From a virus: a DNA stretch of 37,301 nucleotides. Positions 1-37,301 of this stretch are shown piece by piece (position 1 is the stretch's first letter; each line of letters opens with the position of its first letter). The notes under the pieces are model-generated. The model saw nothing but the letters and a program-made list of their open reading frames with translations. It did not search any database and was not told where the DNA came from. The stretch covers positions 1-37,301 of the IMG/VR virus record IMGVR_UViG_3300027806_000086. The stretch is one strand, 5' to 3'. The position numbers and the translations under genes were made by a program.

Positions 1-742
1 AGACGTGCTCCGTGACCTTCTCGCGGCGCGCCGCCGGCGTCGCGGCGTCGACCTCGTAGGCCGCGGCGATCGTACCGAGGACGCCGCGCGTACACCCGGT
101 GAACGTCGTCGCCGTCTTTCCGGTGTACCGGATCACCTCGTCCCGGATCTTGACGTAGCCGACGGTCGCGTTGGCGGCGTCGGAGTACGTCGGGCCGTGA
201 AACACGGTCGTGAAGCCGGCCGTCGAGGATACGGTCACGGTGGTATCGGTCGCCGAGAGCGACTGCGCGAGCGTCGTCTCCGCGAGCTCGAAAATATCCT
301 TCTTGGCCGAGCGTTGGATATCGGCGCACGAGATCTGATATCGGCCCTTATCGTACTGCGCTTCGGTTACGCGCTGCGTGCCGACGAGTACGAAATCGGA
401 GAACGCGAGGCCCGCGTACCCGAGGAAGAACGCGACCTGCTTATCGCGAAGGCCGGACGCCGCGCCGAGCCGCGAGCGGATCTCGTCGGTAAGAGCACCG
501 CCGAGGTCGACGACGGAGAACGAGGCGGAGCCGATCTCGGAGCGGCCGTCGATCGGGTTTAGACGCTGCGAAATGATCGACGGCTCGAGGAGCGCGCCCT
601 CGATGACCGTACCCGAGAGGCCGGCGATACCGGCGTGGCTCGTGATCAGGACCGGCGTCGGGTATTCGATACGCACGACGAACCGCGGCTCCTTGATCGA
701 CGCGACGTTCGCCGCGTGGAAGGTTGCCGGATCGGTACGCAT
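1..742 (-). CDS. Tail tip/host-specificity protein, N-terminal part (cut by window edge)
   Basis: This is the 5' part (247 codons) of a virion tail-tip gene that runs off the left edge with no stop. The ATG at 742-740 overlaps the TGA of the upstream tail gene (TGATG). The first ~130 residues look like a beta-rich tail protein domain. Residues ~170-235 hold the turn-rich pattern 'IRDEVIRYTG...GCTRGVLGT', which is typical of tail-tip proteins in long-tailed phages of Proteobacteria. It follows the tape measure and a minor tail gene, where tip proteins normally lie. The reading frame continues exactly into the minus-strand frame open at the right edge (base 37301), so this and the 32032-37301 gene are probably one protein. 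In this class a hub domain usually comes next, and it is not visible here. Confidence 0.75.
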   Translation of the reverse strand, partial: MRTDPATFHAANVASIKEPRFVVRIEYPTPVLITSHAGIAGLSGTVIEGALLEPSIISQRLNPIDGRSEIGSASFSVVDLGGALTDEIRSRLGAASGLRDKQVAFFLGYAGLAFSDFVLVGTQRVTEAQYDKGRYQISCADIQRSAKKDIFELAETTLAQSLSATDTTVTVSSTAGFTTVFHGPTYSDAANATVGYVKIRDEVIRYTGKTATTFTGCTRGVLGTIAAAYEVDAATPAARREKVTEHV

Positions 743-1164
743 CAGACTTCCTCGAGGTCGAAGGCGACGCGCATCGCGTCGTCGTTCGGAGTCGCGCCGG
801 TGCCGTCGAGGCGCTCGAACGTATACGCCGCGGCGACTCGCCGCACCGTGTACGTCGTCCCCATCGCGGCGATCGTGCCGTAAGGCGAGAACGTGAACGA
901 CTCGCCCGCCTCGACCGAGTGCAGGAACTCCGCGAGCGCGGCCCGCTCGGTCGAGTCAAGGACGAGCGCGGTCGCGGCCCACCCGGTCTTGCCGAAGTAA
1001 TAGAGCGTCTCGGTCTTATCCGAGAGCGACCGCTGCGTCTCCGAGCCGACCTTCCGAGAAACGGTCAGACCGCCCTCGACGATGCGGAGGTCGAGCGAGT
1101 AGGAGGCGCCCGCGGTATGCCCGGCGATTAGGCTGCGCTTCGCGGTATAGGTTACTGCGGCCAC
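742..1164 (-). CDS. Minor tail protein (tail tip region)
   Basis: This 140-residue protein lies between the tape measure and the tail-tip gene. It starts at GTG 1164, one base after the tape-measure stop (TGACGTG), and ends in a TGATG overlap with the next gene. The sequence is beta-rich, with a central 'YYFGKTGWAATALVLD' segment and an acidic C-terminus. It has no signal peptide or membrane segment. By position it should be a distal-tail or minor tail protein that links the tube to the tip complex. I do not recognise a specific family motif, so the call rests on synteny and composition. Confidence 0.65.
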   Translation of the reverse strand: MAAVTYTAKRSLIAGHTAGASYSLDLRIVEGGLTVSRKVGSETQRSLSDKTETLYYFGKTGWAATALVLDSTERAALAEFLHSVEAGESFTFSPYGTIAAMGTTYTVRRVAAAYTFERLDGTGATPNDDAMRVAFDLEEV

Positions 1165-1165
1165 G

Positions 1166-2965
1166 TCAGCCTCCGGCGATCAGGCCAGCCTGCCGGCTGT
1201 TCCCGTTGATGAAAACGACGTCGCGGTTGTTGATCGCCTCCGAGAGTTGGTCGATCAGCCAGTCCGCGGTTTCGCGCGACGAAAAGAGATTGCCGTTGAT
1301 GACGACCTGCGCGATCCGCGACTGCGGCTCGAGCGCCTGCTGCGCGTTACCGACCGGCGCGGCCGGCCCGGCCGCCGCTCCGCTACCGCCGAGGCCGGAA
1401 GAGGTCACGCTCGCGGAACCGCCCGGAACCGTGCTGCGGATTTTCGCGACCTGAATCGCGCCCGCAAGCGCGACCTTCGCGGCGGCGCCGAGGTTCGCCG
1501 GGAACGGGAGCGAGCGCAGCGCCTTCGTGACGCCTTCGGCCGTGTTGATCACCGCGTTGGCGATCGCGAACGCTTGCTGAACCTTAAACAGCTTCGTGTT
1601 CTGCCCGGCAAGACTCGTGAAGAGTTCGCCCGCAAGGTCCATGATCGACTGATTTTTGATCGCCTCGAAGTCGAGTTGCTGCAACCCGAATGCGCGCGCG
1701 ATATCGGCGCGGAAGTATTCGAGATCGGACGCGACCTGAATCCGCTGCGCCGCGCTCGTCATGTCGATGTTCGCGAGGATCGCCGCGTGATCGAGAGCGA
1801 GCGTCTCGAGGTTCGCGAAGTGCAGCGCGGTGAGGTCGTACTCGCGCTTGAAGTTCTTTTCCCGCTCGAGCTGGTCGCGCTCGCGGATTTCCGCCGGCGT
1901 AAGCGCCCGCTCGCCGGCCTTGCCGCCGGCCTTGCCGCCGCTGAAGTTCGGGACCTGCGGCTCGGGAATGTCGAACGGCACGTCGATTATTCCGCTACCA
2001 CCGACCGCGGCCGACACGCTTCCGCGCATACGGTCTATCTCGACCGTAACCGAGCGGATCGCCTGCTCGATCGCGCGAGGACCTAGAACGATGCCTTGCC
2101 CTTCGATATAACCGAAGTTGAAAAAGAAAGGCAGCGTGTTCCGCGTCTCTTGTAGGATTTCGAGTTTGCGCTGTAGGCGCTCGAGTTCGCCGCCGCCGCC
2201 TGTGAGCAGGCGAATTGATCTAATCCACTCGTTAGTGTCGCGTATCATCGGCACCAGAATGACCGCGGCGAGGGCGGTCAATTCTATTGCGGTGTTTTTT
2301 GCGCCAGTCGCCAAAACGTCGAGTTGATCGCCAAGAGCATCAACATTGGCTATCGCCTGCGCCGAAACCGGCCCGCCTATAGACGAAAGTTGAGCGGCGA
2401 TCTCGTCGCTATTTTCGCCTACTGCTATCAGCGTCGGGATGAGCTCCGCGCCGGAGCGGCCGAACAGGGCCATAGCGGCCGTCGTGCGCTCGGCCGGGTC
2501 CTCGATCGCCGCGATCTTCTGCGCGATCGCCTCGAACTGCTTATCCGGCGAGAGCGCAAGAACCTGCTGCGCCGAGAGACCGAGCCGGTCGAGCGCGGCG
2601 ACCGCTTCCTTGCCGCCCTCTTCGGCGCCGACGAGCGCCTTTTGCATCCGCGCGACCGCGCCGGAGACGCCCTCGAGCGAACCGCCGGAGAGCGTCGCCG
2701 CGAACTGTAGCCGCTGCAACGCGTCGATCGAGAGCCCGGTCTTGACCGCCGTATCGTTGAGCGCCGACGCAGCCTGTAGCGCCTGCGTGATAACGGCCGC
2801 CATCGAGAACGTCGCGACGATCCCGCCGAGATGCTTAAAGGCGCCGGAAAGAGCGGACACGCCGCCGTCGGTTTCCTTCAGCTTGCCCTTGACGCGATCG
2901 AGCTCGGAGCGCATCTGCGCCGAGTCCGCCGCCATCTTGACGACGAGTGTGCCGATGTCAGCCAT
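1166..2965 (-). CDS. Tail length tape measure protein
   Basis: This 599-residue protein is the longest of the tail-morphogenesis block and sits directly after the frameshifted chaperone genes, the standard tape-measure position. It begins 'MADIGTLVVKMAADSAQMRS', a common tape-measure N-terminus, and is Ala-rich and largely helical. A hydrophobic stretch near residues 225-245 (around 'LTALAAVILVPMIRD') and Gly/Ala-rich segments near 480-550 fit membrane-interacting parts. It serves as the ruler for tail assembly and passes into the host envelope on DNA ejection. At about 0.15 nm per residue (general rule) a tail of roughly 90 nm is implied. Its ATG overlaps the end of the chaperone extension by 8 bases. 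The DNA around 2100-2420 is visibly less GC-rich than the flanks. Confidence 0.92.
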   Translation of the reverse strand: MADIGTLVVKMAADSAQMRSELDRVKGKLKETDGGVSALSGAFKHLGGIVATFSMAAVITQALQAASALNDTAVKTGLSIDALQRLQFAATLSGGSLEGVSGAVARMQKALVGAEEGGKEAVAALDRLGLSAQQVLALSPDKQFEAIAQKIAAIEDPAERTTAAMALFGRSGAELIPTLIAVGENSDEIAAQLSSIGGPVSAQAIANVDALGDQLDVLATGAKNTAIELTALAAVILVPMIRDTNEWIRSIRLLTGGGGELERLQRKLEILQETRNTLPFFFNFGYIEGQGIVLGPRAIEQAIRSVTVEIDRMRGSVSAAVGGSGIIDVPFDIPEPQVPNFSGGKAGGKAGERALTPAEIRERDQLEREKNFKREYDLTALHFANLETLALDHAAILANIDMTSAAQRIQVASDLEYFRADIARAFGLQQLDFEAIKNQSIMDLAGELFTSLAGQNTKLFKVQQAFAIANAVINTAEGVTKALRSLPFPANLGAAAKVALAGAIQVAKIRSTVPGGSASVTSSGLGGSGAAAGPAAPVGNAQQALEPQSRIAQVVINGNLFSSRETADWLIDQLSEAINNRDVVFINGNSRQAGLIAGG

Positions 2966-3631
2966 TAGGTTTCCCCACCATCGCGGCGAGGACGCGCCGC
3001 ATATCGTCGACCGGCTGCCCGCGCTCCGGTTCGACCTTCCGCTGTGGTACGAAATCCTCGACGCGCCACGCCTTACCGTTCCGCTTGGCGCCGGCCGCGT
3101 TCGCGACCGTCGAGGCGATCATCCCCATCCGCCAGTTTTCCATCTCGTAGCCCCACGGCTCGAGCGAGAAGAAGGCGCCCCAGTGGGTAAACTCGGCGGA
3201 GCTCATCCGCTCTTGGAGCTCCGCGACCGGGATGCCGAACTGAGCCGCGAGCCGGAACCAGAGCAGGAGCTCCGGCTCGCAGGTCAGTTTTTTGCGGCCG
3301 CCTCCGCCGCCTCGGCGGTCAGGCCCGACGCCTCGATCACGGCGCGCGCGATCTCCGAGACCGCGGCGCCGTCGAGCTTGGCGACCTCCGCCTCGTCGTC
3401 GAAGAGTCGCGCGCCGTCGGCGTCGCAGAGCCCGAGGAACGCGACCTTGTAGTCCGAGAGCGGCTCGCCGCCGGCGGTAGCGTCGGCGGCCCACCTCTGC
3501 AACTGGACGCGTTCCGCGCCGGAGAGTCCGCGGACGAAGAGCGCGACGCCGGCGACGGTCAGAGACCGGACGGTTGCCCGGGCGAGACCTTCGCTGATTT
3601 GCGCCTTCAGCAGATCGCGGGACGCCGGCAT
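2958..3631 (-). CDS. Tail assembly chaperone, frameshifted long form (gpG-gpT type)
   Basis: This is the predicted -1 frameshift product of the chaperone gene that starts at ATG 3631. Translation of the first frame to AAC at 3289-3287, a slip back by one base, and reading on from CTG at 3287 gives about 224 residues. The second part (2958-3287, 109 residues) has the pattern 'ELLLWFRLAAQFGIPVAELQ', then 'MSSAEFTHWGAFFSLEPWGY', typical of phage gpT-like/DUF4035 chaperones. That frame has no start codon or ribosome binding site close to its 5' end, so it is best expressed by frameshifting. The long form normally bridges the tape measure and the tube protein in minor amounts. Confidence 0.85.
3284..3631 (-). 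CDS. Tail assembly chaperone, short form (gpG type)
   Basis: This 115-residue protein lies between the tail tube and tape-measure genes. ATG 3631 overlaps the tube stop (TAATG). It begins 'MPASRDLLKAQISEGLA', contains 'LSDYKVAFLGLCDADGARLF', and ends in a helical Ala/Glu segment '...AEAAAKN'. Size, acidity and position match gpG-type chaperones, which coat the tape measure before tube polymerisation. Its last codons GCA AAA AAC TGA carry the slippery site, so most ribosomes stop here and a minority continue into the long form. Confidence 0.85.
   Translation of the reverse strand: MPASRDLLKAQISEGLARATVRSLTVAGVALFVRGLSGAERVQLQRWAADATAGGEPLSDYKVAFLGLCDADGARLFDDEAEVAKLDGAAVSEIARAVIEASGLTAEAAEAAAKN
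3287..3293 (-). promoter_or_regulatory. Programmed -1 ribosomal frameshift site (A AAA AAC)
   Basis: On the minus strand the sequence is GCAAAAAACTGA, read in the chaperone frame as GCA AAA AAC TGA. The heptamer A AAA AAC fits X XXY YYZ exactly, and the zero-frame stop follows it directly. The -1 frame is open for a further 109 residues of gpT-like sequence. This is the conserved arrangement of long-tailed phages. I have not modelled a downstream stimulatory structure. Confidence 0.85.
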
Positions 3632-4056
3632 TACGGAGTCCTCGTCGGGAGCGCGGTCAGCTCGAGCGTCGCGTTGACGACGAGCTCGCCGCCTTCCGCC
3701 GTGAGCGTGTCGATCTCGAACTTGGTGAAGAAGCCGCGGACCTGCACCTGATACGCGCCCGGGTCGGGCATAACGATGCGGTAGTTGTGCTGCGTGCCGG
3801 CGAGCAGGCGGGTGATCATCGCCTCGTGCGAGGTCTCGGCCGGGTCCCAGAGGAGTTTCATCTCGACGGACTGCGGATCGTGCGGACCGACCATGCGCTC
3901 GGGATACGCGGAGCCGAGGACGTAGGCGTCGACCATCTTGCGGGCGTAGCCGGACCACTTGATCTCCTGCACCTGCGCGACCGTGGCGAAAACCTCGTTG
4001 GACGTCGCGCCGTCGCCGGCCGAGAACACGACGCCGGAAGTGATGTATGCGGGCAT
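3631..4056 (-). CDS. Major tail tube protein
   Basis: This 141-residue protein precedes the chaperone pair and follows the tail-completion gene, the standard place for the siphovirus tail tube. It starts 'MPAYITSGVVFSAGD' and has a beta-rich core with 'WSGYARKMVDAYVLGSAYPE' and a C-terminal 'VVNATLELTALPT', consistent with a tube-fold protein that stacks as hexamers. I chose ATG 4056 because GGAG lies about ten bases upstream. An in-frame TTG at 4071 would add five residues but would itself overlap that GGAG. A hairpin with a T-run sits just upstream and may set its expression apart from the connector genes. Confidence 0.82.
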   Translation of the reverse strand: MPAYITSGVVFSAGDGATSNEVFATVAQVQEIKWSGYARKMVDAYVLGSAYPERMVGPHDPQSVEMKLLWDPAETSHEAMITRLLAGTQHNYRIVMPDPGAYQVQVRGFFTKFEIDTLTAEGGELVVNATLELTALPTRTP

Positions 4057-4067
4057 TTTCTTGATCT

Positions 4068-4094
4068 CCAAAAAGAGGCCGCCCGAGAGCGGCC
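4068..4094 (-). terminator. Hairpin with T-tract upstream of tail tube gene
   Basis: Read on the minus strand, GGCCGC (4094-4089), a six-base loop and GCGGCC (4082-4077) are followed by TCTTTTT. This is a compact rho-independent terminator shape lying inside the late operon. It would have to be leaky or read through by antiterminated polymerase, and could also be an RNA processing or stability element. Confidence 0.6.
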
Positions 4095-4123
4095 GAGGTT
4101 ACAACGCGCCCGGGGGTGGGCGA

Positions 4124-4510
4124 TTAGCGGAACACGAACTCGAAGTCTTTGACGACTACGCGGAGCGTCCGGTCGCCTTGCGCGTCCGCCTGCTCCTGAC
4201 GCTGCGTAAGCCGCGCCTGCAGAACCGTGACGCCCGAGATCGACCCGGACCATCCATCGATGCCGGCGACGATTGCGTCAGCTACGGGCGCGACCTGCGC
4301 CATCGTCTCGCCGACGGTCTCGATCCGGAGAATCGCGCGCTGTAGCGTCGCGACGTTCCCGAGCACCCGCGCCATGCCGGCGCCCGCGGTACGCGAGACG
4401 GCGACCGCCGGGAGCGTCGGTTCCTGCACGATGACCTCGCGGTATACGCGCTGCCCCGCGCCGGTCGCGAGCGCCTTAACGCGCGCGATGACTGCGTTTT
4501 CGATACTCAC
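4124..4510 (-). CDS. Tail completion protein (DUF3168-like)
   Basis: This 128-residue protein starts at GTG 4510, overlapping the preceding stop (GTGA), and begins 'MSIENAVIARVKALA' (GTG read as Met). The central 'VREVIVQEPTLPAVAVSR'-like segment (actual text begins YREVIVQEPTLP) and the C-terminal 'LRVVVKDFEFVFR' are typical of DUF3168-type head-tail joining or tail-completion proteins, which end with a beta strand. It sits between the HK97 gp10-like gene and the tube gene, exactly as in HK97-type morphogenesis modules. It is expected to terminate the tail tube at the head-proximal end. No oddities other than the hairpin that follows it. Confidence 0.75.
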   Translation of the reverse strand: MSIENAVIARVKALATGAGQRVYREVIVQEPTLPAVAVSRTAGAGMARVLGNVATLQRAILRIETVGETMAQVAPVADAIVAGIDGWSGSISGVTVLQARLTQRQEQADAQGDRTLRVVVKDFEFVFR

Positions 4511-5028
4511 GGGTCGACCGTCCTCTCGGTGTCGGTTCCGCGCTGCGCCGCCCGGCGCGCGATACGGTCGAGCCCGAGCGCGAGGATGCGCTTGAACTCC
4601 GGCACGATGCCCGTCCGGGTCGCGTTCCACGCCGGCTCGAACCACGGCCGGCCGGCGACCTTGCGCCCGGACCGCCCGCGGGTCGTGAACCCGTACTCGA
4701 CCAGGTGGCCGTAGAAGATGCCCCGACGCCGGCGCGTGTAGTAAACGTTATGCAGCGCCACGCCTTTCCGGTCCTTCTGCTTCGGACCGACCTGCACCTC
4801 CACCGCGTTCGTCCCGCGCGGCGTGACGGTGACGATCCGCACCGACTCTCCGAGCGCGCCCGAGCGGCCCTGCACCCGCGCGTTATTCGACGCGGCGCGG
4901 CGGAGCGGGATCAGGGAGCGGCGGGTCGCGCGGGTCAGGAGGCGCTTGCCGGCGAGCGCGTCGAGCTCGAGCAGACGCGCCTCGAGTTCTTTCAACCCCT
5001 CGACGTTGATATCGGCGACGACCGGCAT
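4507..5028 (-). CDS. HK97 gp10-like head-tail joining protein
   Basis: This 173-residue protein starts at ATG 5028, which overlaps the TAA of the head-closure gene (TAATG). It begins 'MPVVADINVEGLKELEARLL', then has a basic helix 'RRSLIPLRRAASNNARVQG' and 'GHLVEYGFTTRGRSG...RPWFEPAW'. The 'VEYG' and 'RPWFEPAW' landmarks are characteristic of the HK97 gp10 family, found between head closure and tail completion proteins. It helps join the tail to the completed head. Confidence 0.85.
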   Translation of the reverse strand: MPVVADINVEGLKELEARLLELDALAGKRLLTRATRRSLIPLRRAASNNARVQGRSGALGESVRIVTVTPRGTNAVEVQVGPKQKDRKGVALHNVYYTRRRRGIFYGHLVEYGFTTRGRSGRKVAGRPWFEPAWNATRTGIVPEFKRILALGLDRIARRAAQRGTDTERTVDP

Positions 5029-5354
5029 TAGCCGAACCTCTCGAGCGTAAGGAGTTGCAGTTCGACGTTTTCCGAGTCGCGGTCGACGATCTGCTTGATA
5101 TCGAAGAGGCGCGACCCGTACCGGATGCGGTCTTTCGGCGTCAGCGTCACGCCCGGGATACCGCGCAGGACGATCCGCGTCGAGACGTCCGCCTGAACGT
5201 GCGCGGCGGCGACGTACTCGCGGCCCGAGAGCGGCTCGACCGAGGCCCAGACCGTCGCGAGCGCGACCCACGTCGGGACCTGATCGCCATACGCGTCGGT
5301 TCCGTCGGTCGCGCGCTCGACGACGACCCGGTGTCGCAGTCGGCCGGCGCGCAT
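5028..5354 (-). CDS. Head closure protein (phage head-tail joining family)
   Basis: This 108-residue protein begins 'MRAGRLRHRVVVERATDGTD' and has 'WASVEPLSGREYVAA', 'RIVLRGIPGVTLTPKDRIRY' and 'LFDIKQIVDRDSENVELQLL'. This order (hydrophobic RHR start, 'V.P.sGrE', 'D.i.y..r.fdI..v.d..') is diagnostic of the SPP1 gp16/HK97-type head-closure fold. It seals the portal-connector channel after packaging. It lies directly downstream of the connector gene, overlapping by one base, and is overlapped in turn by the gp10-like gene. Confidence 0.88.
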   Translation of the reverse strand: MRAGRLRHRVVVERATDGTDAYGDQVPTWVALATVWASVEPLSGREYVAAAHVQADVSTRIVLRGIPGVTLTPKDRIRYGSRLFDIKQIVDRDSENVELQLLTLERFG

Positions 5355-5932
5355 CAGAGGTGACGCCGATACGGAGCGAGCAGCGCGTCGACCGCGAACG
5401 GCAGTTCGTTGACGATCGTGCCGGTGACGGCGAGTTCGCGGTGCTCGTAGAAGTGACCGACGAGCAGACGGAGCGCCTGCATGATCGGCTGCGGCACGAG
5501 TTCCGGGCCGCCATAGCCGGCGACGAACTCGACCTCGACCGCGGCGAAACGGTCGGAGACGGTCGGCCAGCGGTAGCCGTCGCGCGGACGGAGCCGCGGC
5601 GGCGAGGTGTTAAGGTCGGCCTCCCACTCGAGAGACGACCACGTGACGAGCGTGCCGGCGTCGTTCCGATACCGGACCGCGGCGATCGACTGCACCGGGT
5701 CGCGCGGCAGCGTGATGATCTCGCCCGGCGGGAAGTCGTCGAGCGTCATCGTGAAGCCGGTCGTACAGAGCGCGAGGCCGCACGTCGTCTCGACGTGCTG
5801 ACGCGCCGCGAGGATGAGGCCGGCGATCACGCCGTCCTCGTCGAAGTGATCGACGCGCATATGCGCGCGCGCCTCGGCGATCGAGAGCGGCTCGGCCGTC
5901 GGCGGCGTGGTGACGCGGATCGAGGACTTCAT
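5354..5932 (-). CDS. Head-tail connector protein (HK97 gp6 / phiE125 gp8-like)
   Basis: This 192-residue protein has an N-terminal 'PLSIAEARAHMRVDHFDEDG...ILAARQHVETTCGLAL' helical segment, the hallmark of the gp6/gp8-like connector family. A beta-rich half with 'ITLPRDPVQSIAAVRYRND' and a C-terminal helical hairpin 'IMQALRLLVGHFYEHRE' follow. It forms a ring beneath the portal. ATG 5932 makes a TGATG overlap with the stop of the preceding small gene; a GTG one codon upstream is possible. Gene order capsid, small protein, connector, closure, gp10 is the classical HK97-type module. Confidence 0.9.
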   Translation of the reverse strand: MKSSIRVTTPPTAEPLSIAEARAHMRVDHFDEDGVIAGLILAARQHVETTCGLALCTTGFTMTLDDFPPGEIITLPRDPVQSIAAVRYRNDAGTLVTWSSLEWEADLNTSPPRLRPRDGYRWPTVSDRFAAVEVEFVAGYGGPELVPQPIMQALRLLVGHFYEHRELAVTGTIVNELPFAVDALLAPYRRHL

Positions 5933-6135
5933 CACTTATTCTCGGGCGCGGCCTTGCGCGCCTTGTTCGCCGGCGGCTTGGCCGCCTTCGCGCCGTCGGC
6001 GGGCGCGGCCCAGCCCTCGGCGATCGCGAGCTCGGCGCACTCGTTCGAGACGTCGACCGTCGCGCCGGCCTCGTAGTGCACCACGTCGGTGCCACCGTAG
6101 GCGTAGGCGAACGACTTGAGGATTTGCACCTGCAT
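5932..6135 (-). CDS. Small capsid-adjacent phage protein
   Basis: This 67-residue protein sits between the capsid and connector genes. It begins 'MQVQILKSFAYAYGGTDVVH', continues with an acidic middle, 'CAELAIAEGWAAPADG', and ends in a Lys/Ala-rich tail. Small proteins with a 'YG..V..Y..G..v.v....a..ai..G.A' pattern are common at this site in HK97-type modules. Role unknown; a connector accessory or decoration is possible. A GAGG ribosome site precedes ATG 6135, and a strong hairpin lies between it and the capsid gene. Confidence 0.7.
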   Translation of the reverse strand: MQVQILKSFAYAYGGTDVVHYEAGATVDVSNECAELAIAEGWAAPADGAKAAKPPANKARKAAPENK

Positions 6136-6146
6136 AAGAACCTCGA

Positions 6147-6182
6147 GGAAAAGAGAGAGGGGCGGCCCTTTCGAGCCGCCCC
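6147..6182 (-). terminator. Hairpin/T-tract after capsid gene
   Basis: On the minus strand GGGGCGGC (6182-6175), an eight-base loop and GCCGCCCC (6166-6159) are followed by TCTCTCTTTTCC. It lies 25 bases after the capsid stop. A partial terminator here would raise capsid mRNA relative to the downstream connector and tail genes, a common strategy, unless late transcription is antiterminated. Confidence 0.7.
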
Positions 6183-6206
6183 CCCTCCGCGATCGGACTT
6201 ATCCGA

Positions 6207-7415
6207 TCAGGTGGTCGCGAAGCGCACGACCTTGATGGCCTCCGAGTCGAGCAGCATGCCGCCCACGCGCTTCGTCGTGTAGAACGAAACGTAGGGCTTG
6301 CTCGAGTACGGGTCGCGGAGCGTCCGCACGCCGACGCGATCGACGATGCAGTACCCGGCGCGGAAGTTGCCGAACGCGATGGACAGGCTGTTCGCCGCCT
6401 TCGCGGGCATGTCCTCCGCCTCGTACACCGGGTAACCGAGCAGCGTGCTCGGCTGACCCGCGGCGAGACCCGGCTGCCAGAGGTACTGGCCGGTCGTGTC
6501 CTTGATGCCGCGGAGCTCGCCGAGGATCGCCTTGTTGGTCATCCACGCCGCGCCCGAGCGGAACCCGGCCTTGAGCTTGTAGACCGTGTTGACCAGCACG
6601 TCCGCCTTGTTCGACGCGGCGAAGTCGCCGGCGACGCCAGTCGGGATGTGCTCGAGGGTGGCATCCGCACGCGACGCGTCCGCGGTGGCCGCGGTCGAGT
6701 AGTTGAGGAAGCCGCGCGGCTTGTTCGTGCCGTCGCCGACGATGAACGCGTTACCCTCCTGACGCGCGAACTCGAGCGCCACGGACTCCGCGAGCCACTG
6801 CTCGACGTTGAAGAACACGTCGTCCAGCGACCACTGCGTCGCGCGCGGGTTGGCGTAGACCTCGCCCATCAGCGCCGCGCGCTCGGCGAGCGTCGGCGTG
6901 TTGGTCTCGGTCCGCGCCGCGGTCTCACCGACCCACCCGCTCGAGGTGCCGCGGAGGTCGATCAGCCGCTTGTAGTCGTTGGTCGAAACCGAGACCACGG
7001 TCGCGACCTGACGCACCGGCGAGATGTCGACGAGGCGCGCCTGCACCTCGCGGGCGATCTCTTCGGGCAGCGCGAAACCGCCGTCCGCGTTGACCGCGAG
7101 CTGCGTCGCCTTGCGCTCGATCTCGGCGAGGCCGGTCTCGACGCCCTTGCGCACGAACGCGTTGAACGCGCGCTTGTGCTCCGCCTTCGCCGGATCGACG
7201 TCGCCAGCACCGCCGACGGAGAGGCGACCGGCCTTGGTGGCCGCGGCCTCCGCGGCGGCCTTCGCGGCCTCGGCGGCCTCGATCGCCGCGTTGGCCTTCG
7301 AGAGCGCCTCGGCGCGCTCGGCGTCGGCGCGGCTCTTGTAGTCGCGGTCGACCGAGCGGAACTCGGCGACGGACTGGGCGAGCGCCTCGACGGCGCCCTT
7401 GATTTCGGTGGACAT
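6207..7415 (-). CDS. Major capsid protein, HK97 fold
   Basis: This 402-residue protein has an N-terminal Ala/Glu/Lys-rich coiled coil (residues ~1-65), matching the scaffolding delta domain that the protease removes in HK97-type heads. The mature shell domain then runs from roughly residue 100 onward: 'VSTNDYKRLIDLRGTSSGWV', 'QWSLDDVFFNVEQWLA', 'FIVGDGTNKPRGFLNY', 'LLGYPVYEAEDMP' and 'IAFGNFRAGYCIVDRVGVR'. The GDG..KP.G and 'G.P....e.mp' landmarks are typical of this capsid family. An AGGAG ribosome site precedes ATG 7415. It follows portal and protease genes and is followed by a terminator-like hairpin, consistent with high expression. Confidence 0.96.
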   Translation of the reverse strand: MSTEIKGAVEALAQSVAEFRSVDRDYKSRADAERAEALSKANAAIEAAEAAKAAAEAAATKAGRLSVGGAGDVDPAKAEHKRAFNAFVRKGVETGLAEIERKATQLAVNADGGFALPEEIAREVQARLVDISPVRQVATVVSVSTNDYKRLIDLRGTSSGWVGETAARTETNTPTLAERAALMGEVYANPRATQWSLDDVFFNVEQWLAESVALEFARQEGNAFIVGDGTNKPRGFLNYSTAATADASRADATLEHIPTGVAGDFAASNKADVLVNTVYKLKAGFRSGAAWMTNKAILGELRGIKDTTGQYLWQPGLAAGQPSTLLGYPVYEAEDMPAKAANSLSIAFGNFRAGYCIVDRVGVRTLRDPYSSKPYVSFYTTKRVGGMLLDSEAIKVVRFATT

Positions 7416-7455
7416 GACAGTACTCCTGAAAGGAATGGTGTTTAGGGTTGCGGCC

Positions 7456-8121
7456 TTAACCGGCGATCGTTTGCCGGGCCGCGTTGATGGCCTTCAGCAG
7501 CTCCGCCTCGGCAGGGTCCCCCTGCTCGTCGTCGGAGTTGACGGCAGGTTCCCCCTGCATCGTCTTGAAACCGTGCGCCGCGATGGCCGTCGCAGCGCCG
7601 CGAGAAAATCCGAGCTGGTCGCGGAGCGCGCGCTCGAAGTCGCGCACCGTCTTGATCGAGTCCGATTTCGCGGACGTGATCCGCGCGGCCTCGTTCGCCG
7701 GGAACGTAACCGGCGAGACCTCCCACAGGTCGAGCTCGAGAAGCGACCGGATGCCGCTCTGCTCGTCGTAGGACGAGCGGACGGTCGAGAACCCGATGGA
7801 GAGACCGGAGAGCGCGCCCATCTTGATCAGCTCGAGCGCCTCGCGCCCGCGCTGCGTCCCGAGCGCGAGCTGCCCCTTGACGACGAGCCCGCGCTTGTCC
7901 TCGCGCATCTCGGTCCAGACGCCGATCGGCTCGTCCGGGTTGTGCTGCCAGAGCATCGCCGGGACGCGGCCCGACTTGAGCGTCTCCGCGAACGCGCCGG
8001 CGACGACGATATCGCCATACGAGTCGGTGTTCCCGAACACGGAACCGTAACCCTCGATGACGCCCTCGGCGCTCGCCTTGATCTCGGCGGCCACCCGCAG
8101 TTGCTTGCGTTCGATCTCCAT
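7456..8121 (-). CDS. Prohead maturation protease (HK97 gp4-like)
   Basis: This 221-residue protein belongs to the caudovirus prohead serine protease family. 'EGYGSVFGNTDSYGDIVVAG' is the conserved N-terminal motif, 'MLWQHNPDEPIGVW' contains the catalytic His, and 'GALSGLSIGFSTV' contains the catalytic Ser. 'LWEVSPVTFPANEAARI' completes the fold. It cleaves the capsid delta domain and scaffold during maturation. I chose ATG 8121 because GAGGTG lies six bases upstream; a GTG at 8130 in the same frame is possible. The C-terminal ~60 residues are helical and may be removed by self-cleavage. Confidence 0.94.
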   Translation of the reverse strand: MEIERKQLRVAAEIKASAEGVIEGYGSVFGNTDSYGDIVVAGAFAETLKSGRVPAMLWQHNPDEPIGVWTEMREDKRGLVVKGQLALGTQRGREALELIKMGALSGLSIGFSTVRSSYDEQSGIRSLLELDLWEVSPVTFPANEAARITSAKSDSIKTVRDFERALRDQLGFSRGAATAIAAHGFKTMQGEPAVNSDDEQGDPAEAELLKAINAARQTIAG

Positions 8122-8131
8122 CGTCGTCACC

Positions 8132-9322
8132 TCACGTGTTACCCTGCGCCGCGACCGAGCCGGCCGGCGCCATGTTTAGCGGCTGCAGATAGACGTCGCC
8201 GCCCTCGATCCGGTTCATATTCTCGAGCGACCGGATATCGTTTGCCGATAGCCACCCGTTCGCGCGCCCGATCGCATATGCGTCATAGCGCGACTTGATA
8301 TCGCCGCGCAGGAGTCCCTCGACGGAGTGCTCCGGATAGTAGAGACCCGGCGCCGTGAAGAGCGCCCGCGAGAGCGCCTGCTCCCAACGGACGAGCCACG
8401 GCCGGATGCAGTGCGTCAAAAACTCGATCGACTGATGCTCGATGTTCCCGAACGTCGCGCGCTCGAGGTCGCCGATCAAGTGCGGCGGAACCCGGAAGAT
8501 GCCGGCGATTTCCGATCGCTGAAACTTCCGCGTTTCGAGGAACTGCGCGTCGTCGAATGTCATCGCGATCGGTTCGACCTTCGCGCCCTCTTCGAGCACG
8601 ACCGTGCGGCGCGCGTTCCGCGAGCCGGCAAAGGTTTCGTTCCACGTATCGACGAACCGCTTGCGCGCGTCCGGGCCGAGCTTGCCTTGCAGCGTAACCG
8701 CGAGCGACGGCGTGGCATCGTTCGCGTAGAACCGGCCCGCGTATTCCTGCGTCGAGATCGCGACGCCGATCGTCTCGCGCGCGTCCTCGAGGACCGACCG
8801 CCCGACGATCCCGTCCGACGAGAGTCCGCGGAGGTGGAGGATTTCCTCCGGCGAGAACTCGCGCCGGCCGCCGGCGGTCTCGACCTCGTAGACGAGCGTC
8901 ATATCCGGCCGCTGCCGGACCGTTACCCGGTCGGGGTGTAGCGGGAGCAGCTCGGTCGCGCGCGACTCGCCGACCCAGTTGATATACGAATACGCGTTGC
9001 CGCGGAGGCAGAGATGCGCTTGCATCATCTCGCGCCATTCCATCGCGGTCTGGTACGCGTTCGGCGTGTCGTGCAAAAGCCGGTAGAGCGGGTGCGTGTC
9101 CGCGCGCTCTTTGCCGTTCGACGTCCGCCGGTAGATGTGGAGCGGCAACGACGCGACCGTCTCCGAGATCACCCGGACGCAACCGTAGACGGCCGCGACG
9201 CGCATCGAGCTCTCGGCGGTAACGGCCGCGCCCGACGAGCCGATCCGCGAGCGAGCGATCTCGCGCGCGATATCGTCGATGGTCGCCGCCTTGCGGCCGC
9301 GGAAAAAGTCGAGCCACGCCAT
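8132..9322 (-). CDS. Portal protein, HK97 family
   Basis: This 396-residue protein is a full-length HK97-type portal. Landmarks are 'AVYGCVRVISETVASLPLHI', 'HPLYRLLHDTPNAYQTAMEW', 'LRGNAYSYINW', 'FQRSEIAGIFRVPPHLIGDL' and 'FGNIEHQSIEFLTHCIRPWL'. Twelve copies form the DNA channel at one capsid vertex and bind the terminase during packaging. ATG 9322 overlaps the large-terminase stop (TGATG); GTG 9325 is an alternative one codon earlier. The protease gene follows after nine bases. Confidence 0.97.
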   Translation of the reverse strand: MAWLDFFRGRKAATIDDIAREIARSRIGSSGAAVTAESSMRVAAVYGCVRVISETVASLPLHIYRRTSNGKERADTHPLYRLLHDTPNAYQTAMEWREMMQAHLCLRGNAYSYINWVGESRATELLPLHPDRVTVRQRPDMTLVYEVETAGGRREFSPEEILHLRGLSSDGIVGRSVLEDARETIGVAISTQEYAGRFYANDATPSLAVTLQGKLGPDARKRFVDTWNETFAGSRNARRTVVLEEGAKVEPIAMTFDDAQFLETRKFQRSEIAGIFRVPPHLIGDLERATFGNIEHQSIEFLTHCIRPWLVRWEQALSRALFTAPGLYYPEHSVEGLLRGDIKSRYDAYAIGRANGWLSANDIRSLENMNRIEGGDVYLQPLNMAPAGSVAAQGNT

Positions 9323-11058
9323 CACAGCACCAGCAGTTCGTTGCTTTCGTACACGCTCGAGTCCTCCGCGTTAAGCGATGCGCGGGCGAATGCCATGAGA
9401 AGGCATACCATCCCGTCGATCTTTTCCGCGCTTCGCCGCTTGTCCGGCGCCAAGTTCATGTTCTGATCCCGCCGCGGAACGAGGTTGGCCGCGTTCCACG
9501 TGAGTACCGGGTCGCCGCCGTGCCGCAGTCGGCCGGAGACGTAGGCGCGCTCGAGCGCCTGAAACCCCGGATGAAAAGACTTCGGCCCCTGAACAAACTG
9601 GACCATCGGCATCCCGGCGGCGAGCAGCCGGTTGGTCAGGTCCGTTGCGTTCCACGGATCGAAGGCAACTTCGATCGGACGGAACCGCGCGACGTCCTCG
9701 AGTATGTCGCGCTCGACGAGCGCGTAGTCGGTAACGTCGCCCTCGGTCTGCGTCACGCGGCCCTCGGCGACCCAGCCCCGGTACGGGACCGAGCCGCGCT
9801 CCGTGCGCTGTGCGACCGCGGCCTCCGGGACCCAGTAGCGGCCCCACGTGTAGTAGACGCCCTCACGCTCGAAGAGCAGACGCCACGCGGTCATATCGCG
9901 CGTCGACGCGAGATCGAGAGCGGCCCAGCAGCGGGCGCCTTCGAGCTCGGAGAGGTTCACCTCTCCGGAGCAGCGTTTCCAGCGGCGGAGGTCGACCCAC
10001 GCCTCGGCGGCGGCGGCCGGCCGGTTAAGCCGCTTGATCCGGAACTCCGCGAGCGTTCCCGGCTGCGCCTTCGCCTCGGCCGCGTACTCGCGCATTTTCT
10101 CGAGCGAGACCGAGACGCCGAGCAGCGGGTTGGCCTTGATCCACTTCGACTCGTCGAAATCGTCGTCCGCGTCGTCGAGGGCGTAATAGACCGCGAGGTA
10201 GTGATCCGCCTCGACGAGTCCCTCGAGAACTTGCCACGCGAACTTGCGCTGCTCCGCCCACGGTCCCGGGTTTTCGTAACCTTCGGTCGTCGTGTAGAGG
10301 AAGAGCGGCGACTTGCGCGCGCCGGCAGCGGACCGCAGGACGTCGAACAGGTCGCGCGTCTTGTGCGCGTGTAGTTCGTCGAAGCAGAGCGCGGACGGGT
10401 TCAACCCGTCCTGCGTCGACGCCTTCGCGTTGATCGGCCGGAACGTCCCGCCGACCTCGTACCGCGCAATCGCGTTCGCGAACGGCTCGAGCGTGAACGC
10501 GTCCCGCAGGTCGGAGACTTTCTCGACCATGCGCTTGGCGACGCCCCAGACGATCCGCGCCTGATCTCCCGTCGTCGCCGCCGAGATGACCTGCGGCCCG
10601 ACCTCGGGCTCGGTACAGAAAACGTAGAGCAGGATGCCGGCCGCGAGCGCCGACTTGGCGTTCTTCCGCGCGACCGCGTAGAGCGCCGTCGTAAATCGCC
10701 GCGACCCGTCCGGATTTCGGAACCCGAAGAGGTTGCAGAGGAAGAACACCTGCGACGGCTCGAGCCGGATCGTCGGTGTCTCCCAGACGCCTTCGACGTG
10801 CGGCAACTGCTCGATGAACTCGCAAGCCGCGTTCGCCTGTTCCGGCGACCAGTAGAAGGGCGGCCGCTTGGCGCGCGCGCGTTTCAGGTCGCGGAGGAAC
10901 CGCTTGGCCGCGAGTCGAACGTATTTGCCGACCATCCGACCGGTCGAGTCCGCCGCCGCCTCTTCGGCGTAGGCGAGCGCGATCGCGACGTAATCACCCG
11001 GCGCCGCCCTCCGGCGCCTTGAACTTGCGGAACGGGTTGGACGGTTTGTCGTCGGCAA
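9322..11058 (-). CDS. terL: Terminase large subunit (HK97/P27-associated family)
   Basis: This ~578-residue protein is the packaging motor. The ATPase domain has 'VARKNAKSALAAGI' (Walker A-like, residues ~129-142) and 'ALCFDELHAHKTRD' (Walker B with Asp-Glu at ~227-228). The nuclease domain has acidic motifs 'AALDLASTRDMT' (~380-390), 'VAFDPWNATDLTN' (~464-475) and a distal 'KIDGMVCLLMAFARA'. It translocates DNA into the prohead and cuts it. The start is uncertain. TTG 11058 is the first available codon in this frame and would overlap the small-subunit gene by 65 bases; no ATG or GTG lies in the overlap before the conserved 'DYVAIALAYAEEA' segment. Confidence 0.95.
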   Translation of the reverse strand: MPTTNRPTRSASSRRRRAAPGDYVAIALAYAEEAAADSTGRMVGKYVRLAAKRFLRDLKRARAKRPPFYWSPEQANAACEFIEQLPHVEGVWETPTIRLEPSQVFFLCNLFGFRNPDGSRRFTTALYAVARKNAKSALAAGILLYVFCTEPEVGPQVISAATTGDQARIVWGVAKRMVEKVSDLRDAFTLEPFANAIARYEVGGTFRPINAKASTQDGLNPSALCFDELHAHKTRDLFDVLRSAAGARKSPLFLYTTTEGYENPGPWAEQRKFAWQVLEGLVEADHYLAVYYALDDADDDFDESKWIKANPLLGVSVSLEKMREYAAEAKAQPGTLAEFRIKRLNRPAAAAEAWVDLRRWKRCSGEVNLSELEGARCWAALDLASTRDMTAWRLLFEREGVYYTWGRYWVPEAAVAQRTERGSVPYRGWVAEGRVTQTEGDVTDYALVERDILEDVARFRPIEVAFDPWNATDLTNRLLAAGMPMVQFVQGPKSFHPGFQALERAYVSGRLRHGGDPVLTWNAANLVPRRDQNMNLAPDKRRSAEKIDGMVCLLMAFARASLNAEDSSVYESNELLVL

Positions 11059-11419
11059 TCGGTTTCACCTTCGAGCGCCACGCCGGCGAGAGACCGAACG
11101 CGGCGGCGAGCGTATTGAACTGGGCGAGCAGATGACCCGTCGGCGTCTCGCCGGCGGTCCAGAGCTGAACGATCTTTCCGTGTAGCGCGCAGAGATGCCC
11201 GAGCGCCCCGAGGTCGGCCTCGGACAGGAGCTTGTTTGCGACGAGCATCGGAGCGAGGCGCCCCCACTCCCGGGCGGCGTGCGCGTTCGGCAGCCAGTCC
11301 GGCGCGGCCGGCACCTCGGTCATCGGCGGCAACTCGAGGCCCGGTTCCGCCCGGCGGTCGGGCCGGTCGGTCCCGGCGATCACCTTAAGGGCGGACGGAC
11401 GTCGTGGAGGACCGGGCAT
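10994..11419 (-). CDS. terS: Terminase small subunit (P27 family)
   Basis: This 141-residue protein begins 'MPGPPRRPSALKVIAGTDRP', the signature start of the P27-type small terminase. 'PAAPDWLPNAHAAREWGRLA', 'LLSEADLGALGHLCALHG' and the C-terminal 'FGLSPAWRSKVKPIADDKPS' follow. It recognises the packaging site and loads the large subunit. It lies immediately downstream of a ~97-base non-coding stretch and an HNH gene, the cos-HNH arrangement of HK97-like phages, and overlaps the large-subunit gene. Confidence 0.92.
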   Translation of the reverse strand: MPGPPRRPSALKVIAGTDRPDRRAEPGLELPPMTEVPAAPDWLPNAHAAREWGRLAPMLVANKLLSEADLGALGHLCALHGKIVQLWTAGETPTGHLLAQFNTLAAAFGLSPAWRSKVKPIADDKPSNPFRKFKAPEGGAG

Positions 11420-11516
11420 CGTAAATCCTGTTTTGAGAACGTGACTTCGCCTAATTTCAGGTCCGGCGTCGGTCTAGGTCGTTTCCTCCCAGACTTTCGA
11501 CCCGCCCCCCGGGCTG
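11420..11516. other. Candidate cos (packaging start) region
   Basis: A 97-base non-coding stretch separates the HNH gene stop from the small-terminase start in an otherwise gapless operon. It has a C-run/GC-rich core (CCCGCCCCCCGGG, 11501-11513) beside a more AT-rich part (TCCTGTTTTGAG near 11427). HNH-terS is the standard cos neighbourhood in HK97-like phages. The exact cut and overhang cannot be read from one sequence. Confidence 0.5.
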
Positions 11517-11879
11517 TCAGCTCCGCGGGCGGGCGAACCCCTGCTCGCGGGCGGTCCGGCTCGAGTGGCACGGCCGGCAGAGCGCGCGGAGGTTCGCGGG
11601 ATCGTTGTTTCGACTGTCCCCGTCGATGTGGTCGACCTCGGTGGCGACGGTCACGCGTCCTGCCTGATTACAGAACCGACAGAGCGGCTCGCGCGCGAGG
11701 GCGGCCGGACGTATCCGGGTCTGCCACGCGTACCCGTAGCCGCGCTCTGCGGCTGTTCCTCGACGCAGGTCGAACCCCTTGCGCGCGTCGTTCCGATGCG
11801 CGTCGCAGTACCCGATCTTGCCGACGACGAGAGCCCGGCATCCGGGAGCGTTACACGGTCGAGGGGCGGCGGCTGGCAT
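11517..11879 (-). CDS. HNH homing-type endonuclease, terminase-associated
   Basis: This 120-residue protein has an N-terminal zinc-binding 'CNAPGCRALV...YCDAH', a central 'LCRFC', and the HNH core 'EVDHIDGDSRNNDPANLRAL' followed by 'CRPCHSSRTA'. The paired CxxC/CxxxC motifs and D-H...N...H residues are intact. Proteins of this kind next to terS (HK97 gp74 is the model) assist specific cos cleavage by the terminase. ATG 11879 overlaps the preceding stop (TAATG). Confidence 0.93.
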   Translation of the reverse strand: MPAAAPRPCNAPGCRALVVGKIGYCDAHRNDARKGFDLRRGTAAERGYGYAWQTRIRPAALAREPLCRFCNQAGRVTVATEVDHIDGDSRNNDPANLRALCRPCHSSRTAREQGFARPRS

Positions 11880-12142
11880 TATCCGTTGAACGCGCGGACG
11901 CAGACGTTACGGTTGAGGACCTCGCCCGTCGAGAGAGTCGCGACTGCCTCGAGTTGGTACGTCCGGCCGTGCACGACGCCCGAGACTCGGACCGTCGAGA
12001 TCGCGCCGTTGATACCCTGCGACGTGAGCGTGAGGCCCGGGATCGCGTTGTACGTGACCGAGACGAGCGTCGCGTTGCCGAGGTCGCCCCATTCGATCGA
12101 GACGTTGGCGCTATCGCCCGGGTCGAGGTTGATGATGCTCAA
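11879..12142 (-). CDS. Small Ig-like phage structural protein
   Basis: This 87-residue beta-rich protein begins 'MSIINLDPGDSANVSIEWGD' and continues with 'TYNAIPGLTLTSQGINGA' and 'VVHGRTYQLEAVATLSTGEV'. The DPGDS..y.idW...L start followed by alternating strands, 'sG...G.tY.l...v.ts.G', is a recurring small phage protein pattern with a predicted Ig/FN3-like fold. It is usually thought to be virion-associated. It overlaps the repeat-protein gene by four bases (ATGA-type coupling). Confidence 0.65.
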   Translation of the reverse strand: MSIINLDPGDSANVSIEWGDLGNATLVSVTYNAIPGLTLTSQGINGAISTVRVSGVVHGRTYQLEAVATLSTGEVLNRNVCVRAFNG

Positions 12143-12846
12143 TGCACTTTCTCCGATCGGCCGCTCGCCGAGACTCGCGTCGTCGACGTGACGCGCACCC
12201 GGGCGAGCCGGTGCGTCGGCGGCATGTAGGGCGCGCTGCCGTAGGACTCGAGCGTGATCGACCCGAGGGTAATCGACGCCTGTCCGTTAACCGCGAGCGC
12301 GCCCGTCGCCGAGGCGAGGACGTCCGCGAGCGTTATCGCCGCCGAGCCGCGGATATCGACGCGGCCGGTCGAGCTCGTCGAGACGTCGCCGAGGGTCGTC
12401 GAGAGAGCTCCCGAGACCCGGAGCGCGCCGGTCGCCGAGACCGATACCGGGCCGAGCGTCGCCGCGAGGGTGCCGCTGTTCGTCGCCTGTAGCGTTCCCG
12501 TCGCCGCGATCGAGACCGCGCCGAGCGTTATCGCGCTCGAGCCGGCGATCCGGAGAGCGGCGGTCGAGGTTAGCGCGACGTCGCCGAGCGTTACCGCCGA
12601 CGTCGCCGCGATGCGGACCGTTCCGGTCGCCGCGAGGGAGATCGCGCCGAGCGTCGCGTCGAGCGAGCCCGAGGCGGAGGCGCCGGCGGTTCCGTTCGCC
12701 GAGAGCGTAACGTCGCCGAGCGTTACCGACGACTCGCCCGCGATAAGGAGCGCGCCGTCGGACGAGAGCGTAACGTCGCCGAGGGTAACGGAGAGCGCGC
12801 CCGAGACCGATCCGGCCGCTGTCTGATTCAGCAGCAGGAGCAGCAT
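12139..12846 (-). CDS. Repeat-rich putative virion (fibre-like) protein
   Basis: This 235-residue protein is built mainly from about ten imperfect ~20-residue units with the pattern 'G.L.ATLG.VSLAATG.LRI' or 'SAVTLGDVTLSSTG', spanning residues ~10-200. A different C-terminal tail '...RLARVRVTSTTRVSASG' follows. The short strand-turn periodicity (Thr-Leu-Gly-x-Val/Ile every ~20 residues) suggests a beta-solenoid or stacked-strand fibre. ATG 12846 lies one base past the TGA of the small gene upstream. Position between Q and terminase implies late expression. No enzymatic motif. A virion fibre or decoration role is inference. Confidence 0.6.
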   Translation of the reverse strand: MLLLLLNQTAAGSVSGALSVTLGDVTLSSDGALLIAGESSVTLGDVTLSANGTAGASASGSLDATLGAISLAATGTVRIAATSAVTLGDVALTSTAALRIAGSSAITLGAVSIAATGTLQATNSGTLAATLGPVSVSATGALRVSGALSTTLGDVSTSSTGRVDIRGSAAITLADVLASATGALAVNGQASITLGSITLESYGSAPYMPPTHRLARVRVTSTTRVSASGRSEKVH

Positions 12847-12847
12847 C

Positions 12848-13027
12848 TCAATCCTCCGGCGGCGGCGGTTCTAGTCGCGGGACGTGGTCAACGAAAATCG
12901 GCGCCGAAGCGACGAGCGAGCCCGGCAGTTGCGAGAGGTCGTAGTCGTCGGGAAAGGTGACGACCTGCGGCGCCACGTAGACGTTCCCCTCGACCGCCGC
13001 CTGGGCATCGAACCGAAGCATCTGCAC
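12848..13027 (-). CDS. Small late phage protein (59 aa)
   Basis: A 59-residue reading frame fits exactly between two late genes: GTG 13027 lies 12 bases after the TAA of the 507-residue gene, with GGAG about six bases upstream, and its TGA abuts the next ATG (TGAGATG). The protein reads 'MQMLRFDAQAAVEGNVYVAP' at the start and ends with a Pro-rich acidic tail 'RLEPPPPED'. ATG 13021 is an in-frame alternative without as good a ribosome site. I do not recognise it. Virion-associated or assembly role by context only. Confidence 0.6.
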   Translation of the reverse strand: MQMLRFDAQAAVEGNVYVAPQVVTFPDDYDLSQLPGSLVASAPIFVDHVPRLEPPPPED

Positions 13028-13039
13028 GGCGGCGCTCCA

Positions 13040-14563
13040 TTACGCGAAGAACAAGTCGCCGACGACCTCGTTTGCGCCGACCGCGGTCGCGTCGGCGTCC
13101 GCGGCGCCGGTAACGATCGTCAGACCGATGCCGGTCGAGAACGCGATGCCGCCCTCGAGCGTGAAGTTGGAAATGCCTCCGGGCGGGATGGCGATCGTGC
13201 GAACGACGCCGGTGCCGGCCGTCGGCGTGGTCGTCTGATTGTGCAGTTTGACGTAGCGCCACGCCGCGGAGTTGTTCGAGAGCGACCACCCGAGGACGCG
13301 GCCCGCCGAACCTTTCACGCTTGTCGCGTTGGTCGTCGCGGCCGAGACGATATGCGCGCCGCTCGCCGCGCCGGTCGCGTTCGCGCGGTACTGCTGGCCA
13401 ACGTCGCCCGCGAGGTTAGTACCCGCAGCCAGCGCCGGCGTGTTGGTCGCCAGCGACACCGGCAACGTCGCCGGTAGTACGATATTGACGGGCAGCGGCG
13501 CGTTCGATCCCTGCGGCCGCACGCCGGCGAGGAACATCGGCACGTTCGCGACGTCCTCGACGGCAACAAAGCCGACAGTCCACGTCGTCGACGACGCCGG
13601 GTTGGTCGTTCCGTTGTAGGCCCAAAGGTAAAAATGGAGCTCTACGTCGTCGTCGGGCAGGTTTTCGATACGCGACGCGCGGGTGTTGAAGTTCGGCGCC
13701 GTGGCGGTCGCGACGAGAGCGTCGGCCCAGTTCGCGTTGCGGCCGTCGGCATACGTTTGCATGACGTGGCCGGCGGTCGCCGTCGTGTTGATCGTCGCCG
13801 TCGTGTTGCCGGTATTCCAGCCGCGGCGCTGCGAGTCGACGCCGGCCTGCGTGGCCGTCGTGCCGGAGTAAAGAGTCCAAAAGTAGTTCCAGCCGAAGAG
13901 GTCGACCGTGCACGAACCGCTTGCGGGCCAGCCCGCGACGGTGAAGTTGATCGTGTTCGCGTCCGGGATCGACGCGATCGCGTAGCGCCCCGGAACGCCG
14001 TTCGCGCCGGTGATTGCGCCGACCATCATCGACTGACCGACGTTCGCCGCGGTGAAGCCGTGCGCCGCCTTGGTGACGCTGATGCTCGTCGCGGAGTTGA
14101 TCGTGCAGGACAGGCCCTCGCCGACGAGATCGGCGAGCATGACCGCGAAATTGTTTTGCGCGATGCGCTGCGAGAGGATCGTCTTGTGACGCGCGAGGAA
14201 CGCGCCGCGGAACGTCCGGGTGCTTCGCGCGAGGAACTCGGAATTGGCCGTCGTACCGGCTGCGACGACGAGGTTAGACGAGGACTGCGACACCGTAACG
14301 CCGGTACCCGCCCGCCGTTGCGTAAACTCCGGCGCAAGCAAGCTCGAGCCGACGTCCGCAAAGCCGACCGACCAAACGTCGGCCGGCACCTGACGAACGA
14401 TCGCGCCCGCGTCCGTCGCGAGCGGGTTGTCGCCGCGCACGCGCATATGCGTCGTCGAGTCGGCGAGTCCGTCGGTCAGCTTGATGCGCTGATACTGGAC
14501 GCCGGCGATATCGTCGGTGGCGGCGATCTCTCCGGCGCCCGGCAGCGTTACGTTGTCGGCCAT
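13040..14563 (-). CDS. Large putative structural protein
   Basis: This 507-residue protein starts 'MADNVTLPGAGEIAATDDIA' then 'GVQYQRIKLTDG', an N-terminus often seen on phage virion proteins. Thr/Ala/Asn-rich beta sequence follows, with an aromatic 'FGWNYFWTLYSG' patch near residue 225. The last ~110 residues ('GRVLGWSLSNNSAAWRYVKL', then 'IPPGGISNFTLEGGIAFSTG') look like a compact beta-sandwich, as in several phage decoration or receptor-binding proteins. It has no signal peptide or catalytic motif. It lies in a five-gene group between the late promoter and the terminase. A head-fibre or appendage role is likely but unproven. Confidence 0.65.
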   Translation of the reverse strand: MADNVTLPGAGEIAATDDIAGVQYQRIKLTDGLADSTTHMRVRGDNPLATDAGAIVRQVPADVWSVGFADVGSSLLAPEFTQRRAGTGVTVSQSSSNLVVAAGTTANSEFLARSTRTFRGAFLARHKTILSQRIAQNNFAVMLADLVGEGLSCTINSATSISVTKAAHGFTAANVGQSMMVGAITGANGVPGRYAIASIPDANTINFTVAGWPASGSCTVDLFGWNYFWTLYSGTTATQAGVDSQRRGWNTGNTTATINTTATAGHVMQTYADGRNANWADALVATATAPNFNTRASRIENLPDDDVELHFYLWAYNGTTNPASSTTWTVGFVAVEDVANVPMFLAGVRPQGSNAPLPVNIVLPATLPVSLATNTPALAAGTNLAGDVGQQYRANATGAASGAHIVSAATTNATSVKGSAGRVLGWSLSNNSAAWRYVKLHNQTTTPTAGTGVVRTIAIPPGGISNFTLEGGIAFSTGIGLTIVTGAADADATAVGANEVVGDLFFA

Positions 14564-14570
14564 CGGTCTC

Positions 14571-14978
14571 TCAGGCGTTCGGAGCGGTAAGCGTGAAGCC
14601 GGTCACGGTGAACTGCTGGCCGGCCGCGAACACCACGTTGTCGACCGTCATGTCGCCGCCGCCGCCCGTCGCGGTAACGGTCCCCTGCCCGTGGCAGGTC
14701 GTACCGTCGGACGCGTAGAGGCGGAAGTGCGCTGCGGTTCCGGCCGCGTCGGCCGACGAGTCGACCCACGATCCGGACAGCGCTTTCGTTCCGCCGGAGG
14801 CGGCGGCCATCCAGTCCGACGGGAGGTTGATCGTCGCGAGGACGGTCCCGGCGTCGGCGGCGGCGCAGTTCGCGGGAGCGGCGCCGGTGCGGATGCGGAG
14901 GATCGCGCTCGCGCCGGCGGCGGTCTCGATCGCGTCGAGAAGCGCATTGCGGACGGTCGTCGAGAGTTGGAGAGGCAT
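14571..14978 (-). CDS. Putative phage structural protein, first late gene
   Basis: This 135-residue protein is the first gene after the putative late promoter and terminator. It has a helical start 'MPLQLSTTVRNALLDAIETA', then 'ILRIRTGAAPANCAAADAGT', 'INLPSDWMAAASGG' and 'AGTAAHFRLYASDG'. It ends with strands around 'FAAGQQFTVTGFTLTAPN'. This family, with its 'LrIrTGapPa...GtvLA...l', 'GtA.hfRl' and 'G..f.vtgf.lt' landmarks, recurs in phages of Proteobacteria next to structural genes. Role probably in the virion; the exact place is unknown. ATG 14978 has GAGG upstream. Confidence 0.7.
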   Translation of the reverse strand: MPLQLSTTVRNALLDAIETAAGASAILRIRTGAAPANCAAADAGTVLATINLPSDWMAAASGGTKALSGSWVDSSADAAGTAAHFRLYASDGTTCHGQGTVTATGGGGDMTVDNVVFAAGQQFTVTGFTLTAPNA

Positions 14979-14990
14979 GATCGGACCTCG

Positions 14991-15020
14991 GAAAAGAAAA
15001 AACCCGCCGGAGGGCGGGTT
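14991..15020 (-). terminator. Rho-independent terminator (tR'-like)
   Basis: On the minus strand AACCCGCC (15020-15013), a four-base loop and GGCGGGTT (15008-15001) are followed by TTTTCTTTTC. It sits about 40 bases downstream of the candidate late promoter and directly before the first structural gene. This is where lambda carries tR', the terminator overcome by Q. Confidence 0.88.
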
Positions 15021-15030
15021 CGTTTGTAGT

Positions 15031-15045
15031 GGGGCGCGACGCCCC
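15031..15045 (-). other. Short hairpin in late leader
   Basis: GGGGCG (15031-15036) and CGCCCC (15040-15045) form a six-base stem with a three-base loop between the candidate -10 element and the terminator. It would lie at the very start of the late transcript, where pausing needed for Q loading occurs in lambda-type systems. Confidence 0.5.
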
Positions 15046-15056
15046 GAGTTAAGCGG

Positions 15057-15085
15057 ACGTTAGCGTCTAGACGTCTAGGTGTAAA
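15057..15085 (-). promoter_or_regulatory. Candidate late promoter (pR'-like)
   Basis: On the minus strand TTTACA (15085-15080) is a good -35 (5 of 6 to TTGACA). A 17-base spacer leads to TAACGT (15062-15057), a weak -10. It lies just after the Q-like gene and ahead of the terminator and first structural gene. The spacer contains the perfect palindrome CTAGACGTCTAG. Confidence 0.6.
15067..15078. promoter_or_regulatory. 12-bp palindrome between -35 and -10 (possible Q-binding site)
   Basis: CTAGACGTCTAG is a perfect palindrome filling most of the promoter spacer. GTCTAGAC occurs overlapping it (15065-15072) and again at the end of the Q-like gene (15105-15112). Lambda Q binds DNA between the -35 and -10 of pR', so this is a plausible recognition site for the local Q protein. 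Confidence 0.5.
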
Positions 15086-15106
15086 GCCCTCGACGTGCGA
15101 TAGAGT

Positions 15107-15472
15107 CTAGACGGACAGCCCGCGCCCGCGGAGCAGTCCGCGAACGAACCAGAGGGCGGCCCGCCAGTGCGAGTAGAGCGCGGCGCGCGAGATGCCGAGC
15201 CGGTGCGCCTTGACCTGCGCCGGCGCGTTCGACTTGTACCAAATCGAGATCAGGGCGCGGGTTTTCTCCGGGCAGTCGAGATAGGCGCGATCGACGACCA
15301 TCAGGATATCGTCGTTGGACATTTCCGGCGGGCCGAGGATCACCCCGTCGTGTAGGAGCCGGAGCCGCTCGAGCGGGTGCATCCCGCCGCCGGCCCCGCG
15401 TCGACCGTCGCGCGCCCACGCGTCGAGTAGTTGGTCCGTGGCGACGAGTTCGGGGTCGAGGCGGGTGGTCAT
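15107..15472 (-). CDS. Putative late antiterminator (Q-like)
   Basis: This 121-residue, mostly helical protein lies after rusA and directly before the late promoter and terminator block, the lambdoid Q position. The C-terminal half has 'YLDCPEKTRALISIWYKSNA' and then 'VKAHRLGISRAALYSHWRAA', a helix-turn-helix like that of sigma region 4 and of several small Q or late-regulator families. Its predicted job is to let RNA polymerase starting at the late promoter pass terminator 14991-15020. The start at 15472 has no strong ribosome site but lies 9 bases after the rusA stop. An HTH late activator is an alternative reading. Confidence 0.65.
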   Translation of the reverse strand: MTTRLDPELVATDQLLDAWARDGRRGAGGGMHPLERLRLLHDGVILGPPEMSNDDILMVVDRAYLDCPEKTRALISIWYKSNAPAQVKAHRLGISRAALYSHWRAALWFVRGLLRGRGLSV

Positions 15473-15481
15473 GGGGTTGTC

Positions 15482-15883
15482 CTACGGTTCGAGCGGTGCG
15501 GATCGTCGGGCGAGCTCGGTCTCGGACGACGCGGCGTGAATATGGACCGCCACGGAGCCGCCCGGGACGACGGAGCCGCGGACGATCCGGAGGTCGTGTA
15601 TGTTCGAGTCGTCCTCGATCACGTTGACCGCGACGATCGCGTCGAGCAGCGCCTTCAGCACGTTGTCGAGGTCCCGCCTCTTCCGGTCCGGCGGGTTCGC
15701 GACGAGCGAGACGCGGAGCGGGCCGGCGAGTCCGTCTCGAGGGACGCGCTGCTCGAGTAGCGCGAGCGCCGCCGCGGTGCGGTAGTCCTTCCCGCGGCGG
15801 CTGACGAACATACGCCCTCGCATCGCGCTCCAGTAGTGATTCACGCTCGGCGGGTACGGCAGGGTGAAGTGGAGCGAGATCAT
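15482..15883 (-). CDS. rusA: RusA-family Holliday junction resolvase
   Basis: This 133-residue protein has the RusA landmarks: 'PYPPSVNHYWSAMRGRMFVS' at the N-terminus, 'KRRDLDNVLKALLDAI' (Asp ~71 and ~73 matching the catalytic pair) and 'VIEDDSNIHDLRI' with a third acidic pair at ~91-92. It resolves four-way junctions made during phage replication and recombination, acting as a dimer with a metal ion. ATG 15883 overlaps the SSB-like gene stop (TGATG). Position before Q is typical of lambdoid phages. The C-terminal ~25 residues extend a little beyond the usual end. Confidence 0.93.
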   Translation of the reverse strand: MISLHFTLPYPPSVNHYWSAMRGRMFVSRRGKDYRTAAALALLEQRVPRDGLAGPLRVSLVANPPDRKRRDLDNVLKALLDAIVAVNVIEDDSNIHDLRIVRGSVVPGGSVAVHIHAASSETELARRSAPLEP

Positions 15884-16173
15884 CAGAACGGGATGTCGTC
15901 GTCGTCGAACTTTTCCGCCGGCGCGGCGGTCGAGCGCGAGTCGGCCGGCGCGCGCGCGGGCGCGGCGGAGCGGGCGTCGTCCTTCCGGCGGACGGCGAGC
16001 GAGTAGAACTTCTTGCCTTCCATCTTCGTGCCGGGTCGGCCGGTCTTGACCCAGCCCGAGAGCCAGTATTCGACGCCCTCCACGTTAATGGAGCCGGACA
16101 TATCCGGGTGCTTCGGCTGCTCTTTCCGCTCGTTCTTCGCGAGCAGTCCGGTGTTCGTGTTGTCGTAGGTCAT
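15883..16173 (-). CDS. SSB-like phage protein with acidic C-terminal tip
   Basis: This 96-residue protein starts 'MTYDNTNTGLLAKNERKEQP' and has the compact beta core 'SGSINVEGVEYWLSGWVKTG...GKKFYSLAVR'. A disordered Ala/Pro/Arg linker follows and the end is 'EKFDDDDIPF'. The final DDDDIPF matches the tip by which single-strand binding proteins recruit helicase, polymerase and repair enzymes. The N-terminal 'NTG.L.KN..K...HPD.sGsi' pattern recurs in small phage replication proteins. I infer an OB-like single-strand DNA-binding role. ATG 16173 overlaps the preceding stop (ATGA). The core differs from bacterial SSB. Confidence 0.7.
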   Translation of the reverse strand: MTYDNTNTGLLAKNERKEQPKHPDMSGSINVEGVEYWLSGWVKTGRPGTKMEGKKFYSLAVRRKDDARSAAPARAPADSRSTAAPAEKFDDDDIPF

Positions 16174-16412
16174 CGCGTATCTCTCCGTTGCGTTTCGACT
16201 GAAAAGGGTTCCCCATAGACGCGCTCGAAGAGCGCGCCCCAAGTCTCCGCGGGCTGCCCGGGTCGTTTCCCGGCGATCGCGTACTCCCGCCCCTGCTCCC
16301 GGATCGCCGCGCGGATGCGCTCTTTGCGCTGCTCGGCGGTCGTTACGCCGGCGGCCCAAGAGAGCGGGAGCTCGAGCTTGCGGGCCATCCACGCCTCGTG
16401 TCGGACGGTCAC
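16170..16412 (-). CDS. Small replication-operon protein (80 aa)
   Basis: The gene starts at GTG 16412 in a GTGA overlap with the putative helicase-loader gene and ends in an ATGA overlap with the SSB-like gene, so it is translationally coupled on both sides. It is basic and helical: 'MARKLELPLSWAAGVTTAEQ', 'ERIRAAIREQGREYAIAGK' and 'PAETWGALFERVYGEPFSVE'. I do not recognise a family with certainty. Context suggests a helper in replication. Confidence 0.7.
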   Translation of the reverse strand: MTVRHEAWMARKLELPLSWAAGVTTAEQRKERIRAAIREQGREYAIAGKRPGQPAETWGALFERVYGEPFSVETQRRDTR

Positions 16413-16948
16413 GTCCCGCCCTCCGGTTTCGGGAGGACGCGGGCGAGCACGTCGCCGACGCGGGCCGGGCCGAGCGCGCGCGTCCGCCACGTCGACGAGG
16501 GCGCGACGAGCGCCGGGAGCGCCTCGCGGACCTCTTCGCGCGCCTCGATCTCGACGAAGTGTTCCGCGAACCGCCGCTCGAGGAACGGGAGCGAGTCCTC
16601 GGACGCGCGCGCGATAACCTGCCAGCCGCCGAGGGCGGCGACGGCGCGCTCGACGGGCGGGACGGACGGGCCGGCGCGATACGCGCCTCTGGCGTGAACG
16701 AGCGCAGCCTGCCACGCCTCGCCGGCGGTCATGGCGCCGGCGCGTCGAAGGGCGGCGAAGTCGGCCGGGCGCGGCATAAACCGGCTCGAGGTAAGCAGGT
16801 GGGCCGCGGCGCGTTCGACGTCCTCGAGCGGCCACGCGCGGAGGGCGAGCCAGTAGGCGTCGAGCAGCGTGCCGTCGAGTTCGCGGTCGTAGACGCGGGC
16901 GAGGCCGGCGATCACGGCGCGGAATCGGGAGAAGTCGTTAGCCTCCAT
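16409..16948 (-). CDS. Putative replicative helicase loader (P-like)
   Basis: This 179-residue protein follows the O-like initiator with an 11-base overlap. Its N-terminal half has 'LDGTLLDAYWLALRAWPLED' and 'AAAHLLTSSRFMPRPADFAA', the 'yw..L..wp.e.v..A...l......fmPrPad' pattern found in loader-type proteins (lambda P/G39P-like position and helix arrangement). The rest is helical with no ATPase P-loop. The likely role is bringing the host DnaB helicase to the phage origin, because no phage helicase gene is visible in the window. The assignment rests on synteny plus this motif. An ATP-dependent DnaC-like loader is excluded by the missing Walker motifs. Confidence 0.6.
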   Translation of the reverse strand: MEANDFSRFRAVIAGLARVYDRELDGTLLDAYWLALRAWPLEDVERAAAHLLTSSRFMPRPADFAALRRAGAMTAGEAWQAALVHARGAYRAGPSVPPVERAVAALGGWQVIARASEDSLPFLERRFAEHFVEIEAREEVREALPALVAPSSTWRTRALGPARVGDVLARVLPKPEGGT

Positions 16949-17855
16949 TGCGGCGGACCTCCGGCGGTAGCCAGTCGGCGGTTCGGTCGACGTTGGCGCG
17001 GGTCAGGGTCGAGAGGTCGGTCCGCGGCGGGTTCCGCGCGAACGCGAGCCCGGCGTCGATGTGCTTGGCGTCGCGGAGGAAGAGTTCGATGGAGTCGTAG
17101 ACCGTCCCGCGGTCGTTCTGCCCCATGTGATGAGGCGAGTTCTGGTAGCCGCCGATCGCGGCGCAGAGGTCGGTCTCGGAGTAGTTCCGGAGGGCGGCGC
17201 GGATCAGCTTGCGGCGCTTCGGGTCGAGCTTCGCCTGCGGGTGCCGATAGGTCGATCGCCAGAACTCGAACACGCGGAGGACGGTCTCGGAGTCGGTCTC
17301 GGTCTCGGTCTCCGGATCGTCGGTTGCCTTCGGGCGGCTCGATCTCCGCGCGGTCGGCGCAGCCGGCATATCGGTTTTACTCTCTGGTCTGGTCTGGTCT
17401 AGTCTGGTCTGGTCTAGTAACGCCTCTGCGTTACCGGTCGAAACGCTAGTGCGTTTCGCGGACGTCTCTCGGTGCCTCGCCACCCTCTTCGACGTTAGCG
17501 CCCGGCGGCGCGCGTCGACTCCGTTATGCGCTTGAAATCCCGGCAATTCGACGCGGTTTTCGTCGATCGCGACGACCCAATCCGGCGGGAGGCAGGAGCA
17601 GAAACCCGGGATGCCGAGCAGCTCGTCGAGCTCGTCGAACCCGAGGTCGAGCGTGTCGTCCTCCCGGGCGTGCGAGTCGGCGTAAATCCAGAGCCGCGCG
17701 AGACCGCCGATGACTTGCGTTACATAGTGAAACGCACTTGCGTTACCAGTCGCGGCGCCGGCGCGCTGCCGGTCGAGCCGGGCAAGCGCCTTCGCGGCCC
17801 GGAGTACGCGCGGGTCGGTCTCGAGCGCCTTTTCGAGTTTGATCCATGCGCTCAT
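16938..17855 (-). CDS. Replication initiator/organiser (lambda O / DnaD-like)
   Basis: This 305-residue protein starts at ATG 17855, coupled to the upstream glycosyltransferase stop by an ATGA overlap. The N-terminus, 'MSAWIKLEKALETDPRVLRA' then a winged-helix-like region 'QVIGGLARLWIYADSH...LDELLGIPGF', looks DNA-binding. A disordered linker (~140-200) carries 'LLDQTRLDQTR' and 'PETETETDSET'. The C-terminal domain reads 'FEFWRSTYRHPQAKLDPKRR', 'YSETDLCAAIGGYQNSPHHM', 'GTVYDSIELFLRDAKHID', the DnaD-like module of phage replication proteins. It should bind the origin and recruit the loader and helicase. Dense direct and inverted repeats lie within this gene (17282-17746), as iterons do in lambda O. 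Confidence 0.85.
   Translation of the reverse strand: MSAWIKLEKALETDPRVLRAAKALARLDRQRAGAATGNASAFHYVTQVIGGLARLWIYADSHAREDDTLDLGFDELDELLGIPGFCSCLPPDWVVAIDENRVELPGFQAHNGVDARRRALTSKRVARHRETSAKRTSVSTGNAEALLDQTRLDQTRPESKTDMPAAPTARRSSRPKATDDPETETETDSETVLRVFEFWRSTYRHPQAKLDPKRRKLIRAALRNYSETDLCAAIGGYQNSPHHMGQNDRGTVYDSIELFLRDAKHIDAGLAFARNPPRTDLSTLTRANVDRTADWLPPEVRRNGG
17282..17419. repeat. AGACC/GGTCT repeat clusters in replication gene (origin candidate)
   Basis: Two clusters share the core GGTCT. At 17282-17311 CGGTCT occurs four times, three of them in tandem. At 17385-17419 there are seven tandem 5-mers (TGGTC with two TAGTC/TAGTA variants), giving a 15-base unit repeated with 14 of 15 identity (17390-17404, 17405-17419). 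A more AT-rich stretch (17371-17384) lies between them. They encode the linker of the initiator. Iterons inside the initiator gene are the lambda arrangement. Confidence 0.55.
17417..17746. repeat. GCGTTAC iterons and perfect hairpins in replication gene
   Basis: GCGTTAC occurs at 17428-17434, 17717-17723 and 17740-17746, with its inverse GTAACGC at 17417-17423. The last two belong to an 11-base direct repeat ACTTGCGTTAC with 23-base spacing. GTAACGC-CTCT-GCGTTAC (17417-17434) and CGAAACGC-TAGT-GCGTTTCG (17439-17458) are perfect stem-loops. Such clustering is unexpected for protein coding alone and fits initiator binding sites. Confidence 0.5.
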
Positions 17856-18802
17856 GCCGAGGCCGCCTCCCCGGTCGCGTAGCGGCTGCGCTTTTCCGAC
17901 CGCGGGCGGTCGATCCGGACCCAACGGCCGGAGTCGACGCGCTGCTGCAACGTCATCCCGAAGTTATCGACGCCGGACGGAACCTCGACGCCCGGCCGGC
18001 GCCGGAGCGGGATCGTCTTGAACGGCGAGTAGTCGACGTGGTGATGCCACCGGCCGAACTTGAAAACGACCCGCGCGACGTCCGGGTGCATCGCCGCGAG
18101 CATCTCACTCTTCGGGCGGGTTCCCTCCGACGCGTAGAACTCCGCCGTGTTCCCGCCCGCGACGACCTGCGTCGGCATCTTGTATTGGAGAAACGCGTTG
18201 AACTGGACCGTCGCCCAACCGTCTTTCAGCATCCGGAGCGAGAGGTCCGTGTCCTCGTTGTAGCGGCCGCGCCAGCGGTAAGGGGCGTCATTCCGGATCA
18301 GGTTGCAGGAATAGATGCGGGTATTGGTCACGAAGGGCGGCATCACGCTCTTCCGGCTCGCGAACATGAAGTAATTGGGGCCGGCCATCGCAACGTTTTC
18401 GTAGCGGGTGCAGAAATCTTCCATGGCGCGCCAGAACGCGGCGGCGACGCACGGCGTCTTTAGGTTGTAGTTCAGGCGATAGAACCCGTTGATGTTGTCG
18501 TCCATTACCCAGTGCCAGGCGTGGCCGTTCGCGATCGAGTGGTCCCACGCGAAGTTCCGCGCGGCGCCCGGGCCGACACTCTTCGTCGTCCCGAACTCGT
18601 CGAATGTGTCGTATCGGTCCTTGTAGGAGAGGTCGAGCTCGAGGATCGTCGCGAGCGGGTCGCAGGCGGCGCGGTAGGCGTCGACCTCCGCGGGCTCGAC
18701 GACGATGTAGTGCGGGACGCGCATCGCGACGAGCGACTTGTGCGTCAGCCGGGACTCCCAGCGCCCTTTCGAGACGATGTAAAGCGGAAACCGCGGCATC
18801 AT
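17852..18802 (-). CDS. TET/JBP-associated glycosyltransferase (TAGT) homologue
   Basis: This 316-residue protein starts at ATG 18802 in an ATGA-type overlap with its companion gene. The N-terminus 'FPLYIVSKGRWESRLTHKSL' and 'VPHYIVVEPAEVDAYRAACD' are the hallmark of the TAGT family, phage and eukaryotic glycosyltransferases linked to TET/JBP base oxidation. 'GPGAARNFAWDHSIANGHAW' and 'HWVMDDNINGFYRL' follow, with Asp-Asp-Asn at ~125 as the DxD-like metal and nucleotide-sugar motif of a GT-A fold. 'RWRGRYNEDTDLSLRMLKDG' (residue ~200) looks like the catalytic acidic region. In characterised phages such enzymes are proposed to glycosylate hydroxymethylcytosine. Here no cytosine methylase or TET/JBP oxygenase is visible, so the acceptor is unknown. 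Confidence 0.8.
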   Translation of the reverse strand: MMPRFPLYIVSKGRWESRLTHKSLVAMRVPHYIVVEPAEVDAYRAACDPLATILELDLSYKDRYDTFDEFGTTKSVGPGAARNFAWDHSIANGHAWHWVMDDNINGFYRLNYNLKTPCVAAAFWRAMEDFCTRYENVAMAGPNYFMFASRKSVMPPFVTNTRIYSCNLIRNDAPYRWRGRYNEDTDLSLRMLKDGWATVQFNAFLQYKMPTQVVAGGNTAEFYASEGTRPKSEMLAAMHPDVARVVFKFGRWHHHVDYSPFKTIPLRRRPGVEVPSGVDNFGMTLQQRVDSGRWVRIDRPRSEKRSRYATGEAASA

Positions 18803-19113
18803 GATTCGCTGCCCTCCGGCGCATAGCGTTTGTCGACCATGTGACCGATCTCCGCCTCCGGGTACCAAATCGAGCGCGTGTTCGGAGTTAGCGTCTGCTC
18901 GACGAGTCTCGAGAACCGCTCCATGTCCTCGTCACTCTCGAAGTGGACGATCACCGAGTAGCGCGGCGTAAGGTCCTCCTGAACAAACTCCGGCATCCCG
19001 CGCCACTCGGCGATCCATGGCGCCTCGATGCCCTCGAAGGAGAGTTGCTCGAGGTCGCCCGCGCGCGGGACGAGCCGAGCGGCGGAACCGCTCCCGGTCG
19101 ACGGGTTAGCCAT
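18799..19113 (-). CDS. Conserved companion protein of TAGT gene ('SIWYP' family)
   Basis: This 104-residue protein has an unstructured start, then 'MPEFVQEDLTPRYSVIVHFE', 'DEDMERFSRLVEQTLTPNTR', 'SIWYPEAEIGHMVDKRYAPE'. The order (PeF...dl.p...i.VhF....d...F..lv.q.lt..T.SiWyP) recurs in phage and plasmid proteins of unknown function, often near DNA-modification or nucleotide-transfer genes. Alternating strand and helix suggest a small ferredoxin-like fold. It sits between the HTH gene (8-base overlap) and the TAGT gene (ATGA), so the two are probably used together. Function unknown. Confidence 0.7.
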   Translation of the reverse strand: MANPSTGSGSAARLVPRAGDLEQLSFEGIEAPWIAEWRGMPEFVQEDLTPRYSVIVHFESDEDMERFSRLVEQTLTPNTRSIWYPEAEIGHMVDKRYAPEGSES

Positions 19114-19318
19114 TCGAGCGGCCCTCCCGTTTGCCGGCGACGATCCGCTCTCGATAGAGCTCGTCGAGAGCGAGCGCGGCGTCGCCTCGCGGCGCGTTCG
19201 TCCTCTGTTTTTCGATATCGCAGACCGCGGCGGGCGAGAGGCCGACGCGCGCGCCGATAGCGGCGAGCGTGAGGCCCGAGCGGCGGAGCGTTCGGATGCG
19301 GTGTGACCAGTTGGGCAT
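19106..19318 (-). CDS. Small HTH (Cro-like) regulator
   Basis: This 70-residue protein has an N-terminal helix-turn-helix: 'IRTLRRSGLTLAAIGARVGL' then 'SPAAVCDIEKQRTNAPRGDA', as in Cro and other small XRE-type proteins. There is no dimerisation or peptidase domain. It is the first gene of the leftward operon and faces the XRE regulator gene across 101 bases, mirroring cI/cro pairs. It probably switches between lytic and lysogenic states. Which of the two plays the repressor is not determined by sequence. Confidence 0.8.
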   Translation of the reverse strand: MPNWSHRIRTLRRSGLTLAAIGARVGLSPAAVCDIEKQRTNAPRGDAALALDELYRERIVAGKREGRSNG

Positions 19319-19419
19319 GACCGGAAAGTTACGGTGTTCCCTTATTCCCCGACTACGGTTTCCCGTTACTATTCTTCGGTAGAATTAAGGCCGCCCGTAT
19401 ACAAAAGAAGGTCAAACCG
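19319..19419. promoter_or_regulatory. Divergent immunity-type promoter/operator region
   Basis: This 101-base non-coding stretch separates two divergent HTH genes and is AT-richer than its surroundings. ATTCT-TCGGT-AGAAT (19371-19385) is a 15-base palindrome that overlaps TAGAAT, a near-consensus -10 for the rightward gene; its -35 is weak. The elements GTTACGGTGTTCC (19328-19340) and ACTACGGTTTCCC (19352-19364) resemble TGTTACGGTTCTTC in the next intergenic region. A clear leftward promoter could not be fixed. Confidence 0.6.
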
Positions 19420-19791
19420 ATGAACGCAGGAACACGATTGAAAGAGCGCCGCGTCGAGCTCGGGATGACGGTCGCCGAGCTCGCGCGCTCGGCCGGGATC
19501 GCCGCGTCGACTCTTTACGACCTCGAGCGCGGGGTGAGTCGGTCGTCGCGACAGATGCACCGACTCTGCTCCGCTCTCGCGCTAAACCCGGACTGGGTAG
19601 AGACCGGCGCCGGGCCGCGGCTCGCGAACGAAAAACCCCGGCAAAATGGGCTCGAAATCGTTTACGCGGGCGAGCGCATAACCGCCGAGTCCGCGCGTCT
19701 CGCGGCGCAGATCGAGCGGCTCGACGAGTCGGTCCGCCGGCACGTCGAGGCAGTAATCGCGTCTCTCGTCGACGCGTCGCCGAAGAAGTAG
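19420..19791 (+). CDS. XRE-family regulator (putative repressor)
   Basis: This 123-residue protein begins 'MNAGTRLKERRVELGMTVAE' with a canonical XRE helix-turn-helix 'AELARSAGIAASTLYDLERG' (residues ~19-40). A charged linker and a helical C-terminus 'LAAQIERLDESVRRHVEAVI' suit dimerisation. It lacks the S24 self-cleavage domain of lambda cI, so induction would not be by RecA-mediated cleavage of this protein. AGAAGG precedes ATG 19420. It is the first rightward gene and faces the Cro-like gene. A maintenance repressor is the likeliest role. Confidence 0.82.
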   Translation: MNAGTRLKERRVELGMTVAELARSAGIAASTLYDLERGVSRSSRQMHRLCSALALNPDWVETGAGPRLANEKPRQNGLEIVYAGERITAESARLAAQIERLDESVRRHVEAVIASLVDASPKK

Positions 19792-20026
19792 ACCCGCCCT
19801 CGCCGGCCGGCGCCGCGCGCGCTCGGCCGCGCCTCGATCTCGGGACCGCCCTCGCCCGCCCGGGCGGCGGGTTCCGGAGATAGTTCCAATCCGGAACAGT
19901 TAACCCAATTTGCTTGCGCTAACCCGTAGACGGGTGTTACGGTTCTTCGTAAGTTTCGATTGCGGTTTGCGAGACCGCCGCCTCGGCTAACCGTAACCGA
20001 GGCGACCGAACCGAAGGAGAACCGAA
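19792..20026. promoter_or_regulatory. Early rightward regulatory region
   Basis: These 235 bases between the XRE gene and the next early gene hold several signals. GTTCCGG/CCGGAAC arms lie at 19871-19877 and 19891-19897. TGTTACGGTTCTTC (19935-19948) and the inverse AACCGTAAC (19989-19997) match the motif seen at 19328-19364. ACCCG/CGGGT arms lie at 19922-19935. An eight-base stem (19979-19986/19997-20004) precedes GAACCGAAGGAGAA and the ATG. A promoter is expected here but no convincing -35/-10 pair was found. Confidence 0.5.
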
Positions 20027-20245
20027 ATGAAGTTCTACGTCATCACCACGCTCGACGGCGAGACCGCCGGTTGCGAGCGATCACTACGGCGAGCTAAAGC
20101 CCTCGGCCGGTCCCTTTGCGGCGAGTTCACCGTCGATGCGGTCGAGGTCGCGGTCAACGCCGAAACGATCCGACGCCTGCTCGGCGCGGTCGGCGGCTAC
20201 GCGATCTCGCAGCAGCAGGTCTACCCGCGCGAGGCCCGGTCGTGA
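20027..20245 (+). CDS. Small early protein (72 aa)
   Basis: The protein begins 'MKFYVITTLDGETAGCERSL' and has 'DAVEVAVNAETIRRLLGAVG' and a short 'YAISQQQVYP' end. An excellent AAGGAG ribosome site is embedded in the repeated leader GAACCGAAGGAGAA. It is the first gene after the main early regulatory region. No recognised domain. Strand-helix-strand pattern without membrane segments. Likely a phage early protein acting on the host, by position only. Confidence 0.7.
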   Translation: MKFYVITTLDGETAGCERSLRRAKALGRSLCGEFTVDAVEVAVNAETIRRLLGAVGGYAISQQQVYPREARS

Positions 20246-20424
20246 GCGCCGAAGCGTTCGACTGGCTCGTCCTCCTGACCGGGTGGGTCGTCCTGCTCGG
20301 CGTCGGCGCGATCGTCGGCGCGATCGTCGAGTCGTACCTCGAGTGGCGCCGGGAGCGCGAGCAGCGTCTCCCGCCGCCTGCGTGGCGCGCGCGCGTCGTC
20401 CGCCGCTGGAAGGTGCCGGAATGA
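20242..20424 (+). CDS. Small single-pass membrane protein (60 aa)
   Basis: GTG 20242 overlaps the preceding stop (GTGA) and the gene ends in an ATGA overlap with the next. A hydrophobic segment 'WLVLLTGWVVLLGVGAIVGA' (residues ~8-30) is followed by a basic tail with 'WRREREQRLPPPAWRARVVR', implying one membrane helix with the tail in the cytoplasm. It lies in the early operon, away from the lysis genes, so a superinfection-exclusion or host-takeover role is possible. Function unknown. Confidence 0.65.
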   Translation: MSAEAFDWLVLLTGWVVLLGVGAIVGAIVESYLEWRREREQRLPPPAWRARVVRRWKVPE

Positions 20425-20639
20425 CCGCTCCCCGCTCTCCCGCCCGCGCCGTCGTCGTCTCCGCCGCGCGATTCGAGCGCAGCCACGGCCGGCCGCCGCG
20501 CGGCGACGGTTACTGGATTTTCGAGGACGCCGCCGGCCGCCAGTTCTGGGAGCAGTCCGCTCTCTACTCCGTCGCCCGCCGATCGGCGGTAGCGGAGGCG
20601 CGGACGCGAGGCATCCGGACCGTCTACGTCTGCCCATAG
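20421..20639 (+). CDS. Small early protein (72 aa)
   Basis: ATG 20421 overlaps the preceding stop (ATGA). The sequence contains 'FERSHGRPPRGDGYWIFED' and 'GRQFWEQSALYSVARRSAV', a pattern (F..sHgr.PrG.G.W.F) that recurs in small phage early proteins of unknown function. No membrane segment or metal motif. Coupled to its neighbours on the upstream side. Confidence 0.68.
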   Translation: MTAPRSPARAVVVSAARFERSHGRPPRGDGYWIFEDAAGRQFWEQSALYSVARRSAVAEARTRGIRTVYVCP

Positions 20640-20648
20640 GTGAGGATC

Positions 20649-20936
20649 ATGCCGACAGCGAAAACGAAGCGCGGCGCGACGAAGCGCCGCAGCCGATCAA
20701 TCCCTCTCGACCGAAGCGCCGTCTCTGATCCGGTAATGCTCGACTCCGTGCTCCGGCTCGCCGGCGCCGCGTACACGATGGCGCGGTTTACCGCGACCGC
20801 GGTGCGCCGGCCGCCAGCGTTCGCCGTCGCCGTTCCGTGGGCCGCGCTCGAAGTCGTCCGCGAAGTGCTCGACGAGGCCGGCCTCGAGTGGCGCGCCGGT
20901 CCTAACGGGCCGCTCCGTCGACTCCGCAAGAACTAA
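20649..20936 (+). CDS. Small basic early protein (95 aa)
   Basis: ATG 20649 follows AGGTGAGG; an in-frame GTG at 20640 would add three residues. A basic N-terminus 'MPTAKTKRGATKRRSRSIPL' is followed by helical segments 'PVMLDSVLRLAGAAYTMARF' and 'AVPWAALEVVREVLDEAGLE'. No recognised family. The basic start could bind nucleic acid. Confidence 0.6.
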   Translation: MPTAKTKRGATKRRSRSIPLDRSAVSDPVMLDSVLRLAGAAYTMARFTATAVRRPPAFAVAVPWAALEVVREVLDEAGLEWRAGPNGPLRRLRKN

Positions 20937-20972
20937 TCCCGACTCAATCCCCGAAACCCGAGGCACCGAAGT

Positions 20973-21803
20973 ATGAATGACCCGAACTTTCCGGCCGAGC
21001 GCGAAGTCGTCGCGACGTCCGACCAGTCTCTAATCGCGAACATCTCGCGCGCCGAGATCGACCAGCAGATCGCGACCGCGCGCGCGTTCCCGCGGTCGTT
21101 AAACCGTTTCATGAACGAGTGCATGAACATGGCGACCCTTACCGAGCAGGTCGCCGCCGATTGCATCTATGCCCTGCCGCGAGACGGCAAGACGATCGAA
21201 GGTCCGAGCGCGCGCCTCGCCGAGATCGTCGCCTCCGCGTGGGGCAACTGCCGCGCCGGCTCGAGGATCGTCTCCGAGGACGCGGAGTTCGTCACCGCGC
21301 AAGGGGTTTTCCACGACCTCGAGCGTAACGTCTCGATCACCTACGAAGTGCGCCGCCGGATCACCGACCGGAGCGGCCGGCGCTTCAAGCCGGACATGAT
21401 CGCCGTGACCGGGAACGCGGCCTGCTCGATCGCGCTCCGGAACGCGGTCTTTAAGGGAGTGCCGAAAGCGTTTTGGTCCGCGATCTACGACGCCGCGAAG
21501 CAGGCGGCCGTCGGCGACGTGAAGACGATCGCGAACAAGCGCGCGGACGCGCTCGCGTATCTCCAAAAAATGGGAGTGACGCAGGAGCAGGTGCTCGCGG
21601 TCCTCGGGATCGCCGGCGTCGAGGATATCGGCGCGGACCAACTCGCGACGCTGCGCGGCCTGATCACGGCGATCAAAGACGGCGACACGACGGTCGATCA
21701 CGCGTTCGGCGGACCCGAGCCCGCCGGCAGCGGCAAGCCGCGCGTGGCGGCGCCGCGCGCGAAGCCGAAGGCGGAGCCGGCCGAGGGCGCGCCGAGTGCT
21801 TAA
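20973..21803 (+). CDS. Putative single-strand annealing recombinase
   Basis: This 276-residue protein has conserved-looking blocks: 'CMNMATLTEQVAADCIYALP', 'RDGKTIEGPSARLAEIVASA', 'WGNCRAGSRIVSEDAEFVTA', 'DLERNVSITYEVRRRITD' and 'GNAACSIALRNAVFKGVPKA'. They resemble a phage family usually paired with a PD-(D/E)XK exonuclease. The exonuclease gene indeed follows with an 8-base overlap, as in Red and RecET systems. I infer that it anneals single strands on ends resected by the nuclease. The C-terminal ~45 residues are a Pro/Ala/Lys-rich tail. Direct RecT, Erf or Sak motifs were not recognised, so the assignment is mostly contextual. Confidence 0.6.
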   Translation: MNDPNFPAEREVVATSDQSLIANISRAEIDQQIATARAFPRSLNRFMNECMNMATLTEQVAADCIYALPRDGKTIEGPSARLAEIVASAWGNCRAGSRIVSEDAEFVTAQGVFHDLERNVSITYEVRRRITDRSGRRFKPDMIAVTGNAACSIALRNAVFKGVPKAFWSAIYDAAKQAAVGDVKTIANKRADALAYLQKMGVTQEQVLAVLGIAGVEDIGADQLATLRGLITAIKDGDTTVDHAFGGPEPAGSGKPRVAAPRAKPKAEPAEGAPSA

Positions 21804-22401
21804 CGTCGTGCTGCCAGACGGGCTGCTCGAGTTCGACGAGGCCGCGCACGTGTACCGACTCGAAAGGCGGCAGGTGCCGAGCGTGACGCAGGTGCTACAA
21901 CTCATCGACTCGTTCGAGGGCGTGCCGCTCGACGTGCTCGAGCGCGCGCGCGAGTTCGGGCAACACGTCCACCGCGCCGTCGAGCTCGACTCCAAAGGCG
22001 AACTCGACGAGGAAAGCCTCGACCCGGCGCTCGCCGAGTACCTCGCCGGGTGGCGCAAGTTCGTCGGCGATCGTAAGGCGACCGTGCTCGCGAGCGAGGT
22101 CCGCGTCGCGAGCCGGCGTCTATCGTTCGCCGGCACTCTCGACTCTCTCGTCGAGATCGACGGGAGGACGATAGTCGTCGACGTGAAATCGGGCGCGATC
22201 CCGACGCGCACGGTCGGGCCGCAAACCGCGGCATACGAGTTCGCGCTCCGCGAGTGCTGGCCGGACCTCTTCCCGCGAGCTCTGCCGCGGGCGTGCGTCC
22301 GGCTAATGCCGAACGACTATCAATTCGTCCCGTTGCGCGACGGTCGCGACTGGAACGTCTTTCTCAGCGCTTTAAACATTCATAAGTGGAGGATCATATG
22401 A
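21796..22401 (+). CDS. PD-(D/E)XK exonuclease (RecB/Cas4/YqaJ-like)
   Basis: This 201-residue protein has the nuclease order 'VPSVTQVLQLIDSFEGVPLD' then 'REFGQHVHRAVELDSKGEL', 'VLASEVRVASRRLSFAGTLD', 'RTIVVDVKSGAIPTRTVGPQ' and 'TAAYEFALREC'. The GxxxH, E, agTxD, vvDxKsG and Q..aY landmarks match RecB-like family nucleases, with Asp/Lys at the VDVKSG site being catalytic. It should resect double-strand ends for the annealing protein encoded just upstream. GTG/ATG start at ~21796 (ORF begins GTGCTTAACGTC). The gene ends 4 bases into the next. Confidence 0.85.
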   Translation: MLNVVLPDGLLEFDEAAHVYRLERRQVPSVTQVLQLIDSFEGVPLDVLERAREFGQHVHRAVELDSKGELDEESLDPALAEYLAGWRKFVGDRKATVLASEVRVASRRLSFAGTLDSLVEIDGRTIVVDVKSGAIPTRTVGPQTAAYEFALRECWPDLFPRALPRACVRLMPNDYQFVPLRDGRDWNVFLSALNIHKWRII

Positions 22402-23168
22402 CGACCGACGTCGAACAACTGCCGGCCGTAAGGCAGGTGACGAGCGAGATCGCGGACCTCGAGACCTTCGCGGCCGACTACCGGGTCGCGACCTTCGCCG
22501 AGTATCAAGCCGGATCGACCGACCTGCAGCGCGTCAAGTCGGCGCAAAAGCGACTCGAAGAGACCCGGACCTCGATCACCGGCCCGATGAACGCGGCCCT
22601 GAAACGCGTCAACGATTTCTTCCGCGCGCCGACCGAGCGCCTCGCGACGATCGAGCGCACGATCAAGTCGCAACTCGTCGCCTTCGCGGACGAGCAGGAG
22701 CGCATCCGCCGGGAGGAACAGCGGAAGGCCGACGAGGCCGCCCGGAGGGAGCGCGAGCGCCTCGAGGCGCAGGCCCGCGAGGCCGAGCGCAAGGCCCGCG
22801 AGAAGGCCGAGGCCGACCGTCGAGCCGCCGAGGCCGCCGCCGCCGCCGGTCGCGCCGAGGAAGCCGCCAAACTCGCCGCCCGGGCGGCCGCGGCCGAGGA
22901 AAAGGCAGCGGCGAAAGTCGACGACCTCGCCGTGCGGGCCGCGACGACGGTCGCGCCGGTCGTCGTCCGGGACCCGCCGAAGGTCGCCGGCGTGAGTACG
23001 CGCGAGGTCTGGAAGTTCGAGATCACCGACTCGGCGGCGATACCGCGCGAGTACCTCGTCGTCGACGAGGCGCGCATCCGCAAGGTCGTACAGGCGCTCA
23101 AAGGAGACGCGAAGATCGCCGGCGTCCGGGTCTACCCGGAGCGGCAGATCGCCGCGGGCGCGCTGTGA
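22398..23168 (+). CDS. Coiled-coil protein of recombination module
   Basis: This 256-residue protein has an N-terminal helical part 'ADLETFAADYRVATFAEYQA...SAQKRLEETRTSITGPMN'. A long coiled coil of Glu/Arg/Lys/Ala (residues ~90-185) follows, and then a C-terminal globular domain 'VSTREVWKFEITDSAAIPRE...VVDEARIRKVVQALKG...IAGVRVYPERQI'. The layout is common among phage proteins next to annealing/exonuclease pairs; function unknown, possibly organising the recombination complex. GGAGG precedes ATG 22398. A GTG at 22386 would place that ribosome site inside the gene. Confidence 0.75.
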   Translation: MTTDVEQLPAVRQVTSEIADLETFAADYRVATFAEYQAGSTDLQRVKSAQKRLEETRTSITGPMNAALKRVNDFFRAPTERLATIERTIKSQLVAFADEQERIRREEQRKADEAARRERERLEAQAREAERKAREKAEADRRAAEAAAAAGRAEEAAKLAARAAAAEEKAAAKVDDLAVRAATTVAPVVVRDPPKVAGVSTREVWKFEITDSAAIPREYLVVDEARIRKVVQALKGDAKIAGVRVYPERQIAAGAL

Positions 23169-23434
23169 AGTCGCCGACGCAGAACGACCTGGTGCTCGAC
23201 GCGCTGCTCGCCGGCGACGTCCTGACGCCCCTCGACGCCCTCCGCCGGTTCGGCTGCTTCCGCCTCGCCGCGCGCGTCGCCGATCTCCGGTCGCGAGGGT
23301 TTCAGATCGAGACGATCTCCGGCGAGGCGAACGGCAAGCGGTTCGCCCAGTACCGGCTCGTCTGGCCCGCCGACCTTCCGCGGCCTCGCAAGTTCCGTTT
23401 CGCGAACGGCACGACGAAGGAGGCGCGGACGTGA
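23165..23434 (+). CDS. HTH-domain protein (HTH_39-like)
   Basis: This 89-residue protein starts at GTG 23165 overlapping the preceding stop. It reads 'MKSPTQNDLVLDALLAGDVL', 'TPLDALRRFGCFRLAARVAD', 'LRSRGFQIETISGEANGKRF', the pattern of the small winged-helix family often annotated as HTH_39 (q...vL..L..G..lT..eAl..fg..RLaaRi.dLR..Gy.I). It probably binds DNA. GTGA coupling to the tiny membrane gene follows. Confidence 0.75.
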   Translation: MKSPTQNDLVLDALLAGDVLTPLDALRRFGCFRLAARVADLRSRGFQIETISGEANGKRFAQYRLVWPADLPRPRKFRFANGTTKEART

Positions 23435-23541
23435 CGACCATCGAGACTCTCGTCGTCGTAACGATCGCCGCGATCGTCGTCGCGCTCGTCGCGTCCGTCG
23501 TCGCGCTGCTGCTGCTCGCGATCCGGGAAAAGTTCAAGTGA
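23431..23541 (+). CDS. Very small membrane protein (36 aa)
   Basis: GTG 23431 overlaps the preceding stop (GTGA) and its own TGA overlaps the next GTG. The product begins 'MTTIETLVVVTIAAIVVALV' (GTG read as Met) and then has 'VVALLLLAIREKFK', one membrane helix with a short basic tail. Both ends show translational coupling, which argues that it is real despite its length. It is not adjacent to other lysis genes. Function unknown. Confidence 0.6.
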   Translation: MTTIETLVVVTIAAIVVALVASVVALLLLAIREKFK

Positions 23542-23672
23542 TCTCCCACCGAGCCCGGCGGACGGTACCGCTGCGTCGGCCAGCGTCCGGGCGGCCGACA
23601 CCTATCCCTCAACTCGAGTCGCGCGAACACCTGGCGGAGCCCGGCCCCGTCGCGACAGCCGGCCAGCCATGA
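23538..23672 (+). CDS. Very small coupled ORF (44 aa)
   Basis: GTG 23538 overlaps the preceding stop (GTGA) and its TGA overlaps the next ATG (ATGA at 23669). The product is basic and Pro-rich, beginning 'MISHRARRTVPLRRPASGRP' (GTG read as Met). The double overlap suggests real translation. A purely linking ORF that keeps ribosomes moving is also possible. Confidence 0.45.
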   Translation: MISHRARRTVPLRRPASGRPTPIPQLESREHLAEPGPVATAGQP

Positions 23673-23962
23673 CGATCGAACTCGACGACTGGGATAAGGA
23701 CTGGCTCGCACGGTATCACACGGTAGAGGAATACCGGCGCATGTGCAAAGAGCTCTTCGAGCGTTGCGCCGAGTACGCGCGGCAGATCGACGAACTGAAA
23801 GCCGCGCGCGCGCCAGTCGTGCGCGACTTGCGCCACCTGAGCGCCGGATGCCGTTACCCCGATTGCACCGACCCAGGCAGTCCGCTATGCGCTGGCGAGG
23901 GCCGCTGCAGCGTCCTTATGGCCGGCGGATGCGTCGGGCCGCGGAAGGAGACGAAGCCGTGA
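23669..23962 (+). CDS. Cys-rich early protein (97 aa)
   Basis: This 97-residue protein has an acidic helical half 'MTIELDDWDKDWLARYHTVE...ELFERCAEYARQIDELKA' and a C-terminal half with five cysteines in 'GCRYPDCTDPGSPLCAGEGR' and 'CSVLMAGGC', possibly a metal-binding knuckle. ATGA start, GTGA end. No recognised family. Confidence 0.65.
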   Translation: MTIELDDWDKDWLARYHTVEEYRRMCKELFERCAEYARQIDELKAARAPVVRDLRHLSAGCRYPDCTDPGSPLCAGEGRCSVLMAGGCVGPRKETKP

Positions 23963-24165
23963 AGCACACACCAGAGGAAATCGCGGAACTGCTGAAAGAG
24001 CGTCCGCACCAACCGCACTACATCGCGGCACTTGTCAGACGAGCGATTAAAGAGGAGCGGGAAGCGTGTGCGAAATTGTGTGAGCCACAATCAGCCCACG
24101 ATGACCCGCTGACGGCGTGGAGAATCGCTGAAGCAATCCGTTCACGCGGGAAGGTGAAGCCGTGA
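23959..24165 (+). CDS. Small helical early protein (68 aa)
   Basis: GTG 23959 overlaps the preceding stop (GTGA) and the gene's TGA overlaps the next GTG. The product has 'KHTPEEIAELLKERPHQPHY' and 'IKEEREACAKLCEPQSAHDD', ending 'WRIAEAIRSRGKVKP'. The 'EREAcA.lce' pattern is common in short phage early proteins. Its DNA is noticeably less GC-rich than neighbours. Confidence 0.65.
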   Translation: MKHTPEEIAELLKERPHQPHYIAALVRRAIKEEREACAKLCEPQSAHDDPLTAWRIAEAIRSRGKVKP

Positions 24166-24413
24166 CCGGCCACTACGCCGCAATGTCCGACATGGAACTC
24201 GTCGGACACGTCGGTGCGATCCCGGACGCGTCGGAACTCTCGCAGGCGCTCGCGGTGCGCGTCCGGCTGCTCGCGACGGAGCGCGACAAACTACAGCGGG
24301 AACTCGACAAGACGAAGATTTCGCTGCTTTCCTTCGAGCTCGGACTCGCGCAGGACAGGATTGCCGGATTTATGGAGGCGACGAAGCCGGCGCCGAGGAA
24401 GCCGCAGGGATGA
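24162..24413 (+). CDS. Small helical early protein (83 aa)
   Basis: GTG 24162 overlaps the preceding stop; ATG 24183 is an alternative start. The product is helical with a possible short coiled coil 'VRVRLLATERDKLQRELDKT' and a hydrophobic 'KISLLSFELGLAQDRIAGF'. The ATGA overlap at 24410 couples it to the next gene. Function unknown. Confidence 0.62.
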   Translation: MTGHYAAMSDMELVGHVGAIPDASELSQALAVRVRLLATERDKLQRELDKTKISLLSFELGLAQDRIAGFMEATKPAPRKPQG

Positions 24414-24637
24414 AACGCGCCCGCCCCTCTTCGACGGACGCCGAGCGCGGCCGTCCGACGACGATCACGCTCGAGCAGTACCGCCGGATCGTCGAGGTCC
24501 GCCGGCTCCGCGAGTCGACGCCGACGGATAAGGAACTCGCGCGCGAGCTCGGACTCTCGGTTCACACGATCGGGAACGCGATGCGCGGCCGCGGCATTCG
24601 GCGATACGAACTTGCGCTGCGGCGGGAGGATGTATGA
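24410..24637 (+). CDS. HTH-domain early protein (75 aa)
   Basis: ATG 24410 overlaps the preceding stop. After a basic start the sequence 'TLEQYRRIVEVRRLRESTPT', 'DKELARELGLSVHTIGNAMR' and 'GRGIRRYEL' is a helix-turn-helix (ka.ELG.s..tv...m.g) like those of phage and transposon regulators. It probably binds DNA. It lies a few genes ahead of the integrase, and a recombination directionality factor role is possible but not shown by sequence. Confidence 0.72.
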   Translation: MKRARPSSTDAERGRPTTITLEQYRRIVEVRRLRESTPTDKELARELGLSVHTIGNAMRGRGIRRYELALRREDV

Positions 24638-24987
24638 GCGAGATACCCGAGGCGTTGGAAGTGGCGGCTAACTTGCGTGGGAGGATTGCCCGGCATCCGT
24701 CAAGCGACACAACTCGAACGCTGTTAGTTTGCGACGACGCAGCCCGCTGCCTAGAGAAACAACACGCCGAGGTTGAGCGGCTGAAGGCCGAGAACGAAGC
24801 CCTGCGGCTGAACGATGCGCGGTATCGCTACCTGCGCAACCGTGACCCCAAGGAAGTGTTTAACAAGAGCGGCAAGGCGGCGGGGGTTTGGATCGACTGG
24901 GAAGATGACATGACCGGGTTGCAGTTGCTGACTGGCGATGATACAGACGCCGCCATCGACGCGGCGATGCGGCGGGAGCAGACGTGA
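24634..24987 (+). CDS. Coiled-coil early protein (117 aa), atypical base composition
   Basis: ATG 24634 overlaps the preceding stop. The middle 'CLEKQHAEVERLKAENEALR' is a short coiled coil, followed by 'LNDARYRYLRNRDPKEVFNK' and an acidic, Trp-containing end. The coiled coil plus 'DARYRYLR' then 'DDTDAAIDAAM' pattern recurs in phage early proteins. The DNA is visibly poorer in G+C than its surroundings, with codons such as TTA, TTG and AAC rare nearby. Recent acquisition is likely. Function unknown. Confidence 0.7.
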   Translation: MSEIPEALEVAANLRGRIARHPSSDTTRTLLVCDDAARCLEKQHAEVERLKAENEALRLNDARYRYLRNRDPKEVFNKSGKAAGVWIDWEDDMTGLQLLTGDDTDAAIDAAMRREQT

Positions 24988-25127
24988 CGCCCGCCCTCCG
25001 CGAACTCGTCGAACTGCTCGCGCGCGCGGCATACGAAGAGATGACCGCGACTCGCCGACCGGAGACGGAACCGCCGGTCGAGGTCGAGTCGCGCCCGGAG
25101 TTTACGGCAGTCCGTACAACGGACTAG
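24984..25127 (+). CDS. Small integrase-adjacent protein (47 aa)
   Basis: GTG 24984 overlaps the preceding stop (GTGA). The product reads 'MTPALRELVELLARAAYEEM' at the start with an acidic end. The stop lies nine bases before the integrase GTG. Short proteins with an 'LreLv.LLA..A..e' helix are frequent next to serine recombinases on mobile elements. A directionality or recombinase-partner role can be proposed but not shown. Confidence 0.6.
   Translation: MTPALRELVELLARAAYEEMTATRRPETEPPVEVESRPEFTAVRTTD
25109..25125. repeat. Inverted repeat just upstream of integrase
   Basis: AGTCCG (25109-25114), five bases and CGGACT (25120-25125) form a perfect inverted repeat that ends on the stop codon of the small upstream gene, 11 bases before the integrase start. 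It could be an integrase or regulator site. Confidence 0.4.
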
Positions 25128-25136
25128 ACTCGCGTC

Positions 25137-26702
25137 GTGCGCTCCGTAATCTACGCCCGATTCTCGACCGAGCATCAGTCGGAGTCGACGATCCTCGACC
25201 AGATACGCCGCTGCCGCGAGTACGCGGACGCGCGCGGGTGGCCGATTGACGGAGTGTTCACGGACGAGGGCATATCGGGCGCCGCGCTCGGGAATCGTCC
25301 CGGCGCCCGGGCCGCGCTCGAGCGTCTCGAGACCGGCGACGTCTTGCTCGTCGTCGACACGACGCGACTCTCGAGGTCGCAGGACCTCGCGCCGCTCCTG
25401 ACCCGCCTCCGGCACCGAGGCGTCCGCGTCCTCGGCGTCCTCGACGGGTTCGACTCGAACAGCGGGACGGCGCGGATGCAGGCCGGTCTCTCCGGGATCA
25501 TGTCCGAAGAGTTCCGGGCGTCGATTGCGGCGCGGACGCATTCGGCGCTCGACATGCGGGCGCGCGACGGACGCGCGACCGGCGGCAAGTGCTACGGGTT
25601 CGACCGCGGAGGCGGGATCGTCGAGGCGGAGGCGGAGGTCGTCCGGGAGATTTTCCGCCGGGTCGCGGCGGGCGAGGCGCAGAAGGCGATTGCCGGCGAC
25701 CTGAACGCGCGCGGCGTCCCGGCCCCGGGCGCGTCGTGGTCGCGCCGGGTTCGGCGAGCCGATGGCGTATGGATGGCCCCGACGCTAAACGCGATGCTGG
25801 CCAACGAGCGATATGCCGGCCGCGTCGTCTGGAACCGCTCGGCGTGGCGGCGGAACCCCGACTCCGGAGTCCGCGAGCGGGTCGAGCGGCCCGAGGCGGA
25901 ATGGATTGTGCGCGACGGTCCGGAGCTCGTCGACCGCGAGACCTTCGACCGGGTGCGCGCCATAGCGGCGCCGCGCCGACTCTTCGGCGGCCGGCCGGGC
26001 GGCGGCCCGCGTTACCTGCTCTCCGGCATCCTCGTCTGCGGCGAGTGCGGGCGGCGGCTCGTCGCGACCGGCCGAGGCGGGTCGCACTATTACTGCGGCA
26101 CCCACAAGTCCGGCGGCGCGGCGGCCTGCAGTATGTCCGTCGGCGCCCGGCGGGAGGTCGCCGAGCGCGTCCTACTCGAGCCGATCGAGCGCGATCTACT
26201 CTCGCCGGCCGCGGTCGAGCTCGCGGTCGAGGTCATCCGCCGGCTAGACCGGGAGGCGCGGGTCCGGGCGGTCGAACCGGCCGAGGTCGCCGAGGTCGAG
26301 CGCCGGATCGCCCGGCTCGAGGGGCAGATCGCGGCGGGCTCTATCGAGCGGGAGGACGTCCTGCCGGCGCTCGCCGCCCTCGAGGATCGGCGTCGGGCGG
26401 CCCGTGCGGGCGCGTGGCGGCGGTCGAGCGGGAGGCCGGGCGTAGACGCGGCCGCGGCCGTGGCGGCCTACACGCGCGCCGTGGTCAGCATGAGAGACGC
26501 CCTAACCGCCGGCCCGGTCGCCCGGGCTCGGGAGGCGCTCCATCGGATTCTCGGCGACGTTGTTTGCCGTCCCGTCGACGGCGCCCTCGTCGCCTCCGTC
26601 GGGCTCGATCCTCGGCCGCTGCTCGAGGCGGCCGGGATTTCTTGGAGTGGTAGCGGGGGCGCGCTATGTCACCGAGAAATCGCCCTCCGCCTGTCCGCCT
26701 AG
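25137..26702 (+). CDS. Large serine recombinase (phage integrase)
   Basis: This 521-residue protein starts at GTG 25137. The N-terminal resolvase domain has 'SVIYARFSTEHQSESTILDQ' with nucleophile Ser10, and 'LLVVDTTRLSR' with active-site arginines near 77-80. The recombinase domain (~150-280) contains 'KCYGFDRGGG', 'NARGVPAPGASWSRR' and 'LNAMLANERYAGRVVWNR'. A zinc ribbon uses Cys301, Cys304, Cys320 and Cys331 ('LVCGECGRRL...YYCGTHK...AACSM'). A coiled coil near 360-405 ('EVAEVERRIARLEGQIAAG') follows, as in large serine integrases. It integrates and, with a directionality factor, excises the phage between attP and attB. The domain order is complete, so it is probably active. Confidence 0.97.
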   Translation: MRSVIYARFSTEHQSESTILDQIRRCREYADARGWPIDGVFTDEGISGAALGNRPGARAALERLETGDVLLVVDTTRLSRSQDLAPLLTRLRHRGVRVLGVLDGFDSNSGTARMQAGLSGIMSEEFRASIAARTHSALDMRARDGRATGGKCYGFDRGGGIVEAEAEVVREIFRRVAAGEAQKAIAGDLNARGVPAPGASWSRRVRRADGVWMAPTLNAMLANERYAGRVVWNRSAWRRNPDSGVRERVERPEAEWIVRDGPELVDRETFDRVRAIAAPRRLFGGRPGGGPRYLLSGILVCGECGRRLVATGRGGSHYYCGTHKSGGAAACSMSVGARREVAERVLLEPIERDLLSPAAVELAVEVIRRLDREARVRAVEPAEVAEVERRIARLEGQIAAGSIEREDVLPALAALEDRRRAARAGAWRRSSGRPGVDAAAAVAAYTRAVVSMRDALTAGPVARAREALHRILGDVVCRPVDGALVASVGLDPRPLLEAAGISWSGSGGALCHREIALRLSA

Positions 26703-26762
26703 TCTACTGCCGGCGCCCGTCCGCGGTGTGGTCGCGGTAGAAGATACCTCCGAAATGGAATC

Positions 26763-26798
26763 AGTAGGGCTTTAAGCCCTCGGGTTTAATGCCCTACT
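26763..26798. other. Imperfect 36-bp palindrome downstream of integrase (attP candidate)
   Basis: AGTAGGGC (26763-26770) and GCCCTACT (26791-26798) are perfect eight-base arms of an imperfect 36-base palindrome with an AT-rich interior (TTTAAGCCCT|CGGGTTTAAT). It lies 60 bases after the integrase stop in a non-coding gap and is AT-richer than the genome. Large serine integrases use ~50-base attP sites with imperfect inverted symmetry, usually next to the gene. There is no T-run, so a terminator is less likely. Confidence 0.5.
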
Positions 26799-26809
26799 CT
26801 TGCACCATA

Positions 26810-26842
26810 CCCGGCGCGGCGCCGGGCGAACCGAAGGAGAAT
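26810..26842 (+). promoter_or_regulatory. Hairpin plus shared leader/ribosome-binding element
   Basis: CCCGGCGC-G-GCGCCGGG (26810-26826) is a perfect eight-base inverted repeat followed by GAACCGAAGGAGAA and the gene start. The same GAACCGAAGGAGAA, also preceded by a hairpin, leads into the gene at 20027. The two leaders look like copies of one regulatory element. Confidence 0.55.
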
Positions 26843-26847
26843 CGACG

Positions 26848-27105
26848 ATGCGTAAGTACCACCTCAAGAGCAGCAAGCACCACGGCCCGTCCTGCCAGTC
26901 CGGGCGCATCGGCCCCGCCATCGACGGCGAGCACATCACCGTCGCGTACAAGGAGTTCAAGGCCGCCCCGGTCGAGGCCCGCTGTCAGCGATGCGCGAAG
27001 AGCAAACTCTTTCAGTTCTTTCAGTGCTTAGACACGACCGACCTTAAGGAAGGCGATGCCGCGGCGCCGGGCCTCCGCGCGATCTTTTCCGAGCGCGGCC
27101 TCTAA
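26848..27105 (+). CDS. Small early protein with CxxC (85 aa)
   Basis: ATG 26848 follows AAGGAG in the duplicated leader. The protein starts 'MRKYHLKSSKHHGPSCQSGR' and has 'VEARCQRCAKSKLFQFFQCL'. The CxxC with flanking Cys and His residues could hold a zinc ion. It is the first gene after the integrase and attP candidate. It shows no membrane segment. Function unknown. Confidence 0.65.
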   Translation: MRKYHLKSSKHHGPSCQSGRIGPAIDGEHITVAYKEFKAAPVEARCQRCAKSKLFQFFQCLDTTDLKEGDAAAPGLRAIFSERGL

Positions 27106-27121
27106 TCAACCGATCAACAGC

Positions 27122-27146
27122 GAGGTGGCGGCGCGAGCCGCCCCTC
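27122..27146 (+). other. Hairpin in leader of 304-aa gene
   Basis: GAGG-T-GGCGGC (27122-27132), a four-base GCGA loop and GCCGCC-CCTC (27137-27146) make a ten-pair stem with one bulge, followed by TCTCACGGAGGA and the ATG at 27165. A GNRA-type loop and no long T-run suggest an mRNA-stability or attenuation element more than a terminator. Confidence 0.5.
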
Positions 27147-27164
27147 TCTCACGGAGGACCGAAG

Positions 27165-28079
27165 ATGACCAGTCAGAGTTCTATCGCCAGTCGCGATATG
27201 CAAGCGCACTCGAACTACAAGACGCAGGTCCGCGATATGCAGGCGGCGCGCGTCGGGTTCGTTCCGCATCTCTTCATCGGGATCGGCGAGACCAACGCGT
27301 ACTTCACGCTGCGCGAGACGCATCAGGACTACATCCCCGGCGACGGTCCGATGGGTAACGCGACCGTCAACGGGGTTTATCAGGGCCGCGTCGTGGTCTC
27401 GTCGCATCACATCAAGAACCTTTCGCAGGACCCGGCGGAAGCGGTCGCGAAAGCGCAGGAGTACGCCGATGCCGTCGGTCTCCGGCTCGCCTCGAGCGTC
27501 GCGACGATTCAGGAAGAGATGCGCGAGATCAAGCGCGCGACGGCCGAGCAGATCGCGAAGCGCGAGGAAGCGTTCCGGATCGAGCAAGAACTCCGCGACG
27601 AGCGGGAGCGGCAGTGGGTCGAAGGCTGCAAGCGGTCGATCGACGACGGGTTCGTCCCCTTCGGTCGGTACGCCGGCTCGACGATCGCGGAGACGCCGAT
27701 TCAGTGGCGGCAGTGGGTTACGAAGTCGACGCACGAGAACGATGTAATGGCTTACCTCGCCGACGCGGTAGCGCGGCGCTATACCGGCGATTTTCCGCCC
27801 GCTCCCGTCGCCGGAGTTACCGTCGGGACGGTCGGCGAGCGGCTCACGCTCCGGGTGCGCTGCACCGCGCGGTTCATCGTCCGGTCTGACTTCGGCGACC
27901 TCTACATCACGAAGATGGTAGACCTCGCGACGGGAGCGCTACTCGTCGTCAAGTCGGGTTCGTGGTCGATGACGACCGAGGACCCGGAGACGACGATTAA
28001 GGCGACCGTGAAGAAGCACGACGAGTACCGCGGCGAGGTTCAAACGGTTCTGCAACGAGTTAAGGAGGTGGCGGCTTGA
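27165..28079 (+). CDS. Phage early protein of unknown function (304 aa)
   Basis: This 304-residue protein has an N-terminal half with 'GIGETNAYFTLRETHQDYIP' and a coiled coil (~110-150, 'IQEEMREIKRATAEQIAKRE'). 'FVPFGRYAGSTIAETPIQWR' is like the DUF3820-type FGkyaG..i.e.P motif. The C-terminal beta domain 'GERLTLRVRCTARFIVRSDF', 'LVVKSGSWSMTTEDPETTIK', 'TVKKHDEYRGEVQTVLQRVK' carries a 'TVK.H.eY.G..QT.l.R' ending seen in assorted phage proteins. No enzyme motif is certain. GGAGGA precedes the ATG. Confidence 0.7.
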   Translation: MTSQSSIASRDMQAHSNYKTQVRDMQAARVGFVPHLFIGIGETNAYFTLRETHQDYIPGDGPMGNATVNGVYQGRVVVSSHHIKNLSQDPAEAVAKAQEYADAVGLRLASSVATIQEEMREIKRATAEQIAKREEAFRIEQELRDERERQWVEGCKRSIDDGFVPFGRYAGSTIAETPIQWRQWVTKSTHENDVMAYLADAVARRYTGDFPPAPVAGVTVGTVGERLTLRVRCTARFIVRSDFGDLYITKMVDLATGALLVVKSGSWSMTTEDPETTIKATVKKHDEYRGEVQTVLQRVKEVAA

Positions 28080-28099
28080 GCCGCCGGGAGAAGCGCGCT

Positions 28100-28366
28100 A
28101 TGTTCTACGTCCGAATGCACGACCGATATCTCTCCGGCTGGGGCGCCGCGCGCGACGCGCGCAACGTCCTCGTCGTCGAGTGCGAAACGATCGAAGAGGC
28201 GGAGGCTATCCGCGATGCCGCGCTAATGCGGCCCGAGATGCGAGCCGTCCGTATCGTCTCGACCCGCCCTCGTTCGCGGGTCGGCGTCGTCTACTCGTGG
28301 CGCACGTTCGCCGACATGGGCGGACCGTGGCGCGCCTACTACCGAGCCGGGAGGACCGCGGCATGA
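28100..28366 (+). CDS. Small early protein (88 aa)
   Basis: ATG 28100 has GGGAG nine bases upstream; a TTG at 28076 overlapping the preceding stop would lengthen it by eight residues. It begins 'MFYVRMHDRYLSGWGAARDA' and continues 'NVLVVECETIEEAEAIRDAA', ending in a basic Trp/Tyr-rich part. The pattern (yyV.v.Dr..SgWG.A....n.lv..c.t.eeAe) recurs in phage early proteins of unknown function. ATGA coupling to the next gene. Confidence 0.7.
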   Translation: MFYVRMHDRYLSGWGAARDARNVLVVECETIEEAEAIRDAALMRPEMRAVRIVSTRPRSRVGVVYSWRTFADMGGPWRAYYRAGRTAA

Positions 28367-28608
28367 GCACGATCGAGGAACTCCGCGCCACGCGGCGCGC
28401 GAAGCAGAAGCGGATAGCGGCGGCGCACCGCGGCGCCAACGTCGAGCGGTTGCTCGAAAAGGCGGGACTCTCGCAGCGCGGCGCGGCCCGGGCGCTCGAG
28501 ATCAACGAGCGGACGATGCGCCGGTACTGCTCCGGCGACTCTCCCGCGCCTCGGGTCGTCCTGCTCGCGCTGGCGTATCTACGCGACAATCCGCGAGAGC
28601 GCGAATAG
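28363..28608 (+). CDS. XRE-type HTH protein at end of early operon (81 aa)
   Basis: ATG 28363 overlaps the preceding stop (ATGA). The product is helical: 'AAHRGANVERLLEKAGLSQR' then 'GAARALEINERTMRRYCSGD' and 'PRVVLLALAYLRDN', a helix-turn-helix of the XRE kind. It probably binds DNA. Its 3' end overlaps the convergent Rz1-like gene by 107 bases (28502-28608), with no terminator between the two units. Confidence 0.75.
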   Translation: MSTIEELRATRRAKQKRIAAAHRGANVERLLEKAGLSQRGAARALEINERTMRRYCSGDSPAPRVVLLALAYLRDNPRERE

Positions 28609-28831
28609 CCGTCATCTTGAGCGCCGCCTCGTCGACGCACTCGGCCGCGTCGAGGTAGGCGCGGGCGAGGTCGCCGTTAGTCGCGATCTCGCGCGCCGGC
28701 GGGCGGCAGGGCTCGGTCAGGGCGGCCGGGATCGTCGGGCAGGTCTCGATCACGACCAAGCGCGGCGCGCACGCTGTCAGGAAGAGCGACGCGAGCCCAA
28801 TCGTTAGCGGCGGGATCGTTCTGGAGCGCAT
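28502..28831 (-). CDS. Outer-membrane spanin lipoprotein (Rz1-like)
   Basis: This 109-residue lipoprotein starts 'MRSRTIPPLTIGLASLFLTA' followed by Cys21; 'FLTAC' fits a lipobox, so the mature protein should be lipidated and carried to the outer membrane. A Pro- and Cys-containing segment 'VVIETCPTIPAALTEPCRPP' and a helical end with further Cys residues follow. It lies inside and beyond the Rz-like gene in another frame (overlap 28677-28831), the classical Rz/Rz1 architecture. The two subunits fuse inner and outer membranes at lysis. The C-terminus is longer than usual for Rz1 and overlaps the convergent HTH gene. Confidence 0.85.
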   Translation of the reverse strand: MRSRTIPPLTIGLASLFLTACAPRLVVIETCPTIPAALTEPCRPPAREIATNGDLARAYLDAAECVDEAALKMTAIRALADCRVDTPARAGRPEARESRRSSTGASSAR

Positions 28832-29090
28832 TGGAGAGTCCCTCTCGGCGGCGGTTTGCCCGGGCGCGGGCGTCGGTTAGGTCGCGGTCGAGCTCGGCTA
28901 TGACAGCCTGCTGCTCGGCCAGAGCGGCGGCGAACCTCTCGCCCGCCTCCGCGGTCGCGCGCTCCCATCGGGCGCGCTCGGCGGCGACGCCGCGGTCGAA
29001 CGCGAAGTCGTAGGCGAGCCAGACGGCGACGACGACGGCGAGGACGCCGGCCGCGTAGCCGACGAGACGAGCGGTTAGCCAGACGGGCAT
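28677..29090 (-). CDS. Inner-membrane spanin (Rz-like)
   Basis: This 137-residue protein has an N-terminal membrane anchor 'YAAGVLAVVVAVWLAYDFAF' (residues ~12-31) and a long periplasmic helix or coiled coil 'ERARWERATAEAGERFAAAL...QQAVIAELDRDLTDARARAN'. A C-terminus '...NDWARVALPDSVRAAL' typical of Rz proteins follows. It pairs with the overlapping Rz1-like lipoprotein. ATG 29090 overlaps the preceding small gene by 16 bases. The Rz/Rz1 pair is direct evidence for a Gram-negative host. Confidence 0.88.
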   Translation of the reverse strand: MPVWLTARLVGYAAGVLAVVVAVWLAYDFAFDRGVAAERARWERATAEAGERFAAALAEQQAVIAELDRDLTDARARANRRREGLSNALQNDPAANDWARVALPDSVRAALGRDRDLPDDPGRPDRALPPAGARDRD

Positions 29091-29266
29091 CGGGGTTTCT
29101 CCGGGTTGCGATCGGTCTCCGGGCGGAAGCCGGCGCGGCCGCAGCCGGAGCCGTCGGGAGGGTGCCAGCCGTGCCACGTCGAGTGCGAGCACCAGACCCG
29201 GGCGTCGGCCCGGGTAAGTTCGGCGGCCCAGAAGCAGAGCCGGCAGGGCTCGGAGGCGGAGGTCAA
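29075..29266 (-). CDS. Small Cys/His-rich protein (63 aa)
   Basis: TTG 29266 overlaps the phosphoesterase stop (TTGA), so a coupled non-standard start is proposed. The product holds 'CRLCFWAAELTRADARVWCS' then 'HSTWHGWHPPDGSGCGRAGF', with CxxC, CSH and HGWH...C spacing suitable for a zinc site. Similar compact proteins occur in phage accessory regions. The 3' end overlaps the Rz-like gene. Function unknown. Confidence 0.6.
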   Translation of the reverse strand: MTSASEPCRLCFWAAELTRADARVWCSHSTWHGWHPPDGSGCGRAGFRPETDRNPEKPRCPSG

Positions 29267-30375
29267 GCCGCGGCCCGGCGCTTGCGTAGCCACGTCAGGT
29301 AGTCTGCGGCCGCCTCGATATCGTGCTCGACGCGGACGAGACCGAGCTCGCCGGCGCGCGGGTCGAGGATAACCGTCGCGGACGGCGCGATCATCGCGGG
29401 CGGGAGTCCGAGCGCGTCGGCGTAGGCGTCGTGAATCTTGTACGACCCGAGTTGAAGCAGGTGCGCGAGATGCCCCGTCGCCGCGATCCGGAGCATTTGA
29501 TAACCGCCGGTATGCTTGTGTCCGGAGACGATCACGTGATCGTGATGAGTTAACTTCGCCGCGCGCAGTTGCCCGTGCGAGGGATTCCACATCGAGTTGC
29601 CCGGCCAGTCGTGCCGGGCCGCCATCCTTACCTCGGCGCCGTTCGCGAACTCGAGCGCGACGCGGACGGTATGGTCGCCCGTTAGCGCGACGCCGGCCTG
29701 CCGCTGTATCCAGCGCAGCGGGTCGCCGGAGCCGCTCCAGTGATCGTGATTTCCCTGCACCATGAAGAGCCAATGCTCGGAGAGTTCCGAGACGAGCCAC
29801 TCGACGAGCTGCCACGCCTGTCCGGCCGTCGTCTCCTGCTCTCCGTAGAGCCGGGCAAGGCGCCCAATCCAGTTGTTCTGAAGGTCGCCGATACACGCCG
29901 CGTAGAGTCCCGGCGTCCGCTTGATAATCCCGATATCCCGCTCGAGTTGCCCGAGGTCCGTCGAGTCGTCGTCGACGTGCGGATCGCCGAGCAGCGTGAC
30001 CGCGATCGGTTCCGACGTCCGGACCTTGACCCGGACCAACTTGCGCGCCCGAGCGGCCGCGTCCTTCCGCGCGAACGCGCGCTTGCGGCGCTCGATCAGT
30101 TCGCGGACGTCGATCTTGCCGTCGGGTAACTTCGGGATGTCGAGCATCTCGATCTTGCGCGGCGCCTCCGCGGTCGCGACGTTCGGCGAACGGAACCGGG
30201 CAGCCGGGTCATAGGTGCTTTCCGGGATCGCGACGCCGCGAGACTTAAGCCCGTCGATGCGATTGGAGAGCGCCCGCCCGTTGATACCGAGCTGTCGCGC
30301 GGCCTCCGCGCGCACGCCTTTCGTCGCGTGTAACGCGGCGACTATTTCCTCGTCGGTGACTTTCTGGACTGGCAC
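29263..30375 (-). CDS. HTH-metallophosphoesterase fusion
   Basis: This 370-residue protein starts at GTG 30375 with GGAGG seven bases upstream. Residues ~5-47 form a helix-turn-helix ('TDEEIVAALHATKGVRAEAA', 'RQLGINGRALSNRIDGLKSR') like Fis-type repair or transposase domains. From ~120 the calcineurin-like fold shows 'VTLLGDPHVDDD' (Asp131, His133), 'CIGDLQNN' (Asp164), 'VQGNHDHW' (Asn209-His210-Asp211) and 'VSGHKHTGG' (~285-288), all metal-ligand motifs intact. It should hydrolyse phosphodiesters or nucleotides, possibly at a DNA site chosen by the HTH. It sits among lysis genes but has no signal peptide, so a cytoplasmic role is likely. Confidence 0.9.
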   Translation of the reverse strand: MPVQKVTDEEIVAALHATKGVRAEAARQLGINGRALSNRIDGLKSRGVAIPESTYDPAARFRSPNVATAEAPRKIEMLDIPKLPDGKIDVRELIERRKRAFARKDAAARARKLVRVKVRTSEPIAVTLLGDPHVDDDSTDLGQLERDIGIIKRTPGLYAACIGDLQNNWIGRLARLYGEQETTAGQAWQLVEWLVSELSEHWLFMVQGNHDHWSGSGDPLRWIQRQAGVALTGDHTVRVALEFANGAEVRMAARHDWPGNSMWNPSHGQLRAAKLTHHDHVIVSGHKHTGGYQMLRIAATGHLAHLLQLGSYKIHDAYADALGLPPAMIAPSATVILDPRAGELGLVRVEHDIEAAADYLTWLRKRRAAA

Positions 30376-30617
30376 GCGGCCTCCGTTGCCTCTTCGGGCG
30401 GTGACTCTTCGGACACGGTGATACCGCGCTCGCGTCGTCGCGTCGCGGTCCGCTTGTCGTCCCTCATCGCGCGCCACTCGATATGGCCGTCGACGACGCG
30501 GAACTCTTCGCGGTGAACGAGCGCGCAGTCGCAGCACTCGGTATGGGTGTAGCCCTTCATCCGGTACCAGACGCCATCGACGATCTGCACCGCGGCGTAT
30601 TTCTGGCGGCCGGCCAC
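30342..30617 (-). CDS. Small Cys-rich phage protein (91 aa)
   Basis: GTG 30617 lies two bases after the holin stop. The product reads 'MAGRQKYAAVQIVDGVWYRM' then 'KGYTHTECCDCALVHREEFR' and a basic Arg-rich tail. The 'eCcdCalVH' segment recurs in small phage proteins and may bind zinc. The gene overlaps the phosphoesterase gene by 34 bases. Function unknown. Confidence 0.68.
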   Translation of the reverse strand: MAGRQKYAAVQIVDGVWYRMKGYTHTECCDCALVHREEFRVVDGHIEWRAMRDDKRTATRRRERGITVSEESPPEEATEAACQSRKSPTRK

Positions 30618-30619
30618 GG

Positions 30620-30847
30620 TCAACGGTGCGGCAGCGGCGTCGTCGTAACGGCGCGCAGCGCGAGGTTCGCGAGCGACCCGGCGAGCAGGACGCCGGCCGC
30701 GACCTGCGGCCCGAGCAGCGTCGTGATGTGCGCGCCCGAGAGCTCGAGACCGCCGAGGACGGCGAGCGCGACGTTGATCCAAACCGTTCGCGAGCGCAGG
30801 GCGCCGCGCAGCCAGTCGCGGGTAGAGACTTCGGACTCGTCGGTCAT
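30620..30847 (-). CDS. Holin
   Basis: This 75-residue protein has two hydrophobic helices, 'TVWINVALAVLGGLELSGAH' and 'PQVAAGVLLAGSLANLALRA', with a short acidic start and a 'TTTPLPHR' end. The pattern 'sRTvW.N.alavl..le......l.p...a.v....s..N..LR..Tt.pl' is a common phage holin family. It forms the timed membrane lesions that release endolysin. ATG 30847 overlaps the endolysin stop (ATGA), so endolysin and holin are translated together. Confidence 0.85.
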   Translation of the reverse strand: MTDESEVSTRDWLRGALRSRTVWINVALAVLGGLELSGAHITTLLGPQVAAGVLLAGSLANLALRAVTTTPLPHR

Positions 30848-31356
30848 GTGAACCTCCGCAGAGTTTTTGCAAGGTCGGCGCAACACGCCGCGCGGTTCGC
30901 GCGGATCGCGTCGGCGCGGTAAACGAAATCGGGCTCGATGATCAGCGCAAGACACTTGGTCCGCGCGAGGAAGGCAAGCGGCCCCTTCGCCGGGTCGGCC
31001 TGATACCACCCCGGCTTGGTCCCGCGGTCGGGCTGAAAGTAATGCGCGAGCGTCGCCTGCACCTGCGCCGCGACGACCTGCGACCGCGACGATCCCGGAG
31101 CATAGAGAGTCTCCGAGCCGCGCGCGGTCGGCGTCGCCGCGTTGAAATGCACCTCGAGCGCGAGGTCGTCGGGTCGCGCGCGCGCGTTGATCCATCGGAC
31201 CTTCGCGCCGAGCTCGCCGGTCGGAACGACGACGGCCCGCGGTAGGAGGCGCGAGAGTTCGTCGACCCAGAGCCGCGCCTCGGCGTGCTCGACGAAGCCG
31301 CGCCACGCGGCGCCCGGAGCGGCCGGGTAGTGTCCGGCCGAGAGAAAGAGACTCAC
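30844..31356 (-). CDS. Endolysin, N-acetylmuramoyl-L-alanine amidase (Amidase_3-like)
   Basis: This 170-residue protein starts at GTG 31356 in a GTGA overlap. 'SLFLSAGHYPAAPGAAWRGF' carries the first zinc His (residue 9), 'VEHAEARLWVDEL' supplies a Glu (~23 or ~26), 'LALEVHFNAATP' the second His (70) and 'LALIIEPDFVYR' the catalytic Glu (~141). This is the Amidase_3 fold with no cell-wall-binding domain, as expected for a phage of Gram-negative hosts. It cuts the amide bond between MurNAc and L-Ala. There is no signal sequence, so it depends on the holin. Confidence 0.9.
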   Translation of the reverse strand: MSLFLSAGHYPAAPGAAWRGFVEHAEARLWVDELSRLLPRAVVVPTGELGAKVRWINARARPDDLALEVHFNAATPTARGSETLYAPGSSRSQVVAAQVQATLAHYFQPDRGTKPGWYQADPAKGPLAFLARTKCLALIIEPDFVYRADAIRANRAACCADLAKTLRRFT

Positions 31357-31625
31357 CGACCGCGATCGAGGGCGCGGTCTAGCTTGTCCTCGATCGACTG
31401 TAGCCGGTTGGTCTGGTCCGCGAGGCGCGCCTCGATGACCGCGATCCGCCTGTCCGCCTCGGGTTGAATTTTCACCTGCTCGACGGTTTCGATGCGGCGG
31501 GACATTTCCTCGAGCCGCTGCGTCATCGTCGCGCCCCACCAGATCAAGGCGAGGACGAGCGAGGCGTCGACGACGAGCGAGCCGAGCGGGACGCGGAGTT
31601 TGGAGAAATCGACCGGGGTGCTCAT
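31353..31625 (-). CDS. Membrane-anchored coiled-coil protein of the lysis module
   Basis: This 90-residue protein starts at ATG 31625, one base after the preceding stop (TGACATG). It has an amphipathic start 'MSTPVDFSKLRVPLGSLVVD', one hydrophobic helix 'ASLVLALIWWGATM' and a coiled coil 'QRLEEMSRRIETVEQVKIQP...IEARLADQTNRLQSIEDKLD'. Anchor plus coiled coil next to endolysin resembles XhlA-like lysis accessory proteins. It may regulate holin or localise endolysin. GTGA coupling to the endolysin gene. Confidence 0.7.
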   Translation of the reverse strand: MSTPVDFSKLRVPLGSLVVDASLVLALIWWGATMTQRLEEMSRRIETVEQVKIQPEADRRIAVIEARLADQTNRLQSIEDKLDRALDRGR

Positions 31626-31626
31626 G

Positions 31627-32019
31627 TCAGCAGTCCTCCGCATGCACGAAGAGCGGCGGGCCGGGCTGTTCCGGCACCCACACCTGCGCCTGCGTCTTTC
31701 GCATGACCAGCTGCTCGTCCGGGTTCGCCGACGGCATCGGGACCGTGAGTTCGCGCGTCTCGTAGTGACCGGGAACCGTCGACGGCTGCGTCCGCACCCA
31801 GTCGTAAGCCTCGGCCGTACCGCCGTGACCGGTGTATCCGTTGAACACCATGCGCGAGTCCGCGAGCGGCGGGAGTCCGACGTCGCGCGCCTCGAGGTCC
31901 CGATACCCGACGAGCTCGACGACGCCGTGACCGGCCGCGTAGTTCGTCGAGATTGACGCTATGCGCCAGTACTCGCACGTGTGACCCGAGGGCAAGGTGA
32001 TTTTCTTTAGCAGCGCCAT
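31627..32019 (-). CDS. Tail-fibre-associated protein (130 aa)
   Basis: This protein lies 12 bases downstream of the tail-fibre stop with GGGAG before ATG 32019. It begins 'MALLKKITLPSGHTCEYWRI' and has 'ASISTNYAAGHGVVELVGYR', 'TAEAYDWVRTQPSTVPGHYE' and 'VWVPEQPGPPLFVHAED'. Proteins with this 'MALLKKI.LpSG....Y.RI..i..n' start commonly follow tail-fibre genes in phages of Proteobacteria. It is probably a virion component or fibre chaperone, by context. Confidence 0.7.
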   Translation of the reverse strand: MALLKKITLPSGHTCEYWRIASISTNYAAGHGVVELVGYRDLEARDVGLPPLADSRMVFNGYTGHGGTAEAYDWVRTQPSTVPGHYETRELTVPMPSANPDEQLVMRKTQAQVWVPEQPGPPLFVHAEDC

Positions 32020-32031
32020 AATCGTCTCCCG

Positions 32032-35000
32032 CTATTCGACGGAGGTGAGTGCAAGGGTGTTTTGCGAGACCGTCGTGTTGACGTTCGCCCAACTGGTAAA
32101 CCGCAACTTGAAGGTTTTTTCGGTCGTGCCGCCGCTCGTGTCGGTATAGGTACCCGAACCGGCCGCGTTTTGTATGTAGTAGCCCGGCTCAATGTCGGCC
32201 GGGACCGGCGCGTAAGCGGTATGCGATCCGGTGAAATTGAAGGTCGCCACGTCGGAGTAGGAGCCGGCCCCGATCTTGCGCGACAGGACGACCGTGAAGG
32301 TCGGGTTCTGTTTCGTCGTCGCGTTGTAGTCCGTGAGTCCTTGCGTCGTCCCCGGGAAGTCGAGCGAGCCGGTGAAGTCGAACGCGAGTGTCAGCGTGAT
32401 GTTCCCGCCGTTCGTCGAGATCGGGCCGAGGATCGCCTCGTTTGCGCTGGTGAGGTTCGTTCCTTGCACCGAGTTCTTTAGGACGCCCGCGAGGAGCGCG
32501 CCGCCGAAATAGCCGGAGCCGTTGGTCTTGAGGTAATAGGTCGCATTGGTCTCGGTACAGTTCGCGAGGTTCGATTGATATGGCCCATACCAGACGAGGA
32601 ATTGATTAGACGATCCGAACGGCGCGCCCTCGACTTTCATGTACGAGCCGGTCGACATGATCACGCGACCGTTCGACACGTCGACGCGGAAAGAGTCGGC
32701 CGCGTTGCGGATGACGCCGGCGGTGAGCGTTCCGACGTTCGCCGAGATCGCGTCGAGCGTCGAGACCGAAAGCTTGGCCGCGGTCACCGCGCCGGCCGCG
32801 ATCTTGTTCGCGGTGATGGCGTTCGCGGCGAGTTTGTCGGTGACGACCGCGCCGTCCGCGATGAAGGTCCCGATTACCTCGCCGGGCGCGAGGCGCGGCG
32901 CGTAGCCGGTCGGATACTCGCCCTCCTCGACCTGTATGTCGTCGAAGTCGACGGAGCCGTTAGAGCCGCCGCCGACATAAGCGAAGCCGTTGTTGTCGGC
33001 CGACGCGCCCGTCCATCGAAGCGCGAACGCGTACCGCTGCCAGTTAGAGGTCAGCGCGGGTTGCGATAGAATGATGTGGTCATTTGGTCCGATATTCCAC
33101 GCCGTCCACATCACCTGCCCGACTACGCCGCCCGATGCGCGCGCGTACCACGAGAACACATACCAGCGGCCGGGCTTGAAAATCCCGGTGTTGTCATACA
33201 GGCCGTTGTTGGCGAAATAAAATCCTTTGGTGCTGTTGTTGGCGTTGAACGAGACGCGAAAGAAGTTTCCGCCGGTACGACCGCCGCTTGTCTGCACACC
33301 CCACGAAGTCGCTTCGGCGGAGTTGTCGTATAGCCAGAACCCGTCCGGCGTGGTGTTGCTCGACTCAAAACTGCTGTTCCGAACGAGGTTCGATCCGCCG
33401 ACCGCGACCGCGAGTTTGCTTGCGGTGATAGCACCGGCCTCGATCTTCGCGGCCGTGACAGCGTTCGCCGCTATCTTGTCGGCGACGACTGCGCCCGCCG
33501 TGATCTTCGGCGTCGTGACCGCGTTCGCGGCGAGCTCGTTCGCGGTCACGGCATCGGCCGCGATCTTTCCGGCGACCACGGCACCGGCGGAAATCTTCGC
33601 AGCCGTGACCGCGTTGGCCGCAATCTTGTCGGCGATTACCGCGCCGTCGACGATCAGGCTCGAGGCCACCCGCTCGTCTAGCCGAACATCGGCGATCTGG
33701 ATTTCCCCGCCAGCGTTCTCCCAGTTTAGGATGAATGACGGAGCGACAAGCTTCGTGTCGCCGTGTAGCTCCCAACCGTTCGGCGCGCCCGCGCCTACGA
33801 TGAACTCGGCGCGATTCCACCCGCCGGCCGCGGTAGCGGGCTGCGCCCATACATAGAACTCGTGGCCGTTGTTGCCGCCGACGAGCGTGCCGTCCCCGCG
33901 ACGCTGCTGCAGCGCGGCGTAAGAGAAAGAACCGGAGGTGCCGGAGGCGACACGCCACCAGAACGAGAATCGGTACTGCTTGGTGCGATCGACCGGGATC
34001 GACTTTTGCCCGTTGCCGCCGGGATGCCACGCGAGCGTGCGAGCCTGACTACCAGCCGGGCAGAACGCGACCTTGCGCCCAGCCGGCGCGTCGGAAATCG
34101 CCTTGAAGCTTGCGAGCGACCCGCCCCACGTGACGGCCCAGCTCGACTCGTCCTCAAAGGCCGGGTCGGGCATAAGTGACGCGCCGGGATTCGCCAGCAC
34201 CATCTTGCCGGCCGTCACCGAATTGGCCGCGAGCTTGTCCGCCTCGACCGCGCTCGCCGCGAGCTTCGCGGTCGTGATCGCGTTCGCCTGAATCTCGTTC
34301 GCGCCGATCGCGTTCGCGGCGACCTTTCCGGCGACGACTGCGCCGGCGACGAGCTTCGGCGTCGTCACCGCGTCGTCGGCGATCTCGGTCGCGGTGATAG
34401 TGCCGGGAAGGATCTCCTCCGGTCGCGGCGAGAAGCCGGACGGCAGCTCGCCCTGCTCGACCTGCGGCGCGCAGATGTCGATGGACGCGCCGGCCGGCAG
34501 CGTGCTAAACCCGTTGCCGCCCGTCTCCCACGAGATATAGAACTCGCCGCTCGGTGTGAACACGTTGCTGGCCGGCTGCACGCGCCACGAGTACCGCTGC
34601 CAGACGCCATCGACGAGCGGCGGGTTGGCGAGCTGGGTCGCCGGTGAAAACCCCATGTTTGAGTAGAGGCCCTGCATCGTGCGGCCAACCGCGCCGGAAC
34701 CGTTCGCGCGAGCCCAGAAGCTGATGACGTAGGTGACGCCCGGTGTCCACGAGTTGACGCCGCCGCCGGGGATGGAGGAGGTATACAAGCCCAGCGTCTG
34801 AACAGTCAACGCATTGGCCGTAACGCGGAAAAAGTTGGTGCCGAACAATCCGCCGGCGTTTACGCTCGCCGTGACAGAAATCGCGCCGTTGTTGTAGAGG
34901 CCCCACCCGGCCGGGTATCCGCCGGAGTGATTGCGGAACCCGGCGTTGGGCGCAAGGTTCCCGCCGCCCACGCCGACGTTGAGCTGCGACGCGACGAGCT

Positions 35001-37301
35001 GCCCGGTCACCTTCGCGGCGGAGATAGCGGCGAGCTGCGAGTCGACGAGCTGGCCGGTCACCTTCGCCGCCGCGAGGTCGGCGATCTGCGCGTTTGTCAG
35101 CTGGCCGGTCACCTTGCCCGCGCCGAGCGAGGCGATCTGCGAATCCGCGAGCTGCCCGGAAATGTCCGCCGCCGGGACCGCCGTCGTCCATGCGCTGCCG
35201 GTGTAGCGGTAGAGCTTGTCGTCGGTGGTGAGGTACACCATCCGACCCTCGAACAAGTTGGTGCTCGGGAGCGCGGCGACGATCTCGTAGCCGGTCTTAT
35301 TCTTGGCGAGCGCGAAGGTCGCCTGATAGGTCACGCCGCCGTAGACCGCCGAGAGCGTAAGCGTGCCGGTGTCGCCGGTCATCGCGGTGACGCGGTAATA
35401 GCCTTTCGGCTGGCCCGCGACCGGCGATCCCGTCGCCGTGTTCACCGTGCCGGTTACGCCCGCGCCCTGCACCGCCGAGAGCGTCGCCGACGCCGTGACG
35501 TCGGTCGCGCCGTCGCGCACCGTGACGAGGCCATCCGCGTCAGCGAACGACGGGACCGTCCCCTCGGCGAACGCGAACAGCTGCACCGCGGCGCGCGAGA
35601 GCGAGATCGAGACGGCGTTAGTGCCGTTCGTCCCGTTGTTTCCGTTCGTGCCGTTCGTCCCGTTGACGCCCGCGCGCGCCTTCGTGACCGTGAACACCTT
35701 GTCGACCGTCACGCCGCCGTAGCTCGCGCGGAAGGTCGCCGTGCCGAGGTCCGCCGCCATCGCGGTCGCGGAGTAGGCCCCGGTCGACGCGTTGATCGTC
35801 GCGGTCAGGTTGCTCGAGGTGACGAGCGAGAAGGTCGCCGAGGTCGTAACGTCGACCGCGCCCGCCGAAACCTTGAACGCGCCCGACGCGCCGGCGAAGG
35901 ACGCGACCGATCCGGCGGAGTCGGCCGCGACGGCGACCGCCTCGTTGGTCAGGTAGCCGGTAACGGTCGGCGGACGCGCCGCGGCGGTCGCCGAGCTCGT
36001 GGTCGTGGCCGGGTGCCAGGCGGAGACCGCCCGCTCGAGGCGCGATCGCGCCCAATAGAACCGGGCGACCTGATCGGCGAGGACGTGCTTGAAGTCCGAG
36101 GACCGGCCGTCGAACACCTTGACCGCCGTCGTCCGGTCGTTCGTCGTCGAGGCGAAGATCTCCACGGCGTCGTAGCTCGCCGGGTCGGCGGGGAGGGTCC
36201 ACGAGACGAGCACGAAGCCGTCCTGCGCCACGGCGGAGAGACCCGAGGCGGAGGGAGGAGCGGCCACGACGTCCGGTGTGGCAGTCTCTGGCGCAGGAAT
36301 AAACTGGATGCGCTGCGCGCTCCCCGCGAGCGAGCGGCCGGAGATTACCGCCGGGTCGGGGTAGCCGGCCCACGGGTCCTCGTTATCGTCATACCGGTGA
36401 TATGGCTCGTTATCGAGGAACGTGAGCTTGCCGAGGAACGGCTGCGGCTGCGGGACGGTCCCGGTGTTCGCGATAAACCGGTTGGTAATGTCCGGAGCCG
36501 AGACCGTCGAGCCGTCGAGGAGAAGGAGGATCGAGCCCGGCCCGCCCGCGCCGCCCGCGCCCGGGTAATACATATTCGGCAGCGGGCCGTGCAGAGCCGG
36601 CGCGGTCGGGCTGTTGCCCGAGAGGTTGATGGTCGCCGACGCGCCCGTCGAGAATCCCCGCGAGATGACCGCGAGACCCGCTCCGCCGGCCGCGCCCGCC
36701 CCGCCCTGCGCGCGCAAGGTCGCCTTGCCGCCCGAGGTGATCTTGCCGCCCGGACCGCCGCCCGTCCCGCGGAGGTCGGTCGGGAGACCGCGGAGCGCGT
36801 TCCCGTCGACCGTAACCTCGAGGTACGGGAACGACGCGTGCTTGCCCTGCGTAACCGGGACGGGGACGGTCTGCAGCCGCGCGTTGCCGTTCGAGTAGTC
36901 CTGCGACGCGTCGATCCCGTCGAGGCCGCGAGAGTTGCCGACCCACCCCGGGTTGCCGAGGAGCTGTACCGTCGGGCTCGCGTTATCCGCGACGCCCGCG
37001 AGACCGCCGCCGACGCCGTTGATCGCGCCGTTTACGGTCAGGTAGCCGCGGACGCGGAGCTGCACGTTGCCGGAGATGTTTAGCGTCGTCCCCTGTGGGA
37101 TCGTCAGGTCGCCGGCGTGATACCAGATCGAGCCGGCGGCGGTAAGGTCGGAGCCGCCGGCGAGCGTATAGGTCCCGGTCGCCATGACGCCGGCGGTGAT
37201 CGTCGCGACCGACGAGAGCGGCGAGCCGGCCGAGGTATAGAACGCATCCGGGAGCGCGGTCGTCGCGGTCGTCGGCGAGAGCGCGGAGGCCGGCGCGGTC
37301 G
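32032..37301 (-). CDS. Tail fibre/host-specificity protein, C-terminal part (cut by right edge)
   Basis: At least 1755 codons are open to the right edge; the ATG at 37185 is internal because the frame continues beyond it. A Gly-rich beta-helix comes first, with 'QGTTLNISGNVQLRVRGYLT'. An FN3-like domain (near 36.1-36.3 kb) and Ig-like repeats follow. A collagen-like 'GTNGTNGNNGTNGTN' lies near 35.64 kb and a 'KVTGQL...QIA' repeat block near 35.0-35.2 kb. Three carbohydrate-binding-like beta-sandwiches (about 34.4-34.97, 33.7-34.2 and 32.9-33.4 kb) are separated by 'AITAAKIAAGAV' repeats, and a C-terminal tip ends the gene. Multiple sugar-binding modules suggest recognition of host surface glycans. 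The third module and its flank are AT-richer, suggesting exchange. Probably the same protein as the gene at 1-742. Confidence 0.88.
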   Translation of the reverse strand, partial: TAPASALSPTTATTALPDAFYTSAGSPLSSVATITAGVMATGTYTLAGGSDLTAAGSIWYHAGDLTIPQGTTLNISGNVQLRVRGYLTVNGAINGVGGGLAGVADNASPTVQLLGNPGWVGNSRGLDGIDASQDYSNGNARLQTVPVPVTQGKHASFPYLEVTVDGNALRGLPTDLRGTGGGPGGKITSGGKATLRAQGGAGAAGGAGLAVISRGFSTGASATINLSGNSPTAPALHGPLPNMYYPGAGGAGGPGSILLLLDGSTVSAPDITNRFIANTGTVPQPQPFLGKLTFLDNEPYHRYDDNEDPWAGYPDPAVISGRSLAGSAQRIQFIPAPETATPDVVAAPPSASGLSAVAQDGFVLVSWTLPADPASYDAVEIFASTTNDRTTAVKVFDGRSSDFKHVLADQVARFYWARSRLERAVSAWHPATTTSSATAAARPPTVTGYLTNEAVAVAADSAGSVASFAGASGAFKVSAGAVDVTTSATFSLVTSSNLTATINASTGAYSATAMAADLGTATFRASYGGVTVDKVFTVTKARAGVNGTNGTNGNNGTNGTNAVSISLSRAAVQLFAFAEGTVPSFADADGLVTVRDGATDVTASATLSAVQGAGVTGTVNTATGSPVAGQPKGYYRVTAMTGDTGTLTLSAVYGGVTYQATFALAKNKTGYEIVAALPSTNLFEGRMVYLTTDDKLYRYTGSAWTTAVPAADISGQLADSQIASLGAGKVTGQLTNAQIADLAAAKVTGQLVDSQLAAISAAKVTGQLVASQLNVGVGGGNLAPNAGFRNHSGGYPAGWGLYNNGAISVTASVNAGGLFGTNFFRVTANALTVQTLGLYTSSIPGGGVNSWTPGVTYVISFWARANGSGAVGRTMQGLYSNMGFSPATQLANPPLVDGVWQRYSWRVQPASNVFTPSGEFYISWETGGNGFSTLPAGASIDICAPQVEQGELPSGFSPRPEEILPGTITATEIADDAVTTPKLVAGAVVAGKVAANAIGANEIQANAITTAKLAASAVEADKLAANSVTAGKMVLANPGASLMPDPAFEDESSWAVTWGGSLASFKAISDAPAGRKVAFCPAGSQARTLAWHPGGNGQKSIPVDRTKQYRFSFWWRVASGTSGSFSYAALQQRRGDGTLVGGNNGHEFYVWAQPATAAGGWNRAEFIVGAGAPNGWELHGDTKLVAPSFILNWENAGGEIQIADVRLDERVASSLIVDGAVIADKIAANAVTAAKISAGAVVAGKIAADAVTANELAANAVTTPKITAGAVVADKIAANAVTAAKIEAGAITASKLAVAVGGSNLVRNSSFESSNTTPDGFWLYDNSAEATSWGVQTSGGRTGGNFFRVSFNANNSTKGFYFANNGLYDNTGIFKPGRWYVFSWYARASGGVVGQVMWTAWNIGPNDHIILSQPALTSNWQRYAFALRWTGASADNNGFAYVGGGSNGSVDFDDIQVEEGEYPTGYAPRLAPGEVIGTFIADGAVVTDKLAANAITANKIAAGAVTAAKLSVSTLDAISANVGTLTAGVIRNAADSFRVDVSNGRVIMSTGSYMKVEGAPFGSSNQFLVWYGPYQSNLANCTETNATYYLKTNGSGYFGGALLAGVLKNSVQGTNLTSANEAILGPISTNGGNITLTLAFDFTGSLDFPGTTQGLTDYNATTKQNPTFTVVLSRKIGAGSYSDVATFNFTGSHTAYAPVPADIEPGYYIQNAAGSGTYTDTSGGTTEKTFKLRFTSWANVNTTVSQNTLALTSVE

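Follow-up and report, generated by a model that had tools for sequence, protein, structure and literature searches.

The window analysed here, that is, the whole 37,301-nucleotide stretch of IMG/VR virus record IMGVR_UViG_3300027806_000086, carries a glycosyltransferase gene of the TAGT family. It lies on the minus strand within a set of genes ordered Cro-like HTH regulator, partner protein, TAGT and replication initiator, each of which overlaps the next by a few bases. The features considered below are:

19420..19791, plus strand: CI-like HTH repressor, divergent (HTH_3, 1.3e-8)
19106..19318, minus strand: Cro-like HTH regulator, first gene of the overlapping set (HTH_31, 5.6e-8; phrog_6223, 9e-10)
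18799..19113, minus strand: partner protein of 104 aa, GMPEF domain at about residues 33-98; overlaps the TAGT start (ATGA)
17852..18802, minus strand: TAGT-family glycosyltransferase of 316 aa, predicted GT-A fold (Pfam, PHROG, alignment, model)
16938..17855, minus strand: replication initiation protein, its start sharing ATGA with the TAGT stop (phrog_2509, 4e-23)
25137..26702, plus strand: serine integrase (Resolvase, 6e-28; Recombinase, 2e-18)

The repressor and the serine integrase indicate that the phage of the window is temperate. Its replication genes comprise the initiator and an SSB, with no polymerase seen, and it appears to depend on host replication. If so, replacement of a base through the nucleotide pool would be unlikely and a post-replicative step would be favoured. 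A preliminary description, made from the sequence alone, had TAGT expressed with the replication operon; the gene order, with its overlaps through the replication initiator, fits that proposal, while expression itself remains a prediction. A scan for sigma-70 promoters returned 0 matches against 0.2 expected and so was uninformative.

The record is a linear contig with both ends in the tail module. At the left end a tail gene (2-742) adjoining the tape-measure gene is cut, and the right end falls just ahead of a 1717-aa tail protein. Judging from gene order, the part absent from the circular map most likely consists of tail genes, with one more gene possible there. Elsewhere in the window, the protein encoded at 29263-30537 has an N-terminal Fis-type HTH and a remainder that is metallophosphoesterase-like by eye, this second part having no Pfam match. 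A short protein made of repeats (e.g. TLGDVTLSS), without a family match, is encoded at 12139-12846 and adjoins a fibre-adaptor-like gene.

The glycosyltransferase

The TAGT reading frame is intact, from the start ATG at 18802 to the stop TGA at 17852-17854, and the plus-strand frame over the same region is interrupted by a stop. The protein matches Pfam PF20691 over profile positions 1-205 of 205 (E 2.2e-43; 149 bits, cut-off 27.5) and phrog_842, annotated as 'beta-glucosyl-HMC-alpha-glucosyltransferase', at 1.1e-48. Judged by these scores the profile match is far above chance, in agreement with the family proposed in the preliminary description. The motifs which the latter had singled out (SKGRW, VVEP, GxxRNFAWD and HWVMDDN) are all present, mostly on invariant or near-invariant columns among 47 homologues.

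An AlphaFold model computed with these 47 homologues as input reached a mean pLDDT of 89, low confidence being confined to the last ~17 residues, and we are confident from it that TAGT adopts a GT-A fold. In a structural second look, which leaves room for GT-A fold neighbours beyond those named here, the model matched GalNAc-T2 (VIA Z 14.8, rmsd 4.5, 221 residues) and GlcNAc-transferase I (GlcNAc-T I; VIA Z 13.7, rmsd 3.8, 209 residues); Foldseek also matched it to TAGT models from other phages. A search of PDB sequences with the TAGT profile gave nothing credible. Profile search and structure prediction, both proposed as checks in the preliminary description, thus place the protein in the TAGT family and the GT-A fold. 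The protein has a DxD-type metal-binding motif and an acidic motif, and its active site looks intact because DDN (D101-D102-N103), NEDT (182-185), K12, R14 and E36 are invariant across the 47-sequence alignment. Identity to homologues is 60-69%. A TAGT part 42% identical to the window TAGT was also seen within BFVD entry A0A6G6XN95, an 890-aa viral multidomain protein.

A conserved partner encoded directly upstream

The partner protein contains a domain of ~65 residues, the GMPEF domain, with the pattern WxGMPEF...SIWYP; the window copy reads EWRGMPEFVQEDLTP..IVHF..SIWYPEAEI. Searches of Pfam and NCBIfam left it unmatched, and the PDB yielded no credible relative. When the partner was searched against phages by tblastn, matches fell only directly upstream of TAGT (Tenacibaculum PTm1/PTm5 and Aeromonas avDM6). 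Among the 80 nearest IMG/VR relatives of TAGT, 77 have the partner and the remaining three TAGT genes start at a contig end, so that GMPEF lies upstream in 77 of the 77 having upstream sequence. On a broader scale, with TAGTs clustered at 90% identity, GMPEF is found in the same locus in 142 of 148 clusters, either before TAGT or fused to it. Seven loci lacked a detected GMPEF: four at contig ends (L027, L036, L054 and L317), one in which a truncated GMPEF is fused to TAGT (L197), one with a short upstream stretch (L316) and one with distant tandem TAGTs (L230).

The association also holds in the opposite direction. A reciprocal search with a DNA pattern for W-x-G-M-P-E-F, blind to TAGT, found TAGT in 111 of 114 GMPEF loci, the pattern having been drawn from TAGT-linked copies so that diverged copies elsewhere may escape it. 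Two of the other loci end within 60 bases. In the third (L204, 628-1679) the GMPEF protein is followed by an FkbM methyltransferase in TAGT's place, with no TAGT within the 8.4-kb locus. In the window, GMPEF lies directly upstream of TAGT, which is the two-part unit as defined in this analysis. Judged by these distributions, TAGT belongs to a conserved pair of genes, and its partner is near-universal in the clade. The literature searched, a scope outside which Iyer 2013 falls, held no description of the partner domain or of its link to ParB; the domain is apparently undescribed, its novelty being provisional.

Architecture of the cassette in relatives

In the reduced locus set, no more than 60 bases separate TAGT from the partner in 167 cases; the gap is longer in 32, and 10 TAGT genes are fused to the partner. 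The fusion also occurs in the isolated phages phiAS5, PTm1 and Vibrio 1.076.O, and a fused homologue (L019) was modelled with a pLDDT of 87. These fusions suggest that GMPEF and TAGT form a physical complex. Aligning GMPEF-only proteins together with fused chains (A3) gave a misalignment, and A4 was used instead.

Of 246 partner proteins encoded separately, 152 have a ParB-like N-terminus (Pfam ParB_N, 7.5e-9 in L002), and in L179 ParB, GMPEF and TAGT are joined in a single chain; the order ParB-GMPEF-TAGT is constant, whether the parts are separate genes or domains. The GMPEF protein of the window has no ParB part, and no ParB was found elsewhere in the window. A terminase gene (TerS/TerL) lies no more than 4 kb downstream in at least 52 of the 104 loci with enough sequence, the window cassette being placed instead between the Cro-like regulator and the replication initiator.

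The cassettes of other phages contain further genes, namely a second TAGT (7e-30), an FkbM methyltransferase (9e-16), a radical SAM protein (8e-14), a sulfotransferase (2e-12), a DXD glycosyltransferase (Gly_transf_sug, 1e-9) and class I methyltransferases. By family, these are the enzymes expected for elaborating a transferred sugar.

Some loci showed unusual arrangements. Four tandem TAGT-family genes occupy 6144-9291 of L230 (same contig as L319), where the upstream GMPEF-like match is weak. In L207 (3-884), L234 (6558-8114) and L325 (946-2403), tandem GMPEF-like repeats and TAGT share a chain, with the repeats in front and their first copy degenerate by eye. As for hosts, PF20691 was found in 2 of 385 sampled genomes of the Rhodovulum class, and the hosts named in the genome collection belong to Gram-negative groups. 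Prophages with the cassette are present, for example, in Rhodovulum euryhalinum DSM 4868 (L313) and Chryseobacterium gambrini DSM 18014 (L310). A distant TAGT used as query matched itself alone.

Comparison with known systems

In phage packaging regions, proteins with a ParB-like domain also occur in combination with enzymes that modify DNA. The TAGT clade shares with them the ParB-like N-terminus and, in many relatives, the terminase neighbourhood, but differs in that the enzyme attached to ParB is a glycosyltransferase, with the GMPEF domain as the link between them, and the window copy is without the ParB part.

The name TAGT is currently applied to the enzyme of T2/T6 by which alpha-glucosylated 5hmC receives a second glucose (PMC13216743). 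Like the window TAGT, T6/T2 ggt belongs to PF20691 and has a GT-A fold (PMC13216743). In contrast, T6 ggt adjoins gene 42, is accompanied by an alpha-GT and has a neighbourhood without GMPEF. It was rejected as a close relative of the window TAGT, showing no BLASTP or profile similarity to it, and as a query it retrieved T-even phages only. Neither the dCMP hydroxymethylase nor the alpha-GT/beta-GT of T-even hydroxymethylcytosine glucosylation was found in the window by the six-frame and Pfam searches described below. Among 753 phage genomes with T-even-type glycosyltransferases, 288 have a solitary TAGT homologue and no alpha-GT/beta-GT, and these were proposed to be novel transferases (PMC13216743). 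The preliminary description had called the window gene an orphan. Over the sequenced record this holds with respect to methylase and TET, but solitary TAGTs are common and the gene has an overlapping partner at 18799-19113 that went unremarked there.

The TAGTs of Aeromonas phiAS5, Aeh1 and 65 and of Tenacibaculum PTm1 are 51-58% identical to that of the window over ~285 residues. As in the window, GMPEF is present in this group (fused in phiAS5 and PTm1), and no TET occurs in phiAS5 or PTm1. However, these are large T4-like or jumbo genomes with a single fused chain, whereas the phage of the window is small, by its gene content temperate, and has separate genes in its replication region. Aeh1ORF087c has been listed as 'glucosyl transferase, presumably modifies DNA, unknown base' (PMC8056088). 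Genes 42 and 56 are missing from Aeh1 and 65, and in some T4-like phages lacking these genes the DNA is open to type II enzymes that do not cut T4 DNA (PMC2993671). Since Aeh1 and 65 lack genes 42/56 yet carry a TAGT relative, heavy glycosylation of cytosine is doubtful, at least in these two phages.

A candidate role in glycosylation of phage DNA

We consider it fairly probable that TAGT, dependent on its partner, glycosylates phage DNA after or during replication, on an acceptor that does not come from the TET route. The GT-A enzyme would work together with the GMPEF protein encoded by the overlapping upstream gene, an obligate subunit whose likely role would be targeting or acceptor presentation. 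A sugar would be moved from a nucleotide-sugar donor onto the phage's own DNA, which would thereby be guarded against host nucleases. The acceptor, other than 5hmC made by a phage methylase and TET, might be an exocyclic amine on a standard base, or else an atom that the partner or the host has made ready. Elsewhere among phages, the sugar would probably be tailored further after its transfer, by a second TAGT, O-methylation or sulfation. The analysis shows the family and fold, the intact motifs, the conserved partner with its fusions, the tailoring genes and a lack of detectable TET; that the two proteins bind each other, that the enzyme is active, that it acts on DNA and that this protects the phage is inferred. 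Three things favour DNA as acceptor: fusion to ParB, genes for terminase or replication nearby, and the precedent of T6. Counting against this model are the doubt about heavy cytosine glycosylation in Aeh1 and 65, the missing ParB in the window, the fragmentary state of most searched records, and the fact that T6 ggt, to which an activity on DNA has been assigned, is not similar in sequence. A more specific version, which we put forward tentatively and regard as rather unlikely, is a self-sufficient system in which GMPEF and TAGT would put sugars on a canonical base, or on one activated by GMPEF/ParB, with no prior methylation or hydroxylation; other phages would then build on the sugar through methylation, sulfation or the addition of another sugar.

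The main rival is that the pair glycosylates something other than DNA, whether a protein of the host or phage, an RNA or a precursor of the cell surface, for instance in host shutdown or surface change. We judge this doubtful, even if several observations are consistent with it: the fold neighbours include protein and polysaccharide glycosyltransferases, the named hosts are Gram-negative, and most records are without a base-activating enzyme. The FkbM, sulfotransferase and Gly_transf_sug genes found in cassettes point the same way, being also typical of surface-glycan loci. On the other hand, fusion to a ParB-like domain and nearby terminase or replication genes argue for DNA, and T6 ggt, a TAGT with an assigned role, acts on DNA (PMC13216743).

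Absence of the classical precursor enzymes

Glycosylation of DNA on an acceptor from outside the TET route also has to be weighed against the classical pathway. Iyer in 2013 and Burke in 2021 are said to have described TET-TAGT systems of cytosine hypermodification in metavirome phages. Their glycosyltransferase is of the same family, but the window is without TET and C5-methylase. Pfam scans of most window ORFs detected no methylase, hydroxymethylase, oxygenase, alpha-GT or beta-GT, and six-frame searches of the record detected no C5-methylase, Tet_JBP or thymidylate-synthase-type enzyme, results which cover the linear record, whose ends cut the tail module and leave a gap. Over that record, the methylase and the Fe(II)/2-oxoglutarate oxygenase that the preliminary description had failed to see were not detected by these searches either.

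The same holds beyond the window. Tet_JBP was found in none of 67 TAGT-bearing records, many or most of them fragments (36 related, 27 more, and the window, PTm1, 1.076.O and phiAS5), by a search that recovered the divergent TET of phage Nigel as a positive control at 4e-8. C5-methylases occur in seven of the 36 related phage records and thymidylate-synthase-type enzymes in two. In six whole host genomes with prophage copies of TAGT, no TET was found, though all six have C5-methylases; host-made 5mC alone, suggested as acceptor in the preliminary description, is therefore unlikely. As TET is absent from TAGT-bearing records and hosts, and C5-methylases are few, the lack of classical precursor enzymes is a rule of the clade and not a peculiarity of this phage.

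Two TET or methylase loci may be recorded here. In Rhodovulum euryhalinum (L313/L324), a C5-methylase lies ~2 kb downstream of a prophage TAGT (G068:C10), in a genome without TET. Gp2 of Mycobacterium phage Nigel (L282, 776-1744), annotated as hypothetical, has a weak Tet_JBP match directly upstream of the terminase, and TAGT is not nearby. TET-linked TAGTs were considered as a contrast set and rejected, 18 Nigel-type TET loci having no nearby TAGT.

It is quite improbable that the classical route operates in disguise, with 5mC from the host oxidized by an unrecognised oxygenase, or 5hmC supplied by another enzyme or a gene in the gap, before glycosylation. The C5-methylases of hosts and of some related phages and the gap in the tail module would allow it, but the searches, which did recover a divergent phage TET as control, found none in the 67 records or the six hosts, and the enzymes would need to be missing likewise in nearly every relative. 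That TAGT is an inactive remnant acquired with its neighbours is hardly credible: the ParB part common in relatives is absent in the window, but the frame is full-length, all invariant residues are kept, identity to homologues is 60-69% and the gene overlaps both flanking genes.

Significance of the two-gene unit

Solitary TAGTs are present in more than one-third of the phages carrying any T-even-type glycosyltransferase (PMC13216743). For these, the partner would be a concrete lead on what the enzymes act on, and its domain the missing component for co-expression, deletion and pull-down experiments, in which a test of TAGT by itself could fail. From the tailoring genes, sugars other than plain glucose are predicted. 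Should the acceptor prove to be DNA lacking 5hmC, as in the partner-dependent glycosylation favoured here, the unit would represent a new way in which DNA becomes glycosylated, and would offer type IV restriction and DNA-glycosylase defences a new target.
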